Assembly (NCBI GenBank): GCA_902794035.1
Contig: CADBFN010000004.1
Coordinates: 1-64,000, forward strand
DNA length: 64,000 nt
From: an uncultured bacterium
GTDB taxonomy: Bacteria; Cyanobacteriota; Vampirovibrionia; Gastranaerophilales; Gastranaerophilaceae
Direction of reading: 5' to 3'
The notes beneath the pieces are model-generated. The model did not search any database. It was given only the letters and a program-made list of their open reading frames with translations, and had not been told where the DNA came from. The position numbers were made by a program, and so were the translations under genes. Position 1 is the first letter of the stretch; each line of letters begins with the position of its first letter. Shown here in pieces: positions 1 to 64,000 of this stretch.

Positions 1-47
1 CCCTCTCCTAGGGAGAGGGTTGGGGTGAGGGGTTGATTTTTAATCTA

Positions 48-174
48 ACCCTCTCTCATTTTTCAAATGTTCGAAATAAATTTCTCACATTGAAAAATTT
101 CTCTCCCCCTAGGGGAGAAATAAAAATATTGTCATTGCGAGCCCGTCAGGGCGCGGCAATCCCATCAAATCAAC
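48..174 (+). repeat. 127-bp direct repeat, copy 1
   Basis: This matches 313-439 at a constant offset of 265 bases with only about four substitutions. It contains a CTCCCCCTAGGGGAG palindrome and a CATTGCGAG...GGCAAT element. The high identity suggests a recent tandem duplication of a composite intergenic repeat. Confidence 0.85.
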
Positions 175-312
175 CCTCACCCGCATTTCTAAGAAATTAA
201 AATTTCAAGAACTGCTCCCTCTCCCAATGGGAGAGGGTAGAATTTGTTAATGAACGAATGTGAATTTACAAATTTGGGTGAGGGGTGCTCCCCGCAAGGG
301 GTAATAAGCATT

Positions 313-439
313 ACCCTCTCTCATTTTTCAAATGTTCGAAATAAATTTCTCACATTGAAAAATTACTCTCCCCCTAGGGGAGAAATAAAAATATTGTCAT
401 TGCGAGCCCGTCAGGGCGTGGCAATTCCATCAAATCAAC
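313..439 (+). repeat. 127-bp direct repeat, copy 2
   Basis: Second copy of the repeat at 48-174. It differs, for example, in the CGTGGCAATT segment, where copy 1 has CGCGGCAATC. It lies about 140 bases upstream of leuS. Confidence 0.85.
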
Positions 440-579
440 TTCGAACAACCCTGAACCAATGAGATTATTACGTCGCTTCGCTTCTCATAATGACAAAACT
501 TATAATGAAACTATATTATCTATGCAGGGTTTTATGTTCATGTTATACTATTTGCAACGAATAAGAATGGAGTACAAAC

Positions 580-3066
580 ATGAAGCAAAGTTATTATCCG
601 CAGGAAATTGAAAAAAAATGGAAAAAATATTGGGAAGATAATAAAGTTTTTAAAACAGAAAACGATAACGGCAAGCCAAAATATTATGCGTTGTCAATGT
701 TTCCGTATCCGTCAGGGAAATTACATATGGGACATGTCAGAAACTATACTATTACAGATGTTATTGCAAGATTTAAAAAAGCAAACGGATTTAATGTTTT
801 GCACCCGATAGGATGGGATAGTTTCGGTTTACCTGCAGAAAATGCTGCAATGAAGCATAATGCCGACCCTGAAAAATGGACTGATGAAAATATTGCTTAT
901 ATGACAGAACAATTGAAAATGCTTGGTTTGTCATACGATTGGGACAGAGAAGTTACAACCTGCAAGCCTGATTATTACAAATGGACGCAGTGGATTTTCT
1001 TACAACTATATAAAAAAGGACTTGTATATAAAAAAGAAGCTGCCGTAAACTGGTGTCCTGATTGCGGAACAGTGCTTGCAAACGAACAGGTTATAGACGG
1101 CAAATGCTGGAGATGTGATAGTGAAGTTGAGAAAAAATACTTATCTCAATGGTTTGTAAAAATAACAGAGTATGCGGATGAATTATTAAAAGACTTAGAC
1201 TTGTTAAAAGGTTGGGGCGATAATGTAAAAACTATGCAGGCAAACTGGATTGGCAAATCTCATGGTGCAATTTTCAGATTTCCTGTTGTAGATGCACCGT
1301 CAGGCGAAAAAATTGAAGTTCCTGTTTATACAACAAGACCTGACACCGTTCATGGTATAACTTATCTTGTTGTTGCTCCTGAATACAAAGATATTGAAAA
1401 ATTAACCACATCAGAAAATAAAGATGCGGTTGAACAATACAGAGCAAATGCCCGCAAAATGTCCGAAATCGAAAGACTCTCAACAGACAGAACAAAAACT
1501 GGAGTCCCTTTGGGTACGCATTGTAAAAATCCGTTTACAGGCGAAATTTTCCCGCTTTGGACTGCTGATTATGCTTTGGTGGAATACGGAACAGGGGCAG
1601 TTATGGCAGTTCCTACACATGATACAAGAGATTTTGATTTCGCAAAAAAATATAATTTGCCGATGAAAGTTGTTATTCAAAATCCTGATAACCCTTCAAA
1701 CTGTGAAAATGAAGCATACACAGAAGAAGGTGTATTGATTAATTCAAATGAATTTAACGGAATGAAAAATACCGAAGCTAAAAAAGCGATTACTCAAAAA
1801 GCCGTAGATGAAGGCTTTGGGGAATTTAAAACACAATTCAGACTTCGTGACTGGCTTATTTCCCGCCAAAGATACTGGGGTGCTCCAATCCCTGTTGTTT
1901 ATTGTGATAAATGCGGAATTCAGCCAGTTCCTGAAGATCAGCTTCCTGTATTATTGCCAAAAGATGTTGATTTTTCTGTTGTAGGTAAATCTCCTATCAC
2001 AACATCTCCGACATTTAAAGATACTGTTTGTCCTGTTTGCGGCGGGCATGCAACAAGAGAAATGGACACAATGGATACATTCATTTGTTCAAGCTGGTAT
2101 TATCTGAGATATGCAGATGCCAACAACGATAAAGAATGTTTTAACAAGGATATTGTAAATAAATGGTTGCCTGTTGATCAGTATGTCGGCGGTATTGAGC
2201 ATGCAATCTTACACTTGTTGTATTCAAGATTCTTTACTAAAGCATTAAGAGATTGCGGTCTGTTAGATTTTGATGAACCTTTTGCAAATCTTTTGACTCA
2301 GGGTATGGTCTTAAAAGACGGCTCTAAAATGTCAAAATCTAAAGGAAATACGGTTGATCCGGATGAAATATTTGAAAATTACGGAGCAGATACTGCAAGA
2401 TTGTTTATCTTGTCCGATTCACCTCCGGCAAGAGATTTTGACTGGTCAGATGCAGGTGTTGAAGGCTGCTATAAATTCTTAAACCGAGTTTGGCGACTAG
2501 TAGCATCAAATGCTGAAAATATAAATCTCAAATATAAGTTGCCGGCAAATCTTGCAAAAGACAATGACGATCTTGTTCGTACGGTTCATATGTCAATTAA
2601 AGGTATTACAAACGATATCACAAACGAATTTCAGTTTAATACCGTTATTTCAAAATATCGTGAACTTGTAAACGCTATTTATGATTGGCAAGCCAAAAAA
2701 CCTCAACTCAATGATGAAGATAAAAATGTTTTGAGTTTTGCTATTGTTTCAATGCTCAAACTCATGTCACCCGTTGCAGTTTATTTAACTGAAGAAGCAT
2801 GGCATGAATTGGGCGGAGAAGGTTCAATCCACGACCAGCCTTGGTGTGAATGGGACGAAAATCTCGCAAAATCAAGTTCTATAACCATGGTTGTTCAGAT
2901 TAACGGTAAAGTTAAAGATAAAATCGAAGTTGATGCTGAAATTTCCAAAGAAGAAATGGAAAAACATGCACTAAATAGCGATAAAATAAAAGAACTGACC
3001 GCAGGAAAAACAATAATTAAAACTATTGTTGTTCCGGGCAAATTAGTTAATATCGTTGTTAAATAA
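580..3066 (+). CDS. leuS: leucyl-tRNA synthetase
   Basis: Class I aminoacyl-tRNA synthetase that charges tRNA-Leu in the cytoplasm. The 828-residue length is normal for bacterial LeuRS. The HIGH-type motif HMGH is at residues 49-52 and the KMSKS loop is at 583-587. A zinc-type Cys cluster (CPDC, CWRC) lies near 165-185, and the inserted editing domain carries the expected TTRPDT segment near 250. The ATG at 580 is preceded by GGAG at a suitable distance. The gene stands alone downstream of the repeat region. Nothing in the sequence looks unusual and the identification is secure. Confidence 0.98.
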   Translation: MKQSYYPQEIEKKWKKYWEDNKVFKTENDNGKPKYYALSMFPYPSGKLHMGHVRNYTITDVIARFKKANGFNVLHPIGWDSFGLPAENAAMKHNADPEKWTDENIAYMTEQLKMLGLSYDWDREVTTCKPDYYKWTQWIFLQLYKKGLVYKKEAAVNWCPDCGTVLANEQVIDGKCWRCDSEVEKKYLSQWFVKITEYADELLKDLDLLKGWGDNVKTMQANWIGKSHGAIFRFPVVDAPSGEKIEVPVYTTRPDTVHGITYLVVAPEYKDIEKLTTSENKDAVEQYRANARKMSEIERLSTDRTKTGVPLGTHCKNPFTGEIFPLWTADYALVEYGTGAVMAVPTHDTRDFDFAKKYNLPMKVVIQNPDNPSNCENEAYTEEGVLINSNEFNGMKNTEAKKAITQKAVDEGFGEFKTQFRLRDWLISRQRYWGAPIPVVYCDKCGIQPVPEDQLPVLLPKDVDFSVVGKSPITTSPTFKDTVCPVCGGHATREMDTMDTFICSSWYYLRYADANNDKECFNKDIVNKWLPVDQYVGGIEHAILHLLYSRFFTKALRDCGLLDFDEPFANLLTQGMVLKDGSKMSKSKGNTVDPDEIFENYGADTARLFILSDSPPARDFDWSDAGVEGCYKFLNRVWRLVASNAENINLKYKLPANLAKDNDDLVRTVHMSIKGITNDITNEFQFNTVISKYRELVNAIYDWQAKKPQLNDEDKNVLSFAIVSMLKLMSPVAVYLTEEAWHELGGEGSIHDQPWCEWDENLAKSSSITMVVQINGKVKDKIEVDAEISKEEMEKHALNSDKIKELTAGKTIIKTIVVPGKLVNIVVK

Positions 3067-3067
3067 T

Positions 3068-3160
3068 GTGAAAAGTGAATCGTGAGTTGTGAATTGTCGT
3101 TATCGATGCTAACGCAAATTTAAAAACCGTTAAATTCGTAAAGGTCAATTCACTTTTCAC
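3068..3160. repeat. long-range inverted repeat between leuS and amrS
   Basis: A perfect 13-bp inverted repeat (3068-3080 and 3148-3160, GTGAAAAGTGAAT and its complement) brackets 67 bases between two converging genes. It could act as a weak terminator or be a mobile palindromic repeat. There is no clear U-tract. Confidence 0.55.
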
Positions 3161-3172
3161 TATTCACTTAAA

Positions 3173-4174
3173 TTAAAATCGCCCGTCGCATTGGGTTGCA
3201 CAGAATTTGCATTTGCCTGAATTATCAAGGTTATACTCCAAAAGTTGATAACCGTTGCGGACAATTACACCCTTGCCACAATTTTTGCAATAAGTTGTTG
3301 AAGTCTGAATATTTGTAATATTACCGGTATAAACATAATTAAGTTCCACTTCTTTTGCAATTTTGTATGCCTTTATAAGTGTTGAAAATTCTGTTGGTTT
3401 GCGATTTTCAAATTTATAACGGGGGAAAAATGCGCTGAAATGCAAAGGAACATCTGCTCCGACATTATTTAAAATCCACTCGCATTCGGCTTTTAATTCT
3501 TCTTCACTGTCGTTTTCGCCCTCAATCAGCATTGTTGTAAGTTCTACATGGCAATCTGTTTGGTTGCTGGCATATTTAATTGTATCAAGCACAGGTTCTA
3601 ACTTTGCAAGGCAATTTTTTGCATAAAATTTTTCGCTGAAACCTTTTAAATCGATATTTGCGGCATCCATATAAGAAAAAAATTCTTTTGCAGGTTCAGG
3701 ATTTATATAACCTGAAGTTACTGCGACAGTTTTTATTCCAAACTGACGGCATAATTTCGCACAGTCAAGAGCATATTCAAAAAATATAATCGGGTCATTA
3801 TAAGTAAATGCGATACTTTTGCAATTGTGTTTAAGTGCTATTGCGACAATATCCTGCGGAGAATTGTAATTCAAACTTTTCGGGTCAGATTTATTTTTTG
3901 TTGTTTGCCAGTTTTGGCAAAACTGACAACCCATATTACAGCCCAAAGTGCCAAAAGATAATACCCCCGTTGTGGGATAGAATTGATACAAAGGCTTTTT
4001 CTCAATCGGATCTATTGCAAGCCCCGTATTATATCCGTATGTGTCAAGAACAATTTGACCGTTAAAATGTTTACGAACATGACAAAATCCCCTTTGTCCC
4101 TCTTGTAGTACGCATTTACGCGGACAAATTGTGCATTGGATTTTACCGTTTGTTAAAATGTTTTGAAATTTCAT
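3173..4174 (-). CDS. amrS: AmmeMemoRadiSam system radical SAM enzyme
   Basis: Radical SAM protein of the conserved AmmeMemoRadiSam trio, whose substrate is not settled. The radical SAM cluster motif CxxxCxxC is at C79, C83 and C86. An N-terminal Cys group (C14, C17, C21, C31) and a C-terminal zinc-ribbon-like pair (CKNC ... CKFC) flank the core. Length 333 is typical. It is divergent from the Memo-AMMECR1 fusion gene, with only 21 bases between the two start codons. There is no ribosome binding site. TATAAT on this strand (4182-4187) ends 7 nt before ATG, so the mRNA is probably leaderless or nearly so. Confidence 0.92.
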   Translation of the reverse strand: MKFQNILTNGKIQCTICPRKCVLQEGQRGFCHVRKHFNGQIVLDTYGYNTGLAIDPIEKKPLYQFYPTTGVLSFGTLGCNMGCQFCQNWQTTKNKSDPKSLNYNSPQDIVAIALKHNCKSIAFTYNDPIIFFEYALDCAKLCRQFGIKTVAVTSGYINPEPAKEFFSYMDAANIDLKGFSEKFYAKNCLAKLEPVLDTIKYASNQTDCHVELTTMLIEGENDSEEELKAECEWILNNVGADVPLHFSAFFPRYKFENRKPTEFSTLIKAYKIAKEVELNYVYTGNITNIQTSTTYCKNCGKGVIVRNGYQLLEYNLDNSGKCKFCATQCDGRF

Positions 4175-4180
4175 ATTTTG

Positions 4181-4190
4181 TATTATAATA
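4181..4190. promoter_or_regulatory. palindromic bidirectional -10 element
   Basis: The 10-base palindrome TATTATAATA contains TATAAT on both strands. On the plus strand TATAAT (4184-4189) sits 6 nt before the ATG at 4196. On the minus strand (4182-4187) it sits 7 nt before the ATG at 4174. One symmetric core therefore seems to start both divergent genes. Any -35 boxes would lie inside the opposite coding sequences. TTGAAA at 4163-4168 is a possible plus-strand -35 with a short 15-nt spacer. Confidence 0.6.
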
Positions 4191-4195
4191 CTGCC

Positions 4196-5539
4196 ATGAA
4201 CAAAATAAAAGAACCGTCAGTTGCCAATACATTTTATACAGGCAATGTAGAAGATTTAAAATTACATATAGAAAATTTTAAAGAAACCAGTAAGAATTTG
4301 TATCGCTATGCGACAAGAGCTGTTATTGTTCCTCACGCCGGCTTGGTTTACTCCGGTCGTTTGGCATATGAAGGAATAAGTCAAATTGATAAAAATGTAA
4401 AAAATATTTTTATCTTTGCACCCTCTCACCGTGTTGGTTTTGATGGGATAGCCATTTCAAGTTATGATGGCTGGAAAACACCGCTTGGGGTTTCTGAAGT
4501 TAATTTTGATATTTGTAAAGAATTAAGCGAAAAGTTTGGAGCGAATATCAATGATGAAGCTATGACTGCAGAACACTCCATTGAAGTTGAACTTCCGATA
4601 ATTCAGTCATTGTTTGAAGGGGTAAAAATTGTTCCTGTATTGATTGGGAAAGAGGATCCTGTCAAGATAATGGAAATAATTGAATATTATTACAAAAATA
4701 GCGAAAATGCTTTCGTTATTTCCTCTGATTTAAGCCATTTCTTGTCAGACGAAAAAGCTAAGGCTACTGATAAGATTACTGCCCAAATGATTGAAACAGG
4801 GAATATCGCAGGTTTTAAATATGAACAGGCTTGTGGCGCTGTCGGGGTTACAGGACTTGTGGCCTTTGCCAATAAAAATAAATTTTCAATGATAAGAATT
4901 GATTTGGCAAATTCATCAGAGATTACAGAAGATACTTCAAGAGTTGTCGGGTACGGTTGCTGGTTTTTGTATGAAGGAAACAAGAATGATTTTATTGCAA
5001 AATATCATGCAGGTTTTACGATAGATATATGTAAATTGATTATTCGTTCTGAGTTTGATGAAAAACCTATGTCGATAATTTATCCTCAGGTTTTTGATCA
5101 GCCGGGTGCATGTTTTGTTACAATAGAGAAAAACGGTCATTTGAGAGGTTGTATCGGATCAATTGTTGCATACAGAGCATTAATTACTGATTTGGTTGAG
5201 CATGCAAAAGATGCAGCATTTAAAGATACTAGATTTTCTCCTGTCAAAGAAGAAGAATTGCCTGATTTAAAATTTTCGGTTTCAATTTTGACAGATCCTA
5301 AAAAAATTGTTTTTGAAAATGAAGATCAGTTAATGGAAAAAATTGTTCCGAATGAAGACGGTATAATTATTCGTGACGGCGATTTACAGGCTGTTTATCT
5401 GCCGTCTGTATGGGCTGAAATTCCTGATAAAAAAGAATTTATTAAATCCTTAAAGTTAAAAGCTGGAATGGAAGAAAATCATTTTTCTGATACGTTTGAG
5501 GCTTTCAAATTCCATACGATTTATATTAAAGAAAAATAA
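4196..5539 (+). CDS. Memo-AMMECR1 fusion protein of the AmmeMemoRadiSam system
   Basis: An N-terminal Memo domain is followed by an AMMECR1 domain in one 447-residue chain. Memo features are VPHAGLVYSG, an EHSIEVELP segment and ISSDLSHF with metal-type His residues. The AMMECR1 half has the hallmark HLRGCIGS. The frame opens at 4163, but the ATG at 4196 is preferred: an earlier start would overlap the divergent gene, and TATAAT ends 6 nt before 4196. Together with the divergent radical SAM gene this completes the trio. The cellular role is unresolved, and a protein, lipid or small-molecule modification is only inferred. Confidence 0.9.
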   Translation: MNKIKEPSVANTFYTGNVEDLKLHIENFKETSKNLYRYATRAVIVPHAGLVYSGRLAYEGISQIDKNVKNIFIFAPSHRVGFDGIAISSYDGWKTPLGVSEVNFDICKELSEKFGANINDEAMTAEHSIEVELPIIQSLFEGVKIVPVLIGKEDPVKIMEIIEYYYKNSENAFVISSDLSHFLSDEKAKATDKITAQMIETGNIAGFKYEQACGAVGVTGLVAFANKNKFSMIRIDLANSSEITEDTSRVVGYGCWFLYEGNKNDFIAKYHAGFTIDICKLIIRSEFDEKPMSIIYPQVFDQPGACFVTIEKNGHLRGCIGSIVAYRALITDLVEHAKDAAFKDTRFSPVKEEELPDLKFSVSILTDPKKIVFENEDQLMEKIVPNEDGIIIRDGDLQAVYLPSVWAEIPDKKEFIKSLKLKAGMEENHFSDTFEAFKFHTIYIKEK

Positions 5540-5552
5540 TTATAACTAAGAT

Positions 5553-6713
5553 TTATAGATCAATATCTATAAAGTCTTCTTCTTTTTTATAATTTTTTCT
5601 TGCTTTTGAGTTTCTTACTCTTTCATTTCTTTTTTTTGTACGTTTTGATAATTTTTTATATGCGTTATCAACAGAAATTTTTGTAATTGGTTCGCCTGTT
5701 TTTCTGTCAAAAAATACCAGCCAAAAATCTCTGTTTAAGTTATCAACAGTAAAAGATACATTAGCAATCAGCCTGTCCCCTGGTTTTACTTGTCTGAACA
5801 TAAGTTTTGTATCTCCAAAGATAGACGGACTGAATTTTACGCCGTAATCATTTTCCAAAATCATGTCAAACCCTGATAATGTTTTATCCGATAAATTCGA
5901 AATCAGTAATGACAGTGTCATTGTATTTGCTTCGCCGAAAGGATCTTTTTCGTGTTTAACATTATTAATATTTATTGTAAGACCTTTATATAATATTTCT
6001 TCTTTTCGCAGAGCTTCTTCTTTATATACAGGCAAATCAACAGAAGTATTTATTTTTACTTTAATCTGATCCCCCGGAGCAATCAAAACATCGCCCCCCT
6101 TTCTTATCAGGGAAGCTCCAAGTCCTATAACTCCACCAATAGCCGCACCGCCTGCTACTGTATATCCATGAGATGCTATAGCAGCTTCTATACCTAAAAA
6201 TTGTATAGCCATAAGACCACCAACAGCTCCGCCTCCAACTGTATAGCCTACATCTTGTGCAACTATTTTTGCTGTTTCTTTAACAGGATTTAATTTTGTA
6301 GTCATTTTGCCTTCAATCGGTATTTCACGTCCGTCAGGCGTTATAAGATAATCAAATGACAAATCCAAGGTCGCCATTCGCCCTAAACGTTTATTAGCCG
6401 TAATCAGTTCTATACGTCCATGGGCTTTTGTTCCTTTAGGGATTATAACTCCTTTGTCGCCATAAACATCAGATGTAACTTCCGCAAAAAATTCATCTCC
6501 TTCCATTGAAATAGTTGAATCTAAGACCTGAGAAACAGTCATATTAATTACGTCTTTTCGCTCGAGTGTTTCAACCCTTCCGGTAAAGAGTTTGTTATAA
6601 TCTTCCTGATAGCTGCCGGTTTCACTGACAGAACCGCGCAGAGGCTCTTGTGCAAAGGCCATATCAAGTGATAATACGGATAATATTAATAAAGCTCCTA
6701 CTAATCTTTTCAT
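5553..6713 (-). CDS. exported protein with TrbI/VirB10-like beta domain
   Basis: Starts with a signal peptide (MKRLVGALLILSVLSLDMAFA). The middle has the VirB10/TrbI-type pattern: a secreted domain with PKGTKAHGRIE, then GRMATLDLSFDYLITPDG and an IPIEGK strand, followed by a glycine-rich hydrophobic stretch near 155-210. The C-terminus is very basic with KKRNERVR-like runs. I chose the ATG at 6713 rather than 6731 because the signal peptide begins there and TATAAT (6720-6725) lies exactly 6 nt upstream. A shorter paralogue is at 60369. No other conjugation genes are nearby, so a cell-envelope role is more likely than transfer. Confidence 0.6.
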   Translation of the reverse strand: MKRLVGALLILSVLSLDMAFAQEPLRGSVSETGSYQEDYNKLFTGRVETLERKDVINMTVSQVLDSTISMEGDEFFAEVTSDVYGDKGVIIPKGTKAHGRIELITANKRLGRMATLDLSFDYLITPDGREIPIEGKMTTKLNPVKETAKIVAQDVGYTVGGGAVGGLMAIQFLGIEAAIASHGYTVAGGAAIGGVIGLGASLIRKGGDVLIAPGDQIKVKINTSVDLPVYKEEALRKEEILYKGLTININNVKHEKDPFGEANTMTLSLLISNLSDKTLSGFDMILENDYGVKFSPSIFGDTKLMFRQVKPGDRLIANVSFTVDNLNRDFWLVFFDRKTGEPITKISVDNAYKKLSKRTKKRNERVRNSKARKNYKKEEDFIDIDL

Positions 6714-6719
6714 AATTTG

Positions 6720-6725
6720 ATTATA
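6720..6725 (-). promoter_or_regulatory. TATAAT box 6 nt before start (leaderless)
   Basis: TATAAT on the minus strand, then CAAATT, then the ATG at 6713. No Shine-Dalgarno sequence is present. TTGCTC at 6743-6748 is a weak -35 candidate with a 17-nt spacer. Confidence 0.55.
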
Positions 6726-6751
6726 TCCCATAAACCGGCTTTGAGCAAATA

Positions 6752-8329
6752 TTATTCTTCTTCTCTTGCCTGTTCAACTTCTTGAGCCAGCTGTTCAATA
6801 AAACTGTTTATTTGTGAAGGCTCAAAACAATTACAGGTATTCCAGATTAATGTCGTTGGGGGTTCAGACAATAACGGGCTCGGATATTCATTCAGGCATT
6901 TACCTTTTAACATATTTGCCGAACCATCAACTTCTGATTTGAATTTTGAACAGCAGCTGCAAATTTTTAATATTTGTTCTCTGTCATTCATTTTTGACTT
7001 TAGTTGCTGAAGGGCGTATATCATCCCCAAATGTGAGTCAGTCGTGTATTTTTTATTTTTGTTTACATTAATAAATCTTATTTTTGCCAATCCTGATTCG
7101 GTTGAAATAAATTCCAATTTGCATGGTCTTTCACCATGTTTGGTGATGACCGTAACATCTACTGTTAATTTGTCTGCATCTTTATCCGAACCTGACCAGA
7201 TTTTTTTCAGAATACTTCTTACAGGTGGAAAGTTTTTGATTATGTGGCATATAGAATAAATCGGATGAAATATTAATAACAGAATTTCTTTTTTTGACAG
7301 ATTTGTATTTATTAAACTTAATAAAAATACGCCTAAAAGTACTGATGCACTAATTAAAACGGTATTGAAACTTATAAAAAATTTATATTTGTATGAATAT
7401 AACAGTAATATTAAATAGCCTGCCGCAATCAGCCAAAAATTAGGGTTTATTAGCGAACAAAGTTGCTCTGTAAACTGAAAATTTGTAATTTTCAGGTCTT
7501 TAATATTTTCTTTAATTAATTTAAATTTGTTACTCAATCTTGGTTTTTTGAATGTGCAATCCTGTCCGTAAACATATGACTGAATATTTGGATTATATAT
7601 GCATTTATGACCCATTTTTGTCAGCTCTAAACTGAATGCTAATTCTGAGTTAATATCTTTAAAATCAATTTGTTCAAACTTATCAAGCACTTCTTTTTTT
7701 ATTGCAAACAGACCTGAATCAACAGTAGTAGCTAAACCGCAAAGTGTTCTTGCCTGTTTAAAAAAGTTTGCAATATATTTTTTATAAACAGCTTTAATTT
7801 TATCAATTATATCGAGATTATCTCGGTTTATATTCACTTCTCCTGTTATGGCATCATTTTTATTTATTGCGACATTTGCAAGAGTTAAAAAATCTGTGTT
7901 GATATGCCTGATTGCATCTATAAATATGTATGCATCAATATCGGCATCTTCCTTAATACTGCTTATAAGCATCGATATTGCCTGAGTTTTTCCCAAAGTT
8001 CCAATATCCTGAAGGTTCAAAACATGGATAAATCTGTCATTTTCGAACATTTTTTCCGAACCGTCATTGCAGTTATCTAAAATTGCATAAACCTTGAAAT
8101 TCGCAAGCGGATAATCCTGCATTTTTAATTCGTTTACAAGCTCTACCAATCCGTTTTTATTGTTGTGGGAATATATTATAACTGCAAAATTATTTTTGTA
8201 GTTATCGTAAGAGGAATATTTTTTTTCTATTCTGAATGGCTTATCATTGAGATTTTTTACTGCCAAAATCAGCATATACAGTGTATAAATGATTAGATAT
8301 ATGTATAACAATAATGATATGTATTTCAT
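6752..8329 (-). CDS. membrane GT2-like glycosyltransferase with Cys-rich C-terminal tail
   Basis: 525 residues from the ATG at 8329, which follows an AGGA-type site; an earlier ATG at 8377 would give a poor N-terminus. A transmembrane segment lies at the N-terminus. A GT2-like catalytic region follows (VIIYSHNN..., ILDNCNDGSE and an IFIDA segment in place of a classic DxD). Two hydrophobic segments lie in the middle. The last 140 residues are unlike standard GT2 enzymes and hold clustered cysteines (CSCCSKF, GKCL, NTCNCF) that could bind a metal. The gene is upstream of the TrbI-like gene on the same strand. The substrate is unknown. Confidence 0.7.
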   Translation of the reverse strand: MKYISLLLYIYLIIYTLYMLILAVKNLNDKPFRIEKKYSSYDNYKNNFAVIIYSHNNKNGLVELVNELKMQDYPLANFKVYAILDNCNDGSEKMFENDRFIHVLNLQDIGTLGKTQAISMLISSIKEDADIDAYIFIDAIRHINTDFLTLANVAINKNDAITGEVNINRDNLDIIDKIKAVYKKYIANFFKQARTLCGLATTVDSGLFAIKKEVLDKFEQIDFKDINSELAFSLELTKMGHKCIYNPNIQSYVYGQDCTFKKPRLSNKFKLIKENIKDLKITNFQFTEQLCSLINPNFWLIAAGYLILLLYSYKYKFFISFNTVLISASVLLGVFLLSLINTNLSKKEILLLIFHPIYSICHIIKNFPPVRSILKKIWSGSDKDADKLTVDVTVITKHGERPCKLEFISTESGLAKIRFINVNKNKKYTTDSHLGMIYALQQLKSKMNDREQILKICSCCSKFKSEVDGSANMLKGKCLNEYPSPLLSEPPTTLIWNTCNCFEPSQINSFIEQLAQEVEQAREEE

Positions 8330-8476
8330 AATAATCCTCACTAATTGAATTTTAATCAAAACACATAAAAATTTCAAATTATAGAATAATATTGAATCGC
8401 TATATAAATGCTTGAATAATTGTTTTTTCTATGTTAGGATTGTGCTACAAGTAATAATATATTGGGGAGGTATTAA

Positions 8477-9181
8477 ATGAAAAGCTCAACGGTCAGAAGA
8501 TCTGCACTATCAAGAGAATCTATGGATATAATCGAAAATTTGGCAAATGAAACTCCGTCAGATTATGATAATCAGTATTCAAATTCAAATGATTATGCCC
8601 CAAGCGAATATTACAGAGAAACGAATGAAAATGTTTCAAATAATAAATCTAAAGAAATAGATTTGTTGTGGCAGTCCTTTAAGTCTGCACAATTCAATAC
8701 GAATTCTCCATTTATGCATTTTTTAGGAGGTTTTATTCTGGGTGTCATTGTTACTGTTTTGGCAATATCTCTGTTTGGAATGTTTGCTGCAAACTCAGGC
8801 GATACTACGGTAAAAAATAAATTACCTTGGTTTGGCGCAAAATCTCAGGTTCAGCAGCTAGAAGATGCTGATATGGAAAATGCCGATAATATCGGAGAGG
8901 AACAAAATATTCCGTCAGATGAGATAGAAGCTCCTGTGGCGGAAGTGAAAAATACTAAAAATTCTAAAAAGCAAGACAAAGAAATTTCAAATGAAGTTCA
9001 GACTCCGATGAAGACCAAAAAATATATCATTAAAGATGGCGATACTGTAGAGGCAATTATTAAACGTAATTATGGTTCATATACTCCGGAAAGAGCCGAA
9101 GCCATTATGAAGGCTAATAATCTTAAAGATTTAGATCATATAAGTATTGATCAGGAATTACTTTTACCTGTTGAACCGTAG
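8477..9181 (+). CDS. single-pass membrane protein with C-terminal LysM domain
   Basis: 234 residues with a strong GGGGAGG ribosome binding site. A polar N-terminus of about 75 residues is followed by one transmembrane helix (about 81-103, FILGVIVTVLAISLFGMF), an acidic linker and a C-terminal LysM repeat (about 180-231, IIKDGDTVEAIIKRNYG and QELLLP). LysM domains bind peptidoglycan or chitin-type glycans, so this is probably a bitopic protein touching the wall from the periplasmic side. It lies 16 bases before the GH13 gene and may be cotranscribed with it. Confidence 0.8.
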   Translation: MKSSTVRRSALSRESMDIIENLANETPSDYDNQYSNSNDYAPSEYYRETNENVSNNKSKEIDLLWQSFKSAQFNTNSPFMHFLGGFILGVIVTVLAISLFGMFAANSGDTTVKNKLPWFGAKSQVQQLEDADMENADNIGEEQNIPSDEIEAPVAEVKNTKNSKKQDKEISNEVQTPMKTKKYIIKDGDTVEAIIKRNYGSYTPERAEAIMKANNLKDLDHISIDQELLLPVEP

Positions 9182-9197
9182 TAACTGAGAGTCATAA

Positions 9198-10730
9198 ATG
9201 AAAAAAATATTATTAACTTTAATGATGCTGTCATTTTCGTCGTTTGCGTTTGCAAGTGATGAGACTTTTGTGTGGAAAAATGATTTAAGAACAAAATTTT
9301 TGAATAATGAAACAATCATTATGGAAGTAAATATGCGCTCTTTCAATTCTAAAGATGTTGATGGCGACGGTTTTATTCAGGAAGAACGGGGAGAAGTTAA
9401 GGGAACTTTTTTAAATGGTATTGAAAGACTCGATGAGATTAAAAATCTGGGTGTAAATACTTTGCATATTTTGCCTGTGACTCCAACAGGTAAATTAAAA
9501 TCTTTAGGGACAGCGGGTAGTCTTTATGCAGCATCCGATTTTAAATCTTTAAATAAAGATTTATACGATCCTAATTCTGAACTTACATTTGAGCAGCAGG
9601 CAAAATTATTTATTGATGAAGCTCATAAAAGAGGAATAAGGATAATTGTTGATATCCCTGCCTGTGGAAGTTATGATTTATTTTTGCAACGTCCTGATTT
9701 ATTTGTTATAAGTTCATCGGGGGACCCTGTTTTGCCTTCTGATTGGACAGATGTAAGACTTTTGGCGACCGGTACGGAAGAAAAAATAGATACAAATGTT
9801 TATAGTTTGTATAAAGATTTTGTCAAATATATGATAAATCTTGGAGTGGATGGGATAAGAGCTGATGTGGCGCATTCTAAAACGGCATTATTTTGGAAAG
9901 AATTAATAAATTATTCAAGACGCAAAGATCCTGAATTTATGTGGCTGGCTGAAGTTTCCGAAAGCTGGCATGAGCCTGTATCGTCTTATGGAGTTTTCAC
10001 TCCTTTTGACAAATTATTAGATGCCGGATTTGATGGCTATTACGGTTCATTTTTTAATATTAAAGACTGGAAAAATGCAGATGAATTATATTCTCAGATT
10101 TCGTTTACTTTGAATCAGTTAAATAAATTTGTTGCCAAAAAGTCAGTAATTGGTAGTTTTACAACGCATGATGAGGTTAGTCCAATATTGTTAAAAGGTC
10201 AGGCATTAAGTGATATGATTATTTGGCTTAATGCTACATTGCCTGTTAATTCTTATTTTGTAGATGGCTTTCAGACAGGTGATGATTACAAATATTTGAT
10301 GGCTAATAAATCGGCGCCTGAAACATACACAGATGATGATATTTATTTTACGCACAGAGGTAAAATCGATATATTTAACTTGTCAAGAAAACCGGGGGGT
10401 AATAATAATTATCTGAAAAATGATTTTATCCTCGGCAATGATGTGAAAAAGAGTTTGATTCCTGTTTTGAATGAAGGTAATTTTACTCCTTTAAAAGTAA
10501 AAAATTCAAAAGTTTTTGCTTATACAGTCGGAAATCAGGATAAAAGAGTTTTGGTTTACGGGAATTTAAATTTTGCACAGAATGAAAAAACAACAATAAA
10601 AATTCCAAAATATACAAAAAAAGATACGTTTATTCCTGTGAAAATCTCTGAAATTCCAACAATAAAAAATGGCAAGGTTTTTGCAAACTTGAAACCGGGT
10701 GAAATAGTTGTATTAATATTAAAAAAATAG
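9198..10730 (+). CDS. exported GH13 alpha-amylase family glycosidase
   Basis: 510 residues with a signal peptide (MKKILLTLMMLSFSSFAFA). The catalytic acids are in the expected order: nucleophile D223 in GIRADVAHS, acid/base E252 in LAEVSE, and D325 in TTHDE. Region I reads DIPACG, where most members have DxVxNH, so the usual Asn-His pair is missing. The C-terminal part looks like the beta-sandwich of amylases. It probably acts on alpha-glucans outside the cytoplasm. It follows the LysM gene closely. Confidence 0.85.
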   Translation: MKKILLTLMMLSFSSFAFASDETFVWKNDLRTKFLNNETIIMEVNMRSFNSKDVDGDGFIQEERGEVKGTFLNGIERLDEIKNLGVNTLHILPVTPTGKLKSLGTAGSLYAASDFKSLNKDLYDPNSELTFEQQAKLFIDEAHKRGIRIIVDIPACGSYDLFLQRPDLFVISSSGDPVLPSDWTDVRLLATGTEEKIDTNVYSLYKDFVKYMINLGVDGIRADVAHSKTALFWKELINYSRRKDPEFMWLAEVSESWHEPVSSYGVFTPFDKLLDAGFDGYYGSFFNIKDWKNADELYSQISFTLNQLNKFVAKKSVIGSFTTHDEVSPILLKGQALSDMIIWLNATLPVNSYFVDGFQTGDDYKYLMANKSAPETYTDDDIYFTHRGKIDIFNLSRKPGGNNNYLKNDFILGNDVKKSLIPVLNEGNFTPLKVKNSKVFAYTVGNQDKRVLVYGNLNFAQNEKTTIKIPKYTKKDTFIPVKISEIPTIKNGKVFANLKPGEIVVLILKK

Positions 10731-10795
10731 TTTATAAAGTACATTATTTGCATTAAATTTCGGATGTATTATTGTATATGAAAAGTTATTTTTGA

Positions 10796-10801
10796 TATAA
10801 T
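10796..10801 (+). promoter_or_regulatory. extended -10 (TGATATAAT), leaderless start
   Basis: TGA-TATAAT is followed by six bases (TTTCAT) and the ATG at 10808. TTGTAT at 10772-10777 could be the -35 with an 18-nt spacer. No ribosome binding site is present. Confidence 0.6.
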
Positions 10802-10807
10802 TTTCAT

Positions 10808-11647
10808 ATGAAATATCGTATATTAAAGAATCTAAAAAAATTGATTTTAATTACTATCGGAGCAATAATTACGGGTTTTGCCTTAAGCTCTTTTTTATCT
10901 CCCAACGAGATAATAGACGGCGGTGTAATTGGTGTATCAATGATTTTGAGCAATATTTTTAAACTTAATCTTGGTAATATGATTATGATTTTAAATTTGC
11001 CGTTTATTTTATTAGCCTGGAAGAAAATGGGCACGAAGTTTGTTCTTTATACCGCTTACGCGAATGTGGTTCTTGCAATGGCGACTAATTATTTTTATGG
11101 AATAAGAGCTACGGATGATATGCTTTTAGCAACTGTGTTTGGCGGAATTGCTCTGGGTATTGGTGTCGGGACAATATTAAAAAATGAAGGCTCTCTTGAT
11201 GGTACGGAAATGCTTTCTCTTATTGTTTCAAAGAAACTTGGTTTTTCTGTCGGAGAATTTATACTGTTTATAAATGTATTTATTTATTCTGTAGCAGGTT
11301 TGGTTTTTGGCTGGGGAAGTGCAATGTATTCAATTCTGACCTATTTTATAGGCTCCAAAGTCATAGATAGTGTAATGGAAGGATTTAACAGTTCAAAATC
11401 TGTTCGAATAATAAGTGATCAGTCGGCTCAAATTGGGGAAGAACTGATTACAAAACTTGATATAAGCGTTACATATTTGCAGGGCGTGGGCGGATATTCA
11501 GGATTAAATAAGGAATTAATTTATTGTGTAATTTCAAGACTTGAATTGCCAAAAATGCTTGATTTGGTTAAAGAGATTGATCCTAAAGCTTTTGTATCTG
11601 TAGTAGATGTTCATGATGTTTATGGCGGACGCTTCAGAAAAAAATAA
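10808..11647 (+). CDS. YitT family membrane protein (DUF161/DUF2179)
   Basis: 279 residues. About five hydrophobic helices fill residues 10-195, with conserved-type segments GGVIGVSMIL and NEGSLDGTEMLSL. The cytoplasmic DUF2179 domain follows (GVGGYSGLNKELIYCVISRLE and a terminal VVDVHDVYGGRF). This arrangement is typical of YitT proteins, whose transport substrate is not established. The start lacks a Shine-Dalgarno sequence and sits 6 nt after an extended -10 box. Confidence 0.9.
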   Translation: MKYRILKNLKKLILITIGAIITGFALSSFLSPNEIIDGGVIGVSMILSNIFKLNLGNMIMILNLPFILLAWKKMGTKFVLYTAYANVVLAMATNYFYGIRATDDMLLATVFGGIALGIGVGTILKNEGSLDGTEMLSLIVSKKLGFSVGEFILFINVFIYSVAGLVFGWGSAMYSILTYFIGSKVIDSVMEGFNSSKSVRIISDQSAQIGEELITKLDISVTYLQGVGGYSGLNKELIYCVISRLELPKMLDLVKEIDPKAFVSVVDVHDVYGGRFRKK

Positions 11648-11738
11648 TGAAATTATGGCTGAAATCTTTAAATGTGTAGCTATGGACAAAGAATAAAAAA
11701 TATTATATACTAAAACTAAAGAATAAGAGGGAAAGTAA

Positions 11739-12086
11739 ATGGCTAAAAATAATGATACAGTACCTATAGAAGTTACTATTTTGACATCTGACCATGATAT
11801 CAAAGGAGTGGTTCATGTTTCAAAATACACCAATACAAACAGAGAACTTACAGATCTTTTAAATGACAGGGAAAGACGTTTTTTAGCCGTAACCAATGCT
11901 GAAATATATCCTCGTACAGGGAATCAGTCGCCAAGACGTTATAACTTCCTTGAAATTCATATGGATTATGTTTTGATGGTTCATCCTACGACTCAGGCAG
12001 TATTTAGAGATTCCGGTAAAACTCAGGAAGATATTGCAAGATTCAGAGACTTAAGAGCTAAATTAAATCAGACAAAACCTTTCTAA
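11739..12086 (+). CDS. small conserved-looking protein of unknown function
   Basis: 115 residues with an upstream purine-rich site (AAGAGGGAAAG). I do not recognise a named family. The protein is soluble, with no signal peptide or membrane helix. A beta-rich N-terminal half (EVTILTSDHDIKGVVHV, a repeated-strand look) is followed by EIHMDYVLMVHPT and a charged helical C-terminus. It lies between yitT and rarA, with rarA converging from the other side. It is likely real given its start signal and codon use. Confidence 0.7.
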   Translation: MAKNNDTVPIEVTILTSDHDIKGVVHVSKYTNTNRELTDLLNDRERRFLAVTNAEIYPRTGNQSPRRYNFLEIHMDYVLMVHPTTQAVFRDSGKTQEDIARFRDLRAKLNQTKPF

Positions 12087-12100
12087 ATTATTTATCAGGA

Positions 12101-13333
12101 TTATTTTGTATATTTTCTTCCTGTCAGTTCATCAGGCAGAAATTGTTGTTCGACTTCAGGAGCACTGTGGGTATAAATATATCCTACTCCAAAGCCGTAA
12201 TTTTTAGCATCTTTGTAATGAGAATCTCTCAAATGCATTGGCGGCGGGTAATCTTTACCGCTTGCAATATCACTTAAGGCACTATCTATTGCCATAATTG
12301 TTTCGTTGGATTTTTTTGCTCTTGCTACATAAATTACTGCCTGCGCAAGCGGAATTCTGCCTTCCGGTAAACCCAAAAGTTCAACTGCTTTATAGGCATT
12401 TACGGCAACATTGAGGGCATTGGGGTCAGCATTACCGACATCTTCGGATGCACAAACAATTAGGCGTCTTGCAATAAACCTTGGATCTTCTCCTGCGGTT
12501 ATCATTTTGGCAAGATAATAAATTGCGGCATCAGGGTCGCTTCCTCTGAGGCTCTTTTGAAATGCCGATGCACAGTCATAATGCTCCTGTTGAGAATATC
12601 TTGTATTCCTTTGCTGACAAATTTCTTCAATTGTTTTAACAGACAAAAATCTTTTACCATCTTTTAAATCACTTGCAAAATAAGCATTCTCAACGATATT
12701 AAGTGCATATCTTGCATCTCCTCTTGCAAGGTTTATTATAAAATCCAAAACTCCGCTTTCGCAATCCATTTGAGAATAGTTTGTCGCAAGGTATTGAAAA
12801 CCTTTTTTTATAATACTTGCCATACTTTCATCATCAATAGAATTTAGCCTTATAACCTGAACTCTTGATAAAAGTGCGGGAACGACCTGAAAAGACGGAT
12901 TTTCGGTTGTTGAGCCGATTAAAAACAATGTTCCGTTTTCAAGATGCGGTAAAAGTGCATCCTGCTGAGTTTTTGAGTAGCGGTGAATTTCATCTATAAA
13001 AAGAATTGTCTTTTGTCCTGCGCGCAGGCATTCTTTTGCTTTTTCTACGGCATCTTTAATATCTTTTACACCTGAAGTTACGGCTGAAATTTCAATAAAA
13101 TTTGCGTTTGTTTTAGTTGCAATAAGTCTTGCAAGAGTAGTTTTACCGCATCCCGGGGTTCCCCAAAAAATCAGAGAAAATAATCTGTTTGTTTTCAGCA
13201 AATTTAACAGAGGACTTTTTGGTGAGATAACATTACTCTGCCCTAAAAAATCTTCAATCGTTTTGGGGCGTAGTATTTCTGCAAGCGGTGTTTGCTTTGT
13301 TTGATTTTCAAGTTCCGTAAATAAGTTATTCAT
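12101..13333 (-). CDS. rarA: replication-associated recombination protein A (MgsA/RarA AAA+ ATPase)
   Basis: 410 residues. The Walker A motif is GTPGCGKT at 58-65, Walker B is FIDEIHR with D114 and E115, and sensor 1 is GSTTENPSF. The C-terminal MgsA region has RGSDPDAAIYYLAKM and the ending GVGYIYTHSAPEVEQQFLP. It acts at stalled replication forks. It has no ribosome binding site. An extended TGATATAAT on this strand (TATAAT at 13340-13345) lies exactly 6 nt upstream of ATG. Confidence 0.95.
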   Translation of the reverse strand: MNNLFTELENQTKQTPLAEILRPKTIEDFLGQSNVISPKSPLLNLLKTNRLFSLIFWGTPGCGKTTLARLIATKTNANFIEISAVTSGVKDIKDAVEKAKECLRAGQKTILFIDEIHRYSKTQQDALLPHLENGTLFLIGSTTENPSFQVVPALLSRVQVIRLNSIDDESMASIIKKGFQYLATNYSQMDCESGVLDFIINLARGDARYALNIVENAYFASDLKDGKRFLSVKTIEEICQQRNTRYSQQEHYDCASAFQKSLRGSDPDAAIYYLAKMITAGEDPRFIARRLIVCASEDVGNADPNALNVAVNAYKAVELLGLPEGRIPLAQAVIYVARAKKSNETIMAIDSALSDIASGKDYPPPMHLRDSHYKDAKNYGFGVGYIYTHSAPEVEQQFLPDELTGRKYTK

Positions 13334-13339
13334 AGTATA

Positions 13340-13345
13340 ATTATA
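13340..13345 (-). promoter_or_regulatory. extended -10 of rarA, leaderless start
   Basis: On the minus strand TGA-TATAAT is followed by TATACT and the ATG at 13333. TTGATT at 13362-13367 is a possible -35 with a 16-nt spacer. Confidence 0.6.
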
Positions 13346-13383
13346 TCAGGGGTAAGTATAAAATCAATTATGCAGAGAAATAT

Positions 13384-13674
13384 ATGGAAAAATGGGGTTA
13401 TGTTTATATTATAACAAATTATAATAATACAACATTATATACCGGAGTAACTTCGAATTTGGTAAAAAGAATATGGGAACATAAAAATGAGGTTGTTGAA
13501 GGATTTAGTAAAAGATATAAATTGCATAAGTTAGTATATTATGAGATTACCAACAGTATTGAAGCGGCTATAAACAGAGAAAAATATATAAAAGGGAAAT
13601 CCAGAGAATATAAACTTCAATTGATAGAAAGTATTAATAAAGATTGGAATGATTTATATGATACAATAATATAA
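13384..13674 (+). CDS. GIY-YIG nuclease family protein
   Basis: 96 residues, the size of stand-alone GIY-YIG domain proteins. The motif appears as GYVYIIT ... LYTGVT, followed by a conserved Arg helix (LVKRIWEHK) and a catalytic Glu region (EAAINREKYIKG). Many small members are of unknown role. It is divergent from rarA and followed by a palindromic repeat. Confidence 0.85.
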   Translation: MEKWGYVYIITNYNNTTLYTGVTSNLVKRIWEHKNEVVEGFSKRYKLHKLVYYEITNSIEAAINREKYIKGKSREYKLQLIESINKDWNDLYDTII

Positions 13675-13682
13675 GATTCTTC

Positions 13683-13738
13683 GGGGCAAAAATTACGTCA
13701 TTCAGAGCAGAGCGTGGAATCTTCGTAATTTTTGCCCC
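13683..13738. repeat. palindromic intergenic repeat
   Basis: A perfect 15-bp inverted repeat (13683-13697 and 13724-13738, GGGGCAAAAATTACG and its complement) brackets a GTCATTCAGAGC...GAATCTTCG core. The core is related to the element inserted in the alcohol dehydrogenase gene at 15241. The structure could also terminate the GIY-YIG gene. Confidence 0.7.
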
Positions 13739-13761
13739 TCTGAATGACGTAAAGGGAAATT

Positions 13762-14943
13762 ATGAACAGAAAAATTTTAACTATAATATTTACAACATTC
13801 TTAATAATAACAGGATTATTTTTTATCTTCAAAAAGCCAGACACAAATAATGAAGTTGTATTTTGGACTTTGCAGATGAGTGATTTTGCACCGTACATAA
13901 ACGGGGTAATAAATGATTTTGAAAAAGAAAATCCTGATATAAAAATCAAATGGGTAGATGTTCCTTTTAGCGAAGGTGAAAAGCGTACACTTGCATCGGT
14001 TTTGAGTGATAATCCGCCGGATTTGGTTAATCTTAATCCTGATTTTAGTGCAACTTTGGCTCATAAAGGTGCGCTTTGGGAAATTCAAAAAAGTAAACTT
14101 ACGCAGTTTAATGATGAAATTTTGAAATCAATTGAAACAGACGGAAAAATGTTTTCAATTCCGTGGTATGCAACAAGTGCGATAACAATTTATAATAAAG
14201 ATTTAATTTCGTTTGTTCTGAAAACTTATGGTCAGTTAGCAGAAATTGCTCCGCAAATACGCAAAAAAGGAGCATATATTACTTTGCCAAATATCACAGA
14301 AAATGACACAATGCTTAAAATTTTAAATAAATATCCAAAAGAAAAAAAACAATATGTTTATACTCTGTTCAAAAATCTTTATTCTAACGATTTGATACCT
14401 AAAGAAACAGTCACAATGACTTTATCGGAAGCATTAGAAAAATATATGTCTGAAAATATTGCACTAATCGGTGCAGGAGCAAATTTTTTGAATATGATAA
14501 AAGAAAATGCACCTCAGACTTATTCAAAAACTGATGTGGCAGAGCAGATAAAAGGGGATTTGGGACAAAATGATTTTTCTTTGATGAATTTTGTTATTCC
14601 TTTAAAAGCAAAACATAAGGATGAAGCTTTGAAATTTGCATTGTTTTTGACAAACGATAAAAACCAACTTGAACTTGCAAAATTAACTAACGTTCTTGCG
14701 GTGAATAAAGAAACTTTGAATAATGATTTTTACAAAAAATATGATAAAAACGACCTTATGGCAAAGGCAAGAGTAATAAGCGCAGGGCAGTTAAACAAAC
14801 TTCAGCCCGTATTCAGAACTCAAAAAAATCAAAAAGAAATCAATAATCTTGTAAATAACGCAGTGCAAAATATATTGCTAAATAAAGGTGAAACAAAAAA
14901 AATCTTAAAAGAACTTGATAAAAATATTAAAATGTTGGAATAA
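13762..14943 (+). CDS. ABC transporter family 1 extracellular solute-binding protein
   Basis: 393 residues. An N-terminal hydrophobic signal or anchor (ILTIIFTTFLIITGLFFIF) is followed by the pattern of family 1 sugar-binding proteins: VVFWTLQMSDF, a FEKENPDIKIKWVDVPF strand, NPPDLVNLNP, FSIPWYATSAITIYNKDL and a late EALKFALFLTNDKNQLELA segment. The length is slightly short, with a compressed stretch after YNKDL. No permease or ATPase gene lies nearby, so it is an orphan or pairs with a distant transporter. Confidence 0.85.
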   Translation: MNRKILTIIFTTFLIITGLFFIFKKPDTNNEVVFWTLQMSDFAPYINGVINDFEKENPDIKIKWVDVPFSEGEKRTLASVLSDNPPDLVNLNPDFSATLAHKGALWEIQKSKLTQFNDEILKSIETDGKMFSIPWYATSAITIYNKDLISFVLKTYGQLAEIAPQIRKKGAYITLPNITENDTMLKILNKYPKEKKQYVYTLFKNLYSNDLIPKETVTMTLSEALEKYMSENIALIGAGANFLNMIKENAPQTYSKTDVAEQIKGDLGQNDFSLMNFVIPLKAKHKDEALKFALFLTNDKNQLELAKLTNVLAVNKETLNNDFYKKYDKNDLMAKARVISAGQLNKLQPVFRTQKNQKEINNLVNNAVQNILLNKGETKKILKELDKNIKMLE

Positions 14944-14983
14944 TATAATATGCAGATGTTGATTTGTTTGTTATAAAAAAGCA

Positions 14984-15004
14984 GGTCAGCTTACTAAGCT
15001 GACC
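14984..15004 (+). promoter_or_regulatory. perfect hairpin in the leader of the alcohol dehydrogenase gene
   Basis: A 9-bp perfect stem with a 3-nt loop (GGTCAGCTT-ACT-AAGCTGACC) ends two bases before the AGAAGGAGAG ribosome binding site of the gene at 15018. There is no U-tract on the plus strand, so it is not a standard terminator for the upstream gene. It may be an operator or a translational control hairpin. Confidence 0.45.
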
Positions 15005-15017
15005 AGAAGGAGAGAAA

Positions 15018-16076
15018 ATGAAAGCATTAGTATTTGATAAAGAATTAAAATTAGTTGAGAATTACGAAAAACCTGTTCCAAAACCGGGCGAGGCACTTGT
15101 GCGTGTTACTTTGGCAGGAATTTGTAATACTGATTATGAAATTACAAAAGGTTATATGGGTTATGTAGGGATTTTAGGTCATGAAGCCGTCGGGATTGTG
15201 GAAGATGTAAATATAAACGGTCATTCTGAGGCGAACAAACAGGAGATTCTTCGCTCCGCTCAGAATGACACCAAAGCCGAAGAATCTCCTAACGGTGCAA
15301 ATAATTCATATAAACATCCGCTTATCGGAAAACGTGTTGTTCCTGAAATAAGTTACGGGTGTAAAGATCCGAATTGCGAATGGTGCGCAAAGAAAAATTA
15401 CCGCCACTGCCCGAACAGACACACTCTCGGTATTTGGAGAAAAGACGGTGTTTTTGCTCAGTATTTTACTATGCCCGTTGAAGTTCTGTTTGAAGTTCCT
15501 GATAATGTTCCCGATACTCAGGCGGTTTTCGTTGAACCTTTGGCGGCAGCATTGGAAATCAATGAACAACTGCATATAAAACCGATGGATAAGGTTGTAG
15601 TGTTAGGTGATGGCAAGCTTGGTTTAATAACCGCACTTGCTCTAAACGCTCAAAATATTAATGTGACATTAGTCGGCAAACATCAAAATAAGCTTGATAT
15701 TGCAAAAGCACAAGGCGTAAAAACGGTATTATTAAATGATTTTAAAATCGAAAAAATTTATGATGTCGTTGTTGAAGCAACGGGAAGTGTAAACGGATTT
15801 GAAACCTCACTTGCACTGACCAAACCAAGAGGAACACTCGTTCTAAAAAGTACGGTTGCGACAGGAAAAGAATTGAATCTTGCCCCGATTGTAATTGATG
15901 AAATTACTGTTTTGGGTTCCCGCTGTGGTCAATTCCCGCCTGCATTAAGGTTGTTAGAATCCGGTAAGGTTGATTTTTCTCCATTAATTTCAGGGATTTA
16001 TTCAATGGATGATGCAGAAATTGCTTTCGAAAAAAATAAAGAAAAAGATACCTTGAAAGTTCTTTTAAAGATGTAA
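15018..16076 (+). CDS. zinc-dependent alcohol dehydrogenase, MDR family, with a repeat-encoded insertion
   Basis: 352 residues of the medium-chain dehydrogenase family. Catalytic zinc ligands are likely C36 (GICNTD) and H55-E56 (GHEAVG). The structural-zinc cysteines are C115, C120, C123 and C131. The Rossmann motif follows (VLGDGKLGLITALAL). Residues about 69-98 are not part of the family: they are encoded by an in-frame palindromic repeat with a perfect 13-bp inverted repeat at 15241-15253 and 15278-15290. It sits in the loop before PLIGKRVVPE. Ribosome binding site is AGAAGGAG. The substrate is unknown; the enzyme resembles threonine/polyol dehydrogenases. Confidence 0.9.
   Translation: MKALVFDKELKLVENYEKPVPKPGEALVRVTLAGICNTDYEITKGYMGYVGILGHEAVGIVEDVNINGHSEANKQEILRSAQNDTKAEESPNGANNSYKHPLIGKRVVPEISYGCKDPNCEWCAKKNYRHCPNRHTLGIWRKDGVFAQYFTMPVEVLFEVPDNVPDTQAVFVEPLAAALEINEQLHIKPMDKVVVLGDGKLGLITALALNAQNINVTLVGKHQNKLDIAKAQGVKTVLLNDFKIEKIYDVVVEATGSVNGFETSLALTKPRGTLVLKSTVATGKELNLAPIVIDEITVLGSRCGQFPPALRLLESGKVDFSPLISGIYSMDDAEIAFEKNKEKDTLKVLLKM
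15223..15296 (+). repeat. palindromic repeat inserted in frame inside a coding sequence
   Basis: AGGAGATTCTTCG (15241-15253) is perfectly complementary to 15278-15290, around a CTCCGCTCAGAATGAC core typical of intergenic repeats. The reading frame of the dehydrogenase continues through it, adding about 25-30 residues. The boundaries are approximate. Confidence 0.8.
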
Positions 16077-16100
16077 TAATTATAAGTTTATTAATCGAAA

Positions 16101-16134
16101 AAAGCGGTAATTATAAAAATTACCGCTTTTTTTT
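16101..16134. terminator. bidirectional rho-independent terminator
   Basis: AAAGCGGTAAT and its complement form a stem with an A-run before it and a T-run after it. It sits between the dehydrogenase gene and the converging rpmB gene and can serve both. Confidence 0.9.
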
Positions 16135-16150
16135 AAATCTTTGCGAAAAA

Positions 16151-16342
16151 CTAAACTGCTTTTTGAACTTTTCCTTTTTTAATGCAGGAAGTACATACTC
16201 TGATTCTTTTTGTTGAACCGTTTACAACCGCTCTAACAGTCTGTAAGTTAGGTTCCTGAGTATGAATATTTTGTTTCATTGAGAAAGATCTGTCAGCAGA
16301 TTTTCTTGGAGCTTTTCCGCATATTTCACAACATTTTGCCAT
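16151..16342 (-). CDS. rpmB: 50S ribosomal protein L28
   Basis: 63 residues, normal for L28. The N-terminus MAKCCEICGKAP and the later VCTSCIKKGKV carry the zinc-binding cysteines (C5, C8, C50, C53) of the C+ form. The segment NLQTVRAVVNGSTKRIRV matches L28. It is a structural component of the large ribosomal subunit. It is encoded alone, with a terminator at its 3' end shared with the dehydrogenase gene. Confidence 0.96.
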   Translation of the reverse strand: MAKCCEICGKAPRKSADRSFSMKQNIHTQEPNLQTVRAVVNGSTKRIRVCTSCIKKGKVQKAV

Positions 16343-16462
16343 AATTTATATTCCTTTTCTAGTATATTATATCTTCAACATTATCTATATTATATTAAAA
16401 ATACTATTTTGCAAGCTTTGAAATGTCTAAAGTGTAAAATTTTGTAAATTCCGATTTAGTCT

Positions 16463-16491
16463 TTGGCAAATTTATTTTTTACCTTTATTAT
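16463..16491 (+). promoter_or_regulatory. sigma70-type promoter for the gene at 16521
   Basis: TTGGCA (16463-16468), a 17-nt spacer and TATTAT (16486-16491), followed by a leader with an AAGGAG ribosome binding site. Confidence 0.6.
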
Positions 16492-16520
16492 ATGAAATGA
16501 TGTAGTATAAGGAGATTATT

Positions 16521-17615
16521 ATGAATATATCAGCAATTACCCCAAGTTATGGAACAAATAATGCTCAGGCAAAAAGATCAAATGTAAAGTTTACCGGAAA
16601 TTTGGGAGATAAATTTGTAAATCAGATTTTAAACGGCAGTACTGTTAAACCAAATGATGTAATAAAAGAAATGAAAGGTACTTTCGGTATAAAAACTGAT
16701 AAAGCCGAAGATATTATGGAATCTTTTATTGGTAAAGTAAAACAATTATTTAATGATAAAAATAGTTTGACAATGAAAGTAAATGAACAGGAAAGAAAAA
16801 TAAATGCATTCCCTAACGAAAAACGAGATGCTGTTTGGGATGCAGAAGCAAAAGTTCGTGAAAGTTTTCAAAACGTAATCAAATCTAAAAATGAAGAAGT
16901 TGCTGCAAAAGATAAAGAACTTGCAGATATGAAGTCAAAGCTTGAAAAATATCAGCAGGTTGTAAAAGTAAAATCAGTTGAAGAAATTGATACAATAATG
17001 CCTGATAAAGCCATTGAGCTTATTGATGAAATGATTCAAAACAAAATTCCTTCAAGAAAAAGTATGGCAGACTTTTTATTGAACGGTAAAGGACAAGAAG
17101 ATGCTTTAGCTCAAATCGAAAGAAATAACATGGTTATGAAAGCTCACAGAGATGGTATTACAGAAATTCCTGAGGTTAAAGCAAAAATTGATAATGATAT
17201 GCGCAATTCAGGAGTGTGGTTTAATAATGATTCCTATTTTACATTAAATATTATTGAGGATTCTTTAAAAGGATCTCCAAAAGGAGGGTATTTGAAAAGT
17301 CCCGTAATTAAAAAACAGGTAAAAGAAAATGCTATGGCAATTTTAACTCCAATGGCAAATGAAAGATATTATAATGAATCAGTTGGAGAATTATCTAAAC
17401 AACTTGATGAAAGATTAGACCGTGTTGTAAAATACCATGACGGAATCACAAAAGGTACTGAAAAAGTTAAGAAAAATAATCGCGATTACCCAAATCCGGA
17501 ATTTAAACCTGTAGAGTACTCTCCGGAAGATTCAAAAATTGTTTTTAGTAAAGATGGTCGTTCCTGGAAAGAAGATTATCAATGGTTAGCAAATTATGGT
17601 AACAGTAATTGGTAA
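16521..17615 (+). CDS. lineage-specific coiled-coil protein with N-terminal F-x-G motif
   Basis: 364 residues, no family recognised. The N-terminus is polar and ends in a short NVKFTGNLG motif (about residues 22-30) also seen in other proteins of this window. A long charged helical region follows (about 75-145, rich in K and E, likely coiled coil), then a mixed helical domain with SPKGGYLKSPVIKKQ. The ending is rich in aromatic residues (WKEDYQWLANYGNSNW). It has no signal peptide. A promoter, an AAGGAG site and a terminator frame it as a single-gene unit. Confidence 0.75.
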   Translation: MNISAITPSYGTNNAQAKRSNVKFTGNLGDKFVNQILNGSTVKPNDVIKEMKGTFGIKTDKAEDIMESFIGKVKQLFNDKNSLTMKVNEQERKINAFPNEKRDAVWDAEAKVRESFQNVIKSKNEEVAAKDKELADMKSKLEKYQQVVKVKSVEEIDTIMPDKAIELIDEMIQNKIPSRKSMADFLLNGKGQEDALAQIERNNMVMKAHRDGITEIPEVKAKIDNDMRNSGVWFNNDSYFTLNIIEDSLKGSPKGGYLKSPVIKKQVKENAMAILTPMANERYYNESVGELSKQLDERLDRVVKYHDGITKGTEKVKKNNRDYPNPEFKPVEYSPEDSKIVFSKDGRSWKEDYQWLANYGNSNW

Positions 17616-17634
17616 AAATAATATAAATATGAAA

Positions 17635-17664
17635 CAGGACAGGCATTACAGTCTGTCCTGCTTT
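17635..17664 (+). terminator. rho-independent terminator
   Basis: CAGGACAG pairs with CTGTCCTG across a short loop and is followed by CTTTTA. It closes the gene ending at 17615 and overlaps the promoter region of the next gene. Confidence 0.75.
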
Positions 17665-17669
17665 TATGG

Positions 17670-17675
17670 TAAAAT
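17670..17675 (+). promoter_or_regulatory. extended -10 (TGGTAAAAT), leaderless start
   Basis: TGG-TAAAAT is followed by six bases (AGAACT) and the ATG at 17682, without a ribosome binding site. Confidence 0.5.
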
Positions 17676-17681
17676 AGAACT

Positions 17682-18098
17682 ATGAAAAAAGTATTATTAA
17701 GTTTATTCATTTTAAGTGTTTTTACCCCCTGTGTTCTGGCAGATAGGTATGTGCCGGAATTTAACAAAATGAAGGTTATGCGTTGTGATGTTGTGGAAAC
17801 TGTTTATCAAAATGAACAGGGAAAAGCTGTAACGGGATATTACAGAATCTTTCGACTTGATGATGAATACCAAAATATTTATCTTGAAAAAGATTTTATA
17901 AACGGTCTTTCTTATTATGGTGACGATAAAATTATATACAATGAACAAACCATGACGGATTTTTCAATAGTTTCAACTCATGTTGAAATTGACAGGCAAC
18001 AAATGAAATATCAGTCAAGTTCCCGTATAGAGTATGATAATCCCGATTTTGGGGTTCAGGATGCGGTTGGAATCGGTAGTTGTAAATATTTGAATTAA
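17682..18098 (+). CDS. small exported protein of unknown function
   Basis: 138 residues with a clear signal peptide (MKKVLLSLFILSVFTPCVLA). The mature part is beta-rich (YYRIFRLDDEYQNIYLEK, KIIYNEQTMTDFSIVSTHVEID) and ends in GIGSCKYLN. I do not recognise a family. One mature cysteine lies early (MRCDVV) and one late (GSCK), which could form a disulfide. It is probably periplasmic. The start sits 6 nt after a TAAAAT box, and the gene ends in a terminator. Confidence 0.7.
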   Translation: MKKVLLSLFILSVFTPCVLADRYVPEFNKMKVMRCDVVETVYQNEQGKAVTGYYRIFRLDDEYQNIYLEKDFINGLSYYGDDKIIYNEQTMTDFSIVSTHVEIDRQQMKYQSSSRIEYDNPDFGVQDAVGIGSCKYLN

Positions 18099-18103
18099 TG
18101 TTC

Positions 18104-18178
18104 AACCGTAAGATTGATTGTAATTTTTGTAAAAAGCCATGCCTTTGTTGTGGTACATGACTTTACGGTTTTTTTTAT
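18104..18178 (+). terminator. terminator with long-range stem
   Basis: AACCGTAA near 18105 pairs with TTACGGTT near 18165, which is followed by a run of Ts. The intervening bases are partly palindromic. Confidence 0.6.
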
Positions 18179-18189
18179 GCTGTTATATT

Positions 18190-18290
18190 AAGATATATTA
18201 AGCCTCTCGGGAGCATTGCAATATAGGTGAAAACCATGTCTCTGACATGGTTTCAGCCGACTTTATCCATATACAAAAACGTTGTTAAAT
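18190..18290 (+). ncRNA. possible structured leader upstream of yggS-sepF
   Basis: The 278 bases between 18099 and 18376 hold a terminator and then a structured stretch. AAACCATGTC and its perfect complement (18231-18240, 18244-18253) form a 10-bp stem with a 3-nt loop, flanked by GCCTCTCGGGAGC-type and AGGTGAAA segments. It could be a cis-regulatory RNA or a small RNA. I could not match it to a known riboswitch class. Confidence 0.3.
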
Positions 18291-18376
18291 AAATAGTTTG
18301 GACAACCTGAAAAATAATTGTACAATAAGAATATGCTCATTGATTCGAGCGTCTTTCTTGTAGAGGTAATGATTAA

Positions 18377-19039
18377 ATGTTTGAGACTGTTAGGGAAAAT
18401 CTTTTACGGATACGGGAAGAAATTGAACCTTGTAAACCAAAAATAATTGCAGTTACGAAGTATTTCGGGCAAGAAGCGATAATTAGTGCTTATGGGGCAG
18501 GTATTCGTGATTTTGGGGAATCAAGAGCGGTAGAGGCTTGTGAAAAAATCAATTCTCTGCCGGAAGATGTGAAACAAAATTCATTATTTCATTTTATTGG
18601 GCATTTGCAGACTAATAAGGTGAAGTTGGTTATAAAAAATTTTGATTATATTCATTCTGTTGATTCTTTAAAGCTTGCTCAGTGTATTTCTCAAAATGCA
18701 AAAGAGATCGGGAAAACCCAAAAGATACTGCTTCAGGTTAATAATGCCAATGAAGAACAAAAATTTGGTTTTTCAAAAAATACTCTGTTTGAAGTATTCC
18801 ACCAAATTAAAAAATTGGATAACATAGAAGTAGTCGGGGTCATGAATATGGCTCCGTTAGGGGAGGATGAATCTGTTCTTCACAGTTTATTCTCAGAAAT
18901 CAGACAAATAAAGGATGAACTAAACACCAAATTTTCATCTGATTTAAATGAAATCTCGATGGGAATGAGTCAGGATTATAAAATCGCAGCTCAGGAAGGT
19001 TCAACAATGCTAAGAATAGGTAGAAAGTTATTTACATAA
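18377..19039 (+). CDS. yggS: YggS family pyridoxal-phosphate homeostasis protein
   Basis: 220 residues, an alanine-racemase-like TIM barrel without the second domain. The PLP lysine is K28 in AVTKYF. Further family marks are FGESRA, FHFIGHLQTNK, VNNANEEQKFGF, GVMNMAPLG and the closing SMGMSQDYKIAAQEGSTMLRIGR. It binds PLP and helps balance B6 vitamers. GAGGT lies upstream of the ATG. It is 19 bases before sepF, an arrangement common in cyanobacteria and Gram-positives. Confidence 0.96.
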   Translation: MFETVRENLLRIREEIEPCKPKIIAVTKYFGQEAIISAYGAGIRDFGESRAVEACEKINSLPEDVKQNSLFHFIGHLQTNKVKLVIKNFDYIHSVDSLKLAQCISQNAKEIGKTQKILLQVNNANEEQKFGFSKNTLFEVFHQIKKLDNIEVVGVMNMAPLGEDESVLHSLFSEIRQIKDELNTKFSSDLNEISMGMSQDYKIAAQEGSTMLRIGRKLFT

Positions 19040-19058
19040 TTATACGGAGGAAGATAAA

Positions 19059-19559
19059 GTGGCGATTGTAGAGAGTTTAAGAAAAGCAGTAGATTTCGTT
19101 ATGGATGGTTTCAGAGATCAGGATGATGCATTTGATTATGATGAAGATTACATGGATGATGGTGAATACACCGAACCGGGGTCAAATGCTGTGAGAATTT
19201 CTGAACCTGTTACTATGCCCGAAAGAAAACCGGAAAATAAAGTTTTGCGTCATCCGGGATTTAATCAGGGTGGAAATGAAATTGTTGTAATGGAACCTCA
19301 TTCTTTCGAAGATGTTGCTTCAATCGTTGAAAAATTTAAAGACAGAAAAATTGTTATGTTAGACTTGCATCTTTTAGACAATCACCAATCTCAAAGAACT
19401 ATTGATTATATCTGTGGTGCATCTCAAGCATTAGGCGGTCAGCCAAAGAAAGTCGGAGACAGAGTATTTGTATTTGCCCCTCATAATGTCACTTTATCAG
19501 CAGATACACCGACTGTTCAAAATAAATATGATACTGCGTGGAGAACAACTCTACAGTAG
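19059..19559 (+). CDS. sepF: cell division protein SepF
   Basis: 166 residues from a GTG start that directly follows CGGAGG. The N-terminus is amphipathic (VESLRKAVDFVMDGF), as needed for membrane binding, then an acidic linker, then the DUF552 core (VVMEPHSFEDVASIVEKFK, IVMLDLHLL, RTIDYICGASQALGG, VFVFAPHNV). SepF tethers FtsZ to the membrane. It is likely cotranscribed with yggS and followed by a strong terminator. Confidence 0.96.
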   Translation: MAIVESLRKAVDFVMDGFRDQDDAFDYDEDYMDDGEYTEPGSNAVRISEPVTMPERKPENKVLRHPGFNQGGNEIVVMEPHSFEDVASIVEKFKDRKIVMLDLHLLDNHQSQRTIDYICGASQALGGQPKKVGDRVFVFAPHNVTLSADTPTVQNKYDTAWRTTLQ

Positions 19560-19593
19560 AATCTTGGTATGAGAAGAGATAGTTTGTAAATTT

Positions 19594-19624
19594 AGGCATC
19601 TGTTTATCGGATGCCTTTTTTTTA
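19594..19624 (+). terminator. rho-independent terminator of yggS-sepF
   Basis: AGGCATC and GATGCCT form a 7-bp stem followed by eight or more Ts. Confidence 0.9.
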
Positions 19625-19686
19625 TGGTTATCATTTATTATTTAAAAATCATTCTTTTAAATGGCAAAATTTTGTTTTATCGGGTT

Positions 19687-19692
19687 TATAAT
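19687..19692 (+). promoter_or_regulatory. TATAAT box 6 nt before start (leaderless)
   Basis: TATAAT, six bases (GTATGT), then ATG at 19699. No ribosome binding site is visible. Confidence 0.55.
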
Positions 19693-19698
19693 GTATGT

Positions 19699-20367
19699 AT
19701 GGATAATAATACTCAAAAAACAGGTCTGAATAATATTTTTACCAGAGAATTCGGTTTTTCTCCGGTTAATCCTGTTAATCCTTTTAACGGCAATAGTTCT
19801 TCTGTTTCTTTTACCCAAAAACAAAAAAGGTTAAACGGTTATGATTCGACTATCTTAAATAATTCAAAGTTTGATGATGTTGAAGAACAGGAATTGAGTA
19901 TAGATTACAAAATTAAAGAAAAAGAGCAGTCGATTAAAGATTTGGATGAAAAAATAAAGCTTGCAGATAATTATGGAACTCAAAATGAAGCATTGGGTCT
20001 GAAAGCAAAAAGACAAAGATATATTCAGGAGCTTTCATCTCTTCAAAAGCAACGCCTGTATGGTGGTCGTGTATTAGGTGATAACAAGATTTCATCGGCA
20101 CAGTTAAAAGAAAGAATGCCTTTTATATACCGAGTTCAATCCTTTATTTCCCGAAATATTCTTGCCAAAATTTCAAAAAAAGTAAATTCTGTTGTTACAT
20201 TGAGTGATTCTCTCGAACAGTTGTCGGAAATAAGCAAAAGTGTTGATGAATTAATGGATATGAATATTCCTTATGGTGAAAAAGGGCAAAGTTATGAAAA
20301 ACTTACTCAGTATCTAAACAAGGCAAATACAATTCATTCGAAAATTTCTAAAAATTTAAGATATTAA
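19699..20367 (+). CDS. lineage-specific protein with N-terminal SVSFTQ motif
   Basis: 222 residues from the ATG at 19699. The frame is open from 19624, but that extension crosses the promoter and terminator. No family is recognised. The N-terminal 45 residues are polar and end in SSVSFTQKQK, similar in place and pattern to the F-x-G motif of the gene at 16521. A helical charged domain follows (DYKIKEKEQSIKDLDEKIK, likely coiled coil), then a mixed C-terminal part. It has no signal peptide or membrane helix. Confidence 0.65.
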   Translation: MDNNTQKTGLNNIFTREFGFSPVNPVNPFNGNSSSVSFTQKQKRLNGYDSTILNNSKFDDVEEQELSIDYKIKEKEQSIKDLDEKIKLADNYGTQNEALGLKAKRQRYIQELSSLQKQRLYGGRVLGDNKISSAQLKERMPFIYRVQSFISRNILAKISKKVNSVVTLSDSLEQLSEISKSVDELMDMNIPYGEKGQSYEKLTQYLNKANTIHSKISKNLRY

Positions 20368-20937
20368 TCAGCTGTTTATATCTTTAACCAAATCTTTTAT
20401 ATGTTTTTTTATTGCAGGAGTTATAAGCAGATCAGGTTCAGATATTGCAAAGTCGTCTAGTATTGTAATAGCTTGTTTTTTATTTCCTGCCTGTTCCTGT
20501 AAAAGTCCTAACATAACTTTTGCCAAAGGATTTTTACTCCCTTCTTTTTGGTATTTTGCTAATTGCTCCTGTGTTTTCCCAAGTTGGGCGTAGCATTTTG
20601 CTAAATTTTCGTAAAATTCAAAATTCAGGCTGTATTGTTTAATTGCATCTTCAAAGCATTGTTGAGCCAGTTGAGGATATCCAATTATTAAATACACTTT
20701 CCCTAAGTTGTTTTTGTAAATAGCAGTTGCCTGAGCATTAGGATTTAAACTTATTGCAATCTTGAATTCCTGAATTGCAGCATAATAGCATTTTTCTTCC
20801 ATATAATTTATTCCGACATTATTATGTAGCCACGCGTTTTTTTCAGGGTCAATTGTATATGTAACTATTGTACCCGGTTTTGCCACTGCAGGTATTGAAA
20901 TCATAAGTAAAAAAAGTGTCAGTAATATTTTTTTCAT
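20368..20937 (-). CDS. exported TPR-repeat protein
   Basis: 189 residues. The signal peptide is MKKILLTLFLLMISIPAVA. About three tetratricopeptide-like repeats follow, with WLHNNVGINYMEEKCYYAAIQEFKIAISLNPN and FYENLAKCYAQLGK patterns. Such proteins usually scaffold other envelope proteins. An AAAAGG site lies before the ATG. It is downstream of the metallo-hydrolase gene's start region but on the same strand as the 20964-23794 group, as its last member. Confidence 0.8.
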   Translation of the reverse strand: MKKILLTLFLLMISIPAVAKPGTIVTYTIDPEKNAWLHNNVGINYMEEKCYYAAIQEFKIAISLNPNAQATAIYKNNLGKVYLIIGYPQLAQQCFEDAIKQYSLNFEFYENLAKCYAQLGKTQEQLAKYQKEGSKNPLAKVMLGLLQEQAGNKKQAITILDDFAISEPDLLITPAIKKHIKDLVKDINS

Positions 20938-20963
20938 ATAAACCTTTTAATAATTATTTAAAA

Positions 20964-21887
20964 TTATTCAATATTTAATTCAAAACCTTCATATGCCATA
21001 TAAACATTCTTTTCTTTAGATGTATATAATTCTTTAATTCTGTCAAGTTTAACATCATCATAAGAAGGCTCATAATGGAAGAACACAAGATTTTTTGCAT
21101 TGCTTTGGTGCATAGCTTCTAATGCCATATCATATGTAGAATGCCCAAAACCTTGTTTTGGAGAATGTGGGTTCATGTAATCTTCTGATGTGTATTGAGC
21201 ATCGTGGATTAATAAATCACAATTTTTGGCAAATTGTATAAATTTTTTGTCTCCGCCAAAATAGCATTCCTTATCTGTTGCATAAATTACGGATTTCCCT
21301 TTGTAGCTTATTTTATATATCATTACACCATTTTGAGGGTGCACATAAGATTTATAAAATGTTACCAATACATCATCATCTTGTTGGCATATTTCGTCTT
21401 TTTTTATCAATTCAGGTGAAGAATTGGGTCTGAATATAACTGCGTAATCATCACATATATTGTGAATATTTAATTTGCAATTAATTTCGTGTATATCAAG
21501 CGGGAAAGTTTTCCCAAAAACCAGATTAGAAAGGTTCTCTTTCAAATCCGATTGTTCATTGCCATCTCCAAAGATGTTAATTTCGGCACTTGGTACATGT
21601 ATAGGCTTGAAAAATGTGAGACCAAGTAAGTGATCCTGATGAATATGAGATAAAAATATGGCTGTATTTATTGCAGTACGATTTTCTGTTTCAAGAGAAG
21701 AAGAAATATATTGTTCTAATAATTCATCTCCGGCTTTTACAATTCCTGTTCCGGCATCTAAAATAATTACATGACCGCCTGCATTAATTTCTACGCAAGA
21801 CGTATTCCCTCCGTATTGCAGAAATCTCTTATCTGCAACAGGAAAACTGCCTCTTACACCTCTGAATTTAACTTTAAAATTTTCCAT
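20964..21887 (-). CDS. MBL-fold metallo-hydrolase
   Basis: 307 residues of the metallo-beta-lactamase fold. The metal motif HxHxDH is at 81-86 (HIHQDH). GNTSCVEI and ILDAGTGI precede it, and the later ligands fall in DLLIHDAQYT and the FFHYEPSYDD segment. The pattern GGNTSCVE...DAGTGI is common in a bacterial subgroup related to phosphodiesterase and RNase Z-type enzymes. The substrate is unknown. It is the third gene of a same-strand set with the TPR and phosphoesterase genes. Confidence 0.88.
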   Translation of the reverse strand: MENFKVKFRGVRGSFPVADKRFLQYGGNTSCVEINAGGHVIILDAGTGIVKAGDELLEQYISSSLETENRTAINTAIFLSHIHQDHLLGLTFFKPIHVPSAEINIFGDGNEQSDLKENLSNLVFGKTFPLDIHEINCKLNIHNICDDYAVIFRPNSSPELIKKDEICQQDDDVLVTFYKSYVHPQNGVMIYKISYKGKSVIYATDKECYFGGDKKFIQFAKNCDLLIHDAQYTSEDYMNPHSPKQGFGHSTYDMALEAMHQSNAKNLVFFHYEPSYDDVKLDRIKELYTSKEKNVYMAYEGFELNIE

Positions 21888-21897
21888 TTTTACTGCC

Positions 21898-22887
21898 TTA
21901 TCTTTTTATTTCATAAATTCCGTTACGTTCTTTTTCTTCTCCTGTGTAGATAGAAGATGCAATAACAAGTAGCTTAGCCATTTTCTGTATTGTTTTTTCT
22001 CTTGTTTCCAGCCATTTTAATTCAAAAACAGTCTTATCTTTATAGTTTTGAACTGAAATTAGTCTAAAAGCATTCGGGTAGGAAACTAATGCCGGAGTGT
22101 TAATATACAAAACATTGTCGTGCTGGACAACTCTTGTTGCGTGGTAATGTCCCTGAAAAACTCCTATAGGGTTTTTATAGCTTTCTATTAATCCCATAAC
22201 CTGAGATGCGTTTTTTAATCTGTGATTAGGGCTTGCAAAAGGCTCAATAAGTGGTACATGCATAAATATTAGTGCTGTATCATTTTTTGACCTGTCGAGT
22301 TCTTTTTTTAACCATTTTAATTGTTTCTCGTCAATATACCCCTGAGAAGTTATTTCGGTTGTTATTATGTCATCAAGTACTATAACCCGATAACCTTTTT
22401 TAGGAACAAATGAGTAATACGCTTTATCAAATGTAAAATCAGGATTTGCATCTCTAAGCATTTTTAAATACAAATTTGTATCTAAATATCCCCCGACGCA
22501 TCTGTCGTGATTGCCAAATGCGAAGTACCACGGATAATTAATATTTTGAATATGCGGTAAGACTGCTTTTAATTCTTTCTCAAACGGTTTATCTATCAGA
22601 TCTCCGGTTATCATTACAAAATCAATATCTTTTTGTTCATTAATTTGATTAACCGCATCATCTAATAATCTCGGGGATTCCCCTATCATTTTGAAGGTTG
22701 TGTTAGAACCGTTTTCAAGAAAATGTATATCACTGATTTGTATAAATCTCAGTGCGGCAGAATTGCTGCACGCCTGTAAACCCCACATTAAAGCAACCGT
22801 CATACAAAGAGTAACAAAAGTGTTTGTAAACTTTGACAGCCAGCTATTAGATTTGGTACGGGTATGTGTTTTTTTCTGATGTCTCAT
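21898..22887 (-). CDS. metallophosphoesterase, probable lipoprotein or membrane-anchored
   Basis: 329 residues of the calcineurin-like family. The metal-binding blocks are present: SDIH (D53, H55), GDLID (D96), GNHD (126-128), a HVP His and GHYH. The basic N-terminus leads to a hydrophobic stretch ending in GLQAC (C40), a plausible lipobox, so the enzyme may be anchored on the outer face of the membrane. Its start overlaps the end of the upstream TPR gene by 41 bases, indicating translational coupling. Confidence 0.88.
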   Translation of the reverse strand: MRHQKKTHTRTKSNSWLSKFTNTFVTLCMTVALMWGLQACSNSAALRFIQISDIHFLENGSNTTFKMIGESPRLLDDAVNQINEQKDIDFVMITGDLIDKPFEKELKAVLPHIQNINYPWYFAFGNHDRCVGGYLDTNLYLKMLRDANPDFTFDKAYYSFVPKKGYRVIVLDDIITTEITSQGYIDEKQLKWLKKELDRSKNDTALIFMHVPLIEPFASPNHRLKNASQVMGLIESYKNPIGVFQGHYHATRVVQHDNVLYINTPALVSYPNAFRLISVQNYKDKTVFELKWLETREKTIQKMAKLLVIASSIYTGEEKERNGIYEIKR

Positions 22888-23794
22888 TATTTTTATTTTC
22901 CAACAGTTGCTTTACTTCATTATATTTCATTTCTAAATATTTATCATCATTAGATAAGAGGATTGCACGATCAAAATCTGTTAAAGCCTGTGCATAATTA
23001 TTCAGCTCAATATTACATAATCCCATATATTCGTAAATTTTTGAAGTTTGAATATCATTTAATAAGTTTTTGAATATGTTTAATGCGTCCTGATAAGAAC
23101 CAAGTTTGTATAAAATTTTAGCCTGATCAAATTTATACTCAGGACAATCATTTAGTTCTCTTGCGATATCATTGTCCGTTTTTGCCTGAGTAAGCATTCC
23201 AAGCTCAAATTCTGCGCGCGATTTCATTGCATATGCCAAATCATCTTCAGGATTGAAGGTTAAATATTTATCTAATGGATTTATTGCACTGTTAAATTGT
23301 CCCATTTCAAATAAAACAATTGCGGTTCCCAAATATGCCGGTGCAAAATCATTTCTCGCAGATGATGCTTCATTGTACGCATTTAAGGCATTTTTATATT
23401 CCTTTTTTGAACGATAAAAATTCCCTAAATAATAAAATGCAAGATACGCATTACTGTCGCCTGTCGCTTTAACAAGTGTATTCCATTCCTTTGTTTCATC
23501 TCCGATTCTTTTATATTCCATTGCCTGTCTTACTAAAGGTGAAACATTATCTATGAATGATTTATTGTCCCTGGATATTACATGATTTAAACCGTTTTTT
23601 AAATCCATAGCGTGTTTATTAGATGGATTAATTCTCAGGATTTTGTCCAAATATTGCACTGCAGAATTGTAATCTCCAACAACACAATAATTTGCAGCTA
23701 TATCTAAATAATCATCCTCTATTTCGCTTGCAAAAGCAGGAATGCAGCAACTCAGCGTAAGAATAAAAGTTAGTGATAATAATATCTTCTTCAT
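22847..23794 (-). CDS. exported TPR-repeat protein
   Basis: 315 residues. The signal peptide is MKKILLSLTFILTLSCCIPAFA. At least six TPR units follow (for example DYNSAVQYLDKILRINPSNK, EYKNALNAYNEASSA and NYAQALTDFDRAILLSN). It heads the same-strand group 23794-20368. There is no ribosome binding site: an extended TGATATAAT (TATAAT at 23801-23806) is exactly 6 nt before the ATG. Confidence 0.85.
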   Translation of the reverse strand: MKKILLSLTFILTLSCCIPAFASEIEDDYLDIAANYCVVGDYNSAVQYLDKILRINPSNKHAMDLKNGLNHVISRDNKSFIDNVSPLVRQAMEYKRIGDETKEWNTLVKATGDSNAYLAFYYLGNFYRSKKEYKNALNAYNEASSARNDFAPAYLGTAIVLFEMGQFNSAINPLDKYLTFNPEDDLAYAMKSRAEFELGMLTQAKTDNDIARELNDCPEYKFDQAKILYKLGSYQDALNIFKNLLNDIQTSKIYEYMGLCNIELNNYAQALTDFDRAILLSNDDKYLEMKYNEVKQLLENKNNETSEKNTYPYQI

Positions 23795-23800
23795 ATTGGT

Positions 23801-23806
23801 ATTATA
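23801..23806 (-). promoter_or_regulatory. extended -10 (TGATATAAT), leaderless start
   Basis: Minus-strand TGA-TATAAT followed by ACCAAT and the ATG at 23794. The layout matches the rarA and yitT starts exactly. Confidence 0.6.
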
Positions 23807-23877
23807 TCATAGATTTGTAAAATTAACAGATTTATGCTACTATCTATGTGTGTTGAAATTTTGTAAGGAGATTTATT

Positions 23878-24351
23878 ATGCGACCGGAAGAGAGAACATT
23901 TGTTGCAATTAAACCTGATGGGGTGCAAAGGGGACTTGTTGGAGAAGTTATAAAAAGATTTGAAACAAAAGGTTATAAAGTTACGGCATTAAAAATGCTT
24001 CAGGTTACTGATGCTCAGGCTAAGGCTCATTATGCAGAACATGAAGGTAAACCGTTTTATCCTAGACTTATCAGATATATTCAGAGCGGTCCTATTGTTG
24101 CAATGGTTGTTGAAGGTTATAACGCAGTTGCAGGTGTAAGGCATCTTATGGGTTCAACTGATCCTGATAAGGCGGAAGTAGGTACTATTCGTGCTGATTT
24201 TGCGCAGGTCATGGAATATAATGTTGTTCATGGTTCCGATTCAGTTGAAAGTGCAGAACGTGAAATTGCTATATATTTCAATGAAAACGAAATTTATGAC
24301 GACAGAAAATGTATGTCTGAATTAGTTACTGAATATTTAGATGCTGATTAA
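23878..24351 (+). CDS. ndk: nucleoside diphosphate kinase
   Basis: 157 residues. It moves the gamma phosphate between nucleoside triphosphates and diphosphates. The phosphorylated histidine is H118 in NVVHGSDS. Family segments include ERTFVAIKPDGVQRGL, SGPIVAMVVEG, HLMGSTDPDKA and GTIRADFA. The C-terminus is a few residues longer than the minimal form. AAGGAG precedes the ATG. It converges with the next gene, with 7 bases between. Confidence 0.97.
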   Translation: MRPEERTFVAIKPDGVQRGLVGEVIKRFETKGYKVTALKMLQVTDAQAKAHYAEHEGKPFYPRLIRYIQSGPIVAMVVEGYNAVAGVRHLMGSTDPDKAEVGTIRADFAQVMEYNVVHGSDSVESAEREIAIYFNENEIYDDRKCMSELVTEYLDAD

Positions 24352-24358
24352 TTCAGAC

Positions 24359-25525
24359 TTATAAAAGTTCAGATGGTATGTGCGGAAATTCTTTTTGGAT
24401 TTCCGTTCTTTCTTTATTATATCGTATTCCTGCATTGATTCCTGCTTTATTTGCTTTAATTTCTATAAAGTTTTTTCTGTATTTTTCTTGGTTTTCGCCA
24501 ACAGTAACATAGTTTTTTATGGAATCAGTGTATTCCTGAGCTTCTTTTTTTAATTTATTTGGCAAATCTCTGAACAATTCATAAATTTTTTCTTCCCAGT
24601 CTGTTACTCCGCCTTTGGTGTTGCGTGCGTGCAGATAAAATTGCCATCCGTGTTCTGTTTCATGTCTTGCGGTCGTGCAGACTTCTGATTTTGACTTATA
24701 ATTATGACCGATGACAAAATTGACTGTTCCGTCATTAGGGTCAAACATTGCTTTGGTTAATTCTTCTTCGTGGTTTTCTGCAACGTAAAATGGATTAATA
24801 GTAATTCTTTTATTTTTAAGACCGCGTTCTTCCATAAATTTTTGGGTAAATGCCGTTTTGGAATCTTCTATATCTAATGCTCTAAGCCCTAAAAATGTAT
24901 CATTTTGGGGAAATTTCACGTTTTGTTCTGTTATATTGTTTTTATTTATATTATAACCATTTAGCGTATTTACGCTAAATTTTAGCATTTTTTTTATCTG
25001 ATTTGAAATTTTGCCGTTTTTTATGTGCGGAAATTCTGTAAAGGTGTGTATTTCTTTTTGCGGCTTTAATAAGCTGCTTTGTTTAACCTGTGTTAAAACT
25101 TTTTCTCCTGTTTCGATATTTTCACTAAAATGGTTTGTAAAAAATTTTATGGGAGTCCATAGTAAAGTTCTTTTTTGATTTGTTTTTAGCATTTCTAAAA
25201 ATGCTTTTTTTAAAGATCTTGACAGAGTATATTCTTTTATGTGTGTTGAAGTTACAAATTCACTTTCTCCAATTACGTTATCCCGTTTCAAATAAATGCG
25301 GTTTTTATATGGTTTGTCTGAAAAATTTATTGCACGTTCGATAATTTCGCCTTGAGAATTTCTAAATGTTGTTATTTTTCTCAGAATATGTGGATTCTTT
25401 TTATTGCCGACGACAACTTCATCAACTGTCATTGCGCTTTGATTTAATAATCTGAGTGCGTCCCCTTTATATTTATAATATGGTAATCTTTCTATTTTAG
25501 AAATTAAATAATATCCGTTACTCAT
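24359..25525 (-). CDS. lineage-specific protein with HETEH putative zinc-peptidase motif
   Basis: 388 residues with no recognised family. Residues 288-292 read HETEH inside TTARHETEHGWQFY, the HExxH pattern of zincin metallopeptidases, and a downstream Glu helix (FIEIKANKAG) could give a third ligand. The first 200 residues are basic and beta-rich with no signal peptide. A second HExxH protein of similar style is at 61215. Peptidase activity is inferred from the motif alone. Confidence 0.6.
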   Translation of the reverse strand: MSNGYYLISKIERLPYYKYKGDALRLLNQSAMTVDEVVVGNKKNPHILRKITTFRNSQGEIIERAINFSDKPYKNRIYLKRDNVIGESEFVTSTHIKEYTLSRSLKKAFLEMLKTNQKRTLLWTPIKFFTNHFSENIETGEKVLTQVKQSSLLKPQKEIHTFTEFPHIKNGKISNQIKKMLKFSVNTLNGYNINKNNITEQNVKFPQNDTFLGLRALDIEDSKTAFTQKFMEERGLKNKRITINPFYVAENHEEELTKAMFDPNDGTVNFVIGHNYKSKSEVCTTARHETEHGWQFYLHARNTKGGVTDWEEKIYELFRDLPNKLKKEAQEYTDSIKNYVTVGENQEKYRKNFIEIKANKAGINAGIRYNKERTEIQKEFPHIPSELL

Positions 25526-25594
25526 GTTCGTTATAAAAAGCGTAAAAAAAAATTTTTGCCGTTTTAAAATCTGATTTCACACAAATTGCTAAAA

Positions 25595-25623
25595 TTGACA
25601 TAATATGTGATTTATGTTAGATT
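25595..25623 (+). promoter_or_regulatory. strong sigma70 promoter giving a leaderless start
   Basis: A perfect TTGACA (25595-25600), a 17-nt spacer and extended -10 TGT-TAGATT (25618-25623), then six bases and the ATG at 25630. Predicted transcription would begin at or next to the start codon. Confidence 0.65.
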
Positions 25624-25629
25624 TCACCT

Positions 25630-26889
25630 ATGTCGAAAAAGATTGTCTTTAACACATTTGTTACTTTAATTATTATTATTTTTACAGTTTTCTTATGCAA
25701 AAATTTTCATACATTATCTCTTGTTATAACTTCTTTGGCAAATGTTTTTAAAGTATCTGTTTATACGCAAGATTTGATTGCACACAATACGCACAGAGGT
25801 AATGCGACATATGATACCGTTTCATATACCTGGGACAGTGAAAGGCAGAAGCATTCATGGAAATATTATAACGGGCTTATGATGAAAGCTTTTTTGCTTA
25901 ATGATTCTCACAAAAGTTATGTAGATAAATTTTATTATGATAACATAACCGAGGATGGATTTGTAAATAGCAGGCGTAATCGTAATAATTACTACAGAGA
26001 AGGTACACTTGATGATGTTGCTCCTGCAAGAACATTGTTTTATTTGTCCGATTCTCCGTATGCTGAAAAATATAAGCTAAATTTGAAATATGTGTATTAC
26101 AATTTAGCTCAACAGCCTACTCTTTCGAATGTCGGAAATAATTATATTCATAAGACAAATAACAATTCCTGGTCAAAATATCCTTTTGGGCTGGACGGGT
26201 TATATATGGCTTTGCCATTTCCGCTTGAATATGAAAAATATATTTTAAAAGAATCTAATCAGGAAACATTTGATGAAGTTTTTCGCAGAATGCGATGGGT
26301 TGCTTCTAATTTGCGCACTCCAGATGGATTGTACTACCATGGGGTAAAAAAAGATGGTAAAACGAATAATGGTTATGTTTGGTTAAGAGCTGTCGGATGG
26401 TATGCAATGGCTCAGGTTGATATCATAAATTTATTTCCTGAAGGTAAGAAAAAAGATATTTTAATAGCTGATTTAACTTCATTTTTTGATGCGATGCTTA
26501 AATATCAGGATCCTGAAAACGGGATGTGGCGTAATGTCATATATGAAAATAGTGAAAATTTAGCATGCAATTATTTTGAATCTTCAGGTTCCGCAATGAT
26601 GGCTTATACGCTGATGTACGCATATTTAAACGGATATGTTAAAGATAAAAAATATGCTTATGCAGGTCTGAAAGCCTTTAATGGAATTGTAAATAAAAAT
26701 TTGGTAAGATATGGTATTGATCACTATAAATTAATTTACACATATAAAAGTGCAATAGTTAATGACAGCCCTGAAAGGTATTGCATATGTGATAATTATG
26801 TTGCAGATGAAGCTAAAGGAGTTGCCCCTTTAATTATGGCATCAGGACTTGTCCGTAAAACATTATTCAAACTATTGATTAGTAATTAG
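25630..26889 (+). CDS. GH88/GH105-like unsaturated glycuronyl hydrolase, membrane-anchored
   Basis: 419 residues. An N-terminal hydrophobic segment (residues about 5-25) precedes an alpha/alpha-barrel of the YteR/GH105 type: LDGLYMALPF, GLYYHGVK, NGYVWLRAVGWYAMAQVD, a MWRNVIYEN...NYFESSGSAMMAYTLM stretch and the final DEAKGVAPLIMASG. Such enzymes remove unsaturated uronic acids from the ends of lyase products. It converges with the GT39-like gene, overlapping it by 11 bases. Family is fairly sure; the exact substrate is not. Confidence 0.8.
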   Translation: MSKKIVFNTFVTLIIIIFTVFLCKNFHTLSLVITSLANVFKVSVYTQDLIAHNTHRGNATYDTVSYTWDSERQKHSWKYYNGLMMKAFLLNDSHKSYVDKFYYDNITEDGFVNSRRNRNNYYREGTLDDVAPARTLFYLSDSPYAEKYKLNLKYVYYNLAQQPTLSNVGNNYIHKTNNNSWSKYPFGLDGLYMALPFPLEYEKYILKESNQETFDEVFRRMRWVASNLRTPDGLYYHGVKKDGKTNNGYVWLRAVGWYAMAQVDIINLFPEGKKKDILIADLTSFFDAMLKYQDPENGMWRNVIYENSENLACNYFESSGSAMMAYTLMYAYLNGYVKDKKYAYAGLKAFNGIVNKNLVRYGIDHYKLIYTYKSAIVNDSPERYCICDNYVADEAKGVAPLIMASGLVRKTLFKLLISN

Positions 26890-28690
26890 TTTGATAAGGT
26901 GTGAAAGTTAAATTGTTATAAAAATATGATTCGTCTTTATATAGTGCAGTGCAATCCAGATTGTATGCTGAGCAGTTTAACAAAAAATTATCTCTTAATT
27001 TAATATCTTTAAAATATATTTCAATAAAAGGACCTCTTGCTTTACGATATTTAAAATCTGATCTTAGTATATTAAAAGGTACTTTTGTTTTTGCGATTTT
27101 ATACGGATTAACCTGAATAATATACATTGGTTCTTCTATTGCAAAGTATTGGTTTCTATATGCTCTGTATGGGTGATACATAAAATATTGATTATCTATA
27201 TTTTCGAATAATTTATACTTTTTGGTTTGCATTGTTCTGTCAAATGTATCGCTATCCATAAAAATTATGTCATAATCTGCAAACAAAAACATTGTTCTGC
27301 TTGGAACAACATATATTGAAGCGTTGCTGGCATTATCAAAAAAGGCCGCCATATCGTCAGTTAAATGGGCATATTGGTTAGTAAAATCTTCCTCATAATA
27401 AGGATTGCTGAATATATCGGAGAAAAAGATATTTGTATTTTTCTGGACATTTAGAGTCTTGAATACATTTTTTACTTTTACTCTGGTATCATCTTGTCCT
27501 GCAATATTATAAAAATGTACGGCATTTATGCAATGGTTGATTAGTAATAATGATAATACGGTTAAGCATCCTGTGTATAATATTTTGTATGGTTTGTACT
27601 GCTCACAATAATTTACAAGCAAGCCAAAACATATTGCAACGAATGGTATAAACGGGAGCATATAACGTAAAAATACAAGCATGGAAAAACACATAAATGA
27701 ATAAAAAACTATTGGAAAGAGTAACAACGCAAATTTTTCTTCCTTTCTAATCTGTTTATCTTTGACAAAAAACATTGCACCCAAAACCGCTCCAATAAAC
27801 TGAACTGTTCCTATGGCATTTGGAATACTGTGAAAAATATGAAAATTAAAAGGAGTTGCATCATCTGCACTCGAATGCCCAAGTTTAAATGCGTGATTAT
27901 ATTCCTGGCTGAAATCATTCCAAAAATGCGGGAAATTTATTAGTATAAACGGATTTGTGATAAAAAATGAAAATGCCGCACTTAGTGATAATAATAAAGA
28001 ATTAAAAATGAAATCTCTTTTTGAGTTTCTTGTTAAAAATAACAAAAAAGCTGGCACAAGAATAATTATAGCTCCGTTATATTTCGTCGCCGCACATAAG
28101 CCGGATAACAAACCTAAAACGATAATATTCTTTTTTGTGTATTCATTTTTATTCTGAATGAAATATAATGTAAAAAATATCGTCATTACGCATAAAGAAG
28201 CCAAAGGAATATCAACAGCCAAGTGATGCGAAAGATTCATCCAGATATAAGATGTCGCAAGGATAAATCCTGCAATAAAAGACGGAAATATTTTTTTATT
28301 TGTAAGGATGTAAGTGGTTAAAAATGTAAAGCAAACTCCAATAGCCGCAAAAATATTATTTATTATCAGTGCAGGCATCATAAAGGAAATTTCTCCTATC
28401 GGAGTTTTTATTATATCTTGTATAAATAATTTTGAAAAATCGTCGAAATTGTTTACTATATGTGCGGCTTTCAAAATCAGATAAAATATCCAGTATGCGA
28501 TTGCCTGTATATCAGAAACAAAACTTGGTTTTTTGAAAAAATCAGGGCTTCCGGAACTATAAAACATATTCAGAGTTTTGTGTACACAAAAATCTCTGAA
28601 ATAATATTCGTGCCCGCCATGCATTCCAAGCACAAAAACAATTGTGCATAGTATAAATAACGAAATTAAAACTTTTTTTCGGTTTGACAT
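26879..28690 (-). CDS. GT39-like polytopic glycosyltransferase
   Basis: 603 residues with about ten transmembrane helices in the first 410 residues and a soluble C-terminal part. The first loop carries GHEYYFRDF, a place where ArnT/PMT-type enzymes have acidic catalytic residues. These enzymes use polyprenyl-phosphate sugars on the outer face of the membrane. Its start codon overlaps the stop of the upstream gene (TAATG type), so the two are coupled. Confidence 0.75.
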   Translation of the reverse strand: MSNRKKVLISLFILCTIVFVLGMHGGHEYYFRDFCVHKTLNMFYSSGSPDFFKKPSFVSDIQAIAYWIFYLILKAAHIVNNFDDFSKLFIQDIIKTPIGEISFMMPALIINNIFAAIGVCFTFLTTYILTNKKIFPSFIAGFILATSYIWMNLSHHLAVDIPLASLCVMTIFFTLYFIQNKNEYTKKNIIVLGLLSGLCAATKYNGAIIILVPAFLLFLTRNSKRDFIFNSLLLSLSAAFSFFITNPFILINFPHFWNDFSQEYNHAFKLGHSSADDATPFNFHIFHSIPNAIGTVQFIGAVLGAMFFVKDKQIRKEEKFALLLFPIVFYSFMCFSMLVFLRYMLPFIPFVAICFGLLVNYCEQYKPYKILYTGCLTVLSLLLINHCINAVHFYNIAGQDDTRVKVKNVFKTLNVQKNTNIFFSDIFSNPYYEEDFTNQYAHLTDDMAAFFDNASNASIYVVPSRTMFLFADYDIIFMDSDTFDRTMQTKKYKLFENIDNQYFMYHPYRAYRNQYFAIEEPMYIIQVNPYKIAKTKVPFNILRSDFKYRKARGPFIEIYFKDIKLRDNFLLNCSAYNLDCTALYKDESYFYNNLTFTPYQTNY

Positions 28691-30060
28691 TATTGCTCGC
28701 TCCTTATGTACATTCTGTTGAAATGTGTAGGTTCATAATTATTTTTTATAACAGGATTTTCAATATCTAAATATTTTGTATATATTATTTTGGGTTTATG
28801 AATTTCAATGTCTTTATAAATATCGTATTCTCTTGGTCTTAGCATTCTGTATGTTTCAGCAACACCTTTTGGTCTTATCGAAAACCAAAAATAATCAACA
28901 TCTTGCCTAAACAGATTAAAATATATACTTCCATCATATACCCTGTCATTTTTGTTTGTCATATATAAGACATAATTGATTTGTGATATTTGTGGTAATG
29001 ATCTTTTTATCTGTATGTTATTATAGAAAAATGATGCAGGAAATAGTAATGCAAACAACAATATGACAAAAATATTTTTATCTAAAAAACGAATTCTTTT
29101 GATTGCATTCGCTGCAATCATTGCTATAAAAGGAATAGCGGGAACATAATATTGTTTATTAGGAACATTTATCAAAAATACACTTAAATACAGAAATATT
29201 GCAATAAAACCTATTTCTTTCTGTCGTAGTCCTTTCAGACAAAATATTCCGAGCAGACCTAAAGTATATAAAATATCGTTCTCAAAAAATATCAGCTGGA
29301 TATTTCTCAAAGGAGAGAATGTTTCTATGAAATTATAATTTATAGTAAAATTAAAAAACCAGTAATCCTGAAAACTTATTGACTTTAATGCAAAATAAGA
29401 GATAAACGGGGTTAGTGTAAGACCCATGGTAATAAAATATATAATTAAATCTTTGACAGATATTTTTTTTAAAAGTGCTCTGACAGATAAAATTACAAAT
29501 ATCGTAAATATATAAAAAACTGCTTTGGGTAAAACCGCAAAGCTCAGGCCTGCAAGCACCGCACTTATTATAAGTGCACTCTTTTTAATTTTTATATTTT
29601 TATATAAAAATGCAAGTGAAAACATAATCAGCATTATATATAGCGTGTCGGGACGAATTTCTGTTAATTTGTCCGTAAAAAATGTGCAGGACAATAATAG
29701 TATTGTCATAAGGTATTTTGATTTCCCAAATACATTCTTAGAAATCAAAAATGAAGCATATACAATTCCCAAAAACAGTATGTAACAATAAATTTTGCAG
29801 GCATACAATGAATATATTGAATCAGAAAAGTACCTAATTAAAGGTATCATTGTAATATGAAAAAATGGCGGTTTTTGCTGAAAGAAATCAAGATAAATTA
29901 CCTGCCCCTGCATAATTTTCCACGAAGTATGAACGGCTTCAAATTCATCGTGGTCGTAATATTGATTTATGCACAGAAGAAAACTTACAATCAGCAATGC
30001 AACAAGAATAATTATTTCAATTATTGTTTTTAATTCAATTTTTTTGCAAATCTTTTCCAT
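28690..30060 (-). CDS. GT39-like polytopic glycosyltransferase
   Basis: 456 residues with about ten transmembrane helices. The first periplasmic loop has DHDEFEAVHTSWKIMQGQ followed by DFFQQKPPFFH, the acidic-plus-PP pattern of the ArnT/mannosyltransferase type. A short soluble tail ends the protein. No convincing ribosome binding site is seen. TATAAT lies about 30 bases upstream. It forms a two-gene operon with the next GT39-like gene and is divergent from the GT2 gene at 30183. Confidence 0.75.
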   Translation of the reverse strand: MEKICKKIELKTIIEIIILVALLIVSFLLCINQYYDHDEFEAVHTSWKIMQGQVIYLDFFQQKPPFFHITMIPLIRYFSDSIYSLYACKIYCYILFLGIVYASFLISKNVFGKSKYLMTILLLSCTFFTDKLTEIRPDTLYIMLIMFSLAFLYKNIKIKKSALIISAVLAGLSFAVLPKAVFYIFTIFVILSVRALLKKISVKDLIIYFITMGLTLTPFISYFALKSISFQDYWFFNFTINYNFIETFSPLRNIQLIFFENDILYTLGLLGIFCLKGLRQKEIGFIAIFLYLSVFLINVPNKQYYVPAIPFIAMIAANAIKRIRFLDKNIFVILLFALLFPASFFYNNIQIKRSLPQISQINYVLYMTNKNDRVYDGSIYFNLFRQDVDYFWFSIRPKGVAETYRMLRPREYDIYKDIEIHKPKIIYTKYLDIENPVIKNNYEPTHFNRMYIRSEQ

Positions 30061-30182
30061 GTTTATAAATAATAACCAATATTTAATAATGTGATTATAT
30101 CATATAATATTATATCTTACAAATGTTACATAGTTGCTTATTGTGTTGTTATTTTATATTATATAAATAAGGAGATGAGAAA

Positions 30183-30983
30183 TTGCTAAGAGGTAAAAAA
30201 ATAGTAGTTGTTATGCCTGCGTATAACGCGGAAAAAACACTAAAGCAGACATATAATGAGATTCCGAAAGATATTATTGATGAGATTATTTTAACTGATG
30301 ACAAATCATATGATAAAACTCCTGAATTGTCTAAAGAGTTAAATATAACAACAATTGTTCATGAAAAAAATAAAGGATATGGCGGGAATCAAAAGTCTTG
30401 TTATAAAGCGGCATTAAATGCCGGTGCAGATATAGTGATTATGCTTCATCCTGATTATCAATATACCCCTTCGCTTATTCCTGCGATTGCTTCAATGCTT
30501 GCATTCAGCCCTTATGATGTTGTAATTGCTTCAAGAATGCTGTCGCACGCTCTTAGTGGCGGTATGCCTTTGTATAAATATGTATCCAATAAATTTTTAA
30601 CAGCATTTGAAAATTTGTTTTTACATCAGCATTTATCAGAATATCATACCGGCTACAGGGCTTTTACAAGAGAAGTTCTTGAAAAGCTTCCGTTAGAAGA
30701 TTGTAATGATGATTTTATTTTTGATAATGAAATGCTTGCGCTGGCATGTTATTATGGTTATAAAATAGGTGAAGTAAGCTGCCCGACAAAATATTTTCCT
30801 GAAGCATCTTCAATAAGTTTTTTACGTTCCTGCAAGTATGGGTTCGGAGTTTTGGGCGTTTCAATAAAATATTTTCTTGCCCGTACGGGTTTGTATAAAT
30901 CAAAAATTTTCAGGCAGGATGCTCAAAAATTAAATTTACAGTCGGAGTTAAATTATTATCACAAACATAGTGATCCGCAATAG
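30183..30983 (+). CDS. GT2 glycosyltransferase (DPM-like)
   Basis: 266 residues from a TTG start eight bases after AAGGAG. The GT-A fold shows VVVMPAYNAEKTL, TDDKS (D39, D40) and a HPDYQY segment at 89-94 in place of the usual DxD. The C-terminus lacks transmembrane helices. It probably makes or uses a lipid-linked sugar for the two neighbouring GT39-like enzymes. It begins a three-gene operon with 30996 and 31925. Confidence 0.85.
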   Translation: MLRGKKIVVVMPAYNAEKTLKQTYNEIPKDIIDEIILTDDKSYDKTPELSKELNITTIVHEKNKGYGGNQKSCYKAALNAGADIVIMLHPDYQYTPSLIPAIASMLAFSPYDVVIASRMLSHALSGGMPLYKYVSNKFLTAFENLFLHQHLSEYHTGYRAFTREVLEKLPLEDCNDDFIFDNEMLALACYYGYKIGEVSCPTKYFPEASSISFLRSCKYGFGVLGVSIKYFLARTGLYKSKIFRQDAQKLNLQSELNYYHKHSDPQ

Positions 30984-30995
30984 AAAGGATATAAG

Positions 30996-31928
30996 ATGAG
31001 TGCAAGTATATCTGTTGTAGTACCTGTTTATAATGAAGAAGATAATTTAAAACTTTTGCATGAAAAAATTTCTGAAGTGTTAAAAAATATTGGCAGGGAA
31101 TTTGAGATTATCTATGTTGATGATTCTTCAACGGATAACAGTTTTGAAATTCTGAAAAATTTAAAAGATGATAATACTAAAATTGTAAAGTTCAGACGCA
31201 ATTTTGGACAAACTGCCGCAATGCAGGCAGGGATTGATAGTTCGCAAGGCGATATTATTATAACTCTGGATGCAGATTTGCAAAATGACCCTGCTGATAT
31301 TCCAAAATTAATTGAAAAATATGAACAAGGGTATGATTTGGTAAGCGGTTGGAGAAAAAAAAGACAAGATAATGTAATCAGGACTTTCCCATCAAAGATT
31401 GCCAATTTTTTAATTTCAAAAACTACTGCTACCGGATTGCATGATACAGGTTGTACCTTAAAGGCCTATAATGGTGAAGTTCTCAGAAGTATTAATCTTT
31501 TTGCCGATCATCACAGATTTATTCCTGCAATTTTTGCTCAATATAGCAATAAAATTACTGAACTGGAAGTCGAACATCATCCAAGAATGTACGGTAAAAG
31601 TAAATATAATATCTTCAGAGTTTTCAGGGTTATTGTGGATTTGTTGGCTATTGCGTATTGGAGAAAATATAAAAGCAAGCCTATGTATTTTTGGGGGTTT
31701 TTAGCTTTGGCATTTTTGCTTATTGCTTTGGTTTCGTTTGTTTTGTTGATTTTAAATTTATTGATATTTAAGTTGCTATTACTAAATATTGTTTATTCCG
31801 TTTCATTTGTATTATTTTTGTTAAGTAGTTTAGTATCATTTGCGGTTGGATTGATTTTTGAAAGTATTTTGAAAGTTAATTTAGCTCAAAATAAAACCCG
31901 GTATTATACAATAGAGACTGTATTATGA
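30996..31928 (+). CDS. GT2 polyprenyl-phosphate glycosyltransferase (GtrB/ArnC type)
   Basis: 310 residues. VVVPVYNEEDNL, DDSSTDNS (42-49) and DADLQNDP (92-99) are typical of dolichol/undecaprenyl-phosphate sugar synthases. QTAAMQAGID and HHRFIPAIFA follow. Two C-terminal transmembrane helices (about 225-300) match the GtrB layout. AGAAAGGA is upstream. The end overlaps the next gene by 4 bases. Confidence 0.9.
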   Translation: MSASISVVVPVYNEEDNLKLLHEKISEVLKNIGREFEIIYVDDSSTDNSFEILKNLKDDNTKIVKFRRNFGQTAAMQAGIDSSQGDIIITLDADLQNDPADIPKLIEKYEQGYDLVSGWRKKRQDNVIRTFPSKIANFLISKTTATGLHDTGCTLKAYNGEVLRSINLFADHHRFIPAIFAQYSNKITELEVEHHPRMYGKSKYNIFRVFRVIVDLLAIAYWRKYKSKPMYFWGFLALAFLLIALVSFVLLILNLLIFKLLLLNIVYSVSFVLFLLSSLVSFAVGLIFESILKVNLAQNKTRYYTIETVL

Positions 31929-32824
31929 AAAAAAGATTAAAGTTTTTTATAAAACTCTTTTTTGGTATCGGTATCCTTGTTTTTTTATTTAGCAGGACAA
32001 GTGTACAGGAGTTTGTTACCCTTCTAGGAAATGCAAATTATCTTTTCTTTGTATTTGCAGTTGTCTTGTATGTGATAGGACAGGTAATTTCTGCAAAGAA
32101 ATGGATGATCATTTCGCAGAGATTACAATTTAAAAATACCTTCAGACGATATATCAATTTATATTTTTTAGGAATGTTTTATAATATGTTTTTGCCTACT
32201 AATATTGGCGGGGATATTATAAAAGTTACCAAATTAAAAGATGATAAAGAATTTTCAATAAAACGTTCAATTATTTCAGTTATGTCTGATCGTATTACGG
32301 GGGCATGTGTTCTTGTATTGTTTATTTTGTCAGGATTCTTATTTTATAACAGTTCGGAAATCATAAATATTGTTAATGGAATAATTATCTTGTCTTCTTT
32401 GTCAGGTATTGCGTTTTTTGTATATGTAATGAAAAATGATAATTTAATTCCTGAGAAATTTAAAAATGTTTATAATTTGATAAAATTATTATGCGAAAAA
32501 AAATGCATACTTAATATTACGGTTTTATCATTGATTTTTCATTTGTTTTTAATTGTCATACATTATTGTATTGCACAAATGTATAATTTTAATATTCCGT
32601 TTACATATTATTTGTTGTTGTATCCGATTACTGCTATAGTTGCGTCTTTACCGTTATCTATTAATGGAATCGGCTTAAAAGAATTTGTGTATGTTTATAT
32701 GCTGAAAATATTTGAGATTGATACTTCTGAAGCAGTTTTGTTTGCTATGACTTTTAATATGGTAATTTTATTTGCAAGTGCATTAGGTTTTATTCCATAC
32801 ATTTCAAAAGATAAAAAAACATAA
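31925..32824 (+). CDS. flippase-like membrane protein (UPF0104/LPG synthase TM type)
   Basis: 299 residues with about eight transmembrane helices. Family marks are FYNMFLPTNIGGDIIKVTKL (residues about 79-98), SVMSDRITGACVLVL and the late LPLSINGIGLKEFVYVYM. This family often travels with GtrB-type transferases and is thought to move lipid-linked sugars or lipids. The start overlaps the upstream stop, so it is translationally coupled. Confidence 0.88.
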   Translation: MKKRLKFFIKLFFGIGILVFLFSRTSVQEFVTLLGNANYLFFVFAVVLYVIGQVISAKKWMIISQRLQFKNTFRRYINLYFLGMFYNMFLPTNIGGDIIKVTKLKDDKEFSIKRSIISVMSDRITGACVLVLFILSGFLFYNSSEIINIVNGIIILSSLSGIAFFVYVMKNDNLIPEKFKNVYNLIKLLCEKKCILNITVLSLIFHLFLIVIHYCIAQMYNFNIPFTYYLLLYPITAIVASLPLSINGIGLKEFVYVYMLKIFEIDTSEAVLFAMTFNMVILFASALGFIPYISKDKKT

Positions 32825-32869
32825 TAAAATTAATTATTATTTTAAGTCTTTTTGTTTTAACATTGGGAT

Positions 32870-33808
32870 ATGAAAGCCGAAATTTTACACAGAATAAGAA
32901 TTGAACGCTATATATTCGGAATTATAATGGCATTTATAATGGTATTTGTATCCGAAATCAGCGGAGAAAGTGAAATTATTTTCCCTGAAATTTGTGCTCT
33001 GACAATAGGTGCATGGATAAGTGAACAACAGCCTTGGCAGGCAAATAAAAGAAGAATATTTTTTCTGATGTCTGTTGCGGCATTATTTGGAATTATTGTT
33101 GTTCGTTATATTCATTTGCCGTTAATATTTCAGGTTTGTATTTGTTTTGCGTTTACCGGTTTTATATTGACTTTATGCAAAACAAACTTTGTTCCTATAA
33201 TTTCAGCTTGTATTCTGCCTGTGTATTTGCGAACAGAAAGTTTTATTTATCCTGTTTCGGTTTCTGTTATGGCTTTAATAATTATTATTGCTCAATGGCT
33301 GATGGAAAAATATCATTTTCGTCCTGTAAATCAGTTTGAACCTTGTAATTTCAATGCCAAAACACAAATTATAAAGTGGTCAAAATTGTTATTAATATTT
33401 GGTTTAATTGCATTAATCCCTTTTAAATTGCACAAAATATATTTTTTAGCACCGCCTTTAATTGTTATGTTTACTGAATTGTCAAATGTTAATAGCCCTG
33501 CAAGAAATAAACCTCTTTATATTGTCGGTCTTATGAGTTTTTCAGCTCTTATTGGGTGTGCTATAAGATTAGTGTTAAATATGTATTTAGGAATGCCTCT
33601 TTTTGTATGTACGGCAGTTGCCTGCTTTTTGCTGTTTATTGCAATAGACCGATTAAAATTATTTTTTCCTCCTGCCGGTGCAATTTTGTTAATCCCAATG
33701 ATTTTAAATCCTGATTATATTACAGAATTTCCTGTTGAAGTATTATTTGGGGCATCTGTATTGTGTATTTGTGCAGTAGTTATGTTCAAAAAAGAGAAGA
33801 TTTCTTAA
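32870..33808 (+). CDS. HPP-like integral membrane protein
   Basis: 312 residues with about eight hydrophobic helices. An ending block with DRLKLFFPPAGAILLIPM resembles the HPP family signature, where His is often the first residue. The N-terminal repeat has FPEICALTIGAWISEQQPW. HPP proteins in plants and bacteria have been linked to nitrite transport, but that is not shown here. No clear ribosome binding site; TAACAT lies 6 nt before the ATG. It overlaps the converging dusB by 4 bases. Confidence 0.6.
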   Translation: MKAEILHRIRIERYIFGIIMAFIMVFVSEISGESEIIFPEICALTIGAWISEQQPWQANKRRIFFLMSVAALFGIIVVRYIHLPLIFQVCICFAFTGFILTLCKTNFVPIISACILPVYLRTESFIYPVSVSVMALIIIIAQWLMEKYHFRPVNQFEPCNFNAKTQIIKWSKLLLIFGLIALIPFKLHKIYFLAPPLIVMFTELSNVNSPARNKPLYIVGLMSFSALIGCAIRLVLNMYLGMPLFVCTAVACFLLFIAIDRLKLFFPPAGAILLIPMILNPDYITEFPVEVLFGASVLCICAVVMFKKEKIS

Positions 33809-34791
33809 TTTGCAATATCTTTTTCAATATATGAAAAATATTCTTGTAATTTTTTATAGTTATCTTCTTTAATCAGTACTCCGCGATATTTTGATGCGTT
33901 AGGAACAGATGAAATATAAAACGGATAAAATTTTCTGAAAAATTTTACTCCGACATTTTCTCCGCGCAGATCTATTTCTTGTTGAAGGTGTTGCTTCATT
34001 ATATTTAATTTTTCAAAAATTGTAGGAGCCGGCAGGATTTCACCTGTATTAAAATAATGATCAATTCTGTATAATAGTGACGGATCTCCTAATACTCCGC
34101 GCCCGATGGCTATTCCATCCGCACCGCTTTGCTTGATACATTCGATTGCACTTTCAACACTATCCACATCCCCGTTTGCAAAAACCGGAATATCTACATT
34201 ATTTTTTAAATCTTTAATTTTTGTCCAGTCTGCTTTGCCTGAATACATTTGCGCTCTTGTTCTTGCATGAAGTGTTATAAATTCCGCCCCTGCTTCCTGC
34301 ATTTTTTGCCCGTATTCAACGTAATTCATTTCAGCAGCAGTATAGCCAAGACGAAATTTTACGCTTACAGGTAAATCAGTTCCTTCTTTTACTGCCTGAA
34401 CGATATCATAGGCAAGTTCAGGCTCTCTCATTAATGCGCTGCCATCGTGCCCGCAAACAACTTTTCTCACCGGACAGCCCATATTTATATCAATTATGTC
34501 AGCAACTTCGGATAATCTTTTTGCGGCATCTTTCATCATATATGGTTTATGTCCGCAAATTTGGTATGCAATCGGGTGATGCGTATTATCAAGCATTAAA
34601 ATATCCGTTTGATTGCGATTTTGGGCTAAAAATTCAGAGCTTATCATTTCGGTAGTAATTAAACAATTTTTGCAATATTGTCTTATCATGCTCCTGAGCA
34701 CATAATCAGTAATACCTGCCATTGGGGCAAGAGATACTTTTGATTTAAGAATATTTAAAACTCTATTTTTTTGCGGCTGTGTTTGTTGCAT
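33805..34791 (-). CDS. dusB: tRNA-dihydrouridine synthase (DusB type)
   Basis: 328 residues of an FMN-dependent TIM barrel that reduces uridines in tRNA. Signatures are VSLAPMAGITD (19-29), INMGCPVRKV (102-111), KFRLGY, ITLHARTRAQMYSGKADW and FANGDV, with GADGIAIGRGVLG near the end. The DusB assignment comes from overall pattern. Its start overlaps the end of the upstream TPR gene by 29 bases, so the two are coupled. Confidence 0.93.
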   Translation of the reverse strand: MQQTQPQKNRVLNILKSKVSLAPMAGITDYVLRSMIRQYCKNCLITTEMISSEFLAQNRNQTDILMLDNTHHPIAYQICGHKPYMMKDAAKRLSEVADIIDINMGCPVRKVVCGHDGSALMREPELAYDIVQAVKEGTDLPVSVKFRLGYTAAEMNYVEYGQKMQEAGAEFITLHARTRAQMYSGKADWTKIKDLKNNVDIPVFANGDVDSVESAIECIKQSGADGIAIGRGVLGDPSLLYRIDHYFNTGEILPAPTIFEKLNIMKQHLQQEIDLRGENVGVKFFRKFYPFYISSVPNASKYRGVLIKEDNYKKLQEYFSYIEKDIAN

Positions 34792-36907
34792 TTTCTTTTA
34801 GTTCTTCTGCTCTTGCTTTTGCATATTTTTTGTAATCATCATCAGGGACATCTGAATTTGCGTATAATTCGTAGTATTGCACAGCTTCTTTGTATTTTTT
34901 CAGAGCATCATAATTAGATGCTATCATATAATTGCATATCGTAAAATCTTTATTTAATTCATAAGCTTTTTTGAAGTCAGCTATAGCTTCATTATGTTTT
35001 GCTTTTGAATCATATATCATAGCTCTGTAGTATAAAGCATAATCATTATTCGGATTTTTTGAAATTAATTTGTTGAAATCCGGCAGACATTCGTCATATT
35101 TTTCAGCTTCAAATTTTGCGATTGCATCATTGAGAAGATTTGCCATATCCATATCATCTATTGATTTTAAATATTCAATAGCATGTTTATTATTTTTGTT
35201 AAAAGCTATCGCTTTACCCAGATAATTTTTTGCGTTTTCGTAATCTTCTTTTTCTCCGTATAAAACTGCAATATAATAGGCAATGTCGGAATCAACTTTT
35301 TTAATATCTAAAGCCTTTTTATAATATTCAATTGCTTTATCTCTGTCGCCAAGTTGTTGATATGCGGTTGCTGCACCTATCATGGTATTTGCATTTTGTG
35401 GTGTTATCGATAAATACATTGCGGCTGCCGCTTCATATTGTTTATTATCAAATAATGTTGCAGCTTGGGACATTTTACTGTCTGTTTGCATATTTTCAAT
35501 ATTTTTAATATTAGATGCTATTGTGCTGTCATTAGGATATTTTATTTGTGCAGATTTTAAAGTGTTTAGTGCATCCTCATATTTCGCATTTTGTGCTTGT
35601 GCCAATGCGATATTAACATAAACTTCCGAGGAAGCTTTACCTTCTGTCAGGTTGATAACTTCATTGTACATATAAATAGCATCATCAATCTTATTTTCTT
35701 TATGAAGTTCTATTGCGTAATCATATATGGTGTCAGCCTGAGCTTTTTTAGGCATATTTATTTTTACATATTCAAGAAATTGAAGCGGAGTAGAAGATTT
35801 TTTTACGTTATCTATCATTTGTTTTTTAATTATTTCGTTTTCCGGATCAACTGCTAATACTTTTTTATAACCTTCCTGTGCAATTTTATTATCGCCCAGT
35901 TTTTCATAACATTGCGCTCTGTATATATTTGCATTTACGTTGTCAGGATACAGGATTAAAACTGATTCGTAAGCTTTTATCGCCGTACGGTAATCTTCTT
36001 TTTGCTGATATAAGGTTCCTACATTAATACGGGTATTTATGTTAGAAGGGTCATATGATTCTGCCTTTTTATAATATGCCAAAGCTTCATCAAGTCTGTT
36101 TTCTTTTTGAAGAACAGCTCCCATGTTTACGTTATAATTTGCATTTGTAGGATTTTCATTTAATTTTTTCGTAAAAATTCGTTCAAGAATATATAAAATA
36201 TCTTTGTCGCTTTGTCTTGCTTTTGATAAAACGTATGAATATTCTTTTGTTGCAATATCGCTTTGTTCGGTATCGTCTAATGATTTTGCGTAAGTAAGTC
36301 TTAAATTAAGGTCAGAAGGTGCAACGGCAACTGCTTTTTTATAATATTCGACAGCTTTTTTCTTATTCCCTAAAAGCGCCATAATATCGCCAATTTGTTC
36401 AAAACTTGATTTTTGAAGTTCTTTTGAACCAAGTGAATGATTAAATTCGTATGCGGCAGCAGAAAAATTCCCTTCTGCTCTTAATCTTTTTGCGGTGTCA
36501 AAGCGATTTTGAGCTGATCTGTTATAACCAATTTCACTCAGACATCTGTCTAAGTTGCTTATAATCTGATCAATTGCCTGAGCCGAATTTCTTACATCTC
36601 TTTCTTCCGGGTAGTATTTAAGGTAAAACAGCGCACTTCTGTAATCATCAGCTGCTTTCCCCCAGTCTTTTTGCTTGTTTGCATAATCCGTTCCACGCGC
36701 CAAATAGGCATTAACAAGGCTTATTCTTGCGGATTTGTCCATATAATTTATACGCAGCGCGCTTTTAAATTCATTAATTGCACCTGAGTACTGATATTGT
36801 GATAAATAGCTTTGCCCTAGATCAAAATGCTCTTTAAAATCCGCAAATGCCGGATTGATAAGGCAAACTGCTAATATAAAGCTCAAAATTAAAGATGATT
36901 TTTTCAT
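34763..36907 (-). CDS. large exported TPR-repeat protein
   Basis: 714 residues with a signal peptide (MKKSSLILSFILAVCLINPAFA). Around a dozen TPR units cover the mature chain (for example GNKKKAVEYYKKAVAVAPSD, GDRDKAIEYYKKALDIKK and AKHNEAIADFKKAYELNKD). The C-terminus is Lys/Ala-rich. It is probably a periplasmic or outer-surface scaffold. An AGAAGG site precedes the ATG and TATAAT lies further upstream, so this gene does have a leader. Confidence 0.85.
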   Translation of the reverse strand: MKKSSLILSFILAVCLINPAFADFKEHFDLGQSYLSQYQYSGAINEFKSALRINYMDKSARISLVNAYLARGTDYANKQKDWGKAADDYRSALFYLKYYPEERDVRNSAQAIDQIISNLDRCLSEIGYNRSAQNRFDTAKRLRAEGNFSAAAYEFNHSLGSKELQKSSFEQIGDIMALLGNKKKAVEYYKKAVAVAPSDLNLRLTYAKSLDDTEQSDIATKEYSYVLSKARQSDKDILYILERIFTKKLNENPTNANYNVNMGAVLQKENRLDEALAYYKKAESYDPSNINTRINVGTLYQQKEDYRTAIKAYESVLILYPDNVNANIYRAQCYEKLGDNKIAQEGYKKVLAVDPENEIIKKQMIDNVKKSSTPLQFLEYVKINMPKKAQADTIYDYAIELHKENKIDDAIYMYNEVINLTEGKASSEVYVNIALAQAQNAKYEDALNTLKSAQIKYPNDSTIASNIKNIENMQTDSKMSQAATLFDNKQYEAAAAMYLSITPQNANTMIGAATAYQQLGDRDKAIEYYKKALDIKKVDSDIAYYIAVLYGEKEDYENAKNYLGKAIAFNKNNKHAIEYLKSIDDMDMANLLNDAIAKFEAEKYDECLPDFNKLISKNPNNDYALYYRAMIYDSKAKHNEAIADFKKAYELNKDFTICNYMIASNYDALKKYKEAVQYYELYANSDVPDDDYKKYAKARAEELKENATNTAAKK

Positions 36908-36988
36908 ATTTTATACCTTCTATGAAAATATTATACCAATTTCAAAAAAAATGTATATATACACGAAGGCTAATTGTAACGTAATGTA

Positions 36989-37303
36989 TTATTTTATACT
37001 TCTGTAAAACTTGTACATCATTCTCAATAATTTGTCATCCTGTTCAAGATTATTAAATAGTTCTTTTTTTATTGAATCAATATCATCTAAATGGTCAAAC
37101 ATGTAAAATTCATATGGTTTCACATTCATTACTTTTGCCATTTTTTCAAGAGTATCAACGGACGGAGCAAATTTGCCGTTTTCAATATAACTAATATTCG
37201 GAGTTCCAATCCCAACGAGTTCGGCAAGTCTTTCCTGAGTCATATTTAATGATTTTCGAATTTCTTTAATTCGCAGTCCCAATAATTTTTTCAAATTGCT
37301 CAT
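36989..37303 (-). CDS. XRE family transcriptional regulator heading glycan cassette 1
   Basis: 104 residues from the ATG at 37303, which follows a perfect AGGAGG; the frame extends to 37330 but that start has no site. The Cro/C1-type helix-turn-helix reads MTQERLAELVGIGTPNISYIENGKFAPS. A short helical tail of about 35 residues follows. It is divergent from the first gene of cassette 1, and the shared intergenic region carries repeated ATAGTAT/ATGCTATA sites. It probably controls itself and the cassette. Confidence 0.88.
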   Translation of the reverse strand: MSNLKKLLGLRIKEIRKSLNMTQERLAELVGIGTPNISYIENGKFAPSVDTLEKMAKVMNVKPYEFYMFDHLDDIDSIKKELFNNLEQDDKLLRMMYKFYRSIK

Positions 37304-37350
37304 AATATCCTCCTTAAGTAGTATTATCAAAAGGATATTAATAAAAATTA

Positions 37351-37415
37351 ATAGTATGTAATGCTATATTAATACTTGATTTATATTATTACATAGTATA
37401 ATTAATAATGCTATA
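37351..37415. promoter_or_regulatory. putative operator pair between XRE gene and glycan cassette 1
   Basis: Two copies of an ATAGTAT...ATGCTATA arrangement (37351-37368 and 37392-37415) lie between the divergent genes. The half sites are near-inverted, as expected for a dimeric XRE protein. Confidence 0.45.
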
Positions 37416-37457
37416 CCAAATAAAAAAATAAAATATATACTGTAAAACCGTAAGGAA

Positions 37458-37497
37458 AACAAATGACAAAAGTATCTGTAATAATACCTGTTTATAA
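37458..37497 (+). repeat. 40-bp identical block at the start of cassette 1
   Basis: Covers the last five leader bases and the first 35 coding bases of the GT2 gene. It is identical to 41782-41821 at the start of cassette 2. Confidence 0.9.
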
Positions 37498-39025
37498 CAA
37501 AGGTAAATATGTTGCCGAGGCAGTTGAATCTGCTCTCGGTCAAACTTATGCAGATACAGAGATTATCTGTATTGATGATTGCTCAACAGATAACAGTTAT
37601 GAAGTTTTAAAAGGATTAGCAGATAAATACAAACATATAGTTTTATTAAAAAATGAAGAAAATAAAGGGGTAATATACAGTAGAAATACGGCAATAGAAG
37701 CAGCGACCGGCGAATATATTTTACCGTTGGATGCGGATGATATCATAGAACCAACATATGTAGAAAAAGCCGCAAAAGTGTTGGATTCAAGACCTGATAT
37801 TGGTATTGTATATTGTGAAGCATGTCTTATTGGGACAAAAAATGGAAAATGGGATTTACCCCAATTTGACAAGGAAAAAATTTTATTTGGAAATATGATA
37901 TTTTGTAGTGCATTATTTAGGAAAAAAGATTTTTATAAAGCAGGCATGTACAAAGAAAATATGGAAGATTGTTGGGAAGATTATGATTTATGGCTTTCTT
38001 TTATCGAAAACAATCTCATTGCATACCAAATTCCTGAGATATTATTTTATTATAGAAAATCTGAGGCTAATGCGCGAAGTAATGTTATAGATACTGATGC
38101 ACATAGTGGTTATAAAAAAATTATAAGTAATCATGTGAATTTGTACTTAAATAATGAAAAATTTATCAGCAAATTTCTTGGAAGAGATAAAAACAAGCCA
38201 AATTTTAAGGGAATCTGCAATAAATATGATTTATATATTCCACTGGGTGCAACATGTTTTTGCACATCTGTGCTAAGACAGGCAGGGTTGCAATTTTACA
38301 GTTATGCGTTCGATTGGCTTTATGGTGCAAGTTTTATAGATAGAATTAAGATAATAGTTAATAATTTTTCTAATTGGTTGGACAAAGATGATTTAGAATA
38401 CATAGGTAATAGAACCAATCCACAACCTTGTGATATATACCGTAATAATAAAACAGGAATTGTATTTAACCACGATTTTAAAATATCGGCTCCACTTGAA
38501 GATACATATGCAAATGTAAAAGAAAAGTATGACAGAAGAATAAAAAGATTATTTAAGCAAATTTCTGTCAGCAAGAAAATTTTATTTGTATATATTGAGC
38601 CTCCTCATGTCATAAGTGATTACAATACTTCTCGCATTATAGAAGGGCAGAATTTATTGCAGAAAAAATTTCCTAGAACAGAAATTAGTATCCTTTATGT
38701 ATATAAGATAGGTGGAATTGAGTTTCAAAATCGAAAAATTAAAAAACTATCCGATAATATCACAACAATAGGTTTTGATTATGATGCATATAATTCAGAA
38801 TACCCTTACATCGCCAATGAAGATTTATTGAAAGAACTTTTTATCAATTGCAGTATATCTTTAACAAATTTACAACCTAGCAATAAAATAAAAGTTTTTT
38901 ACAAACAATATATATTAAATGCAATTTTGAAAAATATATTTTCTATTACAAAGGATAAAATTTTAAGGCGAAAAACAGTAAGAATATTTGGTATAAAAAT
39001 AAAAACACGACTGAGGGACATTTAA
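37463..39025 (+). CDS. GT2 glycosyltransferase fused to DUF1796 putative cysteine-peptidase-like domain
   Basis: 520 residues in two domains. Residues 1-220 are GT2 (SVIIPVYNKGKYV, IDDCSTDNS, LDADD, EDYDLWL). Residues about 250-490 match the DUF1796 papain-like group: IPLGATCFCTSVLR with the candidate nucleophile C265, then FDWLYG and a possible HVIS region. The end carries a IFGIKIK motif shared with other proteins here. The first 35 coding bases are identical to the gene at 41787. AAGGAAAA precedes the ATG. Confidence 0.82.
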   Translation: MTKVSVIIPVYNKGKYVAEAVESALGQTYADTEIICIDDCSTDNSYEVLKGLADKYKHIVLLKNEENKGVIYSRNTAIEAATGEYILPLDADDIIEPTYVEKAAKVLDSRPDIGIVYCEACLIGTKNGKWDLPQFDKEKILFGNMIFCSALFRKKDFYKAGMYKENMEDCWEDYDLWLSFIENNLIAYQIPEILFYYRKSEANARSNVIDTDAHSGYKKIISNHVNLYLNNEKFISKFLGRDKNKPNFKGICNKYDLYIPLGATCFCTSVLRQAGLQFYSYAFDWLYGASFIDRIKIIVNNFSNWLDKDDLEYIGNRTNPQPCDIYRNNKTGIVFNHDFKISAPLEDTYANVKEKYDRRIKRLFKQISVSKKILFVYIEPPHVISDYNTSRIIEGQNLLQKKFPRTEISILYVYKIGGIEFQNRKIKKLSDNITTIGFDYDAYNSEYPYIANEDLLKELFINCSISLTNLQPSNKIKVFYKQYILNAILKNIFSITKDKILRRKTVRIFGIKIKTRLRDI

Positions 39026-39027
39026 AA

Positions 39028-40311
39028 ATGAATAAAATATTATACTTGAGTAAAGATGATTATTCCCCACATTATATTATATACTTTTTGGGGTTAAAAA
39101 TAAAAATACGCAAAAAGATTACATCAAATGATAAGAATTTATATATTGATTATGTTCTTAATCATCAACAAGATAAAACAAAATATGTCGAGATAACAAA
39201 AGAAAGTCATAATATCAGCGAAAATAATCCAAAATTAATTGCTTTATACTTGCCTCAATATCACGATTTCCCCGAAAATGTAAAATGGTTCGGCAGGGGA
39301 TTTAGTGAATGGACAAATACTTCAAAAACTGTTCCTCAATTTGTTGGACATTATCAGCCACATATTCCAATAGATGTTGGTTATTACAATTTAGAATCAA
39401 ACAATGTTATGATAAGGCAAATTGAACTTGCTAAAAAATATGGCATTTCAGGATTTGGATTTTATTACTATTGGTATTCAGGTGATAAAATTATGGAAAA
39501 ACCAATAGAAAGATTTTTGGCAGACAAGTCATTAAATATAAATTTTTTTCTGTTTTGGGCTAATGAAGATTGGACGATGTTATGGGATAACGGTGATGCT
39601 GCTGAAGTATTACATAAGCAGGAAATCAAAGAAAACGATGCTGAAAAGTTTATGACCGACTTGCTTCCATATTTAAAGGATGAAAGGTATATAAAAATAA
39701 ATAATAAACCATTATTCGTATTATATGATCCAGAACTTTATCCCTATGATACATATATCAATTTTAATAAAAAAATACGTGCCATAGCAAAAGAAAATGG
39801 CTTTGACGATTTATATATTATAACTACAACATGGAGAGCTGATAATTATAAAAATAATTATAAAGAATTTACTGACAAATATTTACTTGATGGTTTATTT
39901 GAATTTTTTCCTCAAAGTTTACACAAAGTAACGAAAAAGATTTATCCAAGAGTAGTGAATAAAAAATTTGTCGGTGAAATATTTGATGTACATGATTATA
40001 TTGCGCGCAGGCAGTATCTGTATCAATGTAATACAAATTTGTTTAAAGGGATTTTCCCTAATTGGGATAATACTCCAAGAAAATGCTACAATCATGCTTT
40101 TATATGGCAAAACAACCCACAAGATTATAAAGTTTGGCTTAAAGACATATTAAACTGGACAAAAGATAATAAATCTAAAGAAGAACAGTATATTTTTATA
40201 AATGCTTGGAATGAATGGGCAGAAGGTGCACATCTTGAGCCTGACAAAAAATATGGATATGCATATTTACAGGCGACTAAGGAGGCTTTAGAAGAGTACA
40301 AAAATGGATAG
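39028..40311 (+). CDS. GH99-like/WbsX-type glycan enzyme
   Basis: 427 residues. A FLGLKIK motif is at 20-26. The core from about 70 has YLPQYHDFPENVKWFGRGF, EWTNTSKTVPQF, a FGFYYYWYSG block, LFWANEDWT and the closing INAWNEWAEGAHLEPD. These are hallmarks of the GH99-like domain of WbsX proteins found in O-antigen and rhamnan clusters, where the role may be transfer rather than hydrolysis. It follows the GT2-DUF1796 gene with 2 bases between and overlaps the next gene by 8. Confidence 0.88.
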   Translation: MNKILYLSKDDYSPHYIIYFLGLKIKIRKKITSNDKNLYIDYVLNHQQDKTKYVEITKESHNISENNPKLIALYLPQYHDFPENVKWFGRGFSEWTNTSKTVPQFVGHYQPHIPIDVGYYNLESNNVMIRQIELAKKYGISGFGFYYYWYSGDKIMEKPIERFLADKSLNINFFLFWANEDWTMLWDNGDAAEVLHKQEIKENDAEKFMTDLLPYLKDERYIKINNKPLFVLYDPELYPYDTYINFNKKIRAIAKENGFDDLYIITTTWRADNYKNNYKEFTDKYLLDGLFEFFPQSLHKVTKKIYPRVVNKKFVGEIFDVHDYIARRQYLYQCNTNLFKGIFPNWDNTPRKCYNHAFIWQNNPQDYKVWLKDILNWTKDNKSKEEQYIFINAWNEWAEGAHLEPDKKYGYAYLQATKEALEEYKNG

Positions 40312-41158
40312 AGTATGTGTATTTGCGCATTACGACATAAATAACATTATTCAAGATTATGTCGTTTATTATTTATCTCAACTAAAAAAAATATGTAAAA
40401 CTTTAATATTTGTATCAGATTCAAATATTGACAGTAAAGAGATTGAAAAAATATCGAAATATATAGATAAATGCATAATAGGAAGACACGAAGAATATGA
40501 TTTCGGATCCTATAAAAGGGGGTATCAATATGCAAAAGAGAATGCCTTGCTTGATGATATTGAAGAGTTAGTATTTGTAAATGACAGTTGTTACGGTCCT
40601 TTATTCTCAATTGAGAATGTATTTAATAAAATGTCTTTATTGGATGTTGATTTTTGGGGTATAAATGCAAACAGTAGAGGTATTGAATATTGTAATGAAA
40701 AATTAGTGCAAAATAATAAAGTCCATGTTCAAAGTTTCTTTATTGTTTTAAAATCAACTATATTTAAGTCTGAATATTTTTATAATTTTATAAATTCAGT
40801 TAAGAAGGAGAAAGACAAAGTAGATGTAGTAATAAACTACGAATTAGGACTCAGTCATAATCTAATTAAACAAGGTTTTAAATTTGATGTATTTTGTCCA
40901 CTAAGTTTGAAGGTCAAATCACCACATATAAAAGACAATATTAAATTAATTGTTAGAAATCAATGTCCTTTTTTGAAGACAAGTATTATGAGATTAGTTA
41001 ATATCAATGACGTATATCCGATGTTTTATTTGTTTTATATTTTTTTGTTTACTAAATATGATATTAGATTGATAAAAAAAGATCTAGCAATAAATAAAAG
41101 AAAAATACCGTTTGTTGAAATAATTACAAGTATATTAAGACAAATAATAAAGACTTAA
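40304..41158 (+). CDS. RgpF-like rhamnan synthesis protein
   Basis: 284 residues. The N-terminus VCVFAHYDINNIIQDYVVYYL and the block EEYDFGSYKRGYQ...ELVFVNDSCYGPL are characteristic of RgpF family proteins, which act in cell-wall or O-antigen polysaccharide assembly. FWGINANS and HVQSFFIVLK follow. The C-terminus is basic and hydrophobic. It is the last gene of cassette 1, with the ~87-bp border repeat starting at its stop codon. Confidence 0.85.
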   Translation: MDRVCVFAHYDINNIIQDYVVYYLSQLKKICKTLIFVSDSNIDSKEIEKISKYIDKCIIGRHEEYDFGSYKRGYQYAKENALLDDIEELVFVNDSCYGPLFSIENVFNKMSLLDVDFWGINANSRGIEYCNEKLVQNNKVHVQSFFIVLKSTIFKSEYFYNFINSVKKEKDKVDVVINYELGLSHNLIKQGFKFDVFCPLSLKVKSPHIKDNIKLIVRNQCPFLKTSIMRLVNINDVYPMFYLFYIFLFTKYDIRLIKKDLAINKRKIPFVEIITSILRQIIKT

Positions 41159-41240
41159 CTTATAATTCATTTTTTATAGCAGGGTCGGGTTCGATTCTGC
41201 TTTTTCTTTATTACACCAAAAAATAAAGACGCATTAAGTC
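41154..41240 (+). repeat. ~87-bp cassette border repeat, copy 1
   Basis: It closely matches 47649-47733. A GCAG...CTGC hairpin encloses GGTTCGATTC, resembling a tRNA T-arm, and the end resembles a terminator stem (AAAGAC...GTC). It marks the end of cassette 1. Confidence 0.85.
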
Positions 41241-41273
41241 CTTATAAAATTGCAGTTTAAACAGAGTTCTAAT

Positions 41274-41492
41274 TTAAAAATCAATCAGATCACGCACTTT
41301 AATATTGAGCGCGTCTGCAATATTTATCAATAAATCAAGGCTAACAGTTCTTTTTGCCGTTTCAATTTTTGCCAGATGTTCTCTTGATATGTCTAAAATC
41401 TCAGCCAGTTTGTCCTGAGTGTATCCGCGTTCGCGTCGTACCTTGAAAATTTTTCTGCCTAAAGAGTAGATTTTTGTAGCCTGATTGTCCAT
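41274..41492 (-). CDS. XRE family transcriptional regulator heading glycan cassette 2
   Basis: 72 residues, a minimal Cro/C1 helix-turn-helix: LGRKIFKVRRERGYTQDKLAEILDISREHLAKIETAKRT. It is divergent from the GT2 gene at 41787. A near-perfect palindrome TTATACT-AA-AGTATAA (41497-41512) lies just upstream of its ATG and overlaps the likely -10, which suggests autorepression. The 294-base gap to the next gene otherwise holds only the cassette promoter. Confidence 0.88.
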   Translation of the reverse strand: MDNQATKIYSLGRKIFKVRRERGYTQDKLAEILDISREHLAKIETAKRTVSLDLLINIADALNIKVRDLIDF

Positions 41493-41496
41493 AATG

Positions 41497-41512
41497 TTAT
41501 ACTAAAGTATAA
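41497..41512. promoter_or_regulatory. palindromic operator of the XRE gene
   Basis: TTATACT, two bases, AGTATAA: perfect 7-bp half sites immediately upstream of the regulator start. Confidence 0.55.
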
Positions 41513-41735
41513 TAATTTCTTTTTGCATAGTCTAAAAGAGAACACACAAAAAATTAAAACACTTATATTGTTTGTATAATGTGCATTATAGGCATTTTTG
41601 ATGTTAAAAATAATTGTACTATGGTCTAATTTTAATAAGAAAAATCAAATGATAATATATCATAGAAATTCAAATTAGCTGCGAAGAATTATTATTCTCT
41701 CATGAAATAATTTGTTAATGTTTGTAATCTTTAAG

Positions 41736-41763
41736 TTTACAAATTCCGATTTCATGTTAGCAT
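41736..41763 (+). promoter_or_regulatory. promoter of glycan cassette 2
   Basis: TTTACA (41736-41741), a 16-nt spacer and extended -10 TGT-TAGCAT (41755-41763), then a leader with AGGAG before the ATG at 41787. Confidence 0.5.
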
Positions 41764-41781
41764 GATTGTAGCCGATAGGAG

Positions 41782-41821
41782 AACAAATGACAAAAGTATC
41801 TGTAATAATACCTGTTTATAA
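41782..41821 (+). repeat. 40-bp identical block at the start of cassette 2
   Basis: Identical to 37458-37497. It includes the leader end and first 35 coding bases of the GT2 gene. Confidence 0.9.
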
Positions 41822-42656
41822 TGCCGAAAAATATTTAAGACAATGTCTTGATAGTGTAGTTAATCAGACACTAAAGGATATTGAAATAATTTGTGTTAAT
41901 GACGGTTCGTCTGATAATTCGTTAGAAATACTGCAGGAATACGCAAAAAAAGATGACAGAATAAAAATTATAAATAAGGTTAACGGAGGAGTTGCTTCTG
42001 CAAGGAATGCCGGTTTAGAAGTTGCTCAGGGAGAGTTTATCGGGTTTATTGATTCGGATGATTATATTGATCCGAATTATTACGAAAATTTGTATAACAG
42101 AGCAAAGGTAACCTGCTCAGATATTGTTGTCGCAGAATATATATACAGATTCCGTGACAAGAAAAAGAAAGTATTTTTGAAAGTTGATAAAAGTGTAGTT
42201 ACAACAAATGTAAAAGAGAAATTTGAATGCTTATATTTGCCTGATTTTTGTCATGTATGCAATAAAATATACAAACGTGATTTTCTGGAAGTGAGATTTC
42301 CGGAAGGTGTAATTTATGAGGATATTTATTTTACAACTCATGTATTGGCACAAGACGGCAGAATGGCTGTAGCAGAAAATGCCACTTATTATTACAGAAA
42401 TAATGCAGATTCAATTGTCAATGATACCAGCAGTTTGAATAAATATTTTTATCATAAAGCGATGGCTTATTTTTACAAATTTCTGCATGAGCAAAATATT
42501 GAAATTGACATAAATGCTTACCATAAAACAAAAAAATATAAATTTTTGGGTATCACCTTTCTAAAAATAAAGGATTGTTATTTTAAAAGCAGATACAGTC
42601 TTTTAGGAGTTTTAAAATGGAGTTCTATGAGATTAAGAATTGCAAAGGAGATATAA
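41787..42656 (+). CDS. GT2 glycosyltransferase
   Basis: 289 residues. SVIIPVYNAEKYLRQCLDS, NDGSSDNSLEIL and GFIDSDDYI show a GT-A fold; VIYEDIYF is the late acidic motif. The C-terminus has YKFLGITFLKIK, a variant of the LGIKIK motif of this region. The first part is very similar to the next gene, with 29 consecutive identical bases. AGGAG precedes the ATG. It is the first gene of cassette 2, and its stop directly abuts the next start. Confidence 0.9.
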   Translation: MTKVSVIIPVYNAEKYLRQCLDSVVNQTLKDIEIICVNDGSSDNSLEILQEYAKKDDRIKIINKVNGGVASARNAGLEVAQGEFIGFIDSDDYIDPNYYENLYNRAKVTCSDIVVAEYIYRFRDKKKKVFLKVDKSVVTTNVKEKFECLYLPDFCHVCNKIYKRDFLEVRFPEGVIYEDIYFTTHVLAQDGRMAVAENATYYYRNNADSIVNDTSSLNKYFYHKAMAYFYKFLHEQNIEIDINAYHKTKKYKFLGITFLKIKDCYFKSRYSLLGVLKWSSMRLRIAKEI

Positions 42657-44603
42657 ATGCCGAAAGTTAGTGTAATTATCCCTGTTTATAACGTGGAGAA
42701 ATATTTAAGACAATGTCTTGATAGTGTTGTAAATCAAACATTGAAAGATATTGAAATAATTTGTATTGACGACGGCTCGACAGATAATTCATTAAATATT
42801 TTGAAAGAATATGCTGCAAAAGATTCACGTGTAAAATTAATTATTCAGAAGAATCAAGGAGTATCTGCTGCAAGAAACCAAGGGCTACGCGCCATTAGCG
42901 GTGAGTACTATTTATTCATTGACAGTGATGATTGGATAGATGAGCAAATGCTTGAAAATATGTATAATAAGGCAATTGATGATAGTGTAGATCTAGTAAT
43001 CTGCAAATATTATGATTGCTTTAAATATATAAGACGTGAATCAAATTTCCCATTTTATGTGATAAATACTCCGCCATTTTACTTTGATAAATGCCATGAA
43101 GATTTTTATTATAGTCATACTGGTGCATTGTGTAAGTTATATAAAAACACCAAAAATCAAATGTTTAACGAAAATCTAAAGCTAGGTGAAGACACTGTTT
43201 TTTACTGGCAATATTGTCTTTCCAACAATCCAAAAATATCTATCATTAATAAACCATTCTATTTTTATAGACAGCACCCCCACAGTGCAATGCGCAATGT
43301 AAAACTTGTAATTGAAAACAAGTTAATTAACAGTATAGAATATTTAGTTAGTCAAAACTGTTTTAAAAAAGCTTCGCAGTATACTCAAGCCCATGTTTTA
43401 GACAGGTTTGCAAGTTCTATATGTTATCAAATAGATGAAATATTAAAAGGTGAAAAAATTCCGTCAAGTTATATAAAAAAACTTGATATGTTTATGAAAA
43501 AATTTAAAAATTTTGACACAAATATACTTGCAAATCTTAGATTTTATAGATTATTAGGGAAAAAGATTAACAATTGTAAATGGCGACCATATAAAACTTT
43601 TATTCACAATGTATTTTCTGTGTATAATGAAAACTTCCACAAAGTAGTATGTATTTTAGGGTTAAAAATTAAGCTGAAAACAAAAAATGATAAATCAATA
43701 GATATGGTATATCTATGGTGCGATGGCAATGACAAAGAATTCCAAAACCAAAAAACAAATTTACAAAAAAACTTTGGTTATAAGGTTACATTACAAGCTG
43801 TTTCTGATTGCAGGTATATAGATAATGATGAATTAAAATATTCATTGCGATCTTTAGAAAAATATGCAAATTGGATAGATAAGATTTATATCGTTACAAA
43901 TGGGCAATGTCCTGAATGGTTAAATATTAATAATCCGAGGGTTAAATTAATTAAACATTCTCAAATTATGCCAAAAGAAGCTTTACCTAATTTTAATTCA
44001 TCGGCAATTGAATTATGTATAAAAAATATCACAGATTTAAATGAATATTTTTTATATGGAAATGATGATTGCTTTTTTTTCGATCACGTTACCCCTGATT
44101 TTTTCTTTAAAAACAATAAGCCGATATATCGATTTATGGGAAAATATAACAAAAATATCAATGTTGATCTTTATGTCAATCTGTTACTTAATGCTGAGAA
44201 TTTGATTTACAAAAAATATAAAAAAAAGTATGACAGATGGCCTCATCATAATATAGACCCTTATAAAAAGTCTGCAATGGAAAAATGTTATAAGCAATTT
44301 AAAAAAGAAATTGACCGCACCATATTACACCCATTTAGAGATAGTTCAGATATTACAAAGACAATCTATGCTAATCACGCACTTGCAACAAAGCAGGCTA
44401 TACATAGAAATTTAACAAAACAAAAGAAATATGAGAGCATGTATATTGCAGCTCACGATAAAAATATTCTGTGGGAACTGATTCACAATAATCCAAAGTT
44501 AGTATGTATAAACGATGATGAGATAACTACAGATGAAGACAGGCAAAAATCAAGACAAATATTAGAAATACTATTTCCTAATAAATCATCGTTTGAAAAA
44601 TAA
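42657..44603 (+). CDS. GT2 glycosyltransferase fused to Stealth sugar-phosphotransferase domain
   Basis: 648 residues. Residues 1-230 are GT2 (SVIIPVYNVEKYL, DDGSTDNS, FIDSDDWID, LGEDTVF). A linker with ILGLKIK at 333-339 joins a Stealth domain: CR1 is DMVYLWCDGND (349-359), CR2 has DNDELKYSLRSLEKYANWI, FNSSAIE and FLYGNDD, and CR3 has a HHN...HPFRDSSDI segment. Stealth enzymes transfer hexose-1-phosphate to make phosphodiester-linked capsules. One chain could thus add a sugar and a phosphodiester-linked unit. Confidence 0.9.
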   Translation: MPKVSVIIPVYNVEKYLRQCLDSVVNQTLKDIEIICIDDGSTDNSLNILKEYAAKDSRVKLIIQKNQGVSAARNQGLRAISGEYYLFIDSDDWIDEQMLENMYNKAIDDSVDLVICKYYDCFKYIRRESNFPFYVINTPPFYFDKCHEDFYYSHTGALCKLYKNTKNQMFNENLKLGEDTVFYWQYCLSNNPKISIINKPFYFYRQHPHSAMRNVKLVIENKLINSIEYLVSQNCFKKASQYTQAHVLDRFASSICYQIDEILKGEKIPSSYIKKLDMFMKKFKNFDTNILANLRFYRLLGKKINNCKWRPYKTFIHNVFSVYNENFHKVVCILGLKIKLKTKNDKSIDMVYLWCDGNDKEFQNQKTNLQKNFGYKVTLQAVSDCRYIDNDELKYSLRSLEKYANWIDKIYIVTNGQCPEWLNINNPRVKLIKHSQIMPKEALPNFNSSAIELCIKNITDLNEYFLYGNDDCFFFDHVTPDFFFKNNKPIYRFMGKYNKNINVDLYVNLLLNAENLIYKKYKKKYDRWPHHNIDPYKKSAMEKCYKQFKKEIDRTILHPFRDSSDITKTIYANHALATKQAIHRNLTKQKKYESMYIAAHDKNILWELIHNNPKLVCINDDEITTDEDRQKSRQILEILFPNKSSFEK

Positions 44604-44620
44604 AAAGGGGGGAAATATAT

Positions 44621-45814
44621 ATGTTTACAATCGACATAAAAAAAATTATTTCAAATATTTTTTCTATAAAAAAATCGTGTAATAAAAAGCATAAAATTAT
44701 AACTATACTTGGAATAAAAATAAAATTATTAAATAAATCTTTTACTATTGATAAGAATTTAATACAAAAAATAAATAATAAAATAAGAGATAATAGTGTT
44801 TTGATTGTTGAATTTAATGACTTTCATCGAGAAATAATGCCAGGTTATGTAAGATACTTTGAAGATCTTGGGTATAATGTTGATATTTTGACTACTCTTA
44901 AACGAGATACTGTGGATTGTTTTTGTAGAATAAATGCATCAATTAACCAATATTTTGCGACACCTGCTACAATCCAATATTTTTTAACAAGAAATATTGA
45001 ATGTAATAAATATGAATATATTTTTTTTAATTCTTATTCTGTATTTAGAAATGATATTTCTGACATAAATTTGTATAAAATTTTAAAAATTGATAAAGAT
45101 AAAATTCCAAATAACTGGTTATTTGTTGCTCACACAGTCGAAAAAGTTGATAAAGAATTTATAACTAACAATAAAACAATTGCTTTAGGTGCAAATTTAT
45201 TAAATTTGCCAATAGTAAATCCCCATTATTTTGGGGACGTGAGAATAACAAATAAGAATACTAAAAAAACTATTTTTGTTATTTCAGGTGATAATATGAA
45301 AAGCTTTGCATTCATTGTAGATGCTGTTGAAAATTTGTTAAAAGCAAATATAACTAACTTCAAAATTTATGTAACAGGGCGATTAAAACATAAAGAATTG
45401 CATAATAAGCACAAAAAATATATTAATTTTTTAGGATACGTAAATTTTAAGACTTTATATAAACTTATTGAAGACTGTGATTTTATAATTTCAGGTTTAA
45501 ATCCAGAAAATGATACTCATAATTGGTATATCAAATATGGAACTTCTGGGGCATTTCAGCTATGTTATGGGTTTTGTAAACCCATGATAATTCCTGAAAA
45601 GTTTGCCGACAAAGCTTTATTGGGAAATGATAGTAGCATTTTATACAAAAGTAATGCTGATTTAGCAAAAGCTATGAAGGATGCTATATGTATGAATAAT
45701 ATTGAGTATCAAGAAAAACAATTAAAAATTAAAGTAATTGAAAAAACACTGTACAACTTATCATTAAAAAATTTACACAATATGTTAAAAGAAGAAAATG
45801 GAAAAATTAAATGA
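44621..45814 (+). CDS. GT-B-like glycosyltransferase
   Basis: 397 residues. The N-terminus carries ILGIKIK at 29-35, then a first Rossmann half (SVLIVEFNDFHREIMPGYVRYF) and a second half with IFVISGDNMKSFAFIVDAVENL, IYVTGRLKH, FLGYVNFKTLYKLIEDCDFIISGL and a KPMIIPEKF block, as in GT4-type enzymes. I cannot name the family with confidence. AAAGGGGGGAAA precedes the ATG. It overlaps the ABC gene by 4 bases. Confidence 0.7.
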   Translation: MFTIDIKKIISNIFSIKKSCNKKHKIITILGIKIKLLNKSFTIDKNLIQKINNKIRDNSVLIVEFNDFHREIMPGYVRYFEDLGYNVDILTTLKRDTVDCFCRINASINQYFATPATIQYFLTRNIECNKYEYIFFNSYSVFRNDISDINLYKILKIDKDKIPNNWLFVAHTVEKVDKEFITNNKTIALGANLLNLPIVNPHYFGDVRITNKNTKKTIFVISGDNMKSFAFIVDAVENLLKANITNFKIYVTGRLKHKELHNKHKKYINFLGYVNFKTLYKLIEDCDFIISGLNPENDTHNWYIKYGTSGAFQLCYGFCKPMIIPEKFADKALLGNDSSILYKSNADLAKAMKDAICMNNIEYQEKQLKIKVIEKTLYNLSLKNLHNMLKEENGKIK

Positions 45815-47607
45815 ACATAAATAGCGTAGCAGAAAAAATAAATCAAAACCGTTTTGTAAGGAACTATATGCGCATGTGGCCGTATGTAAAACCAATATGG
45901 TTCAGAGCGTTGTTATCCCTTTTGATTTGTATTCCGATAGGTTCGCTGGATGCAATCATTGCACTTGCACTTAAACCATATATGGATTTGGTTATGGTTG
46001 AAAAAAGCATAGCTTCGCCTTGGTATATTCCTTTGGGAATCGTGTTGTTTACCTCAATGCAGGGCGGATTGAAATACTTGTCTGCATATCTTTCAACCTG
46101 GGTTGGGGCAAAGATTTCCAACGCATTAAAGTTTGATTTATTCAAAAAACTTCTTACCTATGAAACCGCGTTTTATGATAAACGCAATTCAGGTGATGTA
46201 ATATTTCAATTTAATAATATGGCAGACAGTGCCTGCTCCGGATTGTTGGATAATTTATCCGTATTTATTCAGAGAGTTTTCTCATCAATATCTTTGGTTT
46301 GTGTATTGTTCTACAACTCCTGGCAGTTGGCAACAATGGGGGTAATAGTTCTTGGATGTGCATTTGCTCCGGTTGCGAATATACAAAAAAGAATTAAAAG
46401 TGTAATGGACAAAACAGTTGTTGCAGATTCATCCATAATCACAGAGTATAATGAAGTTTTTGCGGGTAATAAAACCATTACATCTTATAATTTACAGGAA
46501 AATGAAACTAACAAATTTTCCTGGATTTTGAAAAACATTTTTACATTGAGAATAAAAATGGTTCAAAGAACTCAATGGCTTTCACCGATGATGCATGTCA
46601 TTGTTTCTGTAGGTATTGCAGGAGCAATTGCTTACGGATCGCATTTGATTATGACAGGAGCAATCACTGCAGGTAACTTTGTATCATTTATTACGGCTTT
46701 AATTTTACTTTATACCCCTGTAAAAAGTATTGGTAATAATTTAAATTCAGTACAGTTTTCATTCTTTGCTATTGAACAGGTTTTTGGCAAACTTGACGGG
46801 CAACCTGCAATTAAAGATAAAGAAAATGCTGTACCAATGAACAGAGAACATTCGATAATAAAATTTGAGAACGTCAATTTTGAATATGTAAAAAATGTAC
46901 CTGTTTTGAAAAATATTAATCTTGAAATTCACAAAGGTGAAACGATTGCGTTTGTGGGTAATTCCGGTGGCGGTAAAACTACAATAGTAAACCTGCTGCC
47001 ACGTTTTTATGACATTAAATCCGGTTCAATTACTATTGACGGAACGGATATAAGAGATTTTACACTGAAATCATTAAGGCAAAATATTGCAGTAGTATTT
47101 CAGGATAATTTCTTATTTTCCGGAACAATAAGAGAAAATATTCTGCTCGGGAATCCAAATGCCAGCGAAGACGCTGTACAAAAAGCTGTAAAGATGGCAT
47201 TTTTAGATGAATTTATTGCATCATTAAAAGACGGTTTAGATACGGTTATTGGCGAACGTGGTGTATTGCTTTCAGGCGGACAAAAACAACGTGTAGCGAT
47301 TGCAAGAGCATTTTTAAAAGATGCGCCGATAATTATTCTTGATGAAGCAACATCTGCTCTTGATAACAAAGCAGAGGCAATAGTTCAAAAGGCAATTGAT
47401 AATCTTATGCAGGATAAGACCGTATTTGTAATAGCTCACAGATTATCTACGATCCAGAATGCGGATAAGATTGTTGTGATAAATCAAGGTGAAATTGCGG
47501 AAATGGGAACTCACGAAGAATTATTACGCATTGAAAACGGCGCATACAAGGCATTGTATGAAATGCAGTTTAAAAAACAGGAGGATAAATCATTAGCACA
47601 GAACTAA
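45811..47607 (+). CDS. MsbA-type ABC transporter, permease-ATPase fusion
   Basis: 598 residues. Six transmembrane helices fill residues about 35-310. The nucleotide-binding domain has Walker A GNSGGGKTT (383-391), Q-loop VFQDNFLFSG, signature LLSGGQKQR, Walker B IIILDEATSALD and a VIAHRLST H-loop. It is the half-transporter type that flips lipid A or lipid-linked oligosaccharides (MsbA, PglK). As the last gene of cassette 2 it probably exports the glycan made by the preceding enzymes. Confidence 0.93.
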   Translation: MNINSVAEKINQNRFVRNYMRMWPYVKPIWFRALLSLLICIPIGSLDAIIALALKPYMDLVMVEKSIASPWYIPLGIVLFTSMQGGLKYLSAYLSTWVGAKISNALKFDLFKKLLTYETAFYDKRNSGDVIFQFNNMADSACSGLLDNLSVFIQRVFSSISLVCVLFYNSWQLATMGVIVLGCAFAPVANIQKRIKSVMDKTVVADSSIITEYNEVFAGNKTITSYNLQENETNKFSWILKNIFTLRIKMVQRTQWLSPMMHVIVSVGIAGAIAYGSHLIMTGAITAGNFVSFITALILLYTPVKSIGNNLNSVQFSFFAIEQVFGKLDGQPAIKDKENAVPMNREHSIIKFENVNFEYVKNVPVLKNINLEIHKGETIAFVGNSGGGKTTIVNLLPRFYDIKSGSITIDGTDIRDFTLKSLRQNIAVVFQDNFLFSGTIRENILLGNPNASEDAVQKAVKMAFLDEFIASLKDGLDTVIGERGVLLSGGQKQRVAIARAFLKDAPIIILDEATSALDNKAEAIVQKAIDNLMQDKTVFVIAHRLSTIQNADKIVVINQGEIAEMGTHEELLRIENGAYKALYEMQFKKQEDKSLAQN

Positions 47608-47648
47608 TGAGAAGTGAAAAAGAACTAATTTAATATGTATGCAAAAGG

Positions 47649-47733
47649 CTTAACTTATAATTCATTTTTTTAGCAGGGTCGGGTTCGATTCTGCTTTTCC
47701 TTTATAACACAAAAAAGAAAGACGTTTTAAGTC
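47649..47733 (+). repeat. ~87-bp cassette border repeat, copy 2
   Basis: Copy of 41154-41240 with a few substitutions and small gaps. It lies 41 bases after the ABC transporter stop codon, ending cassette 2. It includes the same GCAGGGTCGGGTTCGATTCTGC hairpin-like core. Confidence 0.85.
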
Positions 47734-47742
47734 TTTCTTTTT
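47716..47742 (+). terminator. rho-independent terminator of cassette 2
   Basis: AGAAAGAC pairs with GTCTTTCT and is followed by Ts. The matching stem in copy 1 (near 41224-41242) is imperfect. Confidence 0.75.
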
Positions 47743-47767
47743 AGAATTGTGAATTAAGGTTATAAGT

Positions 47768-47902
47768 TTAGATTTCAAAACTTGCCGTTGAAATGAAACT
47801 CAGACACTCGTCAAACAAATTTTGAATTGGTTTTTCCAATGATAAATCTGTTGGGGTAAAATTAATCTCCACCGTGTCCATGACCTTAGTTTGCTTGTCC
47901 AT
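47768..47902 (-). CDS. possible small protein of 44 residues
   Basis: An open frame from ATG at 47902, with AAGGAG nine bases upstream, to TAA. The product begins MDKQTKVMDTVEINFTPTD and is acidic with a hydrophobic C-terminal half (FDECLSFISTASFEI). No family is recognised. It is the only gene candidate in the 532 bases between the ABC gene and infC, the rest of which is AT-rich. The strong start site is the main support. Confidence 0.4.
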   Translation of the reverse strand: MDKQTKVMDTVEINFTPTDLSLEKPIQNLFDECLSFISTASFEI

Positions 47903-48139
47903 GCGTTCATACTCCTTATTTAATTTTTCACAATGTAAATTCTGGATAATTCTGTTTGACTAACAATTTTATTATCGGAATATTTTTTCAAAACTTTAGA
48001 AATTTATTCAAATTTTTAATTTTTTTTTACAAAAAGCCAATATTGTGTGTTTTTGTTAGTTTACATTACTTAATAATTCGCTTTTATCTGTATTTATGGT
48101 ATTATAAAATGCGTCAGCAGTAAAATAGGAGATAGGACA

Positions 48140-48685
48140 ATAGCTATAATAAATACCAAATCAAAGGATAAAACGATTTTAAATGAATATATAAGATCAA
48201 AAGAAGTTAGATTAATTGATGAAAATGGCGAAAATCACGGTGTGGTTCCAACGTCAAAAGCCTTGCAGATGGCGCAAGATGCGGATTTAGATTTGGTATT
48301 AATTAGCCCTAATCAGGAGCCTCCTGTAGCAAAAATTCTTGATTACGGGAAGTATAAATATGAATTGGCAAAGAAGGCAAAAGAAGCCAAGAAAAAACAG
48401 CATGTTGTCGAGATTAAAGAAGTAAAAATGCGCTATAAAATTGATGTGCATGATTATGAAGTTCGTTTAAAAGCTGCAAGAAAATTTATTTCACAGGGCA
48501 ATAAGGTTAAGGGTGTTGTAATGCTAAGAGGACGAGAAATGCAGCATTCAAACTTGGCATTTGACCTTGCGCAGAAATTTATAACAGATATGCTTGAAAA
48601 TTCTGACATGTCCGTTGTATTGGAGAAAAAACCTCAGATGGAAGGCCGTAATGTTACATTTTATCTTGTAGGTCAGGCATCTTAA
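48140..48685 (+). CDS. infC: translation initiation factor IF-3
   Basis: 181 residues if translation starts at the AUA codon at 48140. The N-domain reads LNEYIRSKEVRLIDENGENHG and the linker/C-domain DYGKYKYELAKKAKEAKK, VKMRYKIDVHDYEVR and GREMQHSNLA. No ATG or TTG lies in frame upstream of the conserved N-domain. AUA has AGGAG (48127-48131) eight bases upstream and gives the usual IF-3 length. The first conventional candidate, GTG at 48242, would remove much of the N-domain. Rare infC starts are known in other bacteria and allow IF-3 to limit its own synthesis. Confidence 0.88.
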   Translation: MAIINTKSKDKTILNEYIRSKEVRLIDENGENHGVVPTSKALQMAQDADLDLVLISPNQEPPVAKILDYGKYKYELAKKAKEAKKKQHVVEIKEVKMRYKIDVHDYEVRLKAARKFISQGNKVKGVVMLRGREMQHSNLAFDLAQKFITDMLENSDMSVVLEKKPQMEGRNVTFYLVGQAS

Positions 48686-48770
48686 TAGAATTTCTTGACA
48701 ATAATGTTTTAGCAGATAGAATAAAGAATGTACTCCGAAAAGGAATTCGTAACTAAATAGGTTTGCGATT

Positions 48771-48850
48771 TGCCGCAATAGCTCCCCCTGAGTGGAGTGA
48801 AACGGAGCGAAAAGAGTTAATAATGTAGAGCTTGCTCTACCAACTCTAAC
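48771..48850 (+). repeat. tRNA-Phe 5' fragment followed by hairpins
   Basis: The first 14 bases (TGCCGCAATAGCTC) duplicate the 5' end of tRNA-Phe with its preceding T (48867-48880). Next come a GCTCC...GGAGC element and a nested hairpin (GAGTT, GTAGAGC, GCTCTAC, AACTC at 48814-48846). It looks like a degraded or rearranged tRNA copy invaded by a palindromic repeat. Confidence 0.6.
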
Positions 48851-48867
48851 AAAATTAAATAATAAAT

Positions 48868-48943
48868 GCCGCAATAGCTCAGTTGGTAGAGCAAGGGACT
48901 GAAAATCCCTGTGTCCTTGGTTCAATTCCGAGTTGCGGCACCA
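48868..48943 (+). tRNA. tRNA-Phe (GAA)
   Basis: 76 bases with an encoded CCA. The acceptor stem GCCGCAA pairs with TTGCGGC; the anticodon loop CTGAAAA has GAA at 48901-48903; the T-arm holds GGTTCAATTCC. A strong terminator follows. Confidence 0.97.
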
Positions 48944-48949
48944 CTTTAA

Positions 48950-48979
48950 AAAAAGCACTACAATAAGTGCTTTTTTTAT
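48950..48979 (+). terminator. terminator of tRNA-Phe
   Basis: AAAAGCACT and AGTGCTTTT form a stem with loop ACAATA, followed by a T-run. Confidence 0.9.
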
Positions 48980-49485
48980 TGTTATTTGTTTTTTAAAGCG
49001 AGCCTTAACTCGGATGTTGTGTCAAGCACAACCCTCTCGGCAAACCTGACATTTAGTCAGCTTTGCCTGCGGCAGAGTGAGTTGCGGCATATTTTTTATC
49101 TATAACAGTAGGAGTTTTAGGTTTTATTACAAGTGTTCTAAAACCTATTGTATTTTTTTACCTCAGTGTATCTGTACACCTAATATGATTATTTTCGGTT
49201 AAATCGCCTGTGTGTAAAGGTTTCTACGGTTGGAAGTAACCAATAAAAAATCGTTTCAGCTGTCCTGAAAGTCCATTTTTTGAACCAATAAGTCTAAATT
49301 GTTCCTGTTTGTGTCCTATTTCTGTCCACAAAAGAGTTTTAGCGATTTTGCACCTTTCCGGCATTTTGTACGCTTGAAACGATTTTTTGTTGGTTTTGTT
49401 GAAACAAAAATTTTATTGTTTTTAAGTTCAAATTTTTCTTGGTCGGAAATTTTTTAAAAAGGTCGGAAGTCATTTTCTACATTTT
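48980..49485. other. non-coding stretch between tRNA-Phe and the restriction-modification operon
   Basis: No gene is supported. It holds a GGCAAA...TTTGCC hairpin (about 49040-49068), a second copy of the tRNA-Phe 3' end (GAGTTGCGGCA at 49079-49089), an imperfect 19-bp inverted repeat (49240-49258 and 49375-49393) around about 115 bases, and two GGTCGGAA words near 49442 and 49462. It may be an integration scar. Confidence 0.5.
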
Positions 49486-50976
49486 TTAACTTGCTTCAGT
49501 ATATGAGCTAAATATATTATCCATCTCTTCTATGCATTTATTTCTATTTGATTTTTTCAAATCTTCATATAAGTTTAAAATTTTATTTCTATCATTCTCT
49601 GATATTAAATTAATATTTAAAACATAAGCATTATTTAAATCATTTGGCTCAAACTTATCAAGACCATCTCCATATTCTCTTTTATTATTAAATAAAATTT
49701 TTTGAGCTGTAGGTGTTAATAAGTAACAAAAAAATAAATTTATAAAATTTTCCTTTTCAAGCTTATTAAAATAGAAACCGTGAAAAGTGGTTAAATTTCT
49801 TACATTTGATGTATTGCGTATAACTTTTAGTTTATTTCTGCAAAATACAGATAATAGTATTGGGGCAGGCATTTTATTTTCTATAGAGTACCAAGGTTTT
49901 CTATGACTAGTTAAATATGTTTTATCATACCCCGAGTTTTCACCATAGGAAATATATTCGTAATCATTTTGACAATTTGCATTAGTTCCGTTAAAAAGAT
50001 ATGTTTTTTTGTTGTCACGTTTTAGCTTTTCAAATTCTTCAATATCAAATATGAGATTGGTAATATCTGCAGATTTGGTAATACAAGGAAGACAAACATC
50101 CTTGCTTAGTTTTAAATCCGATATTTTTTTAGTATTTAATGTAAAATATGAGTTATTTCCTGTTGCAATACCTCTTTTTACTTGTCCAATATCTTTTAAT
50201 TTGATCAAGTTATTATTGACTTTTAATTGCTTTATTTTAAAATAATTAAGCCATTTTCCATTAGGATTTAATTCATCATATGTATATATTTTTTCATCAA
50301 TGAAACTATTTGTACTATCTAATTCGTTTATATTGGAAACATTTATAAAGTGAATTTTTTCATTATATTTATTTTCAAACAATAAAATACATGAAGTAGT
50401 TATTGCATCTTCAAATAATTTCATAGAATTATCAAATTTTATTATTGAATGAAGCATATGCGATTCAATAAAGAATCTTTTTATAACTTCTCCATAACCA
50501 GTATTTAAAAATTCATATGGGATAATATATGCACATCTACCATTTGTATTTAGTTCATTTAAACTTTTGATTAAAAAATATATGCATAAATTAGAATAAC
50601 CATTTAATTTTATACTATATTTTTCTTGAAAATTATTAATTAAAATCTTCCTATTTTTTATTTTTTGAAATTTATTATATGGGGGATTGCATACTATAGC
50701 ATCGTATTTATCGAGTTCTGTATTAAGATAATCTGCATTTTTGATACAGTCTTTTTTTAAATAATGTTGTAGATATTGACACCAATAATCATCAATATCT
50801 AATGCTGTCATATTAAGTGTTTTATCTATTTGTTGGGCTAATTTGATAAAAACTCCCTCTCCAACAGCTGGGTCTAAAAAAGATTTGGTTTTATTTTTAA
50901 TAACCCAATTAACCATAAATTTTGCTATTTTTTCATTAGTAAAATATTGACCGTACTTTTTTTTATTATGTATCAT
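49486..50976 (-). CDS. Type II adenine-specific DNA methyltransferase
   Basis: 496 residues. Motif I is DPAVGEG (35-41), which binds S-adenosylmethionine, and the catalytic motif IV is NPPY (97-100), marking an N6-adenine enzyme of the gamma type. The C-terminal half is a target-recognition region. The N-terminus KKYGQYFTNEKIAKFMV is usual for this group. Its start overlaps the endonuclease stop by 4 bases. It protects host DNA from the adjacent nuclease. Confidence 0.9.
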   Translation of the reverse strand: MIHNKKKYGQYFTNEKIAKFMVNWVIKNKTKSFLDPAVGEGVFIKLAQQIDKTLNMTALDIDDYWCQYLQHYLKKDCIKNADYLNTELDKYDAIVCNPPYNKFQKIKNRKILINNFQEKYSIKLNGYSNLCIYFLIKSLNELNTNGRCAYIIPYEFLNTGYGEVIKRFFIESHMLHSIIKFDNSMKLFEDAITTSCILLFENKYNEKIHFINVSNINELDSTNSFIDEKIYTYDELNPNGKWLNYFKIKQLKVNNNLIKLKDIGQVKRGIATGNNSYFTLNTKKISDLKLSKDVCLPCITKSADITNLIFDIEEFEKLKRDNKKTYLFNGTNANCQNDYEYISYGENSGYDKTYLTSHRKPWYSIENKMPAPILLSVFCRNKLKVIRNTSNVRNLTTFHGFYFNKLEKENFINLFFCYLLTPTAQKILFNNKREYGDGLDKFEPNDLNNAYVLNINLISENDRNKILNLYEDLKKSNRNKCIEEMDNIFSSYTEAS

Positions 50977-52061
50977 ATTATTTTAAATCCGAATAATTGT
51001 TCCCATTGTTCTTTATTTAATATCGAAAAGCTATTTTTGAATTTAACGTAGTATAGCAACCGTCCTCGACCTAATTCTTTCATTTCACTGTAATGTTCTG
51101 GTAATGAAACTTTTTCCAATACATTCATTTCTTTATTTGCGTGTATTTTTATAGTTGTCTTATTTTGGTTCTTAATATCGCCTTCAATAAAATATTCTTT
51201 ACCCTCAAGTTCAGTATTACTAATTAAATTGAGTATTTTTTCAAACGAAATGCCATATGCCTTGTCAAAAAAAACTTGTACATAGTAATGAGGAACTTGA
51301 TATCTTTTTATCCAGTTATATACAACTTTCAAATCTTCAACTTTGGGTGTTATACTTAAAAAAGTTCTTTTTGTGATTTGAGTTATTATATTTTTTAACT
51401 CTTTTAATAAACTTGATAATTCGCATAGTTGTTGCGATGTTCTCCAACACGGTGTTCTATAAGAAATAACATGTATATTCTCAGGAGTTAGTAAGTTTAT
51501 TATTTTATATAACTCATTGTCTTTTTTAATTAGTATATCAGAATAATTATCTATTATAATTCTTTTTATTTTTAATGCTTCATTTATGAGCATATCATTT
51601 CTATTATTCATGAATTCTTCATACTTATTGATTAAAAATGCACTGGAACGAACCTCTATTCCACATTTTGCCAAAGGAACAATTTTATCTAGTTCTTCAA
51701 TTGGAAAATGGCTTATACTAATATCTTCATATTTATAGTCATCTCTGTCAAAAATAAGTATGTCTGGTCGTTTACCAACTGTATCTAATTCATTTTGATA
51801 ATCCTCATAAAATTCTTTAAAACCATCTTCACCTGCAATTATATTATCATCTCGTCCGTATTTTACGGCAATATATCTTGTAGAATTTTTGTTAATAACT
51901 TCCAATAATGTTTTTTCTGCCCAATCACCTTGTTCTTTATTTGTTAAAAATTCTGATGAAACTTGTGTGGGTGCGGTACCTCTTTGCCGTTCTGCAGAAA
52001 AATCAATAATATCAGGGTTAACTCCACATATTAATTCGTTGATCCTATCTATGTATGACAT
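50973..52061 (-). CDS. Type II restriction endonuclease, possibly AccI-like
   Basis: 362 residues from the ATG at 52061, with AGGAG eight bases upstream; a TTG six bases earlier is too close to that site. The N-terminal block SAERQRGTAPTQVSSEFLT followed by QGDWAEKTLL recalls AccI-family enzymes, but I cannot confirm this. A PD-(D/E)xK-like core may be RPDILIF and GIEVRSS, with Arg where Lys is usual. The position between an HTH gene and a cognate methyltransferase strongly supports a restriction role. Confidence 0.75.
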   Translation of the reverse strand: MSYIDRINELICGVNPDIIDFSAERQRGTAPTQVSSEFLTNKEQGDWAEKTLLEVINKNSTRYIAVKYGRDDNIIAGEDGFKEFYEDYQNELDTVGKRPDILIFDRDDYKYEDISISHFPIEELDKIVPLAKCGIEVRSSAFLINKYEEFMNNRNDMLINEALKIKRIIIDNYSDILIKKDNELYKIINLLTPENIHVISYRTPCWRTSQQLCELSSLLKELKNIITQITKRTFLSITPKVEDLKVVYNWIKRYQVPHYYVQVFFDKAYGISFEKILNLISNTELEGKEYFIEGDIKNQNKTTIKIHANKEMNVLEKVSLPEHYSEMKELGRGRLLYYVKFKNSFSILNKEQWEQLFGFKII

Positions 52062-52147
52062 GAACAATACTCCTCATTTTATATAATATTAACATAAATA
52101 TGTCTTTCATTATATTTAATTACTATGTCAAATATGGACATAAATTG

Positions 52148-52330
52148 TTATCTTTTTCTTTCTTTTTCAGGTAGTTTTTGTGCATCTTTGGAAATTAGCC
52201 AATATTGTCCGCATTTAAAAGCTCTCTCAACTTTACCCTCAGCACAATAAACTTGTACTTGCCTTTGCGAAATACCCCATTCCTTTGCACATTCTCTTGC
52301 CGTTTTTAAATAATCAGGTATATTTTTCAT
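52148..52330 (-). CDS. small helix-turn-helix protein upstream of the restriction-modification genes
   Basis: 60 residues of the MerR/excisionase-like type: KTARECAKEWGISQRQVQVYCAEGKVERAFKCGQYWLI. It precedes the endonuclease gene on the same strand by 86 bases. It may control the timing of restriction gene expression, like a controller protein, though it is not the classic XRE-type controller. Proteins of this type are also common in mobile elements. Confidence 0.75.
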   Translation of the reverse strand: MKNIPDYLKTARECAKEWGISQRQVQVYCAEGKVERAFKCGQYWLISKDAQKLPEKERKR

Positions 52331-52411
52331 AATCTACATTATTATTCTATTGATATTTATTAAAAAATGCAAAAATTTTATATTCAAAATTTCAACGAAT
52401 AATACTTTCAA

Positions 52412-52819
52412 GTGAAACAAAAAATACTTTCAAATGGAATAAAAGTGGTGAAACCTTTGCTACAACTTACTCAAACACAACCGCGAACAGATAAAACTAT
52501 TGCTATTGCTATATATTCTGGATTATCGGGTTCGTTTTCCTCAACCCAGCCCATGAAAATACTCAATAGTAGTGGTACTTATACTAAACCTGCATGTATA
52601 TGTACATTTACAATTTGTCGTAAATTTGTCGGAGTTGAAAATAAAAAAATGATATTTGAAGATACTGAATTTTATACAATAAACAATCCTGAAAAATATT
52701 TAGAAATAATGTATGGTAAAAATTATATGAATATACCTGCTATAATAGACGGGGCAAAATTTATCAAAGGAAATGCGCGCTATATTATGAAAGCTAAAGA
52801 GCATAATGCAAAGATATAA
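52412..52819 (+). pseudogene. possible remnant of a LicD-family gene
   Basis: 135-residue frame without a convincing ribosome binding site. Only the last 60 residues look protein-like: FEDTEFYTINNPEKYLEIMYGKNYMNIP resembles the C-terminal NPEKYL...YG.YM..P block of LicD phosphotransferases. The first 75 residues show no recognisable domain, and a full LicD protein is about 250 residues. It lies between the restriction genes and the third glycan operon, so it may be a decayed glycan gene. Confidence 0.4.
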
Positions 52820-52961
52820 TAACGGTACTTTAAAGTAATTTTTTTACAAAAGTGAAGTTTAATAAAATTTTTATGTTAAAATAAAACTAAACATACTTAA
52901 GCATGAAAGTATGATTTGAATTTATATAGAGAAACTGTGTAACACTAAGGATAAGCAGTAA

Positions 52962-53360
52962 ATGAATTATAAGTTAATTGATATGAGAGTGTTCGGTGAC
53001 GAACGCGGAAAGCTTATTTCGCTTGAGGGTAATCGAAATGTACCGTTTGATATCAAAAGGGTATATTGGATTTTTGACACACTGCCTGATCAGGACAGAG
53101 GAATGCATGCACACAAAGATATGGAACAAATAATTGTTGCAATGGATGGTGCTTGTCAGTTTGTGCTTGATGACGGGAAAGCGAGAGAAAAAGTCTGGCT
53201 AAATCGTCCTGATGTTGGTTTGTATATCGGTAAAAATATGTGGCGCGAGATGAAACATTTTTCCTACGGCTGCAAACTTATGATTTTGGCATCTGATTAT
53301 TATGATGAAAAAGAATATATTAGGGATTATGATGAATTTTTGAAAGAGGTGAATAAATGA
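52962..53360 (+). CDS. FdtA/QdtA-family dTDP-sugar ketoisomerase
   Basis: 132 residues of the WxcM-like cupin family. [29 protein letters not shown], the metal-free cupin core [19 protein letters not shown] and [21 protein letters not shown] identify it. It isomerises dTDP-4-keto-6-deoxyglucose to the 3-keto sugar, the branch toward dTDP-Fuc3NAc or Qui3NAc. It is the first gene of the third glycan operon and overlaps the acyltransferase gene by 4 bases. Confidence 0.9.
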
Positions 53361-53788
53361 TTCATCCTCTTTCAGATGTGCAAAGTAAAAATATAGGTGA
53401 TGGCACAAACATTTGGCAGTTTTGTGTGGTTTTAGAAGGTGCAAAAATTGGTAAAAACTGCAATATTTGTTCAAACTGTTTTATCGAAAACGATGTTGTG
53501 ATTGGCGATAACGTAACTGTAAAAAATGGTGTAAGCCTTTATGACGGAATGAGAATTGAAGATGATGTTTTTATTGGCCCGAATGCGACTTTTTGCAACG
53601 ATAAATACCCAAAATCAAAAAACAAAAATTTTAAACTTGAACCTGTAATAATCAAAAAGGGAGCAAGTATAGGCGCAAACGCAACAATTTTGCCGGGAGT
53701 AACAATAGGTGAAAACGCTCTTATCGGCGCCGGAGCTATTGTAATTAAAGATGTTAATAATAAAGAAAGAGTTATTGGTAAAAAATAA
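53357..53788 (+). CDS. FdtC/QdtC-like N-acyltransferase (left-handed beta-helix)
   Basis: 143 residues of hexapeptide repeats: [62 protein letters not shown]. The N-terminus [21 protein letters not shown] fits the dTDP-3-amino-3,6-dideoxyhexose N-acetyltransferase group. With the ketoisomerase and the aminotransferase at 58740 it gives three steps of one sugar pathway. Confidence 0.88.
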
Positions 53789-53789
53789 G

Positions 53790-54710
53790 ATGGGGAAAGT
53801 CTTAATAACCGGCGGAGCAGGGTTTATCGGCTCTCACATAACAGACAAATTGCTTGATAATAATTATCAGGTAATTGTACTAGATAATTTGTCCTCTGGC
53901 AACCTTGATAATTTGCAAAAACATGAAAATCTCAAATTTTATAACATAGATATCACAAAAGATGATATAGAAACAATTTTTAAAACAGAAAAACCTGATT
54001 ATGTAATTCATCTTGCTGCACAAACAAGTGTTGCATATTCTGTTTTAAATTCTTATGAAGATGCAAAAATGAACATTTTAGGTTCTATAAAAATTATAGA
54101 ACTTAGTAAAAAATACTCTGTAAAGAAATTTTTAACAGCATCATCTGCGGCAGTTTATGGAATTCCGAAATATTTGCCTATTGATGAAAATCATCCGACA
54201 GAACCTATATCTCAATATGGTTTGTCAAAACTTACTATGGAAAAATATATCAGATTATCAGGAATTCCTTATATTATATTTAGATTTTCAAATGCTTATG
54301 GCCCTCGCCAGCGCTCTTCAAAAGAGAGTGGTGTTGTTGCTATTTTTGACAAAGCTATGCGAAATAACCAGCCTATAAATATATATGGTGACGGAAATCA
54401 AATAAGAGATTTTATTTATGTCGAAGATATTGCAAGCATTTGTGTAAAAGCTATAAAATCTGATGTTATGAATGAAACATTCAATTTCTCTACCAACAAA
54501 GGTGTAACTTTGAATGATTTATACAATACAATGAAAGCTATATATGGTTATAACCAGAATGCTAACTATCTTCCTGAAAGAGATGGGGAAATAAGGGATA
54601 GTATTTTGTCTAATGAAAAAGTTTTGAATATATTTAATGAAATCAAAACCTTTGATATAAAAGCGGGTTTAACGACTTTACAGGAGAAATTTTTATGCAA
54701 GAACCTTTAG
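53790..54710 (+). CDS. NAD-dependent epimerase/dehydratase (extended SDR, GalE-like)
   Basis: 306 residues from the ATG at 53790; the frame opens at 53751 but that part overlaps the upstream gene. The Rossmann motif is GGAGFIG (8-14), followed by DNLSSGN, SSAAVYG, the YGLSK catalytic pair, and NAYGPRQ with GDGNQIRDFIYVEDIA. It acts on nucleotide sugars. The exact reaction (4-epimerase or dehydratase) cannot be fixed. The ribosome binding site is weak. It overlaps the next gene by 16 bases. Confidence 0.9.
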   Translation: MGKVLITGGAGFIGSHITDKLLDNNYQVIVLDNLSSGNLDNLQKHENLKFYNIDITKDDIETIFKTEKPDYVIHLAAQTSVAYSVLNSYEDAKMNILGSIKIIELSKKYSVKKFLTASSAAVYGIPKYLPIDENHPTEPISQYGLSKLTMEKYIRLSGIPYIIFRFSNAYGPRQRSSKESGVVAIFDKAMRNNQPINIYGDGNQIRDFIYVEDIASICVKAIKSDVMNETFNFSTNKGVTLNDLYNTMKAIYGYNQNANYLPERDGEIRDSILSNEKVLNIFNEIKTFDIKAGLTTLQEKFLCKNL

Positions 54711-56488
54711 TAAGTATTGTTTTGCCGGTTTATAACGGAGAAAAGTTTTTGGCTCAATCAATCGAATCTGTGTTAAATCAGACTTACAAAAATTTGGAAT
54801 TAATTATTGTAAATGATAATTCTTCCGATAGTTCTTTAGATATTGCACAAGATTTTGCAAGTAAAGATAATCGTGTAAAAATTATTACAAATACTACAAA
54901 TCAAAAATTGCCTGAAAGTCTAAATATTGGATTTAGACAATCTACAGGAAATTATTTGAGTTGGACTTCAGATGATAATTTTTACAATAATGATGCAATA
55001 GAAAAAATGGTTGATTTCTTGGAAGAAAACCAGGATAATGTAATGGTTTGTGCAGATTTTTATAAATTAAACATTGATACAAATGAAACAATGCCTTTGC
55101 AACTAAAAGTATCAGCGCAAGAGATGATAAACGGGAACTGCGTCGGAGCTTGTTTTTTATACAAAGCAGATATTGCAAAACAAGTTGGAGAATACAATAA
55201 AGAGAAATTTTTAGTTGAGGACTATGACTATTGGCTTAGAATGATGTTAAAAGGAAATATCGGGCACATTAATGAATTTTTATATACATATAGATGTCAT
55301 TCTAATAGCCTTACAGGTACGCGAATGCAAGAAATAATAGCAAAAACCAAAGAACTACAAAAAGAATATGAACAGGAATACAAAGCAAATTTCAATGTAC
55401 AGTTTGATATAAACAAGGAGAGTAAAAAAGTGTCATTATTAGAACAAATCTTTTCTGTAAAAAATGAAAGTAATAAAAAAGTTCTTAGAATTTGTGGTCT
55501 AAAGATTAAATTTAAAAGACATACAAAAAAGAGCAAACGAATTAATTATATGGAAAAATATGAGCGCGCAAAAAAATGGATAAAAAAATATACGGTCAAT
55601 AATAATGGTATTGCTGTTGAATCAAATCAGCCAAATACTATTTATCCTGAGTGTACAGGATATTATATACCAACATTATTAAGATATGGCGATGTTGAAA
55701 GAGCGGTTAATTTCGGCAATTATTTAATAAACATACAAAACGAAGATGGCTCTTGGAATGAACCAAGTGGAAAAGTTCCTTATACTTTTGACACTGCTCA
55801 AATATTAAAAGGTTTAGTAGCATTAATTGAAAACAATTTGGATGAAAATGATAAATATAAAAATGCCTTAATAAAAGGATGCGATTGGATTTTATCTATG
55901 CAGCGAGAAGATGGATCAATTGCAACTCCGGATTATTCTTGGTGGGGTTTACCATATGGTAAATGTGTACCTGAATATATACATGTATACTGTTTAGAAC
56001 CTTTGCGAAGAGCTGGTCAAATGTTCAATATAGAGAAATATGAACAATGTGTGCAACGGGCATTGAACTTTTATTTGGCAAAAGAAGATCTAACAGATTT
56101 TATGACACTTTCTCATTTCAATGCGTATGTAATCGAAGGCCTTATCGATTTGGGAGAAACAACAAGGGCAAAACGTGCGATGGATTTGATAGCTTTACAT
56201 CAAAGAGAAAATGGTATGGTTCCTGCATATTCATTTGTTGATTTTGTGTGTTCAACAGGATTATTTCAATATGCAATTTGCTGGTATAAGCTGGGAGAAA
56301 TAGAAAAAGCAGACAAAGCTTTTGATTTTGCATGTAATCTGCAAAACAAATCCGGCGGATTTTACGGAAGTTATACGCTAGGCAAAGACAAAGCCAATTA
56401 TTTTCCTAATGGTGAAATTGATTGGGCAATTAAATATTTCTTAGATGCTCTTGTATTGAATAAAAAATTAGAAGGCTTTAATGTATGA
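54695..56488 (+). CDS. GT2 glycosyltransferase fused to an alpha/alpha-toroid domain
   Basis: 597 residues. Residues 1-215 are GT2 (SIVLPVYNGEKFLAQSIES, VNDNSSDSS, SWTSDDNF, VEDYDYWL). A linker with CGLKIK at 267-272 leads to an alpha/alpha-barrel (about 310-595) with repeated QNEDGSW, QREDGS, HQRENGM and QNKSGGF turns, as in glucuronyl C5-epimerases, polysaccharide lyases and terpene cyclases. The second function is unknown, perhaps glycan modification after transfer. CAGGAG precedes the ATG. Confidence 0.82.
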   Translation: MQEPLVSIVLPVYNGEKFLAQSIESVLNQTYKNLELIIVNDNSSDSSLDIAQDFASKDNRVKIITNTTNQKLPESLNIGFRQSTGNYLSWTSDDNFYNNDAIEKMVDFLEENQDNVMVCADFYKLNIDTNETMPLQLKVSAQEMINGNCVGACFLYKADIAKQVGEYNKEKFLVEDYDYWLRMMLKGNIGHINEFLYTYRCHSNSLTGTRMQEIIAKTKELQKEYEQEYKANFNVQFDINKESKKVSLLEQIFSVKNESNKKVLRICGLKIKFKRHTKKSKRINYMEKYERAKKWIKKYTVNNNGIAVESNQPNTIYPECTGYYIPTLLRYGDVERAVNFGNYLINIQNEDGSWNEPSGKVPYTFDTAQILKGLVALIENNLDENDKYKNALIKGCDWILSMQREDGSIATPDYSWWGLPYGKCVPEYIHVYCLEPLRRAGQMFNIEKYEQCVQRALNFYLAKEDLTDFMTLSHFNAYVIEGLIDLGETTRAKRAMDLIALHQRENGMVPAYSFVDFVCSTGLFQYAICWYKLGEIEKADKAFDFACNLQNKSGGFYGSYTLGKDKANYFPNGEIDWAIKYFLDALVLNKKLEGFNV

Positions 56489-57711
56489 TTCAAAACGGAC
56501 AAGAAAAATTTAACAAAAAAATGCTATTTGTAATGCATGTTGATGTAATACATCCGCTAATTGAATTTTACAATAATTCGGGTGATACTGTGTATTTTTC
56601 AGCAGGTGCTTCGTTCTTTTGGAATCAAAATGTAACTTACATTTTGATTTCTGAATTACAAAAAAGACTTGCTGAAAATAAAACATGGGTAAAAGACAAT
56701 TTTGACATTGTTATTATGATGGAAGCATGTATTTTTTGCGAAATTTATAATACAACCATGAAAGAGATGGGGCAATTAATTAAAATTTTCGGGGTTCCAA
56801 CATATGTATTAGGAGCAGGTGTTCATAGTCCAATTGATTATTCGGAAGAATTTTTATCAAAAATTAGTGATAATGCAAAGTATTATGTTGATAGTGTTCT
56901 GTCATCTGGAGGAACAATAACATTAAGGGGTAACTTTACTAAGCACTGTTTAAATATATTAGGATATAAAGATTTATTTGTAACAGGATGTCCTTCTTTA
57001 TACATTAATGGGAAAAATTTTTCTATTTCAAATCAAAAAGTTTCTATTGATACTTTTAGACCTATGTTGTCTGCAAGTAAAGTACAAGATATAAATAAAA
57101 AAATATATACAAAGTATCCTCAATCTTGTTATTTTGATCAAGATTATTACTTAAAGTATATGTATCATCCAGAAATTATTAAAAATAATAAAAATATACA
57201 TCCTTTGTTTAAAAAATTATATAAGCAAAATCGTATATTTGGTTATATGAATTATATAATGTGGAAAAGAAAAATATTAAAATCAAATTTTAATTTTTCT
57301 TATGGCTCAAGAATACACGGAAATATTATTGCATTGCAACAAAAAATACCCGCATTTGTAAAAATAATTGACTCAAGAACAAGAGAAATTGCAGAATTTT
57401 ATAAAATACCTAATTCCATTGACATTGACTACTCTGAAAAAAATCAGGATTTATATGATTTGTATAAATCTTTAAATTATGAAGAATTTAACAGAAATTA
57501 TTTAGAGAAATATAATAACTTTTCTAAATTTTTGCTTGATCGCGATATTCCAAATAACTTAGGCGATAGTGAAAATTTTATTGAATATTTAAATGGGTTA
57601 AATTATTACGATTTAGAAACTGATGAATCTGTACAAAAAATAAAAGAGCGTGTTTGTAACAATAATCTTTTATATAATTTAAAAAATATTATAAATATAA
57701 AAAAACATTAG
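56485..57711 (+). CDS. polysaccharide pyruvyl transferase family protein
   Basis: 408 residues. GVPTYVLGAGVHS, SSGGTITLRGNFT, VTGCPSLY and late SYGSRIHGNIIALQQKIPAFV are signatures of this family, which uses phosphoenolpyruvate to place ketal pyruvate on polysaccharides or has diverged to other transfers. Its start overlaps the preceding stop by 4 bases. A GT8 gene follows after 14 bases. Confidence 0.85.
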   Translation: MIQNGQEKFNKKMLFVMHVDVIHPLIEFYNNSGDTVYFSAGASFFWNQNVTYILISELQKRLAENKTWVKDNFDIVIMMEACIFCEIYNTTMKEMGQLIKIFGVPTYVLGAGVHSPIDYSEEFLSKISDNAKYYVDSVLSSGGTITLRGNFTKHCLNILGYKDLFVTGCPSLYINGKNFSISNQKVSIDTFRPMLSASKVQDINKKIYTKYPQSCYFDQDYYLKYMYHPEIIKNNKNIHPLFKKLYKQNRIFGYMNYIMWKRKILKSNFNFSYGSRIHGNIIALQQKIPAFVKIIDSRTREIAEFYKIPNSIDIDYSEKNQDLYDLYKSLNYEEFNRNYLEKYNNFSKFLLDRDIPNNLGDSENFIEYLNGLNYYDLETDESVQKIKERVCNNNLLYNLKNIINIKKH

Positions 57712-57725
57712 AGGAATAACATTAA

Positions 57726-58730
57726 ATGAAAACAATACCAATATTTTTTACTTTTGACAATAATTATGTCGAGCCGGCGGCGGTTGCTTTTTATTCTTTG
57801 CTGAACAAAGCAAAAGAAAATGTATATTATGAAATGTATGTTTTACATTCTGATATAACAGAAGAAAAACAGCATCTACTAACTGAAATTGTAAATAAAA
57901 AAGGTAATGCAAAACTTACATTTACAAATACTGACGGTTTTTTAAACGAGTTTTGGGATAATGGAACTTTTAATTTTCAATCTTCAAATTCAACATTTAC
58001 GGCAGATACTATTATAAGATGCTTTGGATCAAAATTCTTTCCTCAATATGACAAAATTATTTATTCTGATGTTGATATAATTGTTGTTGATGATATCTCG
58101 GATGTTTATGATATAGATTTAACAAATAAATATATTGCGGGAGTAAAAAATCCGTTTACAAAATGGAGTGAATATGAATTATCACACCTAAAACCAGAAC
58201 ACTATGAAATGCTTCATGATAAATATCTTGGCGGTGGCATTTGGGTTATGAATCTCAAAAAAATTAGAGAAGATAACATAGAACAGCGAATGATAGAAAT
58301 TGTTAAGGATGAATCAATTGTGAAACGCTGGAATGATCAGGATATTATGAATATTTCCTGTGGAGGGAAAGTTGGTTTTCTTCCACTAAATTACATTTCA
58401 TATCCATATATGATTGATTTGCTATCTAATCCTGATTTTGAAAGTGATTACTCAAGAGAAGAATTGTATGATTCAATAATTAATCCTAAAATTATACACT
58501 TTGCTGCGGACAAACCATGGAATAGTAATCCCAAATACTCTAATCTCTGGTGGACATTTTTCCATTATCTGGGCTTGGAAAAAACTAAAATTTTTAAAGA
58601 ACCCGAGTGTATAAATTATGAAGCAGAAAAATTTAAGAAAAAACATAAAAAATATAAAAATTTGTTTAAATTATTTTTAATTATAACAGTTATTTTGGCA
58701 ATATTCTTAGTTTTTAATTTAATTTTTTAA
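57726..58730 (+). CDS. GT8 glycosyltransferase with C-terminal membrane helix
   Basis: 334 residues. PIFFTFDNNYVEPAAVAFYSLL, a YSDVDIIVVDD metal motif, YLGGGIWVMNLKKI, WNDQDIMN and the ending IIHFAADKPWN are typical of GT8 enzymes. Unlike most members, the last 20 residues form a hydrophobic helix (LIITVILAIFLVFNLIF) that would anchor it in the membrane. AGAGGAA precedes the ATG. It lies 9 bases before the aminotransferase gene. Confidence 0.9.
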   Translation: MKTIPIFFTFDNNYVEPAAVAFYSLLNKAKENVYYEMYVLHSDITEEKQHLLTEIVNKKGNAKLTFTNTDGFLNEFWDNGTFNFQSSNSTFTADTIIRCFGSKFFPQYDKIIYSDVDIIVVDDISDVYDIDLTNKYIAGVKNPFTKWSEYELSHLKPEHYEMLHDKYLGGGIWVMNLKKIREDNIEQRMIEIVKDESIVKRWNDQDIMNISCGGKVGFLPLNYISYPYMIDLLSNPDFESDYSREELYDSIINPKIIHFAADKPWNSNPKYSNLWWTFFHYLGLEKTKIFKEPECINYEAEKFKKKHKKYKNLFKLFLIITVILAIFLVFNLIF

Positions 58731-58739
58731 GAGGAATTT

Positions 58740-59864
58740 ATGATAAAATTTTTAGATTTGGAAAAAGTTAATAACAGATTTAGGGATGAGATCGACGGAA
58801 GGATTAAGTCAATCTTAGACAAAGGCTGGTATTTACAGGGTGAATGGGATAAGACTTTTGAAGAGCATTTTGCCAAGTTTTGCGGTGTAAAGCACTGCAT
58901 TGGCTGCGCTAACGGGCTTGATGCCCTAAATTTAATCATAAGAGGTTACTGCTTTGGCACAGGGGATGAAATAATTGTCCCTGCAAATACTTATATTGCA
59001 TCAATTCTTGCCATTTCCGAAAACGGTTGTACTTCTGTTCTTGTCGAACCTGATATAATTACATATAATATCAATCCAGATCTTATAGAAGAAAAAATTA
59101 CCAACAAAACAAAAGCAATTATGGTTGTTCATTTGTATGGACAAGCCGTTCAGATGAATAAAATTTGGGATTTAGCTAAAAAATATAATCTTAAAGTTAT
59201 TGAAGATTCTGCGCAAGCTCATGGTGCATTATACACCCCTCACCCTACCCCTCTCCCTCAAGGGGCGAGGGAATGTTTTCGCACCGGCAACTTAGGTGAT
59301 GCTTCAGGTTTCTCATTCTACCCCGGTAAAAATCTCGGATGTATGGGTGATGGCGGTTGCGTGACGACAAATGATGATGAACTTGCCGCAAAAATCAGAG
59401 CAATCGCAAATTATGGCTCTGACAGAAAATATCATCATATTTATAAAGGTGTAAATTCAAGATTAGACGAAATTCAGGCTGCGATTATGGATGTCAAACT
59501 TCCGCATCTTGATAGTGATAATGCAAGACGTCGTGAAATTTCAAAATACTACAGAGAGAATATTAAAAATCCAAATATTATTTTGCCAAAGGTTTATGAT
59601 GAAAATGCTCATGTTTGGCATATTTTCCCAATAAGATGTGAGGAACGAAACAGATTGCAAAAATATTTGGAAGAAAATGGAATACAAACAAATATTCATT
59701 ATCCGACTCCGCCTCATAAGCAGGGTGCTTACAAAGAATGGGAAAATGAAAGTTATCCGATTACGGAAGAAATACACAGGACAGAACTAAGTTTACCAAT
59801 TTCGCCTGTTTTGACTGATGAAGAAGTTGAAATGGTTGTGAAGGCTGTAAATAAATGGGTATAA
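58740..59864 (+). CDS. DegT/DnrJ/EryC1 aminotransferase (FdtB/QdtB-like) with repeat-encoded insertion
   Basis: 374 residues. PLP-dependent sugar aminotransferase: [39 protein letters not shown], lysine K197 in [20 protein letters not shown]. It probably aminates dTDP-3-keto-6-deoxyhexose made by the FdtA-like enzyme. Residues about 165-180, between AHGALYT and FRTGNLGDA, are read through an in-frame palindromic repeat (59234-59275) of the same family as window bases 1-36. AGAGGAA precedes the ATG. It is the last gene of the operon. Confidence 0.92.
59234..59275 (-). repeat. intergenic-type palindromic repeat inserted in frame
   Basis: CCCCTCACCCTACCCCTCTCC and the following CCTCAAGGGGCGAGGG are the complement of the module at bases 1-36. 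The aminotransferase frame passes through it without a stop. Confidence 0.85.
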
Positions 59865-59905
59865 TTTGTTAGTTTATTTATAAATTTCAGTACATTTGTC
59901 AGCGT

Positions 59906-59935
59906 TTGGCATATCTTGAATTTTCGTGCTATAAT
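59906..59935 (+). promoter_or_regulatory. promoter of acpS with leaderless start
   Basis: TTGGCA (59906-59911), an 18-nt spacer and extended -10 TGC-TATAAT (TATAAT at 59930-59935), followed by six bases and the ATG at 59942. Confidence 0.7.
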
Positions 59936-59941
59936 CCTTTT

Positions 59942-60301
59942 ATGAGTGAATTGTCTATAGGTGTGGATATAGAAGAAATTTCGAGGTTCAAAAATAAATC
60001 TCTTGAAAACGATATTGATTTTCTGAACCGTATTTATACTGAAAAAGAGCTGATTTATTGTTATAAATCAGCCAATTATGCTCAGCATCTTTGTGTACGC
60101 TACTGTGCGAAAGAAGCTGTAGTCAAAGCTCTTTCCGATTTTAAAATAAGTGATGTTTTTTATAGCGACATTGAAATTTTAAATAATAAAAACGGCGCGC
60201 CTTATGTGAATATTTCAAAATATCCCAATTTAAAAGTAAAAGTTTCCTTGTCACATTGCAAAACATATGCAGTTGCAAATGTTTTAATTATCAAAGACTG
60301 A
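59942..60301 (+). CDS. acpS: holo-[acyl-carrier-protein] synthase
   Basis: 119 residues from the ATG at 59942; the frame opens at 59906 but that is promoter DNA. GVDIEEISRF carries the first metal Asp, RYCAKEAVVKAL the second acidic residue and lysine, and VSLSHCKTYAVANV the closing strand. It transfers phosphopantetheine to acyl carrier protein. There is no ribosome binding site. TATAAT is exactly 6 nt before the ATG. Confidence 0.95.
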   Translation: MSELSIGVDIEEISRFKNKSLENDIDFLNRIYTEKELIYCYKSANYAQHLCVRYCAKEAVVKALSDFKISDVFYSDIEILNNKNGAPYVNISKYPNLKVKVSLSHCKTYAVANVLIIKD

Positions 60302-60368
60302 AATTAAAACTTTACTTTTATATGATTTTATAATATAAGAATTGTAAGTTGTTGTGGGGGTGAACAGA

Positions 60369-61064
60369 ATGAAAAAGTTTATATCTTTTATACTGATTTT
60401 ATTGCTGAATTTTCTTACAGTGGGACCAGTATTAGCTGAGCTGGCTGAAGCAGATGAATATCAGGAACTTGATACCCCTGTTTTTTCCGCTTCTGTTGAA
60501 GATGAAAAGGTATTTTTAAGCCCGAAAACTACTTATGTTCTTGAGTTGGAATCAGACTTGGATCTAAATGAAACAAAAGCAAATGATGAGATATTTTTCA
60601 CTCTTGTTTCAAAAGTAACGGCATCAAATGGTATGATATTACCTGAACATACACGCTTCGCAGGTAAGTTCGTAAAAATCAAAAAAAGTCAGCCTATGTT
60701 TAAAAGGGCGAGAGGTTTTATTATAATTGATAAAATAATTTTCCCTAATGAGAAAGTTTATACTGTAAGAATGGAACCTAAAAACGGGAGTGATTTAAAA
60801 TCTTCACAGTTTTTAAATGCTTTGAGAGTTATTCCTGCCGGTGTAGGGATTTTGGCTTTTTCTATAATAAGTGTTGCAGTAGTTGCAATAGAATCAGTCA
60901 GTGTCGTAGGCTTGGTTGTAGTTCCGAGAACTTGTAAAGGTTTTGGAATATTAATAAGTTCAATGGCAAAAGGACTGAATTATAAGATGAAAGCCGGAAG
61001 TACTATTAAATTTAAGTTAGATACTCCTGTTTATATTCAGGCAAGTGATATATTGTCAAAATAG
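60369..61064 (+). CDS. exported protein with TrbI/VirB10-like beta domain, short paralogue
   Basis: 231 residues from the ATG at 60369; GGGGGTGA lies before it, so an upstream GTG at 60354 is less likely. The signal peptide is MKKFISFILILLLNFLTVGPVLA. The domain has ILPEHTRFAGKFVKIKK and GFIIIDKIIFPNEK strands, parallel to the PKGTKAHGRIE and PDGREIPIEGK strands of the protein at 5553. A hydrophobic glycine/valine-rich stretch follows. Likely an envelope protein. It lacks the basic tail of the larger paralogue. Confidence 0.6.
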   Translation: MKKFISFILILLLNFLTVGPVLAELAEADEYQELDTPVFSASVEDEKVFLSPKTTYVLELESDLDLNETKANDEIFFTLVSKVTASNGMILPEHTRFAGKFVKIKKSQPMFKRARGFIIIDKIIFPNEKVYTVRMEPKNGSDLKSSQFLNALRVIPAGVGILAFSIISVAVVAIESVSVVGLVVVPRTCKGFGILISSMAKGLNYKMKAGSTIKFKLDTPVYIQASDILSK

Positions 61065-61214
61065 TATATATATTTTTTCAGGTCTGTGATTTTATCTGCT
61101 TAAAACTAATAAATATTATTTTTGAATCGGTTTTAATATTTTGTAATAAAAGGCAATTTTTGAGTAATAAAATACCTTTATATATTTGTAGGTAAGAAAT
61201 CAGGTCAAATATTC

Positions 61215-62027
61215 ATGTCTGAAATAGGTAGTATTTACTCAATATATTTACATAAACCTTATTCTGTAAATAATCAGAAAACTAATTATGCAGATTATCA
61301 AAGGTGCAATATAAATTTTGGCGCAAAGCAAGAACCAAAATCAGATATTTCTGCAAAAAAAATTGCGGGTTATGCGTTAGGTTTAGGAGCAATTGCTGCA
61401 GGTATAATATTATTAAAAAAATGGAATCCAAAACCTGTAAAAGAACTTGCTCAACATATTGATTTTGTTAAAGCTGATAATATTGAAAGTGCAATAAAAT
61501 TTGCTCAGGAAAATTTTGGGGTAAAACTTAGAGTAAACGGGCAATTAAAAACAGCAAACTGGATAAATGAATCACTGGTAAATTTATCAAATAAAACAAA
61601 AGGCAAAGTATTGTTACCTAAAGAGATAAAAATATGCAAACTGTCAGACAATCTGCATGGTAAATATAATCCTTTTACAAGAACGGTAAAATTGGCGGAA
61701 AATTATTTTGGCAAAGCTTTTGAAAGAGATTTTGAAAAAGTAAAAGACATGGGGCTTTTATCCGAAAGACTTATTACTCTCTATCACGAAATTGGTCACG
61801 GACTACATTTGACGACATCTAATATCTTAAATGAAGTTTTGGGAACATCCCGATATAAAAAAATTATTTCAGGTTGTAGAGATGATTTAACACAATATCT
61901 TGGTGGAAAATACTTTACAAGATGCGAAGGTGAAGCATATGCTCAAATATTTGCTAAAAAAATGGCAGAAGGTAAATTGCCTGATTCGGTAGAAAAAGTT
62001 TGGCAAAAAATTGGCGGGAAATATTAA
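61215..62027 (+). CDS. lineage-specific protein with HEIGH putative zinc-peptidase motif and N-terminal NINFGA
   Basis: 270 residues, no named family. The N-terminus ends in CNINFGAKQEP, the recurring F-x-G type motif. A hydrophobic helix follows (IAGYALGLGAIAAGIILL, about 53-70). H191-E192 and H195 form HEIGH in ITLYHEIGHGLHL, the zincin pattern, and a later RCEGEAYAQIFA may give the third Glu ligand. Membrane-attached peptidase activity is inferred only. CAGGT precedes the ATG weakly. Confidence 0.65.
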   Translation: MSEIGSIYSIYLHKPYSVNNQKTNYADYQRCNINFGAKQEPKSDISAKKIAGYALGLGAIAAGIILLKKWNPKPVKELAQHIDFVKADNIESAIKFAQENFGVKLRVNGQLKTANWINESLVNLSNKTKGKVLLPKEIKICKLSDNLHGKYNPFTRTVKLAENYFGKAFERDFEKVKDMGLLSERLITLYHEIGHGLHLTTSNILNEVLGTSRYKKIISGCRDDLTQYLGGKYFTRCEGEAYAQIFAKKMAEGKLPDSVEKVWQKIGGKY

Positions 62028-62152
62028 ATAATCCGTATGTAAAACTTATTCTGCCGAACATAAAATTTTAATAATTTGTAAAATTTTATAGATAAAATAA
62101 CAAAAAATTTTTTTATGTGTTTACATATTAAAATACAAATATTGGTGGAATA

Positions 62153-62638
62153 ATGATAAGAATGCTTACATCAAAACCTGATAATTTTAAACAAATAGAT
62201 AAATACCTTTCTCGCTCAGCTCAGCCTATGGAAGAAAATTTAAAATGGCTAAAGGATCAGGGAGTAACAGATATTATTAATTTCAGAAATATGAGCAAAT
62301 TTGATTTTGATGAAGCTGAATATGTTCAAAAATTAGGAATGAATTACCATAGCATGCCTTCAGTGACAAAATTTATAAAAAAGGAAAATGTCGCAGAATT
62401 TTTGAATATTCTTGAAAAAGTAAAAAGCAAAAATGGGAAAGTTTCAATTCACTGCGATCACGGTGCAGACAGAACGGGGATGTTTTCATATATTTATGAA
62501 CGACTAAATAATATCGGAACGCAAAAAGATAATCTTGAAGAATTAACAAAACACAGATGGCATAAAGAAAAATATCCAAATCTTGTACAATGGGCAGAAG
62601 ATATTATTGATACTTTTAAAAAAGATAAAGTAAATTAA
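62153..62638 (+). CDS. tyrosine/dual-specificity phosphatase-like protein
   Basis: 161 residues. The P-loop HCDHGADRTG gives the nucleophile C101 and R107 of the CX5R signature. The preceding YLSRSAQPMEENLKWLKDQGVTDIINFR matches the bacterial phosphatases that begin with a SAQP/SGQP strand. No separate acid loop could be named with confidence. GGTGG precedes the ATG. It follows the HEIGH gene with 125 bases between. Confidence 0.85.
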   Translation: MIRMLTSKPDNFKQIDKYLSRSAQPMEENLKWLKDQGVTDIINFRNMSKFDFDEAEYVQKLGMNYHSMPSVTKFIKKENVAEFLNILEKVKSKNGKVSIHCDHGADRTGMFSYIYERLNNIGTQKDNLEELTKHRWHKEKYPNLVQWAEDIIDTFKKDKVN

Positions 62639-62648
62639 TTGCCAAATA

Positions 62649-62712
62649 TGAGTAAATCGGTTTTTGGGGTAAAGTTGTACTTCCGACCAGAAAAACCCCT
62701 ACAACGAGCGGA
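62649..62712 (+). repeat. 64-bp direct repeat, copy 1
   Basis: Matches 62841-62904 at a fixed offset of 192 bases with a few substitutions. It contains GGTTTTTGGGGTAAAGTTG and CTTCCGACCAG. Confidence 0.85.
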
Positions 62713-62733
62713 TTTCAGAAAATAAAATAGTTT

Positions 62734-62795
62734 GTAGGTCGGATTTACTAATCCGACAAAATTTATAATGTTGGCTTGGTAAAGCCAACCTACTA
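62734..62795. repeat. double-hairpin palindromic element
   Basis: Two perfect hairpins, GTCGGATT...AATCCGAC (62738-62757) and GTTGGCTT...AAGCCAAC (62772-62791), sit inside an outer GTAGG...CCTAC pair. It resembles a miniature mobile repeat. The rest of 62639-63043 is direct repeats and AT-rich DNA without a gene. Confidence 0.65.
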
Positions 62796-62840
62796 TTATT
62801 GGAATGTAGCCGACCGGTGTGAGTAAATAATGAGTAAAAG

Positions 62841-62904
62841 TGAGTAAATCGGTTTTTGGGGTAAAGTTGCACTTCCGACCAGTAAAACCCCTATAACAAG
62901 CGGA
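62841..62904 (+). repeat. 64-bp direct repeat, copy 2
   Basis: Second copy of 62649-62712, about 140 bases before the tRNA-Ser gene end. Confidence 0.85.
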
Positions 62905-63011
62905 AACATGCTTAAAATCATCAAGTGTAGAAAAATCCGCAAATGGCAGGCTCAATTATACTCAAACTGTCTGCAATACCGAAATTACCTAAAAAAAATA
63001 TAATCGTTGCA

Positions 63012-63036
63012 ATAAAAAAATCACCCTTTCGGGTGG
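63012..63036 (-). terminator. terminator of tRNA-Ser
   Basis: On the minus strand CACCCGAAAGGGTG is followed by ATTTTTTT, directly downstream of tRNA-Ser. Confidence 0.85.
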
Positions 63037-63043
63037 TTTCAAA

Positions 63044-63133
63044 TGGAGGAGGAGGTGGGATTCGAACCCACGGAACGCTTGCACGTTCGACAGTTTTCAA
63101 GACTGCTCCGATCAACCGCTCTGGCACTCCTCC
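63044..63133 (-). tRNA. tRNA-Ser (TGA)
   Basis: 90 bases with a long variable arm and encoded CCA. The acceptor stem GGAGGAG pairs with CTCCTCC; the anticodon loop CTTGAAA has TGA; the T-arm is GTGGG-TTCGAAT-CCCAC. The discriminator base reads T, whereas G is usual for serine tRNAs. Open frames across this gene on the other strand are artefacts. Confidence 0.93.
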
Positions 63134-63429
63134 AAAACTATGTTGTTTCGTGTAGTTCTATTCTATACAATAAATATTCTTTGTCAAGTTCTTGTTATTC
63201 TTTTATGTTTAATATTCTTTATTCATCAAAATTGTAAACCTTGATGTTTTAATATTATTTTTTTTATAAAATATCTTAAAATTTTATCGCAATACTTTAC
63301 AAAGTAAAAATAATGTGAAATAATATGTGTGTATAGCAATGTAACATTTTGTGAAGCATGGTAGCAAAAATTATTTTCTGCGTTTTTAGTAAAAGCAAAC
63401 AGTAATTTTATATAGTGTGGAGAAATAAT
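63134..63429. other. AT-rich spacer upstream of the last gene
   Basis: No gene or clear repeat is seen. It presumably carries the promoter for the gene at 63430, which has a GGAGAAATA ribosome binding site. Confidence 0.5.
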
Positions 63430-64000
63430 ATGTTAGCAGTTCAACAAGTATCAATGAATAATTATTCGCCGAAATTATCTTTTCAAAGAAATGATAAACA
63501 GGTTTTTGAAGATGATATAGCATTTTACGAACAGCAAAAAAGAGAAATTGAAGGTCTTTTGTCTGATGAAAGATTACCTAAGAAAATGAAAAAGTTCTTA
63601 AATGCGGCAAATATTATTACTGATGGGCTGATTGCCGGTTTTACCGTTGCGTGTGCAACAATAGCAAGTGCAACTTGTGGTAAAAATACATTATCAAGAG
63701 TTAAATCAAATAAACTTATCCAACAATCTGTTGCCGGTTTCAAACCATTTGAGGAATATGCAGGAAAGGGTTTCAAAGTTCTGAAACATCAGGCTGCAAA
63801 TCTTGTAAGAAGATTATTTGGCGAAGAAAAAGGTCAAAAAATTGTTAATGTTGCAAAAAAAGTTATAAATTCAGTAAAAATTTTCGTAAATAAATTAAAT
63901 CCGTTCAAAAGTGAAGAAACTTTTGACAAGGCTACAACAAGAACAGCAACCGGTTTAGGTGTTGGTGCCGGTGCAGCAAGTGCATATGCAAAAACTGTTG
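63430..64000 (+). CDS. lineage-specific protein with N-terminal KLSFQ motif (partial)
   Basis: At least 190 residues, cut by the window end. No family is recognised. The N-terminus MLAVQQVSMNNYSPKLSFQ shows the short F-containing motif near residue 18 also seen at 16521, 19699 and 61215. A charged helical part follows, then a hydrophobic glycine/alanine-rich segment (ANIITDGLIAGFTVACATIASA, about 58-78) and later another one (GLGVGAGAASAYA). GGAGAAATA precedes the ATG. Confidence 0.75.
   Translation, partial: MLAVQQVSMNNYSPKLSFQRNDKQVFEDDIAFYEQQKREIEGLLSDERLPKKMKKFLNAANIITDGLIAGFTVACATIASATCGKNTLSRVKSNKLIQQSVAGFKPFEEYAGKGFKVLKHQAANLVRRLFGEEKGQKIVNVAKKVINSVKIFVNKLNPFKSEETFDKATTRTATGLGVGAGAASAYAKTV

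Follow-up and report, generated by a model that had tools for sequence, protein, structure and literature searches.

The window analysed here is a 64,000-nt stretch of a bacterial genome of 47 contigs and 1,785,283 bases, from a group of cyanobacterial relatives that live in the gut, and it carries a complete AmmeMemoRadiSam set in two divergent genes. Family profile searches matched all three components above curated cut-offs (TIGR04337, TIGR04336 and TIGR04335), with proteins A and B fused in one product, and returned no DNA-binding family match for either protein. The amrS ATG lies at 4174–4172 on the minus strand and the memo-AMMECR1 ATG at 4196–4198 on the plus strand, and direct reading of the gap at 4175–4195 confirms exactly the 21-base separation of divergent AmmeMemoRadiSam start codons given in the initial annotation. 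The features of this locus, and of one comparable gap elsewhere in the genome, are as follows.

3173–4174, minus strand: amrS, AmmeMemoRadiSam radical SAM enzyme of 333 aa, predicted leaderless (TIGR04337, 479.4 bits against a cut-off of 220)
4163–4168, plus strand: TTGAAA, a weak candidate −35-like hexamer for memo, spacer 15 nt, within amrS codons 3–4, proposed from sequence
4175–4195, both strands: intergenic gap of 21 nt, ATTTTGTATTATAATACTGCC, lacking a Shine-Dalgarno-like core in both directions
4180–4191, both strands: GTATTATAATAC, perfect 12-nt palindrome by sequence; its outer two pairs are variable in the alignment of relatives
4182–4189, both strands: ATTATAAT core, made of two perfect TATAATs that overlap on opposing strands, invariant in 51 aligned gaps
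4182–4187, minus strand: TATAAT, by position the predicted −10 of amrS, 7 nt before the ATG
4184–4189, plus strand: TATAAT, by position the predicted −10 of memo-AMMECR1, 6 nt before the ATG
4196–5539, plus strand: Memo (protein B)–AMMECR1 (protein A) fusion of 447 aa, predicted leaderless (TIGR04336 and TIGR04335 above cut-off; PF01875, PF01871)
Contig 2, 58579–58595 (L153, 18579–18595), divergent: 17-nt gap beside a DUF4186 gene, with a common TATGATA

Between leuS and amrS (3067–3172) the window contains GTGAAAAGTGAAT followed 3′ by ATTCACTTTTCAC, which by eye form an inverted repeat, perhaps a small repetitive element. Beyond the fusion gene, the protein encoded at 5553–6731 has weak TrbI and ComB10 matches below curated cut-offs.

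Two overlapping TATAAT hexamers in a 21-nt gap

A single palindrome supplies TATAAT to both strands at 6 and 7 nt from the two ATGs, and these positions are exactly those proposed initially; the palindrome itself is also present, and its perfect symmetry extends further than had been given, to the 12-mer GTATTATAATAC. Enumeration of all overlaps identified ATTATAAT as the shortest DNA that can contain two perfect opposed TATAATs, and the resulting −10 elements overlap reciprocally on opposite strands, the arrangement that characterizes bidirectional promoters. The suggestion that this is close to the smallest possible divergent promoter is therefore correct for the core, which is minimal, and incorrect for the gap, because the same genome contains a divergent pair separated by 17 nt. 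That pair consists of a DUF4186 gene (PF13811) and an ORF of no known family, with TATGATA 6 nt from each ATG. The 17-nt length recurs in three relatives (L253, L254 and L255), with DUF4186 matched in the first two and cut short in L255 by a stop soon after the start, and the layout is absent from two more distant relatives (L256 and L257). The plus-strand ATG of the pair may not be the real start, because another ATG lies two codons on.

Other promoter features are sparse, which weighs against the promoter reading. A strong −35 on either strand was rejected: a consensus promoter scan listed 15 promoter-like sites, where 11.4 were expected, without including the TATAAT of this gap on either strand, and nothing convincing was seen as a minus-strand −35. 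In the memo direction, the TTG of the TTGAAA hexamer (4163–4165) is present in 51 of 51 aligned loci; the corresponding amrS codon 4 is CAA in all 50 short-form loci (defined below) versus 67% CAA elsewhere in amrS, a bias that codon preference near gene starts may explain, and six lone amrS genes use CAG and CAA three times each. The TG that frequently precedes the −10 of leaderless-type starts in this genome is missing on both strands here: in the one-sided promoters TGn often stands directly before the −10, and at this core the opposing hexamer occupies those positions. A terminator in the gap was also rejected, with the two terminator-like sites found in 3000–5700 falling elsewhere.

Single-genome counts place little weight on the sequence itself. 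The decamer TATTATAATA occurs once in the 64-kb window against 0.77 expected, which is ordinary in AT-rich DNA. The 12-mer GTATTATAATAC occurs once in the window against 0.00 expected, and once in the whole genome as well as once in a reversed control sequence. The exact layout CAT-N7-ATTATAAT-N6-ATG is found once in the genome and not in the reversed control, and the looser layout CAT-N6-8-ATTATAAT-N6-8-ATG once in each. Because such counts prove little, conservation among relatives is the decisive evidence.

Conservation of the core among relatives

We collected 93 divergent amrS/memo records and reduced them to 68 distinct loci by dropping copies with an identical gap and identical first 150 amrS residues. 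The core ATTATAAT is kept in 64 of the 68 (64 of 67 without Photobacterium), and the loss of symmetry among close relatives that the initial annotation proposed to look for by alignment did not occur. The four core-free loci are L086, from Photobacterium and far outside the group; L192 and L209, with gaps of 557 and 90 nt; and L206, where a different symmetric arrangement, GTATAATTATAC, lies between amrS and memo in place of ATTATAAT. Among the 64 loci with the core, the distance to amrS is 7 nt in 62 (the exceptions being 9 and 10 nt). The distance to memo is 6 nt in 51 loci and in L011 (scored at 6 nt because its alignment start precedes the ATG, leaving 3 nt uncorrected), 7 nt in two, and 33–42 nt in ten. 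These define a short form, with memo 6–7 nt from the core (54 of 64), and a long form (10 of 64), of which L083 has a nearer ATG 24 nt from the core.

We next aligned the 51 gaps of 21 nt (50 together with the corrected L011) and counted changes on the first of two amrS trees. The eight columns 4182–4189 show no change in any of the 51 gaps, versus 2–12 changes in each of the remaining 13 columns and 83 in total, although amrS identity to the window copy falls to 63% across these rows. This invariant block coincides exactly with the two TATAAT hexamers taken together; a single functional hexamer would leave two of the eight bases free. Outside this block the palindrome decays: pair 4181/4190 is complementary in 42 of 51 gaps and pair 4180/4191 in 39, the latter with A-T in place of G-C in four gaps, which hints weakly at paired change (p 0.09). 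The predicted start positions are also uniform, with a pyrimidine at −1 in 50 of 51 amrS and 51 of 51 memo sides and an A at +1 in the same proportions. The core is likewise kept in long-form loci with amrS identity down to 52%. This pattern of invariance fits two −10 elements better than a single one, and better than an operator.

Lone genes provide a comparison. Ten amrS or memo genes outside a divergent pair carry TATAAT 6–7 nt before the ATG, eight of them memo (L198, L200, L202, L203, L205, L207, L208 and L218) and two amrS (L058 and L062), and four of the ten have the symmetric ATTATAAT (memo L208 and L218, amrS L058 and L062). Upstream of the two amrS genes lie a divergent tRNA-Gln at about 107 nt (L058) and a divergent ORF at 120 nt (L062). 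For L218, no divergent ORF of more than 60 aa starts within 500 nt, so the symmetric core does not depend strictly on a divergent partner; the L218 product has a hydrophobic N-terminal extension (MKKILFLLIIIACAGIG...), with ATTATAAT 6 nt before the ATG. Other lone amrS genes have TGCTAATAT (L070 and L071) or no clear box (L064 and L065), and more distant ones mostly appear leadered. The symmetric form is much commoner in the divergent pair than at lone genes, though not confined to the pair (Fisher tests treat related loci as independent, and their p values are too small). Across genomes G000–G088 the looser CAT-N6-8-ATTATAAT-N6-8-ATG layout, amrS/memo included, has 91 matches versus 36 in the reversed control. 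A non-random sample of 30 of these loci, one per genome, contained three pairs other than amrS/memo with ORFs of more than 100 aa on both sides, all from other genera and named by eye: a prephenate dehydratase-like/phosphohexomutase-like pair (L176) and HemW-like/SIS-domain-like pairs (L185 and L186).

Two changes of state are needed to place the short and long forms on the amrS tree. A single short-form clade is rejected (p-AU 0.0024) on a second tree that leaves out L081 (a truncated row), L192, L206 and L086 and whose bootstrap is not quite settled. On the first tree L083, together with the poorly placed L081, is a long form nested inside the short group, and the other long forms branch first when L209 is taken as root, which is an assumption. 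The simplest reading of these sequences is that the symmetric core and a leaderless amrS came first, that memo then became leaderless through deletion of about 28 nt, and that at least one lineage reverted. The Memo-AMMECR1 gene itself is patchy, with a match in 22 of 45 same-genus relatives, and the gene tree mixes family codes; together these observations hint at transfer or repeated loss.

Leaderless-type starts in the genome

To place the two starts in their genomic context we sampled 464 kb (26% of the genome) as 20 stretches plus the window, and applied simple ORF rules, independent of annotation, which gave 395 ATG-started ORFs of 100 aa or longer. TATAAT stands 6–7 nt before the ATG in 15 of these ORFs (11 at 6 nt and 4 at 7 nt, the amrS/memo locus contributing one to each), against about 1.4 expected from internal ATGs (about 1.0 at 6 nt and 0.4 at 7 nt). 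None of the 15 has a Shine-Dalgarno-like core, versus 179 of the 395 overall, and only one of the 13 from other loci has the symmetric form. A more permissive TAnnnT box peaks at the same position, with 46 ORFs at 6 nt versus 5–33 at other spacings from 0 to 39. These 46 share further preferences: 41 have T at −1, 37 have T at −15 and 26 have G at −14, and T also stands at −35 in 34 and at −34 in 27.

The amrS/memo loci follow this pattern. Within 20 nt of the memo or amrS start, a Shine-Dalgarno-like core is found in none of the 54 short-form loci. In 20-nt windows before the ten long-form memo starts, a lenient core is present in all ten (2.7 expected from shuffles) and a strict core in six (1.7 expected). 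In both amrS and memo-AMMECR1 a predicted −10 lies about 12 nt upstream of the start codon and a Shine-Dalgarno sequence is missing, the combination expected of leaderless (TA-led) genes. The proposal of one symmetric −10 serving two leaderless genes is well supported at the level of sequence comparison: the union of the hexamers is invariant in 51 of 51 gaps, Shine-Dalgarno-like cores are found in 0 of 54 loci, and symmetry is kept.

A candidate minimal bidirectional promoter

The gap is probably a minimal bidirectional promoter that gives rise to two mRNAs, both predicted to be leaderless, from starts predicted to lie 22 bp apart. A single RNA polymerase carrying the housekeeping sigma factor would melt the ATTATAAT core in either orientation, starting rightward at the A of the memo-AMMECR1 ATG or leftward at the A of the amrS ATG. 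Both mRNAs would be leaderless and translated without a Shine-Dalgarno sequence. Two polymerases could not occupy the core together, so one gene would be chosen at each initiation. We infer these start sites, two-way polymerase use, leaderless translation and mutual exclusion from the arrangement of the sequence and its conservation.

Other explanations account for part of this evidence. A perfect palindrome between divergent genes could be the operator of a dimeric regulator, with the promoters elsewhere or overlapping it; the palindrome bears some likeness to one half of a PerR-type box, the symmetric core persists in four amrS or memo genes that stand alone, and the A-T for G-C exchange at 4180/4191 in 4 of 51 gaps (p 0.09) would fit paired change. 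An operator is nonetheless improbable, as the exact 12-mer occurs once in the genome and reveals no regulon at that exactness, 9 and 12 of the 51 gaps lack complementarity at the two outer pairs, with the invariant block ending at the TATAAT hexamers, and neither gene product matches a DNA-binding family. Use of the core in one direction only, most likely by amrS with its nearly fixed spacing, and with the memo promoter inside amrS, would explain why amrS stays at 7 nt in 62 of 64 loci regardless of the memo side while memo lies 33–42 nt away in ten. We consider this very improbable: the bases used only by the memo hexamer, A4188 and T4189, are invariant in 51 of 51 gaps and present in all ten long forms, a memo leader transcribed from within amrS should require a Shine-Dalgarno-like core, which is found in 0 of 54 short-form loci, and eight lone memo genes also have TATAAT 6–7 nt before the ATG.

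Chance in AT-rich DNA combined with recent common ancestry would be compatible with the 0.77 copies of TATTATAATA expected in the window and with equal numbers of genome and control matches to the looser layout, but has almost no probability given 83 changes in the other 13 columns versus none in the eight, at amrS identities down to 63%, and a core kept in long-form loci down to 52%. A further reading concerns the function of the bidirectional promoter. Here the overlap itself would have been selected, one polymerase site forming a mutually exclusive, ratio-fixing switch between amrS and Memo-AMMECR1, with the memo leader later cut away in part of the Gastranaerophilales so that the start codons came to lie at the promoter's two edges; we regard this as a tentative and rather unlikely extension.

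The proposed bidirectional promoter joins two known types of element. As far as the available text of two studies describes them, bidirectional promoters have divergent starts 7–25 bp apart, most often 18 bp, with spacings of 10 and 23 bp also common (PMC10268837; PMC12825309). The amrS/memo gap resembles these promoters in its overlapping opposed −10 elements and in a predicted spacing of 22 bp, which falls within that range, or 21 bp if starts lie 7 bp away. It differs from the published examples described there in that its TATAATs are perfect and share TATA, in that both products are predicted to be leaderless, and in the conservation of the core across an order. Most relatives lack, on each strand, the T at −18 (4178 and 4192) that is typical of the published examples. 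A TATAAT-like box abutting the start codon, with no Shine-Dalgarno sequence, is described for leaderless TA-led genes (PMC3160421) and as the ORF-adjacent −10 motif of Deinococcus-Thermus (PMC12340547); in contrast to those systems, one amrS/memo box would serve two genes, and a term search of the main texts of both papers did not find the words 'divergent' or 'bidirectional'. As described in the available text of PMC5648196, M. tuberculosis lysG/lysE is also a divergent pair with overlapping promoters and one leaderless lysE transcript, but its gap is 108 bp, a LysR-type regulator is involved, and a second, separate promoter makes the leaderless transcript. Literature searches judged from their listings gave no paper on the amrS/memo locus and none describing a bidirectional promoter with two leaderless products. 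Both types of element, the bidirectional promoter and the leaderless gene, are established; what is new is their combination at a core that is predicted to be leaderless on both sides and is conserved throughout an order.

The E. coli work, in the text of PMC12825309 available, reports that basal activity at bidirectional promoters is too low for competition and that activation of one direction tended to inhibit the opposite transcript. Because one-sided activation tended to inhibit the other side in the E. coli promoters tested, the shared core does not imply that amrS and memo expression rise and fall together, as the initial annotation had supposed; by analogy, the published work suggests competition rather than coupling.

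Bidirectional promoters have been described, in the literature available to us, from start-site maps and reporters, and the amrS/memo locus adds base-exact conservation of the hexamers. That both overlapping hexamers have been kept throughout an order is evidence that selection maintains the sharing, which would then be more than a by-product of −10 symmetry. The module is about 30 bp long and directly testable, and relatives with a leadered partner in some cases and a leaderless one in others, around the same core, provide a natural series for changes in translation mode.
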